Below are positions 1-37,748 of a stretch of 37,748 bases of DNA, piece by piece. Below the pieces are notes generated by a model. That model saw only the letters and a list, made by a program, of their open reading frames with translations, searched no databases and was not told the origin of the DNA. This stretch comes from a virus. The stretch lies in IMG/VR virus record IMGVR_UViG_3300046689_000119, positions 1-37,748 of that record. One strand, 5' to 3'. The stretch's first letter is position 1; every line of letters begins with the position of its first letter. The position numbers and the translations under genes are program-made.

Positions 1-2
1 GA

Positions 3-167
3 CTAGAGAAGCCTGGCAGCGCGTAAAGCGTCGACGACCGCGAGCACTACCTCGTTGTGTTCGTCGATGGTGTTGTGCTCCGGCCAGTCCTCAAGCACGC
101 GGGAAACCACCATGTAGGGGCCCTCGGCCTTTGGGTCCGCGGCGCGGTTCCGCCACTCGATACTCAT
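3..167 (-). CDS. Small hypothetical phage protein (54 aa)
   Basis: This is a short complete leftward ORF, from ATG at 167 to TAG at 3-5. A GAAGGA ribosome-binding site lies about 8 nt upstream of the start. The product is hydrophilic and begins MSIEWRNRAADPKAEGPY. It has no signal peptide, membrane segment or recognised domain. It lies downstream of two other small leftward genes and probably shares their transcript, which starts near 863. I do not recognise a family. The clear ribosome site and conserved direction make it more likely real than chance. Confidence 0.6.
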   Translation of the reverse strand: MSIEWRNRAADPKAEGPYMVVSRVLEDWPEHNTIDEHNEVVLAVVDALRAARLL

Positions 168-222
168 GCGCTGATTCCTTCGTCTAGTTCGACTAGGTTT
201 GATGCAGCGTTCTCTGATGCGT

Positions 223-546
223 TCATGCCGTCACCACACTCTGGCAGTCGGAGCAGCAGTCGAGTTCCTTGACGCGGTTTATCCCGTAGAGCGCGCCGAG
301 GATGTCTACCATCTGACCAGCATCAAGGATGCGAGTCCCGGACTTATCCGCCGGCATGTGCATGTAGTTGAAATCCCACGCCCAGTTTTGTACGCGAGCG
401 TACCCATGCCGGCAAGACAAGATCTCCCCGGCCTCAATAACTACCGGGTAGGTGCGGGGGCGTCCTTGGCGTACCCATCGAAGCCAGCCCCGGGCTTTGC
501 GGTAGCGGATCCGCACCGGGTTTGTGTCGCACATGTGATCACTCAT
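223..546 (-). CDS. Hypothetical phage protein (107 aa)
   Basis: This leftward gene starts at ATG 546, inside the upstream stop codon (ATGA overlap), with AGGAG 5 nt before the start. That favours 546 over the GTG at 552. The product is rich in Trp, Arg and aromatic residues in its first half. It ends in a CCSDC cluster (near residue 98), which could bind metal. No known domain is recognised. The 4-nt overlap with the DUF6221-like gene implies coupled translation. The function is unknown; it is an accessory or early phage gene by context. Confidence 0.65.
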   Translation of the reverse strand: MSDHMCDTNPVRIRYRKARGWLRWVRQGRPRTYPVVIEAGEILSCRHGYARVQNWAWDFNYMHMPADKSGTRILDAGQMVDILGALYGINRVKELDCCSDCQSVVTA

Positions 547-863
547 GCCCACTCCTGCCGGTAGTCCGGGTGTGATGCGTAGACGGAAGCTAGGTGCCCG
601 AGCACGTCATCCCTCAGGCCGGTCGCGTATTCATCTTGGACATCAGACACGAACACGCAGTCCTTTACGATCGCCCGTTTAGCGGCGCACTCGCGCTGGG
701 TCCGGCACGACTGATCTTCCATGATCCCGCACTCGACGCATCCGTAGCGAACGTCGGGAAATTGTCCAAAGTCTCCCGACTGGTAGGGGTAGTGCCCATC
801 CTCGTCTTCGGCGATGCGGGCCTCCAGGAACTCGGTGATGGTCATGCTGCCATTATCGCTCAT
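543..863 (-). CDS. DUF6221-like small phage protein (106 aa)
   Basis: The N-terminus (MTITEFLEARIAEDE, from residue 7) and the C-terminal part, with spaced Cys residues and a final YASHPDYRQEW, resemble the actinobacterial and actinophage family DUF6221. The role of that family is unknown. Two starts are possible: ATG 863 or internal ATG 845; neither has a strong ribosome site. ATG 863 lies exactly 6 nt after a TAAAAT hexamer (870-875), which suggests a leaderless mRNA. The same arrangement is seen upstream of the divergent gene at 1245. The -10 hexamer overlaps a copy of the 14-bp recurring motif, so the gene is probably regulated through it. Confidence 0.7.
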   Translation of the reverse strand: MSDNGSMTITEFLEARIAEDEDGHYPYQSGDFGQFPDVRYGCVECGIMEDQSCRTQRECAAKRAIVKDCVFVSDVQDEYATGLRDDVLGHLASVYASHPDYRQEWA

Positions 864-869
864 GCACCA

Positions 870-875
870 ATTTTA
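870..875 (-). promoter_or_regulatory. -10 element for leaderless leftward transcript
   Basis: The hexamer TAAAAT (minus strand) is followed by exactly 6 nt and then ATG at 863. No good -35 is visible: TTGTTC at 891-896 would give a 15-bp spacer. It overlaps the first 14-bp motif copy by 2 bp. The inference is a leaderless promoter repressed or modulated at that site. Confidence 0.4.
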
Positions 876-929
876 CACCTGTTTTCGCTTGAACAACACC
901 CCGTTTCGCCCGCCGCTACACCTAGTTTC

Positions 930-962
930 GCGCTAACCGTCACGTAACCGTCCCGTAAACCC
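930..962 (+). repeat. Three 11-bp iteron-like units (AACCGT core)
   Basis: Three head-to-tail 11-bp units occur here, with the core TAACCGT, TAACCGT and TAAACCC at identical offsets. The last two read CACGTAACCGT and CCCGTAAACCC. One-turn spacing is typical of protein-binding iterons. A related array lies at 1149-1186 in the same gap. Confidence 0.45.
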
Positions 963-1148
963 GTTTCGGAGGCTCAACTTCCGCGCCAATAAAGGGATGT
1001 GGGGTTATGGGGCCGGTTCCTGTTTAGAATAGGCTTACGAATCCGCATGTTGTTTCCCTTCCTAGTGTTACACCGGGTTTCGGCGATCGACTCGCACCGC
1101 CCGAAACGGTGTGTAGCCTTGTGAACCCTGTGAACGCAGTGATTTTCA

Positions 1149-1186
1149 AACCGTCACGTAAGCGGCACGTAACCGCCCCAAACCGT
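1149..1186 (+). repeat. Second AACCGT iteron-like array
   Basis: AACCGT (1149), AAGCGG (1160), AACCGC (1171) and AACCGT (1181) recur at 11, 11 and 10 bp. The two central units are CACGTAAGCGG and CACGTAACCGC. The array sits between inverted copies of the 14-bp motif. The function is inferred to be protein binding only. Confidence 0.45.
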
Positions 1187-1232
1187 CCCCGAAACGGTGT
1201 GTAGTTCTATGGCCCCGACACGAAACCAAGTG

Positions 1233-1238
1233 TAAGAT
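1233..1238 (+). promoter_or_regulatory. -10 element for leaderless rightward transcript
   Basis: TAAGAT is followed by 6 nt and ATG at 1245. The 32 nt from the motif through the first codons are 28/32 identical to the corresponding stretch upstream of 863 on the other strand. No -35 is recognisable. Confidence 0.4.
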
Positions 1239-1244
1239 TGGGGC

Positions 1245-1508
1245 ATGAGCGAATCAAGCAAGTTTATCGTCCCGGACGAGGCTGTTGAGGCGGCGGAGAA
1301 GATCGCATGGGCGAGATATGGTTCACGCCCTGACGCGGCATACCTGCGAACAATCCTCAAAGCCGCGGCGCCGCACCTGCTCGCGGAGGCTTGGGATGAG
1401 GGCGCATTGTCCGGGTGGAATCAGTCCGGTGAAGGCTGGAATGCCGAGTACCCTGACGAGTCAACTGGCGAGTGCTCCGTAGACCTGAGCAATAACCCGT
1501 ACCGCTAG
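1245..1508 (+). CDS. Small hypothetical phage protein (87 aa)
   Basis: The product begins MSESSKFIVPDEAVEAAEK and has a helical first half. It is followed by an acidic, Trp- and Gly-rich tail ending SNNPYR, a style common in short actinophage proteins of unknown function (EAWDEG...NPYR). The start at 1245 follows a -10-like hexamer by 6 nt and has no ribosome site, so a leaderless mRNA is likely. It is transcribed away from the DUF6221-like gene and ends before a strong terminator. No enzyme motif is visible. Confidence 0.65.
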   Translation: MSESSKFIVPDEAVEAAEKIAWARYGSRPDAAYLRTILKAAAPHLLAEAWDEGALSGWNQSGEGWNAEYPDESTGECSVDLSNNPYR

Positions 1509-1517
1509 CGCAACAAC

Positions 1518-1546
1518 AAAGCCCCCCACTTCGGTGGGGGCTTTTT
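1518..1546. terminator. Bidirectional intrinsic terminator with UUCG loop
   Basis: The stem CCCCCAC (1523-1529) pairs with GTGGGGG (1534-1540), closed by a TTCG tetraloop. It is flanked by AAAG on the left and CTTTTT on the right. It lies between the stop of the 1245 gene and the stop of the leftward integrase (1547), so it can serve both. Confidence 0.85.
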
Positions 1547-2737
1547 CTATGTCCCGAATATTTCGAGGGCTTCCCCGGTGTCGATGGGGGTCAGGGATTG
1601 GGCTATGTAGTGGCGACGGGTCACGCCATCTGATGCGTGGCCGAGCTGCTTGGAGGCAAGGACGGAACCGTGCGCCTCATCCACGAGGGTCGCTACCGTC
1701 TTACGCAACGTCTTCTGCGTCACCCATGACCACTCAGAATCCTTGAACGTTGCCGCCCACGCCCTAGCAACGTTCCTGGGGGCGAGCAGGTTGCCCGTGC
1801 CCGTGTGGAACACCATCGGCCCCGTTGCCGTCTCGCGGCGTTCACGGAGCATTTCGAGGACGACACCGCGCAACCGTAGCCGGCGGATGTCGTGTTCCTT
1901 AGTCGGCCTGAGTTGGAGGCCGTTACCCGGCTCACGGACGACCTGCTGCCGGATCTCCACCCACGGCTCAGGCGCGTCAAGGTGAACGTCCTCCCACGCA
2001 AGGCCCAACACCTCACCAGCACGGCAACCCGTCGCCAACAGGAAATGCATCACATCCAACGGCAACTGCCCGCGATTCTTCCCACCCATCCGGGCCGTGT
2101 CGCCGTTCGCACGCTCGAACCGTTCCTCATACGTGTACGGCTTCAACCGCTCCACCGCATAATCACGCATCGCCACCACCTCGGCCACAGTCAACGCACG
2201 GATCGGCTTGCGCGCCTGCTTCGGGACCGGCACATAACCCACCGGGTTCATCCCCGCAGCACCCCACCGCACAGCCGCCGTAAACATCCCCGACAGTTTG
2301 CTACGCACGTTGAACGACGCACCCGGACCATGCTCCCTCGTCACGTCCCGGACCAGCTTCTCCACAACCTGCGGCGACACCTCACGGATACGGAACTTCC
2401 CCAACTTCGGGACGATGTGGTTATCCAGGCACAGCCGCAAGTTATACAACGTGTTCGCCGCGAGACCGTCCTCCTGCTTAGCGGCCCAATACTTCTCCGC
2501 CAACTCAGACACCCGCGACTCGCCATCCAACTCCACACCACCAGCGGACTTCGCACGGCCCCGAAACTTCGCCTTCAACGCCGACTCAGCCCCACCCCTA
2601 GACGTGCCCTGAGCCTTCACACGCCGCGTCTCACCATCCACATCCCGATAACGAGCCATCGCCACATACTTACCATCCGGCGACCGCGAATAGCTGATAT
2701 GGCCGTAGTCGCCTATGGCTAGCTGTGGACGTGGCAC
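1547..2737 (-). CDS. int: Tyrosine site-specific integrase (396 aa)
   Basis: The protein is a phage tyrosine recombinase that would integrate and excise the genome at att sites. An N-terminal arm-binding-like region (about 8-60) is followed by a SAM-like core-binding domain (about 75-170) and a catalytic domain (about 180-390). Visible catalytic residues are R239 (CRAGE), a candidate K280, R345 in TLRKT, H367 (LGHAS) and nucleophile Y377 (RRHY). The first His of the usual HxLR motif is replaced by Lys (KTLR), a variation seen in other actinobacterial integrases. The GTG start at 2737 has AGGGG 6 nt upstream. A good leftward promoter lies just before it. attP was not identified; the 3' flank at 1509-1546 is one place to look. 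Confidence 0.95.
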   Translation of the reverse strand: MPRPQLAIGDYGHISYSRSPDGKYVAMARYRDVDGETRRVKAQGTSRGGAESALKAKFRGRAKSAGGVELDGESRVSELAEKYWAAKQEDGLAANTLYNLRLCLDNHIVPKLGKFRIREVSPQVVEKLVRDVTREHGPGASFNVRSKLSGMFTAAVRWGAAGMNPVGYVPVPKQARKPIRALTVAEVVAMRDYAVERLKPYTYEERFERANGDTARMGGKNRGQLPLDVMHFLLATGCRAGEVLGLAWEDVHLDAPEPWVEIRQQVVREPGNGLQLRPTKEHDIRRLRLRGVVLEMLRERRETATGPMVFHTGTGNLLAPRNVARAWAATFKDSEWSWVTQKTLRKTVATLVDEAHGSVLASKQLGHASDGVTRRHYIAQSLTPIDTGEALEIFGT

Positions 2738-2763
2738 CCGTTACCCCTGACGTTAGTGAAGTG

Positions 2764-2793
2764 CTTATACTCCATTTTCCCATGATTAGTCAA
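2764..2793 (-). promoter_or_regulatory. Promoter for integrase
   Basis: On the minus strand, TTGACT (2788-2793) and TATAAG (2764-2769) are separated by 18 bp. The predicted start, near 2757, is about 20 nt upstream of the integrase GTG. The stretch between immA and int is otherwise non-coding. Confidence 0.65.
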
Positions 2794-2798
2794 GTAAG

Positions 2799-3260
2799 TC
2801 ACGCGGCGCCTATGAGCATTGCGGCGCGCATCTGGATCGCGGGGCACTTCGCGCACTCCCAACAGCCCGCCTCGGAGGCTTGGGAGTCCGTCAACGTCGC
2901 GGCCCGGTCCATCAGCACTCGTTTCGTCACCCCCAGCAGCTTCGCCGTCTCCGAGAGCGTCCCCGACTTACACACGCCCGCGATCCGATCCAACGGAAGC
3001 AGCCGGCGCGCAGTCTCATACCTGACGGACATCTCCTCAGACTCCAACTGACGCGTCCCCTGGCCCCGCTCCACATGGATCGCCTCATGCGTCAACGCGC
3101 ACAACATCTGCACCGCGTTCAACGACTCGTTCAGGTAAATGTTCTCCCCGTCCGTGTAACCGTGAACACTCTCAGGCAACTTGGTAATAAAGACCTGTCC
3201 CACAACAACCCCACAACTGTCGCACCTCAACCCCCCAGCGGTGTTGATTGGCAAGAGCAT
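2799..3260 (-). CDS. ImmA/IrrE-like zinc metallopeptidase (153 aa)
   Basis: The zinc-binding signature HEAIH (H58, E59, H62) is in a central helix, as in ImmA/IrrE family proteases. In ICEBs1-type systems these proteases cleave a phage-type repressor to trigger induction. The N-terminus carries a CDSC pair and the C-terminus a CWECAKC cluster, so further metal binding is possible. I chose ATG 3260, which has AGGTAGGA 6 nt upstream, over the upstream TTG at 3278. The gene lies downstream of the repressor and shares its direction, matching the usual repressor-protease pairing. A LexA-box-like palindrome sits 25 bp before the start. Cleavage of the neighbouring repressor is inferred, not shown. 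Confidence 0.85.
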   Translation of the reverse strand: MLLPINTAGGLRCDSCGVVVGQVFITKLPESVHGYTDGENIYLNESLNAVQMLCALTHEAIHVERGQGTRQLESEEMSVRYETARRLLPLDRIAGVCKSGTLSETAKLLGVTKRVLMDRAATLTDSQASEAGCWECAKCPAIQMRAAMLIGAA

Positions 3261-3284
3261 AAAGGTCCTACCTGACAATTTGGT

Positions 3285-3300
3285 TCGAAAGTATGTTCGG
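3285..3300. promoter_or_regulatory. LexA/SOS-box-like palindrome before immA
   Basis: TCGAAAGTATGTTCGG matches the actinobacterial SOS-box pattern TCGAACN4GTTCGA at 10 of 12 fixed positions. It lies in the repressor-immA gap, 25 bp upstream of the immA start. Control by host LexA is inferred. Confidence 0.4.
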
Positions 3301-3373
3301 GAAACGTCACGATTTCAGCATAAATCAGATAACAAATGGTTACGTGACATCATCAACGCAGGTCAGGGGCCAT

Positions 3374-4018
3374 TCAGTCCCTATCATCCTCACCCGGAAC
3401 ATGCTCATCCGACGCGGCCAAATCATAGTGATTCTGCTCACCATGCAACGGGACGACATTCGACGGGGTACGCAACCGGTCAAGCTCCAACTGCATCGCC
3501 CCCACCTTCCGGGTTAGTTCCATCAGCAACTCATCCACAGACAGATCCTTAGCCTTAGCCAGGCCAGGCTCGGGCATGGCGCTCCAGTCGCGGACCTCGC
3601 TGAGCGTGAAGGTCTTAGTGATCGGCGCCTCCAGGATGTCCGTCACCACACCCCGCCGCCACCCAAGCGCATCCTCCAACATCGGGCGCGACTTCCGCAA
3701 CGGCGCAACCTCACCATCACGCCACCCATAAAAGGACCGCGTAGCCGACAACGACCAGCCCCGGAAAATATCCGCCGGCCCACGCTGCGACTCGTCCAAC
3801 TCCTCCCGAATCAACCTGGACAGCTCGGCCCGGTTATCGTTCGGGCGCTCCATGTGGAGGGCTTCCCGTATTGCTCCCATGCGTGACCTGGGGACCGATT
3901 CGCCCCGTTCCCAGTTGCCTACCGTGCGCATTGACACCCCTACCTGTGTCGCTAGCTCCTGCTGTGTGAGGTGCAGCCGTTCCCGGCCTTCCTTGATCTG
4001 TTCTCCTGTGATGTTCAT
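3374..4018 (-). CDS. XRE-family immunity repressor (214 aa)
   Basis: The N-terminal 60 residues form a helix-turn-helix of the XRE/lambda-repressor type (LTQQELATQVGVSMRTVGNW). The long C-terminal part has no S24 peptidase Ser-Lys signature that I can see. Inactivation would therefore need another route, such as the adjacent ImmA-like protease. The start ATG 4018 has GGAAGG 9 nt upstream. It is divergent from the Cro-like gene across a 178-bp control region with paired GTTTC half-sites. It probably keeps the early promoter silent in the lysogen. Confidence is high for a repressor-type DNA-binding protein and moderate for immunity. Confidence 0.85.
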   Translation of the reverse strand: MNITGEQIKEGRERLHLTQQELATQVGVSMRTVGNWERGESVPRSRMGAIREALHMERPNDNRAELSRLIREELDESQRGPADIFRGWSLSATRSFYGWRDGEVAPLRKSRPMLEDALGWRRGVVTDILEAPITKTFTLSEVRDWSAMPEPGLAKAKDLSVDELLMELTRKVGAMQLELDRLRTPSNVVPLHGEQNHYDLAASDEHVPGEDDRD

Positions 4019-4135
4019 GAGTCAAACCTTCCAGAAAATTCCTCAGGAAAGCAACAAGTGGCAGTACTGGGAAACTCACACAAAACCCGAAATAACAAGC
4101 TTGGTATTTACCCGGTTTTCCCTTGGATTCTAGCG

Positions 4136-4184
4136 GTTTCTACTTGTTTCCCTCATATGCTTGACATTGTTTCCTATAGTTTCC
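4136..4184. promoter_or_regulatory. Paired GTTTC operator half-sites
   Basis: GTTTC occurs at 4136, 4146, 4169 and 4179 on the + strand. This gives two pairs of half-sites, each 10 bp apart, with 23 bp between pairs. The right pair falls in the spacer of the early promoter. Further GTTTTCCC and inverted GGGAAAC or AGGAAA copies lie at 4115, 4069 and 4045. Repressor or Cro binding is inferred. Confidence 0.5.
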
Positions 4185-4190
4185 TATAGT
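4161..4190 (+). promoter_or_regulatory. Early rightward promoter (PR-like), leaderless
   Basis: TTGACA (4161-4166) and TATAGT (4185-4190) have an 18-bp spacer. A tandem 10-bp repeat TTCCTATAGT fills 4171-4190. The ATG of the Cro-like gene lies exactly 6 nt after the -10, so the transcript probably starts at or next to the A of ATG. Confidence 0.75.
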
Positions 4191-4196
4191 AGGTGC

Positions 4197-4427
4197 ATGA
4201 GCAAAATACAGATCAACGGATCGACCCTCAGGCTCATCCGTGAACTCAAAGGAATCCCGCACGGGAAGTTCGCCCTCAAGGTCGGAATCTCCCCCAGCTA
4301 CCTCACCAACATCGAGGCCGGCCGCAAGCAACCCGCACCCGACGTCATGCACAGCATCGCCAAAGCGCTCGACATCAACGTCTGGGAAATCACCTACACA
4401 CTCCCAGACATGGCGGTGGCAGCATGA
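4197..4427 (+). CDS. Cro-like XRE helix-turn-helix protein (76 aa)
   Basis: A compact HTH domain fills most of the protein, with the recognition region KFALKVGISPSYLTNIEAGRK and the C-terminal helix MHSIAKALDINVWEI. The size and divergent position next to the repressor fit a Cro-type regulator, or less likely an excisionase. The start at 4197 is 6 nt after the TATAGT -10 and lacks a ribosome site, so translation is probably leaderless. It overlaps the next gene by ATGA. It probably competes with the repressor for the GTTTC operators; this is inferred from position. Confidence 0.8.
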   Translation: MSKIQINGSTLRLIRELKGIPHGKFALKVGISPSYLTNIEAGRKQPAPDVMHSIAKALDINVWEITYTLPDMAVAA

Positions 4428-4885
4428 GCCGCCAGTTCCGGCCCATCACGGTCACGACCGGCATGGAAGAAGTACTCGACACGCTCACGAAAGTGAACGA
4501 AGAGACGGGCTGCTGGGAATGGCAGGGATACCTGAACAACCACGGGTACGGGCGCCACACATTCAAGGCTGGCGACTCCTACTTCGCCCACCGCGTTTCA
4601 TACACCCGACACAAGGGGCCTATCCCTGACGGCCTTGTTCTTGATCACCTTTGCCGGAACCCCAGGTGCATCAACCCGGAACACCTGGAGGCCGTAACGG
4701 ACCAGATCAACGTCCTGCGCGGCATGGCCCCCGGGGCTAAGGCGCAGCGGCGAGATGCCTGCCTACGCGGTCACCTGTACGCCGAGTACGGGAAGGTCTG
4801 GAACGTCCGCCGCTACTGCACCGCTTGCGGCGCGATCAACCTGGCCGCGTACAAGGCCCGCCAAGCCGAAGCAAAAGCCGCGTGA
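4424..4885 (+). CDS. HNH endonuclease (153 aa)
   Basis: The core contains AHRVSY followed by LDHLCRNPRCINPEHLEAVT, the classic HNH/NUMOD-type motif with catalytic His and paired Cys. A C-terminal CLRGH...CTAC arrangement could bind a second zinc. Phage members nick or cut DNA, and many are homing enzymes. The start overlaps the Cro-like gene by 4 nt and the stop overlaps the next ATG. It is one of three HNH proteins in the window and the only one far from terminase, so a selfish or early role is more likely than packaging. Confidence 0.85.
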   Translation: MSRQFRPITVTTGMEEVLDTLTKVNEETGCWEWQGYLNNHGYGRHTFKAGDSYFAHRVSYTRHKGPIPDGLVLDHLCRNPRCINPEHLEAVTDQINVLRGMAPGAKAQRRDACLRGHLYAEYGKVWNVRRYCTACGAINLAAYKARQAEAKAA

Positions 4886-5061
4886 TGGCAGTGACGACCA
4901 TCTGGTCCACAACGCACACGGCGCCAATCACCTTCGACCGCATCTCACCGACCATCGTGCAGATCACCCTCGAAGACGGATCAACCCAGCTCTACAACGC
5001 AGCCGACCTCGAAGCGGTCTGCAAAACCGAATCAGCCCAAAACCACCAGGAGAAGAAATGA
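4885..5061 (+). CDS. Small hypothetical protein (58 aa)
   Basis: The start ATG 4885 overlaps the HNH stop (TGATG). The product resembles a small beta-rich domain (TIWSTTHTAPITFDRIS, then IVQITLEDGS and LYNAADLEAV). The pattern IVQITLEDGSTQLYNAADL looks like a short SH3-like strand pair, but I assign no family. It overlaps the next gene by ATGA in the early operon. Confidence 0.6.
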   Translation: MAVTTIWSTTHTAPITFDRISPTIVQITLEDGSTQLYNAADLEAVCKTESAQNHQEKK

Positions 5062-5240
5062 CCGCCAAGACCAGCCCCCAGCACCGCGCAGAACCGAACG
5101 CCGAAACCCTCAAGTTCAACCGTGTCGGGGAAAATATGGAACGCCTCCATGGCGTTGCCGTCATTGTCCCCGGAACAGGCAAGCGCATCGCCCCCAGCAT
5201 CATGGCCGCACCCGAGACGGAAGCTGAGGTAGCAGCATGA
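5058..5240 (+). CDS. Small hypothetical protein (60 aa)
   Basis: This is a 60-residue hydrophilic ORF starting MTAKTSPQHRAEPNAETLKF. It starts in an ATGA overlap with the previous gene, and an AGGAGAAG ribosome site lies in that gene's end. It ends in the same overlap with the next gene. There is no membrane segment, Cys pair or recognised motif. The evidence for being real is its place in an unbroken chain of 4-nt overlaps. Confidence 0.55.
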   Translation: MTAKTSPQHRAEPNAETLKFNRVGENMERLHGVAVIVPGTGKRIAPSIMAAPETEAEVAA

Positions 5241-5554
5241 GCGCCCGGGACGAACTAGCGCGGACGATCCGCTGGAACCTGATGTCCGCGATCAGCGATT
5301 TCCAGGCTAAGGAGGTCGCCAAGGCTGTACTCGCTGCGGGTTATTCGAAGCCCCGCACCATCAGGACCGCCGCCGAGTTGGAAGCGCTTCCCTTTGGTAG
5401 CGCGGTCCAGACGTCGGATGAGTCCGACACTGTGGTCCTCAGGTGCGAGGGAGTGAACTTCAGGAACCAGTCTGGCGCCGATTTGTCAGCCACAGACCTG
5501 TGGAGGTTCGGCACTCACCCATTCACCCTCATTTACACCCCTGAGGCCGCGTGA
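5237..5554 (+). CDS. Hypothetical protein with MSARDELA N-terminus (105 aa)
   Basis: The N-terminus MSARDELARTIRWNL is shared with the gene at 11703, including 20 identical nucleotides from the start codon. The middle contains RTAAELEALPFGSAVQT, a pattern recurring in actinophage accessory proteins. It continues with a likely beta-rich end (VVLRCEGVNF, HPFTLIYTPE). The start overlaps the previous stop by ATGA. The function is unknown; the shared start suggests duplication or recombination between small early genes. Confidence 0.65.
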   Translation: MSARDELARTIRWNLMSAISDFQAKEVAKAVLAAGYSKPRTIRTAAELEALPFGSAVQTSDESDTVVLRCEGVNFRNQSGADLSATDLWRFGTHPFTLIYTPEAA

Positions 5555-5919
5555 TGGGCCGCGTAACCGAACCCGAGGCGCGGCAGGTCATCCGGGAGTT
5601 GTGCGCCAAGTTCATCGAAGACGAACCCGCCCGCAGTGAGAACGTGATGGCTGAGTTGGACCGGCTCGAACAGCTCGAAGACGACATCACCGCCGCGATC
5701 GGTGCGGACATCCGTCACGGGTCACTCGTGGACGTGATGACCACGCTCGACGGGATCCAGTCCGTCGAATGCGGAACCCACCCCGACCTCGAACAAAACC
5801 AGGCACTCACGGTCAACACGGCCCCCGACATCCTCGACACCCTCGAACGGCAGCTCCAAGAGGACGTCTACTTCGTCCTCCAAGCAGCCGGCTTCACCGC
5901 ACGGAGGTACGCAGCATGA
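5554..5919 (+). CDS. Hypothetical acidic protein (121 aa)
   Basis: The start ATG 5554 overlaps the preceding stop (TGATG). The product is strongly acidic and mostly helical (EPEARQVIRELCAKFIEDE, then VMAELDRLEQLEDDITAA). A second helical segment (ILDTLERQLQEDVYFVLQAA) precedes a basic tail. No enzyme motif is visible. The acid-rich helices would suit a protein-protein interaction or DNA-mimic role, but that is speculation. Confidence 0.6.
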   Translation: MGRVTEPEARQVIRELCAKFIEDEPARSENVMAELDRLEQLEDDITAAIGADIRHGSLVDVMTTLDGIQSVECGTHPDLEQNQALTVNTAPDILDTLERQLQEDVYFVLQAAGFTARRYAA

Positions 5920-6044
5920 ACGACGCTCAGGCACTTGAACAGATCAACGCGGCCCTCGACAAGCGCTTCCGCGGCGACTCCAACGACTTCGAAACCCTCG
6001 CCAAGATCGCGCAGATCACCGGGGAATACGAGATGACCAAGTGA
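5916..6044 (+). CDS. Very small hypothetical protein (42 aa)
   Basis: This 42-residue ORF starts in an ATGA overlap and ends in a GTGA overlap with the next small gene. The sequence is helical and mixed-charge (NDAQALEQINAALDKRF). No domain is recognised. Support comes from the overlap chain and GC-biased third positions. Confidence 0.5.
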   Translation: MNDAQALEQINAALDKRFRGDSNDFETLAKIAQITGEYEMTK

Positions 6045-6151
6045 TCGCACTGATCCTGGCGGCGTGCATCGGCCTCATGGTCGCCATCCCGTCAGCTATC
6101 CGCCACGACAACGACCAACCCATCAGCACCACAGGAAAGGCACGCAAATGA
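6041..6151 (+). CDS. Tiny single-span membrane protein (36 aa)
   Basis: GTG 6041 overlaps the preceding stop. The first 20 residues (MIALILAACIGLMVAIPSAI) form one hydrophobic segment, followed by a short polar tail. The stop overlaps the next ATG (ATGA). It could be a small membrane effector or a lipoprotein-like peptide. The function is unknown, but the overlap at both ends makes it credible. Confidence 0.45.
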   Translation: MIALILAACIGLMVAIPSAIRHDNDQPISTTGKARK

Positions 6152-6300
6152 GCTATCGACCGCCACGACAGCAGCACGGGATGAACATCAACCCGCTCCT
6201 ATGGGGCGCCCGATACGTCACATGCAAGGTGCCCGGCTGCATGAGGGTACGCCGGGCGTGGGACAAGAAGCCGATCATCAGCAACGGAGGCAAGCCATGA
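6148..6300 (+). CDS. Small hypothetical protein (50 aa)
   Basis: The start ATG 6148 is in an ATGA overlap, with GGAAAGG about 9 nt upstream. The product is basic, with one CKVPGC pair in its centre that could hold a metal ion with other ligands. The end overlaps the next gene by ATGA. No family is recognised. Confidence 0.55.
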   Translation: MSYRPPRQQHGMNINPLLWGARYVTCKVPGCMRVRRAWDKKPIISNGGKP

Positions 6301-6440
6301 GTCACATCGAAGTTACGGGCAACATCGTGGTCCACCACCCCGACCGGCAGTACGCGGAGGACATGGCCGCTGTCTGGTCCACCCACGCCGCCGCCATCAA
6401 CCGGCTCCTCACCGACCAAAACAATCCGGACGGACAGTAG
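6297..6440 (+). CDS. Small hypothetical protein (47 aa)
   Basis: The product begins MSHIEVTGNIVVHHPDRQYA and continues as one likely amphipathic helix ending in LLTDQNNPDGQ. The start lies in an ATGA overlap, with GGAGGC upstream. Only 2 nt separate it from the next gene. No recognised motif is visible. Confidence 0.5.
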   Translation: MSHIEVTGNIVVHHPDRQYAEDMAAVWSTHAAAINRLLTDQNNPDGQ

Positions 6441-6442
6441 CC

Positions 6443-6688
6443 ATGACATGCACAGAGAAATGCTGGACCCCCGTCGAATGCAGCCACGGCTATGACATGT
6501 GGCCCGCTGGGAGGTCACAGCCGGTGGGCATGTACTCACACGAGTGCGAGGAAGAGAACTCGCGCAAGAACACCATGCACCTGTTCAGCGAGCACGACAG
6601 TACGCGCTGGTACCACGACAAGAACGGCTGGAACGCCCACGAAGCGACCTGCGCCAAATGCAACCCCAACTTGGAGGAAGACGAGTGA
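6443..6688 (+). CDS. Cys/His-rich small protein (81 aa)
   Basis: Cysteines at CTEKCW, VECSH, HECEEE and the final CAKC suggest a zinc-binding fold. His and Trp residues are spread between them. The end overlaps the next gene's GTG start. Small Cys-rich proteins of this kind are common in actinophage early regions and mostly uncharacterised. No helix-turn-helix or nuclease residue is visible. Confidence 0.6.
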   Translation: MTCTEKCWTPVECSHGYDMWPAGRSQPVGMYSHECEEENSRKNTMHLFSEHDSTRWYHDKNGWNAHEATCAKCNPNLEEDE

Positions 6689-6813
6689 ACGACTGGACGG
6701 ATGAAGACGAACCCCGACGCCGACCACTCAGCAAAGGCATGTGCCCCTGCGAAGACTGCACCGCCGACGACGGCGCAGGATCCACCGACCTAGACCCCGA
6801 GGAGTTCAACTAA
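6685..6813 (+). CDS. Very small acidic protein (42 aa)
   Basis: The GTG start at 6685 overlaps the preceding stop (GTGA), with GGAGGAAG upstream. The peptide is acidic with a single CPCEDC cluster, and may bind metal. The stop overlaps the next gene (TAATG). It is directly upstream of, and translationally coupled to, the exonuclease gene. Confidence 0.5.
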   Translation: MNDWTDEDEPRRRPLSKGMCPCEDCTADDGAGSTDLDPEEFN

Positions 6814-7667
6814 TGAGCATCACGATCACGGAGCCGGGCATCTACTCCGGCATCCCGAACGACATCTACCACAGTGATCCGACCCCGGACGGGAGCCTCA
6901 GCAGCTCGGGGGCGAAGAAGCTGATCGCCACCACGCCCCTGCACTTCAAGTGGGACCGGGACCACTCCACCCACAAGGACGTATTCGACTTCGGAACCGC
7001 CGCGCACAGCGTCATCCTCGAAGGCGACGAATCCGGGCTCGTTGTTGTGGACGCAGCCGACTGGCGTTCCAAGCCGGCGCAGGAAGCCAAGACCAAGGCG
7101 CACGCCACTGGCAAGACGCCCCTGCTCACCAAGGAACTCGACCAGGTCCGGGCCATGGCTGAGCAGATCCGCAAGCACCCCGAAGCGTCGTTTCTCCTCC
7201 GCGACGGCCTCCCCGAGCAGTCCGCATTCTGGCAGCACGAAACCGGCGTCTGGCTGCGGGCCCGGTTCGACTGGCTCCCAAACAAGCGCGGCAGGGGCAT
7301 GATGATCCCCGACTACAAGACCGCCACATCAGCCGACCCGGGGAAGTTCGCCAAGTCCGCCGCGGACTTCGGCTACCACCAGCAGGCCGCGTTCTACTGC
7401 GAAGCCGCCCGCGCGCTCGGGCTCTCCCCGGATCCGGTCATGTTGTTCGTCGTCCAGGAGAAGACCGGACCTTACGCGGTGAACGTCATCGAACTGGACG
7501 AGGAAGCGATCGCCACCGGGCGCGCCCTCAACGAACGGGCGATCCGGCTCTTCCAGCAGTGCAAACTCACCGACACGTGGCCCGGTTACCGGATGGGCGA
7601 CCCCGTCCCACTCCCCAAATGGGCCATCTACGACGCCGACAACAAACTAGGAGCGCAGGCAGCATGA
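6813..7667 (+). CDS. RecE-like PD-(D/E)XK exonuclease (284 aa)
   Basis: The sequence fits the DUF3799/RecB-RecE nuclease group, which resects double-strand ends to leave single strands for the partner annealing protein. Visible motifs are H65 (AAHSV), D153 (RARFDW), the core PDYK with D167 and K169, and the later QAAFY block ending at Y195. It starts by TAATG overlap at 6813; the upstream in-frame extension is rejected because it runs through the previous gene. It ends in an ATGA overlap with the RecT/Bet gene, the classic order. The cytoplasmic role is in phage recombination and replication-end processing. Confidence 0.88.
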   Translation: MSITITEPGIYSGIPNDIYHSDPTPDGSLSSSGAKKLIATTPLHFKWDRDHSTHKDVFDFGTAAHSVILEGDESGLVVVDAADWRSKPAQEAKTKAHATGKTPLLTKELDQVRAMAEQIRKHPEASFLLRDGLPEQSAFWQHETGVWLRARFDWLPNKRGRGMMIPDYKTATSADPGKFAKSAADFGYHQQAAFYCEAARALGLSPDPVMLFVVQEKTGPYAVNVIELDEEAIATGRALNERAIRLFQQCKLTDTWPGYRMGDPVPLPKWAIYDADNKLGAQAA

Positions 7668-8524
7668 GCACAGTAGCAACCCGCACGCAGGGCACCGCCC
7701 TCACATTGCAGGACGGGCAGACCGAGTTCACCTCGGGGCAGGTCGCCACCCTTCGCCAGCTCGGCGTGGAGAACGCAACCCGCGAAGACCTCGCCGTGTT
7801 CTTCCACCAAGCAGTCCGCACCGGCCTTGACCCGTTCGCCCGTCAGATTTACATGATCGGGCGCTGGACCAAGCAGGGCACGAAGCAGACAATCCAGACC
7901 GGCATCGACGGATACCGGCTCATTGCCCGCCGCGCTGCCGACAAGGCCGGTGAATCCCTCGGCTACGAAGACACGCTCTGGTGCGGTGAAGACGGGGCAT
8001 GGCGGGACGTGTGGATCTCCAAGACCGCACCCGCCGCCGCGAAGGTGACTGTCCTCCGCAACGGCGAGCGGTTCTCCGCTGTGGCCCTGTTCAGCGAGTA
8101 CGCGGGCACCACCAAGGACGGCTCCTACACCCAGATGTGGGCTACTAAGGGCGCCATCATGATCGCCAAATGCGCCGAAGCCCTCGCGCTCCGGAAGGCC
8201 TACCCGCAGGACCTCTCAGGCATCTACACGGCTGAGGAAATGGCGCAGGCTGACAACGACACCCGGGCGGCAGCGGTCGCACCAGCGCCAAAGGGGAAGC
8301 CCGCGTCCCGGGTTCAGCAGGCCATGAACGCCGACCCCGAACCGGCCCCGATGGAAGACCTCGGCGAACGTGTCGAACGGGACTGGCTCGAAGAAGCCGG
8401 GGAACTCACCGACGTCGACGCGCTCCGGGCACTCTGGCTCGACGCCCAAGCAGCCGGCGCCGAACAAGGGGTCCTCGACAGCATCCGACTCCTAGCCACG
8501 CCAGCCGATGAACCCGCCGCCTAA
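7664..8524 (+). CDS. bet: RecT/Bet-family ssDNA annealing protein (286 aa)
   Basis: The core shows the Bet family pattern: DLAVFFHQAVRTGLDPFAR, then QIYMIGRW, IDGYRLIARR, MWATKGAIMIAKCAEA and LRKAYPQDLSGIYT. The C-terminal third is Ala/Pro-rich and acidic, as is usual. Family members coat single strands and anneal complementary strands without ATP. The ATGA overlap with the exonuclease gene supports a working pair. SSB follows two genes later. Confidence in family is high; the exact substrate preference is unknown. Confidence 0.92.
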   Translation: MSTVATRTQGTALTLQDGQTEFTSGQVATLRQLGVENATREDLAVFFHQAVRTGLDPFARQIYMIGRWTKQGTKQTIQTGIDGYRLIARRAADKAGESLGYEDTLWCGEDGAWRDVWISKTAPAAAKVTVLRNGERFSAVALFSEYAGTTKDGSYTQMWATKGAIMIAKCAEALALRKAYPQDLSGIYTAEEMAQADNDTRAAAVAPAPKGKPASRVQQAMNADPEPAPMEDLGERVERDWLEEAGELTDVDALRALWLDAQAAGAEQGVLDSIRLLATPADEPAA

Positions 8525-8702
8525 CTGCGGGAAAGACGCACACACGTATCACGGCGCGCGGGAGGTCATCAAGAAAATGACCATGAAGGCCCGCAAGCAA
8601 GGCCGCACCGCGCGCAGTCAGAAGCCCTACAAGTGCCCGTGGGGAAACCATTGGCACACAACATCCCATAGCTACAAAACACCCAAGAGAGAAGCAGCGT
8701 AA
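8508..8702 (+). CDS. Small zinc-ribbon-like protein (64 aa)
   Basis: This basic 64-residue protein has [11 protein letters not shown] near the start and [11 protein letters not shown] near the end, with a helical Lys/Arg-rich centre. This resembles short actinophage proteins with a C/H-rich Y-x-C...WH end. It overlaps the bet gene end by 17 nt and abuts ssb by 1 nt. Its role is unknown; its position inside the recombination operon suggests DNA binding. Confidence 0.6.
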
Positions 8703-9169
8703 TGGCTAACGAAACAACCCTCACCATCGTCGGCAACCTGACGAACGACGCAGAGCTTAGGTTCACCCCGAGTGGCGCGGCTGTGGCGAACTTCACCGTG
8801 GCAAGTACCCCGAAGACGTTTGACCGGAACAGCAACGAGTTCAAGGACGGCGAAACCCTGTTCATGCGGTGCGCGGCCTGGAAGGAGATGGGCGAAAACG
8901 TCGCCGAGTCGCTGACCAAAGGAACCCGTGTTGTCGTCACGGGCCGTCTGAAGTCCCGCAGCTACGACACCAAGGAAGGCGAAAAGCGAACCGTGATCGA
9001 ACTCGAAGTGGACGAGATCGGCCCCAGCCTCCGGTACGCAACCGCGAAGGTGACCCGCACCCAGCGGAACGGCAACAGCGGCGGGTTCGCACAGCAGACG
9101 TCCGGGTTCGGACAGTCCACCGCACAAGAAGACCCGTGGGCCAACCAGTCCAGCGAAGTCCCCTTCTGA
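8702..9169 (+). CDS. ssb: Single-stranded DNA-binding protein (155 aa)
   Basis: The N-terminal OB fold (about 5-110) is clear: [45 protein letters not shown] and [16 protein letters not shown] Gly/Gln-rich linker leads to the acidic tip [12 protein letters not shown], the usual partner-docking end. It would bind ssDNA during phage replication and work with the Bet-like annealing protein. The start overlaps the previous stop by 1 nt (TAATG). Confidence 0.95.
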
Positions 9170-9222
9170 CCCACTTCACCCGGTGGCCCGGCGCGAGTCG
9201 GGCCACCACCGAAAGGAACACC

Positions 9223-9534
9223 ATGAGCAACTATCAGCCGGGCTACTCGAACATCAAGGACATCAACAAGAAGCTCAAGGAATACCGCGCCGTCGAACAG
9301 CAGATCGAAGACGCCATCATCGAGAAGCGCCGCGAGCTGGCCCGCATCGAAGCCGCGAAGCACAAGCTCAAGGCCAAGGCGACCTACGAACCAACCCAGG
9401 AAGCTTGGGACTACTGGGAAGCGCACGCCCTCGAACTCGCCCAACAGCCACGACCAATCCACGGCGGACCCGCAGGACTCCGCAGGGCAACCGCTGAGGC
9501 CGCAGCACACGACGCAGCAAGGAAAGTGGCATGA
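9223..9534 (+). CDS. Coiled-coil hypothetical protein (103 aa)
   Basis: Residues about 12-55 form a long charged coiled coil (INKKLKEYRAVEQQIEDAI...). The rest contains AWDYWEAHALELAQQ and an Ala-rich tail. The start ATG 9223 has GAAAGGA 6 nt upstream. The 53-bp gap after ssb contains a GGCCCGGCGCGAGTCGGGCC inverted repeat. The function is unknown; it may be a structural or replication accessory factor. Confidence 0.6.
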   Translation: MSNYQPGYSNIKDINKKLKEYRAVEQQIEDAIIEKRRELARIEAAKHKLKAKATYEPTQEAWDYWEAHALELAQQPRPIHGGPAGLRRATAEAAAHDAARKVA

Positions 9535-9854
9535 AAAACCCTACCGTCCACCGTGACACCTGCGGAACGCCCGCCGGCTACCGCGCACACACCCACCGCG
9601 GCGAAGAACGCTGCGAACCATGCAAAAAGGCGTGGACAAAGAACTGCGAACAATACCGGCGCGCAACCCGCCCCAGCACACAGATCATCATCGAAGAAAT
9701 CGAATGGCTCCTCAAAGCCCACCAAGGGCAGCACTACATCCTCAAAGCCATCGGCTACACCGGACGCGAACTAACCCTCAGGGGACGCCTGGAGAAGCAC
9801 GGACGCGCCGACCTCGCACGCCGCCTACTGAACATGGAAGACCAGGCCGCATGA
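9531..9854 (+). CDS. Zinc-finger/HTH-like phage protein (107 aa)
   Basis: The N-terminus has HRDTCGTPAGYRAHTHRGE, then CEPCKKAW. This is a recurrent actinophage metal-binding pattern (CGTxAGYxxH...CxxC). The second half (IIIEEIEWLLKAHQGQHYI, then IGYTGRELTLRGRLEKHG) looks like a DNA-binding helix-turn-helix. The start is in an ATGA overlap and the end overlaps the next gene by 4 nt. A regulatory or replication-accessory role is inferred. Confidence 0.65.
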   Translation: MKNPTVHRDTCGTPAGYRAHTHRGEERCEPCKKAWTKNCEQYRRATRPSTQIIIEEIEWLLKAHQGQHYILKAIGYTGRELTLRGRLEKHGRADLARRLLNMEDQAA

Positions 9855-9949
9855 CCGCCGAAGCGGATTCGGCACGCAGGGCAGCAAGAAAAGCCGCCGA
9901 TCGGGCACGAAAAGAACACCAAAAACAACAACGAAAGGAGGTCAAATAG
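9851..9949 (+). CDS. Tiny basic helical protein (32 aa)
   Basis: This 32-residue, Ala/Arg/Lys-rich helix (ADSARRAARKAADRARKEHQ) starts in an ATGA overlap and ends in a TAGTG overlap. Its last codons contain the AAAGGAGGT ribosome site of the next gene. It may exist mainly to couple translation. Nucleic-acid binding is possible from its charge. Confidence 0.4.
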   Translation: MTAEADSARRAARKAADRARKEHQKQQRKEVK

Positions 9950-10284
9950 TGCCCTGGTTCAACGCTGACGACAAGATGCACGGACACCCAAAAGTTCGTC
10001 GCGCCGGCCTCGAAGCCATCGGCCTCTGGGTGGTCTGCGGCACCTACTGCACCGACTTCCTCACCGACGGATTGGTGCCTGCCTGGTACATCAGCTCATG
10101 GCCGAAAGGCCCGAAACTCGCCAAACACCTAGTGGAATGCGGCTTCTGGGAACCCGCGCCGGGCGGCGACTACCAGTTCCTCTCGTGGGACGAGTACCAG
10201 CGCACGAAGGACAAGGTCCTCGAAGAACGCGCCAAGGGACGCGACCGGTTAGCAGCGTGGCGTGCCTCACAAAAGAGCGCGTAA
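9949..10284 (+). CDS. Replication initiator-like protein, N-terminal frame (111 aa)
   Basis: The opening MPWFNADDKMHGHPKVRRAG, with LEAIGLWVVCGTYC and a winged-helix-like continuation, matches the N-terminal domain of actinophage replication-initiator/replisome-organiser proteins. GTG 9949 has a strong AAAGGAGGT site. Relatives usually continue past RERKRAWRA into a repetitive linker; here the frame stops at 10284. The -1 frame from the A4 run at 10271-10274 would read KERVTHVVTPLQTPYETHP, then SKTKTKTK, and end at 10448, giving about 166 aa. This could be a deletion in a longer A run, programmed -1 shifting, or an authentic short product. Confidence 0.75.
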   Translation: MPWFNADDKMHGHPKVRRAGLEAIGLWVVCGTYCTDFLTDGLVPAWYISSWPKGPKLAKHLVECGFWEPAPGGDYQFLSWDEYQRTKDKVLEERAKGRDRLAAWRASQKSA

Positions 10285-10340
10285 CGCATGTTGTAACGCC
10301 GTTACAAACGCCGTACGAAACGCACCCTGTAACGCTGTTC
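10281..10340 (+). repeat. Five 12-bp iterons; candidate replication origin
   Basis: AACGC recurs at 10283, 10295, 10307, 10319 and 10331, an exact 12-bp period. Units are GTAACGCATGTT, GTAACGCCGTTA, CAAACGCCGTAC, GAAACGCACCCT and GTAACGCTGTTC. A perfect 17-bp palindrome, TTGTAACGCCGTTACAA, spans 10291-10307. Iterons inside an initiator gene are known from lambda O. An origin function here is inferred. Confidence 0.55.
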
Positions 10341-10350
10341 GTACAAGTGT

Positions 10351-10374
10351 CCAAGACCAAGACCAAGACCAAGT
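10351..10374 (+). repeat. 6-bp tandem repeat (CCAAGA)
   Basis: Three copies of CCAAGA and one CCAAGT occur in a row directly after the iterons. They encode Lys-Thr pairs in the frame proposed for the initiator tail and Gln-Asp pairs in the next frame. The repeat is prone to slippage. Confidence 0.8.
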
Positions 10375-10471
10375 ACTTAAACTCACCTTCCAGCCCTACC
10401 GGGCTTTCAAAAAAGATGGGGCTGCTTTCCGCCGCCGACGTCACTTAACTATCACGCGAAGGTCTCACACC

Positions 10472-10825
10472 ATGACAGAAAAATTCGATGAAGAAGACGC
10501 CAAAAACCTCTACTGGATCATCCAACGCCGACGCCCCAACTGGCACTGGAAAGGAATCATGCACTCACTACAGCAAGCAGCATCACGTGGCGCTTCACTC
10601 ACTCAGGTGATGGCGGCGGCGGAGAAGACCTGGAACAACCAAAAAGCCACAACCCCCGCCGCGATCCTCTGGGACGAGCACTGGGAAGCGGCGAAGGGTT
10701 CACAGACAGCCGGGAACTTGATGGCCCCCCGCCTCTGCGTCGAATGCACCGCCAAGAAACCCGTCACCGAAATGACCAAACACGCCCACGGCTGGGTCTG
10801 CAACACACACACGGAGGAATCATGA
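10472..10825 (+). CDS. Hypothetical replication-region protein (117 aa)
   Basis: The start ATG 10472 has GAAGGT 9 nt upstream. The same frame is open back to 10262, but that extension is the iteron linker. The product has an N-terminal helical domain (EEDAKNLYWIIQRRRPNWHWKGIMHSL, then LTQVMAAAEKTW). This is followed by a C-terminal RLCVECTAKKPVTE...WVCNTH zinc-knuckle-like end. Similar genes follow initiators in actinophages. A replication-accessory role is inferred. It overlaps the resolvase-like gene by ATGA. Confidence 0.65.
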   Translation: MTEKFDEEDAKNLYWIIQRRRPNWHWKGIMHSLQQAASRGASLTQVMAAAEKTWNNQKATTPAAILWDEHWEAAKGSQTAGNLMAPRLCVECTAKKPVTEMTKHAHGWVCNTHTEES

Positions 10826-11229
10826 CCACTATTGAGAATGGTTCGCAAGAAGCAAGCGCCCCCCGCTCCCGCGCGCGGAGTAGGCGTTCGGCGAAGGCCG
10901 CGGGGAGCTCGTTTGAGCGGCTGGTCGCGGACTACCTGGCTGACACTGTGGATGATCGGATTGATCGCAGGGTGAAGACGGGGGCGCGGGATAAGGGCGA
11001 TATTGCCGGAGTCCGGGTCCATGGTCAGCGCGTAGTCCTGGAGGCGAAGAACACGGCCCGGATCAATCTGGGTTCGTGGGCGGCTGAGGCTGAAACCGAG
11101 CGGGTGAACGATGACGCCCTGGTGGGTCTGATCGTCCACAAGCGCCACGGTAAGGGCCAAGCGGGCGATCAGTGGGTAACGATGACCCTCGCCGATTTCG
11201 TGGCCCTCACAACGGGCGCACGGCCCTAA
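10822..11229 (+). CDS. Holliday-junction-resolvase-like PD-(D/E)XK nuclease (135 aa)
   Basis: Motifs are E32 (SSFERLVADYL), D60 in RDKGDIAGV, and E74 and K76 in VVLEAKN. These fit the archaeal-Hjc/Mrr-like PD-(D/E)XK resolvase fold found in many actinophages. A Ser/Arg-rich N-terminal tail is likely disordered. It would resolve branched DNA before packaging. The start overlaps the previous stop by ATGA. Codon use shifts to more G/T-ending codons than its neighbours, hinting at separate ancestry. A RecB-like nuclease is the alternative. Confidence 0.75.
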   Translation: MTTIENGSQEASAPRSRARSRRSAKAAGSSFERLVADYLADTVDDRIDRRVKTGARDKGDIAGVRVHGQRVVLEAKNTARINLGSWAAEAETERVNDDALVGLIVHKRHGKGQAGDQWVTMTLADFVALTTGARP

Positions 11230-11338
11230 CTTTTGTCCGAAAATAGTTGCACCTCGTTTCGTACAATTCACGAAACGAGGTGTAGAATTGTACCTATCGG
11301 CCCGAAGCAGCGGACCCCGAAAAGTGGAGATGATCGCC
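11230..11338. promoter_or_regulatory. Regulatory gap with nested inverted repeats and two motif copies
   Basis: This short gap holds two inverted copies of the 14-bp motif: + at 11248-11261 and minus at 11271-11284. The pair forms a perfect 12-bp inverted repeat (11251-11262 and 11270-11281) with a 7-bp loop. A second, interleaved repeat pairs GTACAATTC (11261-11269) with GAATTGTAC (11285-11293). TAGAAT at 11283-11288 is a possible -10, but no -35 is clear. It probably controls the operon starting at 11339. Confidence 0.55.
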
Positions 11339-11572
11339 ATGAAGCTTGACGAAGTATCCAAAGTCCTTTGTGAATACGGAGCTGCAATTCGCGGCGACTG
11401 GGGCAGCATTGACGGGCGCAGCGAACAGTCCAGTATCGAGACTTTTGCCGACGCCATTCTGAAGCCGGAAAAGTACGAAGCCGCAACCCTGCGTGATCAG
11501 GCCGACCTTTGCCCCAGCGGCTCGGGTCACTGGACCGAGCACTGCGACGATGACTGCGAGGCTCAGTCATGA
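11339..11572 (+). CDS. Small hypothetical protein (77 aa)
   Basis: ATG 11339 has GGAG 9 nt upstream, which is better than the in-frame ATG at 11330 or the TTG further up. The product begins MKLDEVSKVLCEYG and ends in a Cys/His/Asp-rich HWTEHCDDDC segment. It is the first gene after the control gap and heads a new chain of overlaps. The function is unknown. Confidence 0.6.
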   Translation: MKLDEVSKVLCEYGAAIRGDWGSIDGRSEQSSIETFADAILKPEKYEAATLRDQADLCPSGSGHWTEHCDDDCEAQS

Positions 11573-11706
11573 CAATCATCGATGAACTAATCACCCTCGT
11601 GGACAACCTGGACGAGGACGGCCACGACTACCGCGACGTGCAGGCCATCAAACGGATCACGCATAACCTCGCCAAGATCGCCGAAAACCTGAAGGCCCAC
11701 AAATGA
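11569..11706 (+). CDS. Very small helical protein (45 aa)
   Basis: The product is helical: MTIIDELITLVDNLDEDG, then YRDVQAIKRITHNLAKIAEN. It starts in an ATGA overlap and ends in an ATGA overlap with the next gene. No family is recognised. It may act as a small dimeric interaction peptide. Confidence 0.5.
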   Translation: MTIIDELITLVDNLDEDGHDYRDVQAIKRITHNLAKIAENLKAHK

Positions 11707-12032
11707 GCGCCCGGGACGAACTGGCTACCGTGATCGGCGCCAAGCTGGACGGGATCTTCGGGAACCGAGACTTCGGGCCCGCAACACAGGACTTCGCACT
11801 AGCCGACGCGCTCCTCGCCGAATACGTTCTGGTCAGGCGCCGTGACATGCCCGCAACGCATGTCTCGGAGTATGGGAATGGCGTGTGCACGGCGCTGGCC
11901 CAGGAGTTCTACCAGCCACAGCTCCGGTACTCCGAGAATGAAGGTGACAAGCCCGGCCAGTGGAACCGCAACATCGCCTATGCGAATCTTGCAGTTGCCC
12001 TTGCTGTCGAATCCCCGGAGCCCACAGCATGA
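11703..12032 (+). CDS. Hypothetical protein with MSARDELA N-terminus (109 aa)
   Basis: The N-terminus MSARDELATVIGAKLDGIF matches the gene at 5237 in its first eight residues and first 20 nucleotides. The rest includes ALADALLAEYVLVRRRD, a pattern common in actinophage small proteins. The start and end both lie in 4-nt overlaps. The function is unknown. Confidence 0.65.
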   Translation: MSARDELATVIGAKLDGIFGNRDFGPATQDFALADALLAEYVLVRRRDMPATHVSEYGNGVCTALAQEFYQPQLRYSENEGDKPGQWNRNIAYANLAVALAVESPEPTA

Positions 12033-12325
12033 CCGCGGATATGGTGGCGGACCCGGAAGGCCAGGAGCTGGTCGCCCGGATTCACGCCCGGAAGCTGGAG
12101 TCGGATCTTGCCCGGCAGGAAACCCAGCACGCAGGGCTCAAGGCCGAAGCAGAAGCGCTCGGCACCAGCGACGAGGCCCGGTTCGCGTGGGAGTTAGTCC
12201 ACGAAGCCGCCGGCATCAAAGCGACTATCCAGTCCCGCATCCAGCAGTTCATCGCCCGGCATCTGATCGGTTACGACCCGGACCCGCAACCCTCACGCCT
12301 CGACAGAATGGACGGCATCAAATGA
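12029..12325 (+). CDS. Helical hypothetical protein (98 aa)
   Basis: It is mainly alpha-helical with a likely coiled coil (ELVARIHARKLESDLARQE, then LKAEAEALG). A second helix (ATIQSRIQQFIARHLIG) follows. It starts at ATG 12029 in an ATGA overlap. No motif is recognised; it is part of the second early operon. Confidence 0.6.
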   Translation: MTADMVADPEGQELVARIHARKLESDLARQETQHAGLKAEAEALGTSDEARFAWELVHEAAGIKATIQSRIQQFIARHLIGYDPDPQPSRLDRMDGIK

Positions 12326-12723
12326 GCTTAGACCTAGACGCCATCGAAGCGCGCGCACAAGCCGCAAGCCCAGGGCCGTGGGGAACGCTTGCAGATACTT
12401 ACAGGTCGGTTCCAATGCACCGTATCGGCTCGAACATCTCGGGCGCCGACGTTGCGCAGGTGATTTGTCACGGCGAGCAGGAAGCATCTGACGCCGTGTT
12501 CATTGCTCACGCCCGCACGGACGTCCCCGCACTCCTCGCCATGTTGCGGGAACAAAAGGCCAAGCTGGAGCGGGTGGAGGCGCTGGCTGAGAAGTGGCGC
12601 TACAAAGGTGAGTTCGGCTGGGGAGCATGGCAGGAAGGTCACGGCCCCGACCCCGAAGGCTACGTCCTTGACAGCGTTGCCGGGGAAATCCGTGCCGCGC
12701 TCACCGTGACGGACCCGTCATGA
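12322..12723 (+). CDS. Ead/Ea22-like phage protein (133 aa)
   Basis: The pattern IEARAQAASPGPWG near the start, and SDAVFIAHARTDVPALLAML in the middle, is typical of the ead/Ea22-like proteins widespread in phages. Their function is not known. A helix with leucine spacing follows (AKLERVEALAEKW). Both ends lie in ATGA overlaps. The assignment rests on the two sequence blocks only. Confidence 0.65.
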   Translation: MSLDLDAIEARAQAASPGPWGTLADTYRSVPMHRIGSNISGADVAQVICHGEQEASDAVFIAHARTDVPALLAMLREQKAKLERVEALAEKWRYKGEFGWGAWQEGHGPDPEGYVLDSVAGEIRAALTVTDPS

Positions 12724-12908
12724 GTCAGCGTCTCCCGGATTACGACGACCTACGCGCACGGCAGGCACGCGCCCAGGAACCCGCCACCCCCTTGTCTGAG
12801 TGGGAGATCGCGGGCAGGCGGGCACTCTTCGAATGCGGCGCCCAACTCACCGAAGGCAACTACAACATCAACCGCATCCGCGACATCCTCGAAAAGGCAG
12901 GCAAATGA
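12720..12908 (+). CDS. Small hypothetical protein (62 aa)
   Basis: The product begins MSQRLPDYDDLRARQARAQ and continues with two helices (SEWEIAGRRALFECGAQL, then YNINRIRDILEKAGK). The start and stop are in ATGA overlaps. There is no recognised domain. Confidence 0.55.
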   Translation: MSQRLPDYDDLRARQARAQEPATPLSEWEIAGRRALFECGAQLTEGNYNINRIRDILEKAGK

Positions 12909-13051
12909 GCGCTGTTAGCAAGCCAACCCTTGACTGCCAGCAGTGTGGCAACGTCATTAGGGAACTTACGCCCGATGAAGCTCAGCAAGTTTCCTACAAT
13001 CCATACAACTTCATTGTCTACTGCCACACCTGCAAGCGGGACCTCGCGTGA
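12905..13051 (+). CDS. Zinc-ribbon small protein (48 aa)
   Basis: Two CxxC pairs (CQQC and CHTC, about 25 residues apart) make a simple zinc ribbon. No other domain fits in 48 residues. It starts in an ATGA overlap and ends overlapping the next gene's GTG. The role is probably nucleic-acid or protein binding. Confidence 0.6.
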   Translation: MSAVSKPTLDCQQCGNVIRELTPDEAQQVSYNPYNFIVYCHTCKRDLA

Positions 13052-13836
13052 CCTGTTCGTGTGAGTCCAACGTCCCGGGCGTGTACCTCTGCCACCGTTG
13101 TTGTGAGGCGTTGGAGCAGGTGCTGTCCGAGTTGGATTCGGTGGACGCGGCCCTCAACGTCGCTATCCGCGACGTGAAGACGACAGCCACCTACGGCCCG
13201 CAAGAGGGCTCAGGGGGTGGCTCCGAATTCGGGCCAGCACCCCTCAACGTCAGCGCATTGTCCGTCCGCAAAGAGATCCACGACTACCTCATGGACACGG
13301 CCCTCATGATCGCAACGGATACGCGCGATCCGCTGACGGGCATCGACGCCCACGGGCTGACCAACTACCTGTACTCGCACGTTCCCTGGCTGCGTAACGA
13401 CGCGAAAGGCCCCGAGCTGCTGGAGCGCTCAGGGAAGTTCGTCCGGGCCGCTAAGAACGTCATCGAAACCGGTGGGGAACGCATCAACGTTGGCCGGTGC
13501 GGGTACGTGTTCCAGGAAGTCGAATGTGTTCAGCCGCTCAACCCGTACCGGACGCAAGACACCGTGAAGTGTGGTGTTTGCGGGACGGTCTGGGATGTGA
13601 AGGAACGCCAGCGTGACGCGATCGGCGGGGCATGGACTGCCATTGCCTACCCGCCCGTGATCATCCGATCCCTTGAGGCTTACGGGATCAAGATCAAGGT
13701 CAAGCACTTTGAGAACTGGGTGGCCGCTGGGCATCTGAAGCCGGCCCGGGAACTCGCCGGCCGGAAGCAGTACAGGGTCAATGAAGTGTGGGCTGTGGCG
13801 AATCGGATGCAGGAGCGAAAGCGCAAAGTTGCATGA
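13048..13836 (+). CDS. Zinc-ribbon and HTH-containing phage protein (262 aa)
   Basis: The start GTG 13048 overlaps the previous stop. The N-terminus carries CSCESNVPGVYLCHRCC, a four-Cys cluster. A helical middle follows, then CGYVFQEVEC and CGVCGTVW, a second zinc site at about 150-185. The C-terminus (IIRSLEAYGIKIKVKHFENW, then YRVNEVWAVANRM) looks like a MerR-like helix-turn-helix. This multi-domain form is common in Arthrobacter-type phages and is probably a DNA-binding regulator. It is the last gene before a promoter-terminator element and could act there. Confidence 0.7.
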   Translation: MTCSCESNVPGVYLCHRCCEALEQVLSELDSVDAALNVAIRDVKTTATYGPQEGSGGGSEFGPAPLNVSALSVRKEIHDYLMDTALMIATDTRDPLTGIDAHGLTNYLYSHVPWLRNDAKGPELLERSGKFVRAAKNVIETGGERINVGRCGYVFQEVECVQPLNPYRTQDTVKCGVCGTVWDVKERQRDAIGGAWTAIAYPPVIIRSLEAYGIKIKVKHFENWVAAGHLKPARELAGRKQYRVNEVWAVANRMQERKRKVA

Positions 13837-13839
13837 AAC

Positions 13840-13875
13840 TACACCTTATTTCGCAAACAGTTGCACTTCGTTTCG
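13840..13875 (+). promoter_or_regulatory. Two 14-bp motif copies 22 bp apart
   Basis: TACACCTTATTTCG (13840-13853) and TGCACTTCGTTTCG (13862-13875) share orientation and are 22 bp apart, two helical turns. The second overlaps the -35 element of the promoter. They match the motif set at 864-1244 and 11248-11284. Confidence 0.55.
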
Positions 13876-13890
13876 TTTTTAGGGTATGAT
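13861..13890 (+). promoter_or_regulatory. Promoter before leaderless minigene
   Basis: TTGCAC (13861-13866) and TATGAT (13885-13890) have an 18-bp spacer. An ATG lies exactly 6 nt after the -10, at 13897. It is one of the best matches to the consensus in the window. Confidence 0.7.
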
Positions 13891-13896
13891 GAAATC

Positions 13897-13908
13897 ATGA
13901 TGGAATAA
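13897..13908 (+). other. Three-codon leaderless minigene
   Basis: ATGATGGAATAA begins at the predicted transcription start of the 13861-13890 promoter. It encodes Met-Met-Glu. A terminator hairpin begins 10 nt after its stop. It may be a chance ORF or a leader-peptide switch. Confidence 0.3.
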
Positions 13909-13918
13909 CTATCCATTG

Positions 13919-13948
13919 AAAGAGCCTCCAGGAATGGGGGCTCTTTTT
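13919..13948 (+). terminator. Intrinsic terminator/attenuator
   Basis: An 11-bp stem pairs 13919-13929 with 13936-13946, has a 6-nt loop, and ends in a T run at 13944-13948. It lies about 22 nt after the predicted start of the transcript and before the gene at 13972. It could attenuate that gene or close the upstream operon. Confidence 0.8.
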
Positions 13949-13971
13949 CATGCCCGGATGAAGGAGCAGTC

Positions 13972-14133
13972 ATGACGGCTTGGGGTTTGCGCAGTAAGGG
14001 CGGAATCGTCACTGAGGCGCCCAACGAGATCAAGGCGCGACACTGGGCCGGCTACGACTTCAAGGCACGCATCGGCGACGTAGGCGAATACCTCGTCAAG
14101 CAGGACGAACCAGGCGAATGGGTTGAGGCGTGA
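13972..14133 (+). CDS. Small hypothetical protein (53 aa)
   Basis: ATG 13972 has AAGGAG 6 nt upstream. The product begins MTAWGLRSKGGIVTEAPNEI. Its second half (DFKARIGDVGEYLVKQDEPG) reads as a small beta-rich domain. The end overlaps the next GTG by 4 nt. It lies just after a terminator hairpin, so expression may need readthrough or antitermination. Confidence 0.55.
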   Translation: MTAWGLRSKGGIVTEAPNEIKARHWAGYDFKARIGDVGEYLVKQDEPGEWVEA

Positions 14134-14318
14134 AAAGGTACACCCACACCCCGGCGCACCCTGACGTGGTCGCTGGCCTGAATGATGCGGCGGTCCTGTC
14201 CCAGTTGGCGGAGCGGATTGACACGCTCATCCCCGAGCCAAGGACGCACACCGCTCAGCAAGCCCTCATCACCGCCCGAGTCGCACTCTTGGCGGCGGTG
14301 AAGGAACTCACCCCCTAG
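14130..14318 (+). CDS. Small helical protein (62 aa)
   Basis: GTG 14130 overlaps the preceding stop. The product has helices DVVAGLNDAAVLSQLAERI and TAQQALITARVALLAAVKEL. No domain is recognised. Its stop lies 2 nt before a 14-bp stem that opens a long non-coding region, so the mRNA 3' end may be structured. Confidence 0.55.
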   Translation: MKRYTHTPAHPDVVAGLNDAAVLSQLAERIDTLIPEPRTHTAQQALITARVALLAAVKELTP

Positions 14319-14320
14319 AT

Positions 14321-14428
14321 TTGGTGCGCGTTGGTCAACACGATGTGACTCGTGATGTGGCCGTATGGGTCTTCCGCGGTTTCGTGAAGCCTACTCCGCT
14401 GCTTCGGAACGCTGCCAACGCGCACCAA
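14321..14428 (+). ncRNA. Candidate 108-nt four-helix structured RNA
   Basis: A perfect 14-bp stem pairs TTGGTGCGCGTTGG (14321-14334) with CCAACGCGCACCAA (14415-14428). It encloses three smaller hairpins: CACGA/TCGTG (14339-14343 with 14350-14354), GG-CTTC/GAAGCC (14368-14374, one bulge, with 14386-14391), and TCCG/CGGA (14395-14398 with 14405-14408). Together they form a closed multi-branched, cloverleaf-like element. It is not a tRNA: there is no anticodon-arm or T-arm pattern and the closing stem is far too long. A small transposon-like element (14-bp terminal repeats) is the alternative, but no target duplication was seen. Confidence 0.45.
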
Positions 14429-14605
14429 CAGAATTGGTTCCGAGAATCGCTCTGACCGTTCCCCTTGCAGGGGTTAGAGGTTACCGACCGGACCGGCCCG
14501 AGCGTCCCACGTAGGTCTGCAAGCCTGCGATACGGGGCGTGTGATTTGTTTGGCGGTGCGAAACCGTCCATTCGGGCTTTCGGGGCGTGTCCTGCGGTCT
14601 TCGCC

Positions 14606-14737
14606 GTGGGGCGCGCCCCAATTACATACGTCCTTGAACGCCGTTGCGCCACGTGCCGCACGCAGCCAAGGAACGCACAACCGGCCAACGCCCAGGCAAA
14701 CCGGAAGCAAAACCAGGGCACCTTTTCACAACCGTAA
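14606..14737 (+). CDS. Possible small CxxC protein (43 aa)
   Basis: A GTG at 14606 opens a frame encoding MGRAPITYVLERRCATC and then an Asn/Gln-rich basic tail ending GTFSQP. Its stop is 15 nt before the phosphoesterase start. One CxxC pair and GC-rich third positions give weak support, but no ribosome site is seen. It may instead be part of a decayed gene or pure chance. Confidence 0.25.
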   Translation: MGRAPITYVLERRCATCRTQPRNAQPANAQANRKQNQGTFSQP

Positions 14738-14752
14738 GCAGACGGGAACACC

Positions 14753-16045
14753 ATGACGCGCTGTAAATATGGGTCCGCGATAGACGACCTATCCAAAGCC
14801 CAAGGCCACAAGTTCCTCGCTTACTCCGCAAAGAATGAAGACGGGCGCTACACCTACGGGTCGCGCCATGTTGCGGAACAGCTCGGCATTGGCAAGTCCA
14901 GCGTCAACGAACACCGCGCCGGGAAATGTGTTTGCTCCAAGGCTGAGGTGCCGGTCAACTCCGAGCTTCACCGCCCGGACGGTACAGCCGACTACGTGAC
15001 CATGAGCGAACGCGCGTGGGGCTACGAAGACTTCCGCCGGTTCATCGCCTCCAAGGGCCAGGATCCCGACAAGGTCACCTTCACGTGGGGAGTCACCAGC
15101 ACCCCGCAGGGCGGCTATTTCAACAAACTCAACAACGTCCGGCCTGTTGCCTCGGTTGAGGCCGGGTTGGAAGCCGTTGACCTGCCCGCACTGTACGCTG
15201 CGGCACGTCACGCGACCCCGAAGTCCACGCCGCCCTACCAGGACCGCGCCACGGTCATTGTGTGGGCGGATCCGCAGATCGGTAAGACCGGTTCGCGTGG
15301 CGGCACTGCTGAGCTGATCGAACGCTCCACGGTGATCCGTAAGAAACTGGATGAGCTGCTCGGTGAGCGGAACCCCTCGGCGATCCTCCTGGCTGATGCT
15401 GGGGACGGGATTGAGGGGTTTGAGTCCGGTGGCAACCCCATGTTCACCAACGATTTGAGCCTGTCGGGGCAACTCGACACGTACGGCACGGAACTGTTCG
15501 AGTACATCAACCTCGCCCACGCTTACGCGCCTGTCACGGTTGCGGGGATCCCGTCGAACCATGCTGCGTGGCGGTGCGGGAAACAGAACCTCGGACGCCC
15601 CAGTGACGACCTTGGCCTGTTCATGCACAAACAGGTTCAGAAGGTCACCGACGCAGCCAACATGGACGTCTCATGGGTGAAGCCGGCCGAGTATGACGAG
15701 TCCGTTGCTGTGGACTTCTACGGCACCCGCGTCGGCATTGTCCACGGTAACCAGTTCGGCCCGGGCCAGGCTGTCACGTGGTGGCAGAAGCAAGCCTTCG
15801 GTGCACAAGCCGCGGCTACCGCTGACGTCCTCGTGCATGGTCACTACCACTCGTTCTCAGCTTCGGTAGCTGGAAGGAACCCGCAGTCAGGCCGTCAACG
15901 GTACTGCCTCGGCGCACCCACCCTGGATAACGGCTCCGACTGGTTCCGGCAAGTCCAAGGCCGCGACAGTGACCCCGGCCTCATGGTCTTCGACGTCACC
16001 GAACAGGGTTTCGACCTGTCGTCGCTGACGATCCTCACCGCGTAA
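14753..16045 (+). CDS. HTH-calcineurin-like metallophosphoesterase (430 aa)
   Basis: An N-terminal helix-turn-helix (HVAEQLGIGKSSVNEH, about 38-55) is followed by a metallophosphoesterase domain (about 165-430). Metal-site blocks are WADPQIGK (DxQ replacing the usual DxH), LADAGDGIEGF, IPSNHAAWR (GNH-like), GIVHGNQ and VHGHYHSF. Actinophages carry similar proteins, often annotated as phosphoesterases or exonucleases. Phosphodiester hydrolysis of nucleic acid is likely but not shown. ATG 14753 has GACGGGA 6 nt upstream. The position before terminase suggests a late-switch or packaging-related role. Confidence 0.8.
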   Translation: MTRCKYGSAIDDLSKAQGHKFLAYSAKNEDGRYTYGSRHVAEQLGIGKSSVNEHRAGKCVCSKAEVPVNSELHRPDGTADYVTMSERAWGYEDFRRFIASKGQDPDKVTFTWGVTSTPQGGYFNKLNNVRPVASVEAGLEAVDLPALYAAARHATPKSTPPYQDRATVIVWADPQIGKTGSRGGTAELIERSTVIRKKLDELLGERNPSAILLADAGDGIEGFESGGNPMFTNDLSLSGQLDTYGTELFEYINLAHAYAPVTVAGIPSNHAAWRCGKQNLGRPSDDLGLFMHKQVQKVTDAANMDVSWVKPAEYDESVAVDFYGTRVGIVHGNQFGPGQAVTWWQKQAFGAQAAATADVLVHGHYHSFSASVAGRNPQSGRQRYCLGAPTLDNGSDWFRQVQGRDSDPGLMVFDVTEQGFDLSSLTILTA

Positions 16046-16089
16046 CGGCTGTCCCAACAGAATCACCCACTAACGGCTAAGGGGTTTCG

Positions 16090-16767
16090 GTGACCAGTTA
16101 CAACCTGTTCACCGACACCCCGCAACTCGCGGCAGCCGCAGACAGTGACGCGCTGAGTGTTGGAACAGCGTTCTACACCACGGCCCCGGCGTGGGTGACT
16201 GAGTTTCGCTACCTCAGCCCCACGCCGGGCGTATCGGCATCACAGCGCACAGCAGCCCTGTACGCCACCGCGGACGGGCTCACGGGCACGCTCGTTGCTG
16301 GACCCATAACCCTGCCAGCACCGACTGATGGCGCGTGGGTGACAGGCGCCTTGCCTGCCCCCTACGCGCTCGATCCAGGCACACGGTACCGCGTTGTCGT
16401 GTTCCACCCCAACGGTGGATACGTTGCTACGTCACGTTACTTCCTCGACGGTGAAGGCGCGGCTGACCGGATTCACGGCCCGGTCGTGATTCCGACAGCG
16501 GATAACGTCCCGTACTACCGGCAAGGGTCTTACGGGTACGGGCCAGCGTTGCAGTTCCCCACGCAGTCGTTCAACGGGGCGAGTTACTACTCGGACGTGA
16601 CAATCACCGACGTTGACCCCAGCACTCCACCGCCGCCACCACCACCGAGTGACGCCGTAGACATCACCGTCACCGCCACCCTGGACCCGCGACGCTGGGC
16701 CACTGACCTTCCCGCACGGTCTAAGACGGCCACTCTCGACACGAAACGATGGGCAGGCAGCTTGTGA
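16090..16767 (+). CDS. DUF4082-type beta-sandwich protein (225 aa)
   Basis: The block FRYLSPTPGVSASQRTAALY, then YRVVVFHPNGGYVAT with RYFLDGEG, matches the DUF4082 domain, found in extracellular carbohydrate-associated proteins. A poly-Pro hinge (PPPPPPP, near 178-186) leads to two short repeats, LDPRRWATDLPARSKTAT and LDTKRWAGSL. GTG 16090 follows AAGGGG. It is probably a virion surface or tail-associated decoration protein that binds glycans. This is inferred; its location upstream of terminase is unusual. It overlaps the next GTG. Confidence 0.65.
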   Translation: MTSYNLFTDTPQLAAAADSDALSVGTAFYTTAPAWVTEFRYLSPTPGVSASQRTAALYATADGLTGTLVAGPITLPAPTDGAWVTGALPAPYALDPGTRYRVVVFHPNGGYVATSRYFLDGEGAADRIHGPVVIPTADNVPYYRQGSYGYGPALQFPTQSFNGASYYSDVTITDVDPSTPPPPPPPSDAVDITVTATLDPRRWATDLPARSKTATLDTKRWAGSL

Positions 16768-17024
16768 ACAGTTACGAACGCGAGACCGTCGAGTTCCAGC
16801 CCGTCACCATCACCGTAGACGGCACACCAGTCACGACGGGTGTCACGTTCTGTGTCGCACCGGACGGGACCAGACCAGTCACCTACGCCGCGCCCGCCAC
16901 CATCAACGGGAAGATCGGCGTCATGGTCACTGGGCTAACACCCGGCGCCTACCGTGTTTGGGCCAAGATCACATCCAACCCCGAAACCCCCGTCATCAAC
17001 TGCGGCTACATCACCATCACCTAA
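16764..17024 (+). CDS. Ig-like small structural protein (86 aa)
   Basis: The product begins MNSYERETVEFQPVTITVDG and shows a beta-strand pattern (TFCVAPDG, MVTGLTPGAYRVWAK, then CGYITIT). This resembles small Ig-like proteins of actinophage virion regions. The chosen start is GTG 16764, in a GTGA overlap with the DUF4082 gene; an upstream ATG (16749) lies inside that gene. It may form part of the same virion structure as its neighbour. The exact role is unknown. Confidence 0.65.
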   Translation: MNSYERETVEFQPVTITVDGTPVTTGVTFCVAPDGTRPVTYAAPATINGKIGVMVTGLTPGAYRVWAKITSNPETPVINCGYITIT

Positions 17025-17034
17025 AGGCGGGGAC

Positions 17035-17499
17035 ATGCTCACAGGCCAAGTCGGGGTGGTTGTCAACGCGCGAGGATGGATGGGCAAGGCAATCCAATGG
17101 GCAACACGAAGCAGCGCCCACCACTGCATCATCGCCATCAACGAGACACACTGCATATCAGCCCAGCCTGGCGGAGCCAAGCGCAGACCCATCAGCGACT
17201 TCGAGTTCGTAGTCTGGTCACGATACAACTTCAACGAGGACGAAGCACACTACATCGCAGGCGTTGCAGACTACAGCCAAGGCGTGCGCTACGACTACCT
17301 CAGCTTCATTGCCCTAGGCTTCCACTTCCTCACAGGCCTGAAGATCTCAGACCGCCTCGCCGCATGGCTGGACAGCAGAGGCGAGACCACATGCTCAGGT
17401 CTAGCCGCCAAGATCATGCACAACGCCAGACATGCAGCACCCACCACCACAGTCCCATGCCCCGGTGACTGGCTCACGTTCATACAGACACACCACTGA
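17035..17499 (+). CDS. Permuted papain-like (NlpC/P60-type) hydrolase (154 aa)
   Basis: The order of catalytic motifs is circularly permuted: the His block RSSAHHCIIAI comes first, near residue 27, and the Cys block TTCSGLAAKIM comes near residue 122. This matches YiiX-like permuted papain-fold enzymes. Such enzymes cut amide or ester bonds in peptidoglycan or lipids. CPGDWLTFI lies near the end. ATG 17035 has GGCGGGGAC upstream. A cell-wall role during entry is plausible; substrate and catalysis are not shown. The stop overlaps the HNH gene start. Confidence 0.6.
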   Translation: MLTGQVGVVVNARGWMGKAIQWATRSSAHHCIIAINETHCISAQPGGAKRRPISDFEFVVWSRYNFNEDEAHYIAGVADYSQGVRYDYLSFIALGFHFLTGLKISDRLAAWLDSRGETTCSGLAAKIMHNARHAAPTTTVPCPGDWLTFIQTHH

Positions 17500-17822
17500 T
17501 GCCAAGGGCTAAGCGCATATGCGGTAAGCCATCGTGCCCCAACGCTGCACAAGGGCGCTACTGCGACAAGCACAACGCCGAGTACGAGACCAAGCGCGGA
17601 ACACCACAGCAACGCGGCTACGACACCACACACCGCATGATCCGAGCACGAGTCAACGTCACCGTCCAAGCAGGCGGCGCACGATGCGTCCGCTGCGGCA
17701 ACGTCATCACCCCCGGCACAGCATGGCACCTCGACCACACCGACGACCGCACCGCCTACCTCGGCGCCGCACACGCCACATGCAACACCTCAGCGGGCGG
17801 CAAAAAGGCACACACAAACTGA
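17499..17822 (+). CDS. HNH endonuclease, terminase-linked type (107 aa)
   Basis: A zinc-binding CxxC (CVRCG) precedes HLDHTDDRTAYLGAAHATCN, the HNH core, with a final CN knuckle. An N-terminal CGKPSCPNAAQGRYCDKHN cluster adds a second metal site. HNH proteins next to terminase assist cos cleavage in HK97-like phages. It starts by TGATG overlap at 17499. The packaging role is inferred from location, though a second HNH protein lies between it and terS. Confidence 0.85.
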   Translation: MPRAKRICGKPSCPNAAQGRYCDKHNAEYETKRGTPQQRGYDTTHRMIRARVNVTVQAGGARCVRCGNVITPGTAWHLDHTDDRTAYLGAAHATCNTSAGGKKAHTN

Positions 17823-17856
17823 ACACAAAAGAATCACGGACTAATTACCCGTGACA

Positions 17857-17889
17857 GTAAGGCCCGGTACCCCAAGTGCCGGGCCTTAC
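17857..17889. terminator. 11-bp inverted repeat between HNH genes
   Basis: GTAAGGCCCGG (17857-17867) pairs perfectly with CCGGGCCTTAC (17879-17889), loop 11 nt. There is no T run after it, so it may be a weak or factor-dependent terminator or an RNA-processing hairpin. A smaller hairpin, CACGG/CCGTG, precedes it near 17835-17852. Confidence 0.55.
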
Positions 17890-17909
17890 GCATTCCTTGG
17901 GGGAAACGA

Positions 17910-18635
17910 ATGGCAAGCAAATCTGACAGCCCGACAAAGACCTGTACCAAAGACGGATGCGAACGGGCACTGAGAGCACGCGGACTATGCGGAAGCCACT
18001 ACAACCAGGCACACCACCCCAACCGCCACGCAAAGAAGCTGACAGCGTGCGCATGGTGCGGTACCGAAGTGCTGAAGCAAGCAGGCGGCAACAAGGCGCG
18101 ACGCCCCGTGTGCTCAGACCAGTGCAGACAATGGCTCAAGACTCCATACTGTGCGCTGCCTACCGATCACTGGGCAAGGTGGTACGGCAAGGCGAGCACA
18201 TGGGCCGCGCCAAAGAGGCAGATGGTCCTGCTAACCATCGACTGTGAATGGTGTGGCAAGAGCATCACTCAGAACATGGACACGCAACGCTGGTGCTCAA
18301 GGACATGCAAGACCAGAGGCAACAACAGGAAGCGCAGAGCAAGGGAACGCGGCGCGCTCGGGCAGTACTCTAACGCTCAGGTCATCGACCTATGGCTTGC
18401 TCTAGGCATGTGCTGCGCTTACTGCGATGAGCCAACGATGTCCGTCACAGCAGACCATATAGTCTCGCTCGCTCGCGGTGGGAGTAACGACATTACCAAC
18501 ATCGCCCCAGCTTGCTCGCCATGCAACAGCGACAAGCGAGAGTTGACGCTAGACGAGTGGCAGCATGACCGCATACGCCGCGGGCTGAAGCCGCTCTACC
18601 TAACCGAGCCAGTAGCCACGCCCGCTGCCGCCTGA
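17910..18635 (+). CDS. Multi-zinc HNH endonuclease (241 aa)
   Basis: Several Cys pairs occur: CTKDGC...CGSH, CAWCG...CSDQC, and CEWCG...CSRTC. They precede a standard HNH domain with CAYCDEPTMSVTADHIVSL and GGSNDITNIAPACSPCNSDK (about 172-218). The zinc repeats probably bind DNA. ATG 17910 follows a GGGGGAAACGA site. It lies 128 bp before terS, the usual place for a packaging-related HNH nuclease, but a homing role is equally possible. Confidence 0.85.
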   Translation: MASKSDSPTKTCTKDGCERALRARGLCGSHYNQAHHPNRHAKKLTACAWCGTEVLKQAGGNKARRPVCSDQCRQWLKTPYCALPTDHWARWYGKASTWAAPKRQMVLLTIDCEWCGKSITQNMDTQRWCSRTCKTRGNNRKRRARERGALGQYSNAQVIDLWLALGMCCAYCDEPTMSVTADHIVSLARGGSNDITNIAPACSPCNSDKRELTLDEWQHDRIRRGLKPLYLTEPVATPAAA

Positions 18636-18763
18636 CCTGCCCCAAGGGGGTGGGGAGGGGGGCCTGAGCGCGGCTCATACGGCACCGCCGGTGAGGTCGC
18701 TAGATGTTTTTTCGTGTTCAAACATTCCGGAGTTGTCGTTTCAACCGTTGTTAGGAGGTCGCT
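18636..18763. other. G-rich intergenic region, possible cos
   Basis: This 128-bp gap separates the HNH gene from terS. It begins with runs of G (18645-18662), contains ACCGCCGGT (18684-18692), and has the direct repeat GAGGTCGCT at 18693-18701 and 18755-18763. Cos sites of similar phages usually lie here. No end was proved. Codon style changes across this gap. Confidence 0.3.
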
Positions 18764-19294
18764 GTGACTAGTGGCGGTTCTCGTAATCGGTCAGGTCCTA
18801 AGCCGTCTGATACTTCGTTGGGTGCGGCTCGGCGGGGCTTGGAGTTTGACACTCTACCTGCTGATGGTTTCAAGGGTGAAGCCCCGGTTTTCCCGTTCTC
18901 CAAGGTCAATGTGTACTTCGTCTACAAGGACGATAAGGGTAAGCCGGTTCGTGAGTTGGACGAGGACGCTACTCAGGAGCGGTTCACCCGTGAGTTGGAG
19001 TTGTGGGCTTGGGCGTGGTCGACTCCGCAGGCTGTGGCTTGGGAGCGCGAGCCGTGGCGTTGGCATTCGGTGGCTATGTGGGTTCGGACTGCGGTGGTTT
19101 GTGAGTCTGAGGATGCGCAGGCTGCGGATAAGAATTCGTTGCATAGGTTTTCGGATCAGATTGGTTTGACGCCGGCTGGTTTGAAGGAGAACGGCTGGAA
19201 GATCGGTGCTGTTGCTGAGGAGAAGGCTACTGGTACTGCTGGTAAGCGTTCGTCGTCTCGTTCCCGTTTGAGGGTTGTGGGGAATGGCGGATGA
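18764..19294 (+). CDS. terS: Terminase small subunit (176 aa)
   Basis: The position directly before TerL, the size and the N-terminal GSRNRSGPKPSD tail fit TerS. It then has a central helical region (QERFTRELELWAWAW) and a basic Ser/Arg-rich end. TerS recognises phage DNA ends and hands them to TerL. GTG 18764 follows AGGAGGT. The coding style is rich in T- and G-ending codons, in contrast to the early genes. The end overlaps the TerL start by 11 nt. Confidence 0.85.
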   Translation: MTSGGSRNRSGPKPSDTSLGAARRGLEFDTLPADGFKGEAPVFPFSKVNVYFVYKDDKGKPVRELDEDATQERFTRELELWAWAWSTPQAVAWEREPWRWHSVAMWVRTAVVCESEDAQAADKNSLHRFSDQIGLTPAGLKENGWKIGAVAEEKATGTAGKRSSSRSRLRVVGNGG

Positions 19295-20345
19295 TTTCAG
19301 TATTAGTTTCCCGCCGGGCCAGACTCTAGGTTTTCTTGGCGCTGATTGGATCGAGGCGCATTGCAGCGTTCCTGATGGGTTTGATAAGGGCACGCCGTTT
19401 GTTCCGTCTGATTGGCAGTTGCAGATCATCGCTAACCATTACCGGGTGAAGGCGACGGCTAAGTGGGTTCCTGAGCGTCCTGTGTTGGCGCCGTCTTTCA
19501 CGTATCGGCGTTCTCAGGTTGTGGCGCCGCAGAAGACGGGTAAGGGCCCTCTTGCTGCGGCTGTGACATGTCTTGAGGCTGTGGGTCCGATTGTTTTTGC
19601 TGGTTGGGCCGCTGGTGGTGAGGTTTATGACTGCCGGGATCATGGTTGCGGTTGCGGGTTCGTGTTTGTGTATGAGCCTGGCGATGCGATGGGGATCCCG
19701 CGGAAGACGTCGCTGATTCAGTTGGTCGCGACGTCTGAGGAGCAGGTCGATAACGTTTATCGGCCTCTTCAGGCGATGGTCCGGTCTGGTCCGTTGGACG
19801 AGATTATGAAGACGGGTGAGCAGTTCGTCCGCCTGCCTGAGAACGGCAAGATCGAGGCTGTCACCAGCTCGGCTATGTCGCGCCTGGGTAACCCGATCAA
19901 CTTCGCGAACTTTGACGAGTCTGGCATTTACACGGTGCAGAACAAGATGGTTCGTGTTGCTCAGACGATGCGTCGTGGTCTGGCTGGTATGGGTGGGCGT
20001 TCGATTGAGTGGACGAACCCTTGGGACCCGGCTGAGAACAGTACGGCTCAGCAGACTTACGAGTCCAAGAGCACTGACATTTACCGGTTCTATCGGAAGC
20101 CGCCGGCTGACCTGTCCTATAAGAACAAGGTTGAGCGGCGCCGGATTCACAAGTACGTGTATGAGGGTTCGCCGTGGGTTGATCTGGACGCTATTGAGGC
20201 TGAGGCTTCGGAGCTGATGGAGACTGACCCGGCGCAGGCTGAGCGGTTCTACGGTAACCGGATTGTGCATGGCCTTGGGTCTTGGCTGAAGGATGGACTT
20301 TGGGAGGCGGCTTATGCCGGAAATGGTGTGGTTGCCGAATCCTGA
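19284..20345 (+). CDS. terL: Terminase large subunit, ATPase domain (353 aa)
   Basis: The ATPase half shows a Walker-A-like APQKTGKGPL with K87, a DNA-packaging core, and Walker B ANFDES with D211 and E212. It would power DNA translocation into the prohead at the portal. The start ATG 19284 lies inside the TerS end. The frame stops at 20345 after AGNGVVAES. The expected RNase-H nuclease half begins in the +1 frame at 20314. Many related phages have one chain of about 550 aa; here it is two overlapping ORFs. Confidence 0.92.
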   Translation: MADDFSISFPPGQTLGFLGADWIEAHCSVPDGFDKGTPFVPSDWQLQIIANHYRVKATAKWVPERPVLAPSFTYRRSQVVAPQKTGKGPLAAAVTCLEAVGPIVFAGWAAGGEVYDCRDHGCGCGFVFVYEPGDAMGIPRKTSLIQLVATSEEQVDNVYRPLQAMVRSGPLDEIMKTGEQFVRLPENGKIEAVTSSAMSRLGNPINFANFDESGIYTVQNKMVRVAQTMRRGLAGMGGRSIEWTNPWDPAENSTAQQTYESKSTDIYRFYRKPPADLSYKNKVERRRIHKYVYEGSPWVDLDAIEAEASELMETDPAQAERFYGNRIVHGLGSWLKDGLWEAAYAGNGVVAES

Positions 20346-20937
20346 GCCCGGTACTCCTATATGTCTGGGTTTTGATGGGTCTGAGAATGATGACTGGACG
20401 GCGTTGCAGGCGGAGACGATTGACGGTTTCACGTTTACGCCTCGTTACGGGCCCGACAGCTTGCCGACGGTGTGGAATCCGGCTGAGGAGGGCGGGTCGA
20501 TTCCGCGTGATCAGGTTCATGTGGCGGTTGATGAGTTGTTCAAAAGGTACAAGGTTGAGCGGTTTTACTGTGACCCGCATGACTGGTATTCGGAAATTGG
20601 TGAGTGGTCGGTCAAGTACGGCGATAACCACGTTTTCGAGTGGCCGACTAACAAGGTCAGCCGCATGTACCCGGAGATCAAGCGCTTTGAGATTGACCTC
20701 GCGCAACGGAAACTCACGCATGACGGTTGCCCGATCACTGCGACCGCTGCGGCGAACGCTAAGAAGCTGGGGAAGTTCAACCAACAGTACGTGTTGGGGA
20801 AACCGGCGAATCACCAGAAGATCGACGCCATCATGGCGCGCATCCTGGCTCACACCGCAGCGGCTGATGCCCGCGAGGTTGGCTGGGGTACTAAATCCAA
20901 GTTGAAGCGCGCCAAGGGCCGCACATCTAGCACGTAA
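20314..20937 (+). CDS. Terminase large subunit, nuclease domain (207 aa)
   Basis: The RNase-H-fold nuclease half contains ICLGFDGSENDDW (first Asp), VERFYCDPHDW (second Asp) and NHQKIDAIMARI (third Asp). It would cut concatemers at packaging. ATG 20314 has GGGAGG 6 nt upstream, so independent, coupled translation is credible. It overlaps the ATPase gene by 32 nt. The alternative is a +1 frameshift making one protein. Split ATPase/nuclease terminase genes are known in actinophages. Confidence 0.88.
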   Translation: MPEMVWLPNPEPGTPICLGFDGSENDDWTALQAETIDGFTFTPRYGPDSLPTVWNPAEEGGSIPRDQVHVAVDELFKRYKVERFYCDPHDWYSEIGEWSVKYGDNHVFEWPTNKVSRMYPEIKRFEIDLAQRKLTHDGCPITATAAANAKKLGKFNQQYVLGKPANHQKIDAIMARILAHTAAADAREVGWGTKSKLKRAKGRTSST

Positions 20938-20948
20938 AGGGGTTGGCT

Positions 20949-22322
20949 TTGCCTAATCTTGAGGTCAATTCCCCTGAGTGGTGGGTTCAGCGGTTGCATA
21001 AGGACCTGATCTCGCGTCAGGAACACATTGAGTTGATGGACCGGTATTACCGGGGCGATCATCCTCTTCCGTGGCTTGCCCCGCAGGCTCATGACGATTT
21101 CCGGCGCATTTTGAAGATGTCCCGGTCGAATTACATGGGTCTTGTGTGTGACGCGCAGGTTGAGCGGATGACGCTTGACGGGTTCCGGGTTGGTACGTCT
21201 CAGGATTCCGATTCTGATATGTGGCGTATTTGGCAGGCGAACCGTTTGGATTCGGATTTTGATCAGGGCATGTTGGAGGCGTCTATCGCCGGCATGGCTT
21301 ACATCCTGGTCGCTCCGAATCCTGACGATGCGAAGACGCCGCGGATGTGGATTGAGCATCCGTCTCAGGCCATTGTTGCGTACACGCCCGGGTCTGGTCG
21401 GAACTCCCGTGCTGCTGGGTTGAAGGTGTGGGAGGACGAGACGACGGGCAAGATGCTCGCGACTCTGTACCTGCCTGACTGGATCTACAAGTACGAGTCT
21501 GAGTCGAAGCGTGTCCTGCCATCTGATCAGGTCAAGTGGGTTCCCCGCGTGGTCGATGGCGAAGATTGGCCTGCCGCGAACCCGCTGAAGGTTGTTCCGC
21601 TGGTGGAGTTGCCGAACAACCCCCGCCTGTTGTCGGGCGGTGTGTCGGAGCTCGCCGATGTGACAGACATTCAAGACCGGGTCAACAAGACGATCGCTGA
21701 TCGGTTGATGACTCAGGACTTTGGGGCTTTCCCGCAGAAGTGGGCGAAGGGCTGGCCTGAAGAGGACGAGAACGGGAACGTCAACCAGCGCCTGGATATT
21801 GGGCGTGACCGGTTGATTACGACCGATTCGGTTGATGCCGCGTTCGGTCAGTTTGATGCTGCCCCTCTTGATCCGTATTCGGCGGCGAAGCGTGAGGACG
21901 TGAAGGACATCGCGTCACGGACCAGGACACCGGCGCAGTATCTGCTGGGTGAAATGTCGAACGTGAATGGTGAGACGTTGAAGGCGTCTGAGTCGGGCCT
22001 GATTTCCAAGGTTCGGCAGCGTTGCCGGCCGATCACTGAGGGCGTCAAGGATGCGTTGTCGATTGTGCGCCGTATCGCTGGCCTACCCGATGAGCCTATC
22101 GAGGTTATCTGGCATAACCCTGAGTTCCGCACCGAGGGTGAGCTTGTTGACGCTCTGGTGAAGATGTCCACCCTGAACGTCCCCGAAGAGGCTCTTTGGG
22201 AGCGTTGGGGCGCTACACCGCAGGAACGTGACCGGTGGCGTGAGTGGAACAAGGAACGCCGCATTGACCCGACGCTCGTTGAGATGAATAAGCAGCTGAA
22301 TAGTCCTAACCCGGTTGTCTGA
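20949..22322 (+). CDS. Portal protein (457 aa)
   Basis: The sequence fits the SPP1 gp6-like portal family: RYYRGDHPLPW, then MSRSNYMGLVCDAQVERM, YILVAPNPDD and the late region RTRTPAQYLLGEMSNVNGETLK. It forms the dodecameric ring through which DNA enters the head. TTG 20949 has AAAGGGG 6 nt upstream, a better spacing than the TTG at 20943. It is followed by the MuF-like gene, the usual order. Confidence 0.92.
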   Translation: MPNLEVNSPEWWVQRLHKDLISRQEHIELMDRYYRGDHPLPWLAPQAHDDFRRILKMSRSNYMGLVCDAQVERMTLDGFRVGTSQDSDSDMWRIWQANRLDSDFDQGMLEASIAGMAYILVAPNPDDAKTPRMWIEHPSQAIVAYTPGSGRNSRAAGLKVWEDETTGKMLATLYLPDWIYKYESESKRVLPSDQVKWVPRVVDGEDWPAANPLKVVPLVELPNNPRLLSGGVSELADVTDIQDRVNKTIADRLMTQDFGAFPQKWAKGWPEEDENGNVNQRLDIGRDRLITTDSVDAAFGQFDAAPLDPYSAAKREDVKDIASRTRTPAQYLLGEMSNVNGETLKASESGLISKVRQRCRPITEGVKDALSIVRRIAGLPDEPIEVIWHNPEFRTEGELVDALVKMSTLNVPEEALWERWGATPQERDRWREWNKERRIDPTLVEMNKQLNSPNPVV

Positions 22323-22336
22323 TCTGAGGGGGTCCA

Positions 22337-23578
22337 TTGACGATCCCCGATGCTGTGGCGGCACAGTATTTGCTGATGCAGAAGTTGCAGACGACGGCGG
22401 TTTTGGCGGGGCGTAGGGCTTGGGCGGGGATTGACCCGAACAACTTGTCGGCTTCGTGGTCGCAGGGCGTTTCGGTGATTTCGGGGATTGTCGCGGGCCA
22501 GCAGGAGCGGGCCGCGGTTGCCGGGGCGTCTTATGTTTCGGATGCCCTGGCTGAGAATGACGACTATTCGATGCCGGATGCGTTTGTGGATCCTCGCGGG
22601 TTCGCTGGGTTCGCTGCTGATGGGCGCCCGCTGGGTTCGTTGCTGTATTCGCCTATCACTACGACGAAGCGGTTGATTGGTGAGGGCGCGAGCGTCCAAC
22701 AGGCGCTTGCGTCGGGCCGGTCAGCGTTGGACCTCATCCTGCACACCACGATTTCTGACGCGGGCCGGGCGGCGTCAAGCGTGAACATTGCCGCCCGCCC
22801 TCGAACCGGCTATGTGCGGATGCTGTCCTCCGGGGCGTGTTCCCGGTGCGCTGTTCTGGCAGGCCGGTACTACCGCTGGAACGCCGGGTTCGCCCGGCAC
22901 CCGCAGTGCGCGTGCATCCACATTCCGGCGTCTGAGAACGTCGCCGGAAGCATGAAAACGGATCCTTACGCCTACTTCAAGAGCTTGTCAGCCGCGGAAC
23001 AGGACAAGCGCTTCGGGGTTGCCGAGGCTAAGGCTATCCGTGACGGCGCCGACATGTTCCAGGTGGTCAACGCTAAACGCGGAGTGTCCTACGGTGGCAT
23101 ATCGAAAGATGGCACCCACCGGGGTCAGAAGGCGGGAAGTTTCACTACTGAGGGAACGTCTCGGCGCGGCAACTTCGGCAACACCAATGGGCCTCGCCTC
23201 ACCCCGGAGGCGATCTATTCCAAGGGTCTCCCCCGCGACCAGACGTTGAAGCTTCTCGAACAGCACGGCTACATCCTGCCGGGCGGTCAGAACCCTACCG
23301 GTTCCATCCGTGGTGAGGTACAGGGGTTCGGGCAGCTTGGCCGTGGCGGTACCCGCGTTGGTGCGCGTGAGGCTGTCCTAAACGCCCGCGGTACCGGCGT
23401 GCGTGACCCCCGCGTTAGGGCAACGATGACCGCTGCCGAGTTGCGCGCCTTCGACGCTAAATCGCGATGGGCGGATGTTCGCAACGGTGTGAACCCGTTC
23501 AACCCGAAACGCCCCCTAACCCCCGAGATCGCTGCCCGAGTCGAGAAAGACTTCCGGCGCAACGTTCTCGGCTACTAG
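22337..23578 (+). CDS. MuF-like minor capsid/capsid maturation protein (413 aa)
   Basis: The location between portal and scaffold, and the block SGACSRCAVLAGRYYRWN with HPQCACIHIP (about 168-200), fit the MuF-like minor head family. These proteins enter the head and may act in morphogenesis or maturation. The C-terminal part is basic and Gly-rich with no visible toxin motif. A protease role used for some relatives is not shown here. TTG 22337 has GAGGGGG upstream. Confidence 0.78.
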   Translation: MTIPDAVAAQYLLMQKLQTTAVLAGRRAWAGIDPNNLSASWSQGVSVISGIVAGQQERAAVAGASYVSDALAENDDYSMPDAFVDPRGFAGFAADGRPLGSLLYSPITTTKRLIGEGASVQQALASGRSALDLILHTTISDAGRAASSVNIAARPRTGYVRMLSSGACSRCAVLAGRYYRWNAGFARHPQCACIHIPASENVAGSMKTDPYAYFKSLSAAEQDKRFGVAEAKAIRDGADMFQVVNAKRGVSYGGISKDGTHRGQKAGSFTTEGTSRRGNFGNTNGPRLTPEAIYSKGLPRDQTLKLLEQHGYILPGGQNPTGSIRGEVQGFGQLGRGGTRVGAREAVLNARGTGVRDPRVRATMTAAELRAFDAKSRWADVRNGVNPFNPKRPLTPEIAARVEKDFRRNVLGY

Positions 23579-23582
23579 TTTT

Positions 23583-23602
23583 CCCACCCTTCTCCTGGTG
23601 GG
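23583..23602. terminator. Short hairpin after MuF-like gene
   Basis: CCCACC (23583-23588) pairs with GGTGGG (23597-23602), loop 8 nt. Only a short T stretch follows, so partial termination or RNA processing is more likely than full stop. The rest of the gap to 23673 is non-coding. Confidence 0.4.
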
Positions 23603-23672
23603 TTCGCCTACTGCCGGCGTCAAGGCAGGTTCATGCCGACGGGCTTACGGATAAAGAAAGAGGGCATTTCAC

Positions 23673-24143
23673 ATGTCTGAAACCACTGCAACCGAGGAAA
23701 CGACAGGCGCTGAGAGTGCTTGGAATCCCCCGGCTAGTCAGGACGAGTTCAACCGGATCATCACGGAACGCCTCAACCGGGAACGGTCGAAGTTCTCCGA
23801 TTATTCGGATTTGAAGTCGAAAGCTCAGCAGTTCGACCAGCTCAGCGAGTCTCAGAAAACTGAGGCTCAGCGGCAGGCGGATGCGTTGAAGGCTACTGAG
23901 ACGCGGGCTAGCGCCGCGGAAGCGGAACTCGCGAGGGCGAGGGCTGCGCTGAAGTACAAGCTCGCTGACGAGGACCTGGACCTGCTTGGTACGGGTTCCC
24001 CGGAAGAGATCGACGCCCGCGCTAAGCGGTTGTCTGAGCGGCTGGCGCCGAAAGCGCCGGATTTTGATGGTGGTTCCCGCAAGTCCGCTGGCGCCCCGCA
24101 GAACATGAACGACGTCATCCGGAAGGCCGCAGGCCTCGGATAA
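23673..24143 (+). CDS. Scaffolding protein (156 aa)
   Basis: A long charged coiled coil dominates (LNRERSKFSDYSDLKSKAQQ, then QRQADALKATETRA and AEAELARARAALKYKLA). An acidic N-terminus and the short end MNDVIRKAAGLG flank it. The location directly before the capsid gene is typical. It would guide capsid assembly and then leave. ATG 23673 has AAAGAGGG upstream. This DUF4355-like style is common. Confidence 0.85.
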   Translation: MSETTATEETTGAESAWNPPASQDEFNRIITERLNRERSKFSDYSDLKSKAQQFDQLSESQKTEAQRQADALKATETRASAAEAELARARAALKYKLADEDLDLLGTGSPEEIDARAKRLSERLAPKAPDFDGGSRKSAGAPQNMNDVIRKAAGLG

Positions 24144-24177
24144 CAACAACCCCAGTCGCCATGTCTGGGCTTTGTTG
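24144..24177 (+). other. Hairpin in the capsid 5' leader
   Basis: CAACAA (24144-24149) pairs with TTGTTG (24172-24177), and CCCAG (24151-24155) with CTGGG (24165-24169). A run of A, not T, follows, so it is not a standard terminator. It ends 18 nt before the AGGAGGT site of the capsid gene. mRNA stability or processing is the likely role. Confidence 0.45.
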
Positions 24178-24204
24178 CAAAAAACTAACCCCTAGGAGGT
24201 CAAC

Positions 24205-25158
24205 ATGGCGACTTACAACAACATCACGGCGCGCCCTGATGCACAGGCGCTTATTCCCGAGGAAGTCTCTAAGGCGCTCCTCGGTGCTGCGACTGAGCAG
24301 TCTGCTGTTCTTCAGCAGTTCCGCCGTATCCCGGTTTCCCGGAATCAGCTTCGACTGCCGGTCCTGTCCGCCCTCCCGGTCGCGTACTGGGTTGATGGTG
24401 ACACGGGCCTGAAGCAGACTTCCGAGATCAACTGGAAGAACAAGTACCTGAACGTCGAGGAAATCGCGACGATCATCCCCGTTCCTGACAACGTCCTCGC
24501 CGACGTTGACGCGAACATCTGGGATGAGGCTATGCCGTTCCTTGCTCAGGCTGTGGGCCGCGCCCTTGACCAGGCCGTGTTCTTCGGTACGAACGCCCCG
24601 TCTTCGTTCCCGACGAACGTTGTTGCCGCGGCTCTCGCTGCGGGTAACAGCATCACCGAGGGTTCGACCGCCGCGCAGGGTGGGTTCTTCGGCGACATCG
24701 ACAAGGCCTACGGCGCGCTTGAGTCCGATGGCTTCGAGGCTGAGGGCTGGGTTGCCGGCATCGGTCTGAAGGGCAAGCTGCGTGGGGCTCGTGACACCCT
24801 CGGTCAGAAGGTTGACGCGACCCGCGTTGGTGCGGATCTCCGCAGCATCGACGGCCTGCCGATCTCCTACCCGATGAAGGGTCTGTGGCCGACCGGTGGC
24901 GCGGCTGGCACGAACGTCCGAGGCCTGGTCATGGACTCTGACGAGTTCGTTGTCGGCGTCCGTCAGGACATCAGCCTGAAGGTCCTGACCGAGGCTGTCA
25001 TCCAGGACAACACTGGCGCGATCATCTACAACCTCGCCCAGCAGGACATGACGGCGCTGCGCCTGACGTTCCGCGTCGGCTGGCAGGTCGCGAACACCAT
25101 CAACAACGAACAGTCCGACGAGACCAAGCGCTACCCGGCTGCTGCTCTGGTCTTTTAG
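24205..25158 (+). CDS. Major capsid protein, HK97 fold (317 aa)
   Basis: The pattern ALIPEEVSKALLGAATEQSA, then FRRIPVSRNQLRLPV and YWVDGDTGLKQTSEINW, is typical of the HK97-type phage capsid (Phage_capsid) family. Later blocks include VGRALDQAVFFG and MDSDEFVVGVRQDI. It builds the icosahedral shell. The AGGAGGT site 4 nt before ATG implies very strong translation. Codon use is strongly biased towards C- and G-ending preferred codons, as expected for high expression. Confidence 0.95.
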   Translation: MATYNNITARPDAQALIPEEVSKALLGAATEQSAVLQQFRRIPVSRNQLRLPVLSALPVAYWVDGDTGLKQTSEINWKNKYLNVEEIATIIPVPDNVLADVDANIWDEAMPFLAQAVGRALDQAVFFGTNAPSSFPTNVVAAALAAGNSITEGSTAAQGGFFGDIDKAYGALESDGFEAEGWVAGIGLKGKLRGARDTLGQKVDATRVGADLRSIDGLPISYPMKGLWPTGGAAGTNVRGLVMDSDEFVVGVRQDISLKVLTEAVIQDNTGAIIYNLAQQDMTALRLTFRVGWQVANTINNEQSDETKRYPAAALVF

Positions 25159-25222
25159 TCCGTTGTGATCTGGCGCCCCGGGCTGTGATGTCCGGGGCGC
25201 CTAACCCTTGAAGGAGGCCCCT

Positions 25223-25396
25223 GTGGCTGATGCACCAAAAGAAGAAGCGACTACGCCCGCTGCGCCGTCCGGCCTTGACCTTGTGAAGGCTGAGGCTGAC
25301 AAGGCGTATGGGCAGGGTTTCATCGGCGAGAAAGTCGATCCGAACCCCAATGAGGTCTACACCATCGCGGGCGTTATCGCCGCCAAGAAGTCCTAG
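25223..25396 (+). CDS. Small head-region protein (57 aa)
   Basis: GTG 25223 has GAAGGAGG 5 nt upstream; the apparent upstream start at 25208 would include this site. The product has an Ala/Pro-rich head (EEATTPAAPSG) and a short conserved-looking end (DPNPNEVYTIAGVIAAKKS). Its location after the capsid suggests a head decoration or connector accessory. No domain is recognised. Confidence 0.65.
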   Translation: MADAPKEEATTPAAPSGLDLVKAEADKAYGQGFIGEKVDPNPNEVYTIAGVIAAKKS

Positions 25397-25404
25397 GGGG
25401 AACC

Positions 25405-26004
25405 GTGGCGCTGCCTCCACTTGCAACTGTTGCTCAGCTTGAGGCGCGCCTCGGTCACCCGGTGGACGAGGTCAGGGCCACGGCTTTGATTGAGGACGCT
25501 TCGGCTGTGGTGCGTAATTACACCCGGCAGATGATCAGTTACGTCCAGGATGACAAGATCGCGCTCAGGTATTCGCGGGGCCGGGTGACGCTCCCGGAGC
25601 GTCCAGCGTTCGAGCCTACACAGGTTGAGCGCGCGGACGGTTCGGGTGTTATCCCGCCCGTGTCGTGGTGGTGGTCTGGCCTGAATGAGGTTGAGTTTTA
25701 CAACTCAACCCTGATCGCGAACGGCCCGTACTACCGGCATGCGATGCGTTCCGTGATTGTGACGTATTCCCACGGCTACCAGGACATTCCCGCGGACATT
25801 GTTGCCGTGGTGTGTCAGGTTGTGGGGCGTGTCATTGATAGTGCGGTGTCGTCGCCCGGGCTCCGGTCTGAGGCGATTGATGATTACAAAGCGGATCTTG
25901 GCGGCGGTTTGTCGTCGGGGACTATTGCGCTTGTGCCCGAGGAGATGCACGTTCTTGACCGTTACCGGACTCGCTCTGGTTCGACTGGGTTGAGGTACGT
26001 CTGA
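25405..26004 (+). CDS. Head-tail connector/adaptor (199 aa)
   Basis: The N-terminal block LATVAQLEARLGHPVDEVRA, with ALIEDASAVVRNYTRQ, is the usual start of HK97 gp6-like head-tail adaptors. A beta-rich middle and helical AVVCQVVGRVIDSA follow. It would bind below the portal. GTG 25405 follows TAGGGGGAA. It overlaps the next ATG (TGATG), as expected in this module. Confidence 0.85.
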   Translation: MALPPLATVAQLEARLGHPVDEVRATALIEDASAVVRNYTRQMISYVQDDKIALRYSRGRVTLPERPAFEPTQVERADGSGVIPPVSWWWSGLNEVEFYNSTLIANGPYYRHAMRSVIVTYSHGYQDIPADIVAVVCQVVGRVIDSAVSSPGLRSEAIDDYKADLGGGLSSGTIALVPEEMHVLDRYRTRSGSTGLRYV

Positions 26005-26396
26005 TGGGCGCGGGCGTGTCGCCGGGTGCGCGTCGGGCTGCTGAGAACCGGATGGTTGATCGGTGTACGATCCGCCGGCAGACGGGGCTTGTCACGGATC
26101 CGGTTTCGGGCAATGTGTCCCCCGGCTACGAAACCATCTACACGGGTAAGTGCAAGGTGCAGACCTTCACTAACCGTGAGCTGATGAAAAACGGTGGCGA
26201 GCACGAGTTCATCGTCCAACGCTACGAGGTGCAGGTCCCCGTCTCGGTGGTTGGTGTTCGCATCAACGATGAGGCTGTGATCGAGGCTTCGGCGAACGAC
26301 CCAGACCTTGTTGGGCGCGCGTACCGGGTTGTTGGTTTGCTGAACAAGTCGGCTGCTACGGCCCGGCGTCTTGGGGTGGAGGAGATGCCATCGTGA
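26004..26396 (+). CDS. Head-tail stopper-like protein, DUF6093-like (130 aa)
   Basis: MVDRCTIRRQTGLVTDPVSG, then GKCKVQTF with VQVPVSVVGVRINDEAVIEA, resembles DUF6093 and head-closure proteins of actinophages. It probably seals the head after packaging. The start lies in a TGATG overlap and the end overlaps the next GTG. Confidence comes from sequence pattern and synteny. Confidence 0.78.
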   Translation: MGAGVSPGARRAAENRMVDRCTIRRQTGLVTDPVSGNVSPGYETIYTGKCKVQTFTNRELMKNGGEHEFIVQRYEVQVPVSVVGVRINDEAVIEASANDPDLVGRAYRVVGLLNKSAATARRLGVEEMPS

Positions 26397-26809
26397 GCAC
26401 GGTAGAGACGTTCACCGTTGACACCCACGAGATTAGCCAGTTGACGGCGGATCTGATCAAGGCTGCCCCTTTGGCTGTTCTGAAGGTGGAGCCGATTGTG
26501 AAGAAGGCCGCGCAGAACGTCAAGAAGGCTATGCAGGCTGACGCTAACAAGTCCCGCCACTTCAAGCAGATCGCCCGGACGGTCACGTATGACGTGAACG
26601 TTGGGCAGTTCGGTGGGGACGCATCGGTTGATGCGGAGATCGGCTATGACAAGTCGGTTGGTTCGGTTGCAGCCCTTGCTGGTATCGCCATCTTCGGCAC
26701 GTCCCGCCCTGGTGGCGGGACTGTGCGTAACCCGGTTGAGGCGTTGAACGATGAGGCACCGAACCTAGAGCGCTATCTCGGCGAGATTGGTGACGGGATC
26801 CTCATATGA
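26393..26809 (+). CDS. HK97 gp10-like tail-completion protein (138 aa)
   Basis: The pattern VEPIVKKAAQNVKKAMQADA, then SRHFKQIARTVTYDV and EAPNLERYLGEIG, fits the HK97 gp10 group. It acts at the head-tail joint. The start is GTG 26393 in a GTGA overlap, and the end overlaps the next gene by ATGA. The order stopper, gp10-like, tail terminator is standard. Confidence 0.82.
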   Translation: MSTVETFTVDTHEISQLTADLIKAAPLAVLKVEPIVKKAAQNVKKAMQADANKSRHFKQIARTVTYDVNVGQFGGDASVDAEIGYDKSVGSVAALAGIAIFGTSRPGGGTVRNPVEALNDEAPNLERYLGEIGDGILI

Positions 26810-27204
26810 TCGCTGACCATTACGCGGGTGTTGCCGCGCTCCTGCCGTCCGACATGACCGTTTACAAGGGTGACGTTCCCGGCACCCCGACTTACCCGTA
26901 TGTGGTGTTGTGGGGTGACGGTGGCACGGCTGGCACGGAGGCGTTATCGGATGATCCGACGACGTTGACGCTGAAGGTTTACGCCACGGTCGCGGGCATG
27001 ACGTTCGACTCCGCAGCGATCATCTTGCAACGCGTCAGGACGGCCCTGAACAGGGCTAGACCGACCGTACCTAACCGGGTGACGCACCGCATGGTTCAGA
27101 CCCCGCAGATGCCCATACAAGCCGACCTGTCCGTCACCATCCCCGGCGTAGGGCATCCGTTCTACGCCGTGGATCAGTACGACCTGATCAGCGACCCCAA
27201 ATAG
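26806..27204 (+). CDS. Tail terminator protein (132 aa)
   Basis: The start MIADHYAGVAALLPSDM, with PTYPYVVLWGDGG and the late QADLSVTIPGVGHPFYAVDQ, is typical of small tail-terminator (gpU-like) proteins of actinophages. It caps the tail tube and joins it to the head. ATGA overlap links it to the gp10-like gene. No enzymatic motif is present or expected. Confidence 0.8.
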   Translation: MIADHYAGVAALLPSDMTVYKGDVPGTPTYPYVVLWGDGGTAGTEALSDDPTTLTLKVYATVAGMTFDSAAIILQRVRTALNRARPTVPNRVTHRMVQTPQMPIQADLSVTIPGVGHPFYAVDQYDLISDPK

Positions 27205-27222
27205 CTACAAAGGAGGACGGCA

Positions 27223-27393
27223 ATGGCCCGTCTTATTGATGTCTGGCGGAAATCCACCGGGCAGAAGTACGAGCACCCCGTACCCGATTCGTGGATCAGG
27301 GACCAGGTCAATCCGGACCTGACTGCGATTGATCCCAGCACGCCCGAGGCAATCGCACCGGACGAACAACCCACTGACCTGAAAGAGGTTTGA
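27223..27393 (+). CDS. Small protein between tail terminator and major tail protein (56 aa)
   Basis: ATG 27223 has AAAGGAGG 6 nt upstream, one of the strongest sites in the operon. The product starts MARLIDVWRKSTGQKYEHPV and ends with an acidic, Pro-rich tail. A small protein with this start (V...G....VP.SW) is found at the same place in many actinophages. Its role is unknown and presumably tail-related. Confidence 0.75.
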   Translation: MARLIDVWRKSTGQKYEHPVPDSWIRDQVNPDLTAIDPSTPEAIAPDEQPTDLKEV

Positions 27394-27394
27394 T

Positions 27395-27907
27395 ATGCCC
27401 CGCTCGCTTGCTATTGGTGCAGTGAAAGTTACTGTACTCACGGTTGCCCCGGCTACCGCCGGCGTCCTGTCCCTCGCGACCGACCTTGTCGGCACGAACG
27501 CGAAGGATGTTTCTGACAACATCCTGAAGTCTTCGTACACTCTCGGCGCTACCGGCGCTGACAAGGTGAATGAGCCTTCCCTTGCTTCGACCACGAACAG
27601 CTCCGTCCCGGGCATGTCGAACTACAACGGCGACATCGAGTTCTTCCGCTACCTGGACGCTGACGGCAAGTCCGTCCCGACCGAGGACGTTCCCTTCACG
27701 ATCTTCACTGAGAAGGGTATCCGGGTGTGGATTGTGGAGCGCAAGGGCCCGCCGGCGTCTACCCCCCTCGCTGTCGGTGACGAGGTTGACATCTACGAGG
27801 TCCTGACTGATGACCCGCGCCCCCCGAAGGACTACGCATCGTACCTGAAGTTCGGGCAGATGTTCCATGTTCAGAAGGTGTGGAACCGGGTTGCCATCGT
27901 GGCGTAA
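27395..27907 (+). CDS. Major tail protein (170 aa)
   Basis: The location, size and beta-rich pattern (KVTVLTVAPATAGVL, then FFRYLDADGKSVPTED and GIRVWIVERKG) fit the major tail tube subunit. It polymerises round the tape measure. ATG 27395 has AAAGAGG 6 nt upstream and abuts the previous stop. Preferred codons dominate, in line with high expression. Confidence 0.88.
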   Translation: MPRSLAIGAVKVTVLTVAPATAGVLSLATDLVGTNAKDVSDNILKSSYTLGATGADKVNEPSLASTTNSSVPGMSNYNGDIEFFRYLDADGKSVPTEDVPFTIFTEKGIRVWIVERKGPPASTPLAVGDEVDIYEVLTDDPRPPKDYASYLKFGQMFHVQKVWNRVAIVA

Positions 27908-28003
27908 CTAATACCAGCGGCGCGGGGTTGTTTTCGCAGGCTCCCCCGCGCCGCTTCACCACTCAATTGCCTGCGACCCCCTCTTACTTAGGAGCCTGCG
28001 ACC

Positions 28004-28543
28004 ATGACTGAAAACACTACTGCCCCCCTTGAAGCGCCCGAAGACTTCGACATTGATGCCTGGCTGTCGGATGCGAAACGCCCGGAGCGTTCCGTGACTG
28101 TTTACAAGCGCGCGGACCTGATGGCTGACCTTGACGCGCTGGAGCGTCGGATCGAGGAAGCCAAGAGCGTCCCGGAGGAGGACCAGTCGCTGACCGACTC
28201 CGCCGATCTCCTCGAACAGGAGTACGTCAAGCTCGCGCAGCAGTTCCACGATTCGGGCATCACGATCCGGGTTAAGGGACTCACCCAGGATGAGATCGAC
28301 GCGATCGGCAAGAAGGCGAAGGCTGACAACCGTTCTGACGCGGAGATTGGGCGTCTTCAGATTGAGGCGGCGCTGGTGTCGCCGAAGATGACCTTCGAGC
28401 AGCTGGGCAAGCTGTCGCAGGCGATTGGTGACGCGCAGATGTCGAAGATCGTTGCCGCGTACCAGCTCGCTACGTTGCAGCAGCCCGAGGTTACTGTCCC
28501 TTTCTCGCGTCGGTCCTCTGGACAAGGAAATGGCCGGGGATAA
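28004..28543 (+). CDS. Tail assembly chaperone, gpG-like (179 aa)
   Basis: The protein is mostly helical: MADLDALERRIEEAKSV, then LEQEYVKLAQQFHDSG and FEQLGKLSQAIGDAQMSK. It lies between major tail and tape measure, the gpG place. The slippery heptamer CCCTTTC (28498-28504) lies near the end. Unshifted ribosomes stop at 28543; shifted ribosomes make the gpG-T fusion. It chaperones the tape-measure protein during tail assembly. Confidence 0.9.
   Translation: MTENTTAPLEAPEDFDIDAWLSDAKRPERSVTVYKRADLMADLDALERRIEEAKSVPEEDQSLTDSADLLEQEYVKLAQQFHDSGITIRVKGLTQDEIDAIGKKAKADNRSDAEIGRLQIEAALVSPKMTFEQLGKLSQAIGDAQMSKIVAAYQLATLQQPEVTVPFSRRSSGQGNGRG
28498..28504 (+). promoter_or_regulatory. -1 ribosomal frameshift site CCCTTTC
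   Basis: This is a canonical X XXY YYZ slippery heptamer, in the correct phase relative to gpG. Downstream stimulatory structure was not worked out. Its position in a tail-chaperone pair is classic. Confidence 0.8.
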
Positions 28544-28875
28544 TCTCCCTCCTGAAGACCGCGCGTGATTACCGTCAGCCCCCGTCACTGTTCATGGGTG
28601 GCGGGGGCGAGTGGACGGTGAAAGACCGGCTGCTCGCGTTGGCTCTAACCGCCTACGAGGATGGGCTGTGTTCTTGCGGGTATGCGGCGCACATTTGCCG
28701 ACACCCAGAGAACGACGGCTACTTCGACGTGGACACAACCGTCTGTTATGCGAACGCGGCCATTGAGATTCACCGCAACGCCGAGGGTTACAAGCCGGAC
28801 CCTGGCGAGCAGTTGGGCGCCGTGTACACGCGCACCCGTGACGAGCCGCTAGTTCCGCTCGACCGCAGCAAGTAG
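28504..28875 (+). CDS. Tail assembly chaperone, gpT part reached by -1 frameshift
   Basis: In the -1 frame after the heptamer, translation continues as FLASVLWTRKWPGIISLL, then KTARDYRQPPSLFMGGGG and a region (ALTAYEDGLCSCGY) typical of actinophage gpT. The heptamer reads C CCT TTC in the gpG frame, so both tRNAs re-pair with CCC and TTT. The fusion would be about 290 aa. An independent start at 28594 is unlikely because the conserved part begins upstream of it. Confidence 0.85.
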   Translation, partial: LASVLWTRKWPGIISLLKTARDYRQPPSLFMGGGGEWTVKDRLLALALTAYEDGLCSCGYAAHICRHPENDGYFDVDTTVCYANAAIEIHRNAEGYKPDPGEQLGAVYTRTRDEPLVPLDRSK

Positions 28876-29064
28876 GCGCCGCGCGAAGCCGACAACGGCT
28901 AGGACCGCGCCGACAAGAACGGCACTGACCGACAGCACCCCGGGCATTCCTCCGCTAATCGCTGCTGCCACGCACAGCAATAGGCCGACCACGGCAATCA
29001 CAAGACCGACCCACAAGAGCCCGTCGCCGGGCTTCTTCGTGGTGATTTCCCCCTGCTTTGTCAT
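28849..29064 (-). CDS. Leftward two-span membrane protein, moron-like (71 aa)
   Basis: This is the only convincing leftward gene in the late operon. It starts MTKQGEITTKKPGDG and has two hydrophobic spans (LLWVGLVIAVVGLLLCVAAA and VLSVSAVLVGAVLAVVGF), ending with basic residues. ATG 29064 lies exactly 6 nt after GATACT (29071-29076), with an upstream TGC that makes an extended -10. It overlaps the gpT end by 27 nt. It resembles a lysogenic-conversion gene; superinfection exclusion is a reasonable guess only. Confidence 0.65.
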   Translation of the reverse strand: MTKQGEITTKKPGDGLLWVGLVIAVVGLLLCVAAAISGGMPGVLSVSAVLVGAVLAVVGFARRLLAAVERN

Positions 29065-29070
29065 TGGCAG

Positions 29071-29076
29071 AGTATC
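29071..29076 (-). promoter_or_regulatory. Extended -10 of the leftward membrane gene
   Basis: TGCGATACT on the minus strand ends 6 nt before ATG 29064. No -35 is visible, but an extended -10 can act alone. It allows expression from the prophage while the late operon is silent; this is inferred. Confidence 0.4.
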
Positions 29077-29107
29077 GCACACATTATCTGAATAGTGGAG
29101 GCCTGCC

Positions 29108-32100
29108 GTGGCGGATCGTAGCGTTGTTGTTCGTCTGAAGGCTGAGGTATCTGGGTTCCAGGCTGCTATGGCGGCTTCTGGTGCGTCGGCTCAGAAGATG
29201 CAGGCCGATCTTGAACGGATGCAGGCCGCTGGTGGGTCTTCACTGGGGAAGCTGGCGACTTCTGCGGATGTACACAAGGAGGCGTGGAAGACCTCGGGTA
29301 TTGCCCTGCTTGGGTTTGGCGCCGCCGCTGAGGCTGGTGTTGGGCTGGCGGTAAAGGCGTTCGCTGACTTCAGTGCGAAGATGGCGCAGGTTCAGTCGCT
29401 ATCGCACGCGTCGGCTGATGACATGAACACCCTGACTACTGCGGCCCTGAACATGGGCCAGTCAATCGGGTTCTCCGCGACTGAGGTTGCGGACGCTCAG
29501 ATTGAGCTGGTCAAGGCTGGCGTGTCGGTCAAGGACATCATGGGCGGCGCCCTCGCCGGCTCTCTGACGCTTGCTGCTGCGGGTCAGATCGACGTTGCAC
29601 AGGCGACTGAGATCTCCACTATTGCCATGACGCAGTTCGGGCTTGCTGGCAAGGACATTCCGCACGTTGCCGACCTCCTCGCAGCGGGTGCTGATAAGGC
29701 GCTCGGTGGGGTGTCTGATCTTGGTTGGGCGTTGAAGTCTGGCGGTCTGGTCGCTCACCAGTTCGGCATGTCATTGGACGACACCGTCGGCACCCTGTCC
29801 CTGTTCGCTCAGAACGGCCTGATGGGTGAGGCTGCGGGCACGGATCTTCGGCAGATGCTGTTGAAGCTCGCGGCACCGTCTAAGACGGCTTCTGAGGATA
29901 TGAAGTCGCTCGGCATGAGCATCTACGACCAGCAAGGCCACTTCGTTGGCATGACCTCGCTTGCTGGTCAGTTGCACGACAAGATGGGCAAGCTGTCCGA
30001 GTCTGAGCGTAACGCGATGGAAGCGCACATCTTCGGCGCCCGTTCCATTGTCGGTGCGAACATCCTCTACCAGGCTGGCGCGCAGGGTGTGCAGGACTGG
30101 ATCAACAACGTCAACGATTCCGGGTTCGCCGCTAAGCAGGCCGCGGGCAAGATGGACTCCCTCTCTGGCGACATGAACAAGCTCCAAGCATCCTGGCAGA
30201 CCAGCATGATCGAGATGGGCTCAACGGCTGACGGGTTCCTCCGCCCCGTGGTGCAGCACATTACCGACGTGATTCACGGGTTTGAGAAGTTGCCCGAGTC
30301 CACGAAGGGCACGATCCTCGGGTTCGCTGCGGTCACGGGTGCTGTTGCCCTCGTTGTGGGCGGATTCGTCACCCTTGCCCCCAAGGTGTTCGACACGATT
30401 TCTGGGTTCAAGACGCTAGTTAGCAGCTCGGAGTTTCTGACTGCCAACATCGGGAAGGTCGGCAAGGCTGCGGTTCTTGCTGCCGCTGAGATGGTCGCCT
30501 TGCAGACTGCGGCCGCTATTTCCAACTCGTTCATGCCCGCCGCTGCGAGCGTTGATAAGACGACGCAGGCGCTGATCGGGTTGAAGAGCAACGGTGGTGC
30601 CATTGATGACCTGTTCAAATCGTTCGACGACCAAGGGCGCGCCGCTGGCGGTATTGCCAGTGTTGGCGATGCGCTTTACCGGGTAAACAATATGCAGTGG
30701 AGCGACAGCCTCAACAAGGGCATCAGCGACCTAACTGGTATCGCGGATATGTTGAAGCCGGCGCGTGATCAGATCGACAAGATTGACCAGTCGCTGTCTA
30801 GTCTCACATCTTCTGGCAACGCACCAATCGCTGCTGAGGGTTTCAAGAAGATCGCCGATGAGGCTCTGAAGAGCGGCGTCAGCCTTGAGACCTCGGCTAA
30901 GAGCTTCCCGCAGTACATGGATGCACTGCGGGCGCAGGCATCACAGGCGAAGGTCACTCTGAACGATCAGGAGTTGCTTGACTGGGCGATGGGTAAGGTT
31001 CCCGCGTCCATGCAAACGGCTGCGGGCGCGACCCAGACGTACACGGACGCGCTGGGGCAGTCGCAGGCCGTAACCCCGGAGATGACGAAGGCCCTAGACA
31101 ATATCGGCCTCTCCGCTGAGGGCGTCGTCATTGATATGGGCAAGCTGATTACCTCGTTCGAGCAGGCTGGTCTTATCCAGATCAGCGCGGATCAGGCGCT
31201 GAGCGACTACTATGCGTCGTTGGATGCCGTGGACGCGTCGATCAAGAAGAACGGCACCAGCCTCGACATTCACACCGAGAAGGGACGCGCTAACCAGAAG
31301 GTCCTGGATGATGTCGCTGCGGCTGGCCTCAAGGTGGTTGACTCTAACGCCAAGAATGGTGCGTCTCAGGGCACGCTGAGTAAGAACCTGCACACGACCT
31401 ATGACGACCTGCTGGCAAACTACAAGGTCTTCGGTATCACGGGCGACAAGGCCGACAAGATGGCCCGGCAGGTCCTTGGCATCCCGCCGGGAGTCAAGAT
31501 CGACACCGCGATCCAGCACTACATCGACTCGATGCTGAAGCTTCAGGGCATCGGCAAAGAGGCGGACAACCTCAACGGCAAGCGCGTCAACATCAACATT
31601 GACACCTACCGGACCACGTTTGATAAGACGGTCGGCTTGGCACCTTCTGGAATTTCTGATGGTTCTAAGGGGCAGGGCGCTGGGGTGTACGCGCCGGGGT
31701 TCCTGAAGAAAGCTGACGGCGGCGCTGTCCACGGGGCTGGCACCGGCACGTCTGATGACATCCCCGCGTTTCTGTCGAATGGTGAGCATGTCCTGACAGC
31801 GGCTGAGGTTCAGAAGATGGGCGGGCAGGCTGCGGTTTACCGGTTCCGCGACATGGTGGACAAGGGCCATGCTCCGAAGTTCGCTAGCGGCGGGGCCGTG
31901 TTCTACAACAGCCCGGGTCACATGCACGAGTCTGCTGCGGCGCACGCTAACCGGTTGTACCGTGAGCAGCAGGCGAGGGCTAAGGAACTCGCTAAGTCCT
32001 ACACCTACAGGTACGGCGAGCTGCAAAAGCTTGGCTTGGAGGACGGCCGGGGCGAGTCTTACGGCACGGTGAATCAGTCGTTGTCGAATGGCTACCAGTT

Positions 32101-33067
32101 CTCTGACCGTTTGCGGTCTGCGGCTTCGAGCGGGAACCTTCCGTCACAGGTGGGGTTCCTGAACGCGACGGCGAACCATGCTGATGCGACCCTGCGGAAC
32201 TTGTGGGCGCAGTCCGACCGGTTGGGTAAGTCGCTCACAGCGGCACAGACGCGCCTCACTGACCTGACGAACGTGAAAAACAGTACGGCGTCTTCCCTTC
32301 GTGGCGAGTTCAAGCTATCCGACGTGATCAGCAACACGTCCATGTTTGGTGTTCCGAACATCACGGATGTGCAGGGCGCGGCGACGTCGAAGCTACATCA
32401 GATCCAGGCGTTCGGGTTGAAGCTGAACTCGTTGCAGAAGATGGGCTACTCGGGCGCGATTGTGCAGGAGATCGCCGGCATGGGATCCGCTCAAGGGACC
32501 GTGGCTGCTGACGCTCTTATTCATGCGTCCAAGTCGCAGGTCACCCAGCTCAACGGCACGTACACGGCGATGGATTCGGCTTCTAACGCGGCAGGCATCT
32601 ATGTCACTAACTCGATGTTCAAGGGCGGCGTGAGTGTCGCTCGGGGCATCGTGGCCGGTTTGCAGTCGCAGGAGTCCGCGATCACCAAGGCCATGACGCA
32701 GGTTGGTTTGTCGATGGAGAAGGCTTTGAAGAAGGCCCTCGGCATCAACTCGCCCTCCCGCGTTGCCACGGACATCACGGACAACTTCACGGGAACCATC
32801 ATTGACCGGCAGAAGGCGGCGCTGAACCCCATCAGCGCACACGCTACGGCTCTCGGTCACGCTATGGTCCCGTCGAAATCCCTGTTCGGCGGGTCGGGTT
32901 CGACAGCGTACCGGCCTTCCGCACCCACCTATCAGGGCGCACCCAACTACCGGGCAGCAAACACAGGCGGCGTGACCGTGAACCACACGTACAACATCAC
33001 CGACCAGTCCAACCCGATAGCCACAGCCCACGAAGTCACACGACGACAAACGGCGCTAAAGGTATGA
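29108..33067 (+). CDS. Tape measure protein (1319 aa)
   Basis: This is the longest gene in the window. A PhageMin_Tail/TP901-type core lies at about 85-345 (AKMAQVQSLSHASADDMNTL, then IDVAQATEISTIAMTQFGL). A hydrophobic span follows at about 400-420 (LGFAAVTGAVALVVGGFVTL). The C-terminal part includes ALGINSPSRVATDITDNF, frequent in such proteins. At about 0.15 nm per residue it predicts a tail near 200 nm. GTG 29108 follows GGAGG. The last about 100 bp switch to A/C-rich codons, suggesting a recombination joint. Confidence 0.95.
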   Translation: MADRSVVVRLKAEVSGFQAAMAASGASAQKMQADLERMQAAGGSSLGKLATSADVHKEAWKTSGIALLGFGAAAEAGVGLAVKAFADFSAKMAQVQSLSHASADDMNTLTTAALNMGQSIGFSATEVADAQIELVKAGVSVKDIMGGALAGSLTLAAAGQIDVAQATEISTIAMTQFGLAGKDIPHVADLLAAGADKALGGVSDLGWALKSGGLVAHQFGMSLDDTVGTLSLFAQNGLMGEAAGTDLRQMLLKLAAPSKTASEDMKSLGMSIYDQQGHFVGMTSLAGQLHDKMGKLSESERNAMEAHIFGARSIVGANILYQAGAQGVQDWINNVNDSGFAAKQAAGKMDSLSGDMNKLQASWQTSMIEMGSTADGFLRPVVQHITDVIHGFEKLPESTKGTILGFAAVTGAVALVVGGFVTLAPKVFDTISGFKTLVSSSEFLTANIGKVGKAAVLAAAEMVALQTAAAISNSFMPAAASVDKTTQALIGLKSNGGAIDDLFKSFDDQGRAAGGIASVGDALYRVNNMQWSDSLNKGISDLTGIADMLKPARDQIDKIDQSLSSLTSSGNAPIAAEGFKKIADEALKSGVSLETSAKSFPQYMDALRAQASQAKVTLNDQELLDWAMGKVPASMQTAAGATQTYTDALGQSQAVTPEMTKALDNIGLSAEGVVIDMGKLITSFEQAGLIQISADQALSDYYASLDAVDASIKKNGTSLDIHTEKGRANQKVLDDVAAAGLKVVDSNAKNGASQGTLSKNLHTTYDDLLANYKVFGITGDKADKMARQVLGIPPGVKIDTAIQHYIDSMLKLQGIGKEADNLNGKRVNINIDTYRTTFDKTVGLAPSGISDGSKGQGAGVYAPGFLKKADGGAVHGAGTGTSDDIPAFLSNGEHVLTAAEVQKMGGQAAVYRFRDMVDKGHAPKFASGGAVFYNSPGHMHESAAAHANRLYREQQARAKELAKSYTYRYGELQKLGLEDGRGESYGTVNQSLSNGYQFSDRLRSAASSGNLPSQVGFLNATANHADATLRNLWAQSDRLGKSLTAAQTRLTDLTNVKNSTASSLRGEFKLSDVISNTSMFGVPNITDVQGAATSKLHQIQAFGLKLNSLQKMGYSGAIVQEIAGMGSAQGTVAADALIHASKSQVTQLNGTYTAMDSASNAAGIYVTNSMFKGGVSVARGIVAGLQSQESAITKAMTQVGLSMEKALKKALGINSPSRVATDITDNFTGTIIDRQKAALNPISAHATALGHAMVPSKSLFGGSGSTAYRPSAPTYQGAPNYRAANTGGVTVNHTYNITDQSNPIATAHEVTRRQTALKV

Positions 33068-33083
33068 GAGAGAAGGAGGCGGG

Positions 33084-33992
33084 ATGACTTTCCCAGGCCC
33101 CATAGTTTATCCCAGCCCCACTCTTTACCCAGGCTTCGCAACACAGATCACCGAGGGACGCCAAGTGTCCCTCGGTGGTTTTGTGTTGGGCGACACGGAC
33201 GAGTTCGGTGTCAGGTGGACGGTCAGCAAGTTTGATGGTTGGGGTTCACCGGCGTCAACGGTGAGCTTCACTAACCGGGCGCGCGGGCATGGTTCGACGT
33301 CGTCGGATCCGTTCTATGGTTCCCGGTTTATGACGATTGAGGGGCTTGTTCAGGCCCCGGACCTAGCGTCTCTTGATGCGGCATTCTACCGGTTGTCTGG
33401 TGCGGTCACGTTGGATCCGTTTCCGATGCTCGTTGCTGAGGCGGCCGGGGTGAAGCGTGTCACGGCTCAGCGTCAGGGCGAGGTTGTCACCACTTATCTG
33501 TCTAACACGTTGGGCCGGTACTCGATCCTCATTGCCGCTAAGGACCCGTTCAAGTACGGTGACGCGGTCACGTCATCAACCGGCCTGCCATCAAGCTCGG
33601 GCGGCAGGACCTATCCTGCCCCGTACCCGGCCACGTATACGGGCGTCACCAACTCGGGCGTGATGACGGTCAACAACATGGGCAACGCACCCGCCCCCGT
33701 ATACCTGCGGGTTGACGGTGTAATCCCTGCTGGCGGCTGGTCCGTCAACCACCTGGGGCAGGAAGCAACGCTTTCGTTTGCGTCTTCCCTGGCCCTTGGT
33801 GCTGGCGAGTTCGTGACCGTGGACATGCAGCGCCGTGAGGTGTTGGCGCAGGGTCAGTCCACCCGTAACGGCTGGGTCACTTCCCGCGGCTGGTTCCAAC
33901 TGGATCCCGGCCCGAACAGTATTTCCTTCACGTCCGTCGCCGATGGCCCGACCGCGATGTTGACCCTCACCACATATCCTGCATGGAGCTGA
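33084..33992 (+). CDS. Distal tail/minor tail protein (302 aa)
   Basis: It lies directly after the tape measure and has a Dit-like N-terminal pattern (VSLGGFVLGDTDEFGVRW, with MTIEGLVQAPDLASL and a conserved end of the first domain, RYSILIAAKDPFKYGD). The C-terminal domain is a beta sandwich (PAPVYLRVDGVIPAGG, ending LTTYPAWS). It builds the ring at the tail tip. ATG 33084 has GAAGGAGG 4 nt upstream. Confidence 0.85.
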   Translation: MTFPGPIVYPSPTLYPGFATQITEGRQVSLGGFVLGDTDEFGVRWTVSKFDGWGSPASTVSFTNRARGHGSTSSDPFYGSRFMTIEGLVQAPDLASLDAAFYRLSGAVTLDPFPMLVAEAAGVKRVTAQRQGEVVTTYLSNTLGRYSILIAAKDPFKYGDAVTSSTGLPSSSGGRTYPAPYPATYTGVTNSGVMTVNNMGNAPAPVYLRVDGVIPAGGWSVNHLGQEATLSFASSLALGAGEFVTVDMQRREVLAQGQSTRNGWVTSRGWFQLDPGPNSISFTSVADGPTAMLTLTTYPAWS

Positions 33993-33993
33993 C

Positions 33994-35022
33994 ATGACTA
34001 CTACTTTTGGACCGGTTGACGCTACCGCCGGATCACCAACCTACTCGGCTAAGCAGGAACGCCAGATGCGCGCCCCGCTGCTCGGCAACCCGACCGGGCG
34101 CGTCCTTGGGGCACGTTCGGGCTGGCGTGTTGGCACCTCGTCTAGCGTCGTCAGCGTCACGTCAACGACATGGACCCTGAACCCTTGCGCGGCGATGATC
34201 GAACCCGCGGCGATGCTATACCAGGGCGCTTACCCTTGGGTCACGGACGCCGCTATCACCGGCAGCGTTACCGCCGCTGATGCGACTAACCCGCGCATCG
34301 ACATCCTTTACATCCAGATCAACGACAGCAGCGCCGGTGACGGTTCCGGGTCCCTCACGGCGCCGGTCGGCTACCTTGCTGGTGCGGCTGCTTCGACACC
34401 GTCCGCGCCGACACTCCCGCCGCGTTCGTTCCTGGTGGCTACGATCAACGTTCCCAAGTCGGGCGGCGGATCCCCCACTGTCGTTTTCAACGCACAGTAT
34501 TTCGTCGCATCCGGCGCTGTTCTCCCTGTCATGTCGCAGGCTGAACGTGACGGGCTCACGCCCTATGACGGTTTCCGGGTCATGCGGATGGACACCCCTG
34601 CCCGGTACATCCAGACATGGAACGGAACAGCGTGGGACGGGCCTGGCACTATCTCGCCGGTAGCACTGACGGTAAAGAGTGGCTGGTCTAACCGTGGCGC
34701 CGGGTTCGCAACACCCGGCGTCTACAGGTCTGCGGGCCGCGTCTACCTTTGCGGAGCTGTCACGAACACCAGCGCCACAACCTCGCTGACAGCCCTAATC
34801 CCCTACGTCCCGGTCCAGTTGCCTGCCGGGTTCGCCCCAACGAAAGCGTCACGGTTCCCGATCCAGTTCCAACCGACCCAGCAGTCAGGTTCGAGTACGA
34901 ACGGTTACGTGCAGGTAGACAACAGCGGGAACCTCACCATTGCCCTGTCAAGCACGGTATCCGGGATGGCTTCCGGGGACGCAACGATTGACTTCGGCAA
35001 CATCAGTTGGTTGGACGCCTGA
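33994..35022 (+). CDS. Minor tail/receptor-binding-type protein (342 aa)
   Basis: It starts MTTTFGPVDATAGSPTYSAK; the next part (LGARSGWRVGTSSSVVSVTS, then PRIDILYIQINDSS) is typical of actinophage baseplate-fibre shoulder domains. A beta-rich C-terminal domain follows (GVYRSAGRVYLCGAVTNTS, ending IDFGNISWLDA). It probably binds the host surface or holds the fibre. Only 1 nt separates it from the Dit-like gene. The receptor is unknown. Confidence 0.78.
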   Translation: MTTTFGPVDATAGSPTYSAKQERQMRAPLLGNPTGRVLGARSGWRVGTSSSVVSVTSTTWTLNPCAAMIEPAAMLYQGAYPWVTDAAITGSVTAADATNPRIDILYIQINDSSAGDGSGSLTAPVGYLAGAAASTPSAPTLPPRSFLVATINVPKSGGGSPTVVFNAQYFVASGAVLPVMSQAERDGLTPYDGFRVMRMDTPARYIQTWNGTAWDGPGTISPVALTVKSGWSNRGAGFATPGVYRSAGRVYLCGAVTNTSATTSLTALIPYVPVQLPAGFAPTKASRFPIQFQPTQQSGSSTNGYVQVDNSGNLTIALSSTVSGMASGDATIDFGNISWLDA

Positions 35023-35453
35023 TGCTTCCCGGATCTGATCCTAGCCCGCCGAAGCCGGCTGAGAGAATCCTGCGGGGGGCTGGGTACTTGGGGGTGGGGT
35101 TGGCAGCCGTTTGGTTGCTGATCCTGCCCCCTTCAAGTATCGGCTCTGACCTTGGCAGGGTGTTGACGGTTGTGTGGTGTGGTTTCCTGCTCACTGCCGT
35201 GCCTGCCGCCGTGTCCGCTTTCCTTGGCAAGTACCGGGGAGAGTATGCGTGCATCCCGTGGTTCAACGGGGCGCTCATTCTCGCCGTGGTCCATTCCTGG
35301 ATCCAGGTGTGCACCGGCTCCCTCGACATCGCACCACGGGCGCTCACCACTACCGCGCTTGTCTTATTCATTGCCGCGCGTTTCGTCACGCTCCACCAGT
35401 TGGTGAAGATCAGGCCAAAGGGGGAGTTATGGACGCGACGGTCTTCCAAGTAA
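35022..35453 (+). CDS. Four-span membrane protein (143 aa)
   Basis: ATG 35022 overlaps the preceding stop. Four hydrophobic segments can be seen: YLGVGLAAVWLLILPP, LTVVWCGFLLTAVPAAV, FNGALILAVVHSWIQV and TTALVLFIAARFVTL. It lies at the start of the lysis cassette and is probably a holin-like or accessory membrane protein. It ends with a basic tail that overlaps the next gene by 25 nt. Confidence 0.7.
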   Translation: MLPGSDPSPPKPAERILRGAGYLGVGLAAVWLLILPPSSIGSDLGRVLTVVWCGFLLTAVPAAVSAFLGKYRGEYACIPWFNGALILAVVHSWIQVCTGSLDIAPRALTTTALVLFIAARFVTLHQLVKIRPKGELWTRRSSK

Positions 35454-35791
35454 TCGCAACCATCATCGTTGGCTTGGTTGGTTCGGGCGGGGTTGTGGCT
35501 TGGAGGAAGCAGCGCCGGCAGTCGGATGCTGGGATGCCCTCGGATGAGAGTGAGGCTCGGCAGATCGCACCGGCTGCTGAATGGCTGACCGACTACTACA
35601 AGGCCGAACTTGAAGCTTTGAAGGGCGACCTGAAGTCAGAGCTGAAGGGTGTCCGTGACCGGGTCAAGTGGCTCGAAGACGAACGCGAACTCGACGCAGA
35701 ACACATCGATGCACTTGAAGCGCACATCTGGCAGCAATTGCCGCCCCCACCCCCACCACGCCGACGCCAACCACGGAAGGCCAAACCATGA
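35429..35791 (+). CDS. Membrane-anchored coiled-coil protein (120 aa)
   Basis: ATG 35429 has GGGGAG 3 nt upstream. One N-terminal span (VFQVIATIIVGLVGSGGVVA) is followed by basic residues, a coiled coil (about 55-100) and a Pro/Arg-rich end (PPPPPPRRRQPRK). The layout suggests a membrane protein with a cytoplasmic rod. It overlaps the membrane gene before it and the endolysin after it (ATGA). A lysis-accessory role is inferred. Confidence 0.68.
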   Translation: MDATVFQVIATIIVGLVGSGGVVAWRKQRRQSDAGMPSDESEARQIAPAAEWLTDYYKAELEALKGDLKSELKGVRDRVKWLEDERELDAEHIDALEAHIWQQLPPPPPPRRRQPRKAKP

Positions 35792-36765
35792 CGCTCAAGG
35801 GCATTGATGTCTCCGGCTGGCAGAAAGGCATCAACCTCTCTGCCGTCCCGGCTGACTTCGTAATCGTCAAAGCAACGGGGGGTACCAGCTTCGTCAACCC
35901 GGAATGTGACACCCAGTTCCGCGGAGCCCGCGCCACCGGAAAGCGTACCGGCGTCTACCATTTCGCCCACGAGGTTGGTTGTCAGGGCTCCGCAGTCGCG
36001 GAGGCGGACCACTTCGTTGACAGCATCCAAGGCTACTTGGACGGTAAGACCCTTCTCGTCCTCGACTTCGAGGGTGACAACCAGTTTGACCCCCACTGGG
36101 CGCTCACTTGGCTGAATCGGGTCCGGGACCGCACGGGTGTCAAGCCGCTGATCTACCTCAACGGAGCGGCGCTGAAGGGCGCTGACTGGTCCGCCGTCCG
36201 GGCCGCTGACTACGGCGTGTGGCTCGCCTGGTATGCGGTGAGCACACCGACGAGCGGCTACCAGAACTACAACGGGGCCAACATCGACACCGTTACCCCG
36301 CCGTTCCCATGCGTCATGTGGCAGTTCTCCTCGACGGCCCGCCTTGCTGGCTATGGGGGCGCCCTTGACGTGAACGTGTTCTACGGAGACGGCAATGCTT
36401 GGGACGCCTACTGCCGCAAATCCGGCGGAGGTCCCATCGCCAGCTCCCCAGCCGTCGCCCCGCAAAGCACCCCCACCAGCAAAGGACTGTTCATGACACT
36501 CACCCCAGCAGAAGAACAGGAAGTGCTGAAGGCCGCGCGCCTTGTGGCCCGCTACCTTGACGCACCCACCAGCGCAGTCCCCGGCAAGGTCTGGCAGGAG
36601 ACGGTCCTCCGTGGCGGGAAGAACGTCAGCGTGAAGCAGGAACTCGCGGATGCGAAGACCGCCGCACAGCTCGGACTCAACCAGGCCCCCGCACCCGCCG
36701 CGGGTCCCGCAATCGACGCGCACCAATTCATTGTCGCGCTCGGCAACGCACTACCGAAGGAGTAA
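35788..36765 (+). CDS. GH25-family endolysin (325 aa)
   Basis: This is a glycoside hydrolase family 25 muramidase that cuts peptidoglycan beta-1,4 bonds. The fold starts GIDVSGWQ with D7. The catalytic pair lies in VLDFEGD (D93 and E95). Later blocks are PLIYLNGAALKG, WLAWYAVSTP and VMWQFSST, as expected. After about residue 212 a linker leads to a helical C-terminal part that may bind the wall. No signal peptide is seen, so a holin is required. ATGA overlap links it to the upstream gene. Confidence 0.92.
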   Translation: MTLKGIDVSGWQKGINLSAVPADFVIVKATGGTSFVNPECDTQFRGARATGKRTGVYHFAHEVGCQGSAVAEADHFVDSIQGYLDGKTLLVLDFEGDNQFDPHWALTWLNRVRDRTGVKPLIYLNGAALKGADWSAVRAADYGVWLAWYAVSTPTSGYQNYNGANIDTVTPPFPCVMWQFSSTARLAGYGGALDVNVFYGDGNAWDAYCRKSGGGPIASSPAVAPQSTPTSKGLFMTLTPAEEQEVLKAARLVARYLDAPTSAVPGKVWQETVLRGGKNVSVKQELADAKTAAQLGLNQAPAPAAGPAIDAHQFIVALGNALPKE

Positions 36766-36769
36766 CCCC

Positions 36770-37090
36770 ATGACCACCACCCCCGTATCCCCGAAGGTCA
36801 AAGCCGGCGCGAACTGGGCCGCGTATGCGACGTTCGCCCTCACGCTCCTATCAACAATCACGCCGGGCAATCTGAGTTTCCTCGGCGCGTATGCCCCGCT
36901 CGCTTACGGTGTCGTGATCGGCGCTACCTACGCTGTCGGCGCGTACCTGAAGGCCGACCCGCTCCGGGACGCAGGCGCATCCGTCGCAGCTTCCCCCGTG
37001 AATGTTGTGAATGTGCCGCCCGCCCCCGACGTGACAGCCCCCGTGGTAATCGCCCCGGAAGTCGCACCCGCCGAAACCCCCGCACAGTAA
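36770..37090 (+). CDS. Holin (106 aa)
   Basis: Two hydrophobic spans are present (WAAYATFALTLLSTITPG and LAYGVVIGATYAVGAYL), separated by a short turn. A long Pro/Val/Ala-rich tail follows (VNVVNVPPAPDVTAPVV). The size and location next to the endolysin fit a holin. It would form pores that release the enzyme to the wall. ATG 36770 has GAAGGAG 7 nt upstream. Confidence 0.82.
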   Translation: MTTTPVSPKVKAGANWAAYATFALTLLSTITPGNLSFLGAYAPLAYGVVIGATYAVGAYLKADPLRDAGASVAASPVNVVNVPPAPDVTAPVVIAPEVAPAETPAQ

Positions 37091-37108
37091 CTAGAGGATG
37101 GCCCCCGC

Positions 37109-37748
37109 ATGAGTCTCAGCTTCGTCTCAGTAGACATCAACACGGGGGCCATCATCGCGGACCTCCCCAACCTCAAAATGTCGGGCACGATGAACCAGAC
37201 CCTGATGCGGTACGAATCGCAGACGGCAGAACTGCCACTGGATAAGGCCCCGAGCAACTGGGAAACGGCAACCCGTGAAGGTTCAGCGGTTATTGTCTGC
37301 TTGGCTGACGACGCGCAAACCCCTTTGTGGGGTGGCATGGTCACGAGCCAGGAGATCAACGAAACCGGCGGCGTACCGTTGGGCCTCGCAACCCTCGAAG
37401 CGTACCTTGACCGCGTCTACGTCGGTGACGAGAGCTTCAGCAACGTAGACCAGAACGTCATCGTTCAGACCCTCGTGAACAAGTACGTGGGGCGGCTCCA
37501 CGGCATCCCCATCCGAGTCCAGATCGTTGGCCCCGCAGGACCTGTCCAGAGTTACCACTTCGCCGACACGGACGACAAAACCCTCTACAGCATCCTGACC
37601 CAGCTCTCAGGCGTTGTCGGCGGGCCCGAATGGACGATTGGCTGGGAGTACGCCAACGGCAAGTACACGCCCGTTCTCTACGTTGGCAACCGGATCGGCG
37701 TCGCCTCGCCCGCCGGCCTCACCCCTGACGCCGGATTCAACATGCCCG
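37109..37748 (+). CDS. Tal/gp37-like minor tail protein, 5' part (truncated by the window)
   Basis: Starting MSLSFVSVDINTGAIIADLP, the sequence fits the Siphovirus ReqiPepy6 gp37-like/Tal family (LPLDKAPSNWETATREGSAV, then PLWGGMVTSQEIN and YLDRVYVGD). Such proteins close the tail tip and pierce the cell surface. The gene is open at the window end after about 213 codons. It normally follows Dit directly; here a fibre-type gene and the lysis cassette lie between. The ribosome site (AGAGG, spacing about 10) is weak. Confidence 0.85.
   Translation, partial: MSLSFVSVDINTGAIIADLPNLKMSGTMNQTLMRYESQTAELPLDKAPSNWETATREGSAVIVCLADDAQTPLWGGMVTSQEINETGGVPLGLATLEAYLDRVYVGDESFSNVDQNVIVQTLVNKYVGRLHGIPIRVQIVGPAGPVQSYHFADTDDKTLYSILTQLSGVVGGPEWTIGWEYANGKYTPVLYVGNRIGVASPAGLTPDAGFNMP

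Follow-up and report, generated by a model that had tools for sequence, protein, structure and literature searches.

Organization of the locus

The window is the whole stretch of viral DNA analysed here (37,748 nucleotides). The element under study occupies 108 nucleotides of its + strand between a small open reading frame (ORF) and the gene of an MRE11-like phosphoesterase. The main features of the locus are as follows.

13862–13949, + strand: probable late promoter (TTGCAC..TATGAT) and intrinsic-terminator-like hairpin, read by eye and from the fold
14130–14318, + strand: upstream ORF of 62 amino acids with a GTG start and a TAG stop (14316–14318), ending 1–2 nt before the RNA
14321–14428, + strand: structured RNA domain, a three-way junction of P1, P2 and P3; 85.6 bits with the covariance model R1, which was built including the window copy
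14753–16045, + strand: first downstream gene, MRE11-like phosphoesterase/exonuclease (PHROG 284)

The RNA stands at the head of a 434-base stretch (14319–14752) between the 62-amino-acid ORF and the phosphoesterase ATG at 14753. An earlier sequence-only reading had described this stretch as gene-free, which is correct for proteins, but the remainder holds further structured elements. A long, near-uninterrupted hairpin of about 17 bp with a CUUC loop lies at 14578–14625 (approximate positions). A second, small hairpin (14687–14716), just 5′ of the ribosome-binding site (RBS) hairpin described below, combines variable stems (GCCC/GGGC, GTCTC/GAGAC, GCAC/GTGC, GACC/GGTC and GCCGT/ACGGC) with a conserved loop like CCGGAAGCAMAA. 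This small hairpin also occurs in L018, L184, L004, L005, L023, L328 and L333, in L027, which lacks the RNA, and in the isolate Arthrobacter phages Seahorse (L002) and Phrank15 (L202). A candidate coding ORF at 14321–14455 (44 amino acids, TTG start) was rejected because its homologues shift frame through length changes.

The unit at 13862–13955 opens the late operon, 5′ of the small ORFs and the RNA, and an equivalent layout is present in L005, L006, L021, L027, L029, L204 and L333. It looks like a late promoter that is soon followed by a terminator, as in attenuation or antitermination. A consensus scanner called neither a late promoter nor a terminator at this place, and we infer both from inspection and folding.

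The position directly after a stop codon, which the sequence-only reading had pointed out in the window, is retained throughout the homologous loci. The gap between the stop codon and the RNA is 1–3 nt in 17 of the 19 loci, and 9 nt, measured from the end of the likely ORF, in the other two (L012 and L309). ORFs like that of the window precede the RNA in L005, L006, L008, L020, L022 and L026; different ones are found at other loci, so that the upstream ORFs are of several unrelated kinds. The downstream gene is MRE11-like in most loci and encodes other small proteins in L014, L184, L305, L328 and L333. The 37.7-kb virus record contains a single copy of the RNA, and the copies of its relatives always lie just after a stop codon; the suggestion of a tiny mobile repeat is therefore not upheld.

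Secondary structure and covariation

The fold of 14321–14428 has a minimum free energy of −48.8 kcal/mol (z = −3.65), and none of 200 shuffled sequences reached a value as low. It consists of the following parts.

14321–14334, + strand: 5′ strand of P1
14339–14386, + strand: P2 arm, with P2a (CACGA/TCGTG), P2b (CGTG/CGCG) and the hairpin P2c (GGCC/GGTC)
14355–14358 against 14372–14374, + strand: conserved internal loop of P2, ATGT against TTC
14388–14413, + strand: P3 arm, with P3a (AGC/GCT) and P3b (TCCG/CGGA)
14399–14404, + strand: apical loop of P3, CUGCUU, complementary to AAGCAG of the RBS hairpin
14415–14428, + strand: 3′ strand of P1

The closing stem P1 is a perfect 14-bp helix made entirely of Watson-Crick pairs, as had been read from the window. 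First-pass MAFFT alignments placed P1 and P2 wrongly; we therefore trimmed the sequences and aligned 12 canonical copies by hand, fitting them by eye, with the MAFFT alignment A5 as a tool control. In the hand alignment, canonical pairs fill 160 of 161 cells in P1, 52/52 in P2a, 44/45 in P2b, 43/46 in P2c, 40/40 in P3a and 41/41 in P3b. P1 varies in length from 12 to 15 bp among the copies and shows up to five pair types per position in the 12 copies, and L007 carries a paired 2-nt deletion, one on each side of the stem. Read on the + strand, P1 of the 12 copies includes nine G-U pairs and no A-C; therefore, the + strand transcript is the selected one. In P3, the sequence of the P3b stem is variable, while the loop is conserved.

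On A5, P1 and P2b together were paired in 96.4% of the cells, compared with 69.8 ± 2.8 in shuffles, and structures slid along the alignment were 25–58% paired. Double-change cells numbered 35, against 10.0 ± 2.4 in shuffles (0/500). The compensating base changes that had been proposed as a check are thus found in the stems, and the shuffle and slide controls agree.

The consensus consists of P1, a junction UNAA, a P2 arm with the internal loop AYGY/(U)UUC, and a P3 arm. The cloverleaf of the sequence-only reading gives way to a three-way junction. That reading had placed three hairpins inside the closing stem; enclosed arms do exist, but the comparative data support two of them, P2 (with its own terminal hairpin) and P3. 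In a shorter type of the RNA, the strands of the internal loop appear, as read by eye, in reversed order round a P3-like hairpin, ACC-UUUC-CCG-[CCGCUCAU]-CGG-AUGU-GGU. Judged from their sequence, the internal loop and the UNAA junction would be compatible with a receptor, and nothing more.

Relation to known RNA classes and distribution

Searches of the window and of six loci with Rfam 15 gave no match to the element, neither at the gathering threshold nor as a credible sub-threshold hit; the only hits were true tRNAs located elsewhere. ARAGORN likewise found no tRNA at the element in the window or at the same place in the relatives that carry the RNA. The element occupies the genomic slot of phage tRNA genes and is comparable to them in length, but it has no T or D arm and no conserved CCA. 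Moreover, it has only two arms, and its closing stem of 12–15 bp contrasts with the 7-bp acceptor stem. With the negative ARAGORN result, a tRNA or tmRNA was rejected. Titles and abstracts returned by literature searches on Y RNA/Ro60 and on mycobacteriophage small RNAs mentioned no counterpart. The compensatory changes and the results with Rfam and ARAGORN support the earlier description of an undescribed structured phage RNA, and it is very likely, close to certain, that the element represents a new structured RNA family.

The queries for homologues were the phosphoesterase, another downstream protein unlike it, and DNA patterns drawn from the element; a stem descriptor and the covariance model R1 were applied next. 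The covariance-model search, another check proposed beforehand, recovered homologous copies in related phages. In total, the RNA is present in about 20 viral records and in one prophage of Arthrobacter. The canonical copies are those of the window, L004, L005, L006, L007, L008, L012, L020, L022, L023, L026, L305, L309 and L328/L329; the shorter type is found in L014, L018, L184/L199, L190 and L333. The prophage copy lies in Arthrobacter sp. ES3-54 (L203), which indicates that the hosts are Arthrobacter-like. In a covariance-model search of about 1000 Micrococcales genomes, this prophage gave the only match with E ≤ 0.05. Short-type and L023-type copies had no match when compared by BLAST with sequenced phages, and many close relatives with an equivalent layout lack the RNA. 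The RNA is a rare phage element and not a host RNA.

Two other structured elements were observed in these genomes. Another long-stemmed RNA-like element, TTCCCCTGCT..AGCAGGGGAA, is located just 5′ of the MRE11-like gene in L030 (3820–3913) and in L204 (Leifsonia Root4 prophage). A GCCAU..hairpin..AAAUGGC motif with a variable inner hairpin is present in noncoding slots of L018, L027, L190 and L305, often 5′ of tRNA genes.

Complementarity to the downstream ribosome-binding site

The loop of P3 is complementary to a site in front of the first downstream gene.

14732–14745, + strand: RBS hairpin CCGU[AAGCAG]ACGG, predicted at −4.6 kcal/mol; its 3′ strand enters the Shine-Dalgarno sequence (CGGGA)
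14736–14741, + strand: AAGCAG, the site matched by the P3 loop, which lies 11 nt 5′ of the phosphoesterase ATG

When the P3 loop was compared with the 34 nt before the start codon, 5–7 complementary bases were found in all 16 loci tested, with L026 reaching 5 bp only. The per-locus shuffle P values range from 0.0016 to 0.05 and are not independent, since the loci are related. The + strand of the window contains 23 copies of AAGCAG, and one lies just before another start codon (8692–8702). A lone 6-mer is weak evidence at such a frequency, and the case therefore rests on the comparison among loci and on co-variation. Loop and site change together by class (CUGCUU/AAGCAG, UGCUCA/UGAGCA and CGCUCAU/AUGAGCG). 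The loop CUGCUU forms 6 bp with its own RBS class only and 3–4 with the others, and the loop CCGCUCAU forms 7 bp with L006 and L190. L328 (7 bp) and L333 (6 bp), which were found later with a different query, also match.

The stem of the RBS hairpin varies in sequence and stays paired, with G-C, U-A and C-G all occurring as its third pair in different phages. On its own, such a hairpin is weak (−2.5 to −4.6 kcal/mol). The distance from the RNA to its target site is 88–466 nt, and tRNA genes lie between them in some loci. A Shine-Dalgarno hairpin with the motif was absent from all 13 RNA-minus relatives examined; in two of them, L015 and L019, six bases match one loop class by chance. L332 has kept a UGAGCAG RBS hairpin with no recognisable RNA, and its noncoding slot opens with an apparent 3′ half of a tRNA. 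We also considered an ORF that would end at the UAA or UGA of the RBS loop and rejected it, because the upstream open frames are short or have no start in most loci. Overall, pairing between the P3 loop and the RBS is likely.

Proposed mechanism and alternatives

Sequence comparison establishes the fold, the strand, the adjacency to a stop codon, and the complementarity and co-variation of the P3 loop with the RBS loop. We consider that the RNA is probably a cis-acting leader that controls translation of the next (late) gene via a long-range kissing loop. It would make up the structured 5′ portion of the untranslated leader in front of the late operon's first gene. P1, placed against the upstream stop codon, would let P2 and P3 fold whatever the flanks, and its length and variable sequence would suit an insulating clamp that stays closed when a ribosome reaches that stop codon. 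The P3 loop would then kiss (5–7 bp) the loop of the small hairpin that has the Shine-Dalgarno sequence in its 3′ strand. We infer that this pair forms in the cell and holds the Shine-Dalgarno hairpin closed, resulting in repression, until it is released either by a ribosome that terminates at the neighbouring stop codon or by a factor bound to the conserved internal loop. The state of the leader would then govern, across a noncoding or tRNA island, how the next gene is translated. The effect may be repression or, alternatively, coupling or activation of translation. Regulation of the phosphoesterase and late genes by a leader had been among the earlier suggestions. The loop-to-RBS complementarity fits a leader, but the controlled gene is not a phosphoesterase in some relatives. 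An MRE11-like protein as a necessary partner was rejected because some downstream genes differ while the loop/RBS device is kept.

In some loci, excision of the tRNAs would sever the RNA from the mRNA, which counts against action in cis and favours a small RNA acting in trans. Such an RNA would be excised along with the tRNAs from the late transcript and would pair, in the antisense manner, with the RBS of late mRNAs, either its own or others. The slot shared with tRNA genes agrees with this, because processing would part the RNA from the mRNA, as do the conserved exposed loop, the stable, variable closing stem and the AAGCAG in front of another start codon. However, the site that the loop matches lies in every case at the first downstream gene of the same transcript, a constant position beside a stop codon would be needless in trans, and a promoter or terminator of the RNA's own was not recognised; we regard action in trans as unlikely. 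The same loop–RBS pairing might instead open or present the Shine-Dalgarno sequence, as in the IncI-alpha repZ leader, and couple translation across the island. Both the stop codon beside a structured domain and a loop complementary to the segment just 5′ of the Shine-Dalgarno sequence suit such an activating pseudoknot, and a precedent is described in PMC8383071 (section on RNA pseudoknot formation). Pairing with the loop of the Shine-Dalgarno hairpin would nevertheless leave its stem intact, so that clamping is an easier reading than opening, and activation by this route is doubtful.

Two further explanations dispense with the pairing. The RNA might be a translation-independent structural RNA (a moron-like noncoding RNA, a defence decoy or a packaging RNA), with the RBS match a coincidence kept by descent. 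Its patchy occurrence among relatives, its mosaic surroundings and the RBS motif of L332 would suit this idea. However, loop and RBS match class by class and the RNA-minus relatives are devoid of the Shine-Dalgarno hairpin motif, which makes it improbable. The place of the element after the promoter/terminator-like unit and before all late genes would also suit a cis-acting antitermination RNA of the PUT type, which would modify RNA polymerase as the late operon begins. Many close relatives of identical layout do without the RNA, and neither the loop–RBS co-variation nor the stop-codon adjacency would be explained; this is highly improbable.

Beyond the cis-acting leader, we tentatively suggest a wider role as a portable "translation bridge". 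An RNA abutting a stop codon may tie the RBS of the following gene to the end of the preceding one by a kissing loop, across an island of tRNAs or structured RNAs, and thereby keep the translational coupling or timing of phage operons. The proposed leader itself would be an example of long-range translational control by a kissing loop in double-stranded DNA phages, even across tRNA genes, and would offer an explanation of how translational coupling can persist in spite of phage tRNA islands. With an identifiable partner site and strong covariation, the function is testable by simple compensatory mutants.

Comparison with known systems

Like the PUT antitermination RNAs of HK022, the element is a structured RNA in a phage operon leader, but its fold differs and it is placed behind a stop codon. 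To our knowledge, PUT action involves no loop–RBS pairing. Translational riboswitches and ribosomal-protein leaders with loop-to-Shine-Dalgarno pseudoknots share with the phage RNA a junction domain, a conserved internal loop and an arm that reaches the RBS. In contrast to them, the phage RNA has no Rfam match, the distance from the domain to the RBS is long and variable, and the downstream gene is not constant.

In the leader of the IncI-alpha plasmid ColIb-P9 and its IncB and IncL/M relatives, repY and repZ are translationally coupled and a stop codon adjoins the structure. In the phage loci, too, a stop codon lies beside the structure, ending an ORF 1–9 nt before the RNA in all 19 loci; a like coupling would require that this ORF be translated. 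In the ColIb-P9 leader, as reviewed in PMC8383071, the loop of an upstream structured domain pairs just 5′ of the Shine-Dalgarno sequence, and this pairing activates. The loop of the phage RNA is also complementary to a site just 5′ of the Shine-Dalgarno sequence of the next gene. Unlike the plasmid leader, the phage device has no leader peptide of conserved sequence, its RNA folds into a complete three-way junction where the plasmid has a simple stem-loop, and its target sits within the loop of the Shine-Dalgarno hairpin. Moreover, the two show no sequence homology, the phage spacer extends up to ~470 nt and can hold tRNA genes, and the device precedes a late operon (MRE11-like or small phage proteins) rather than a rep gene.
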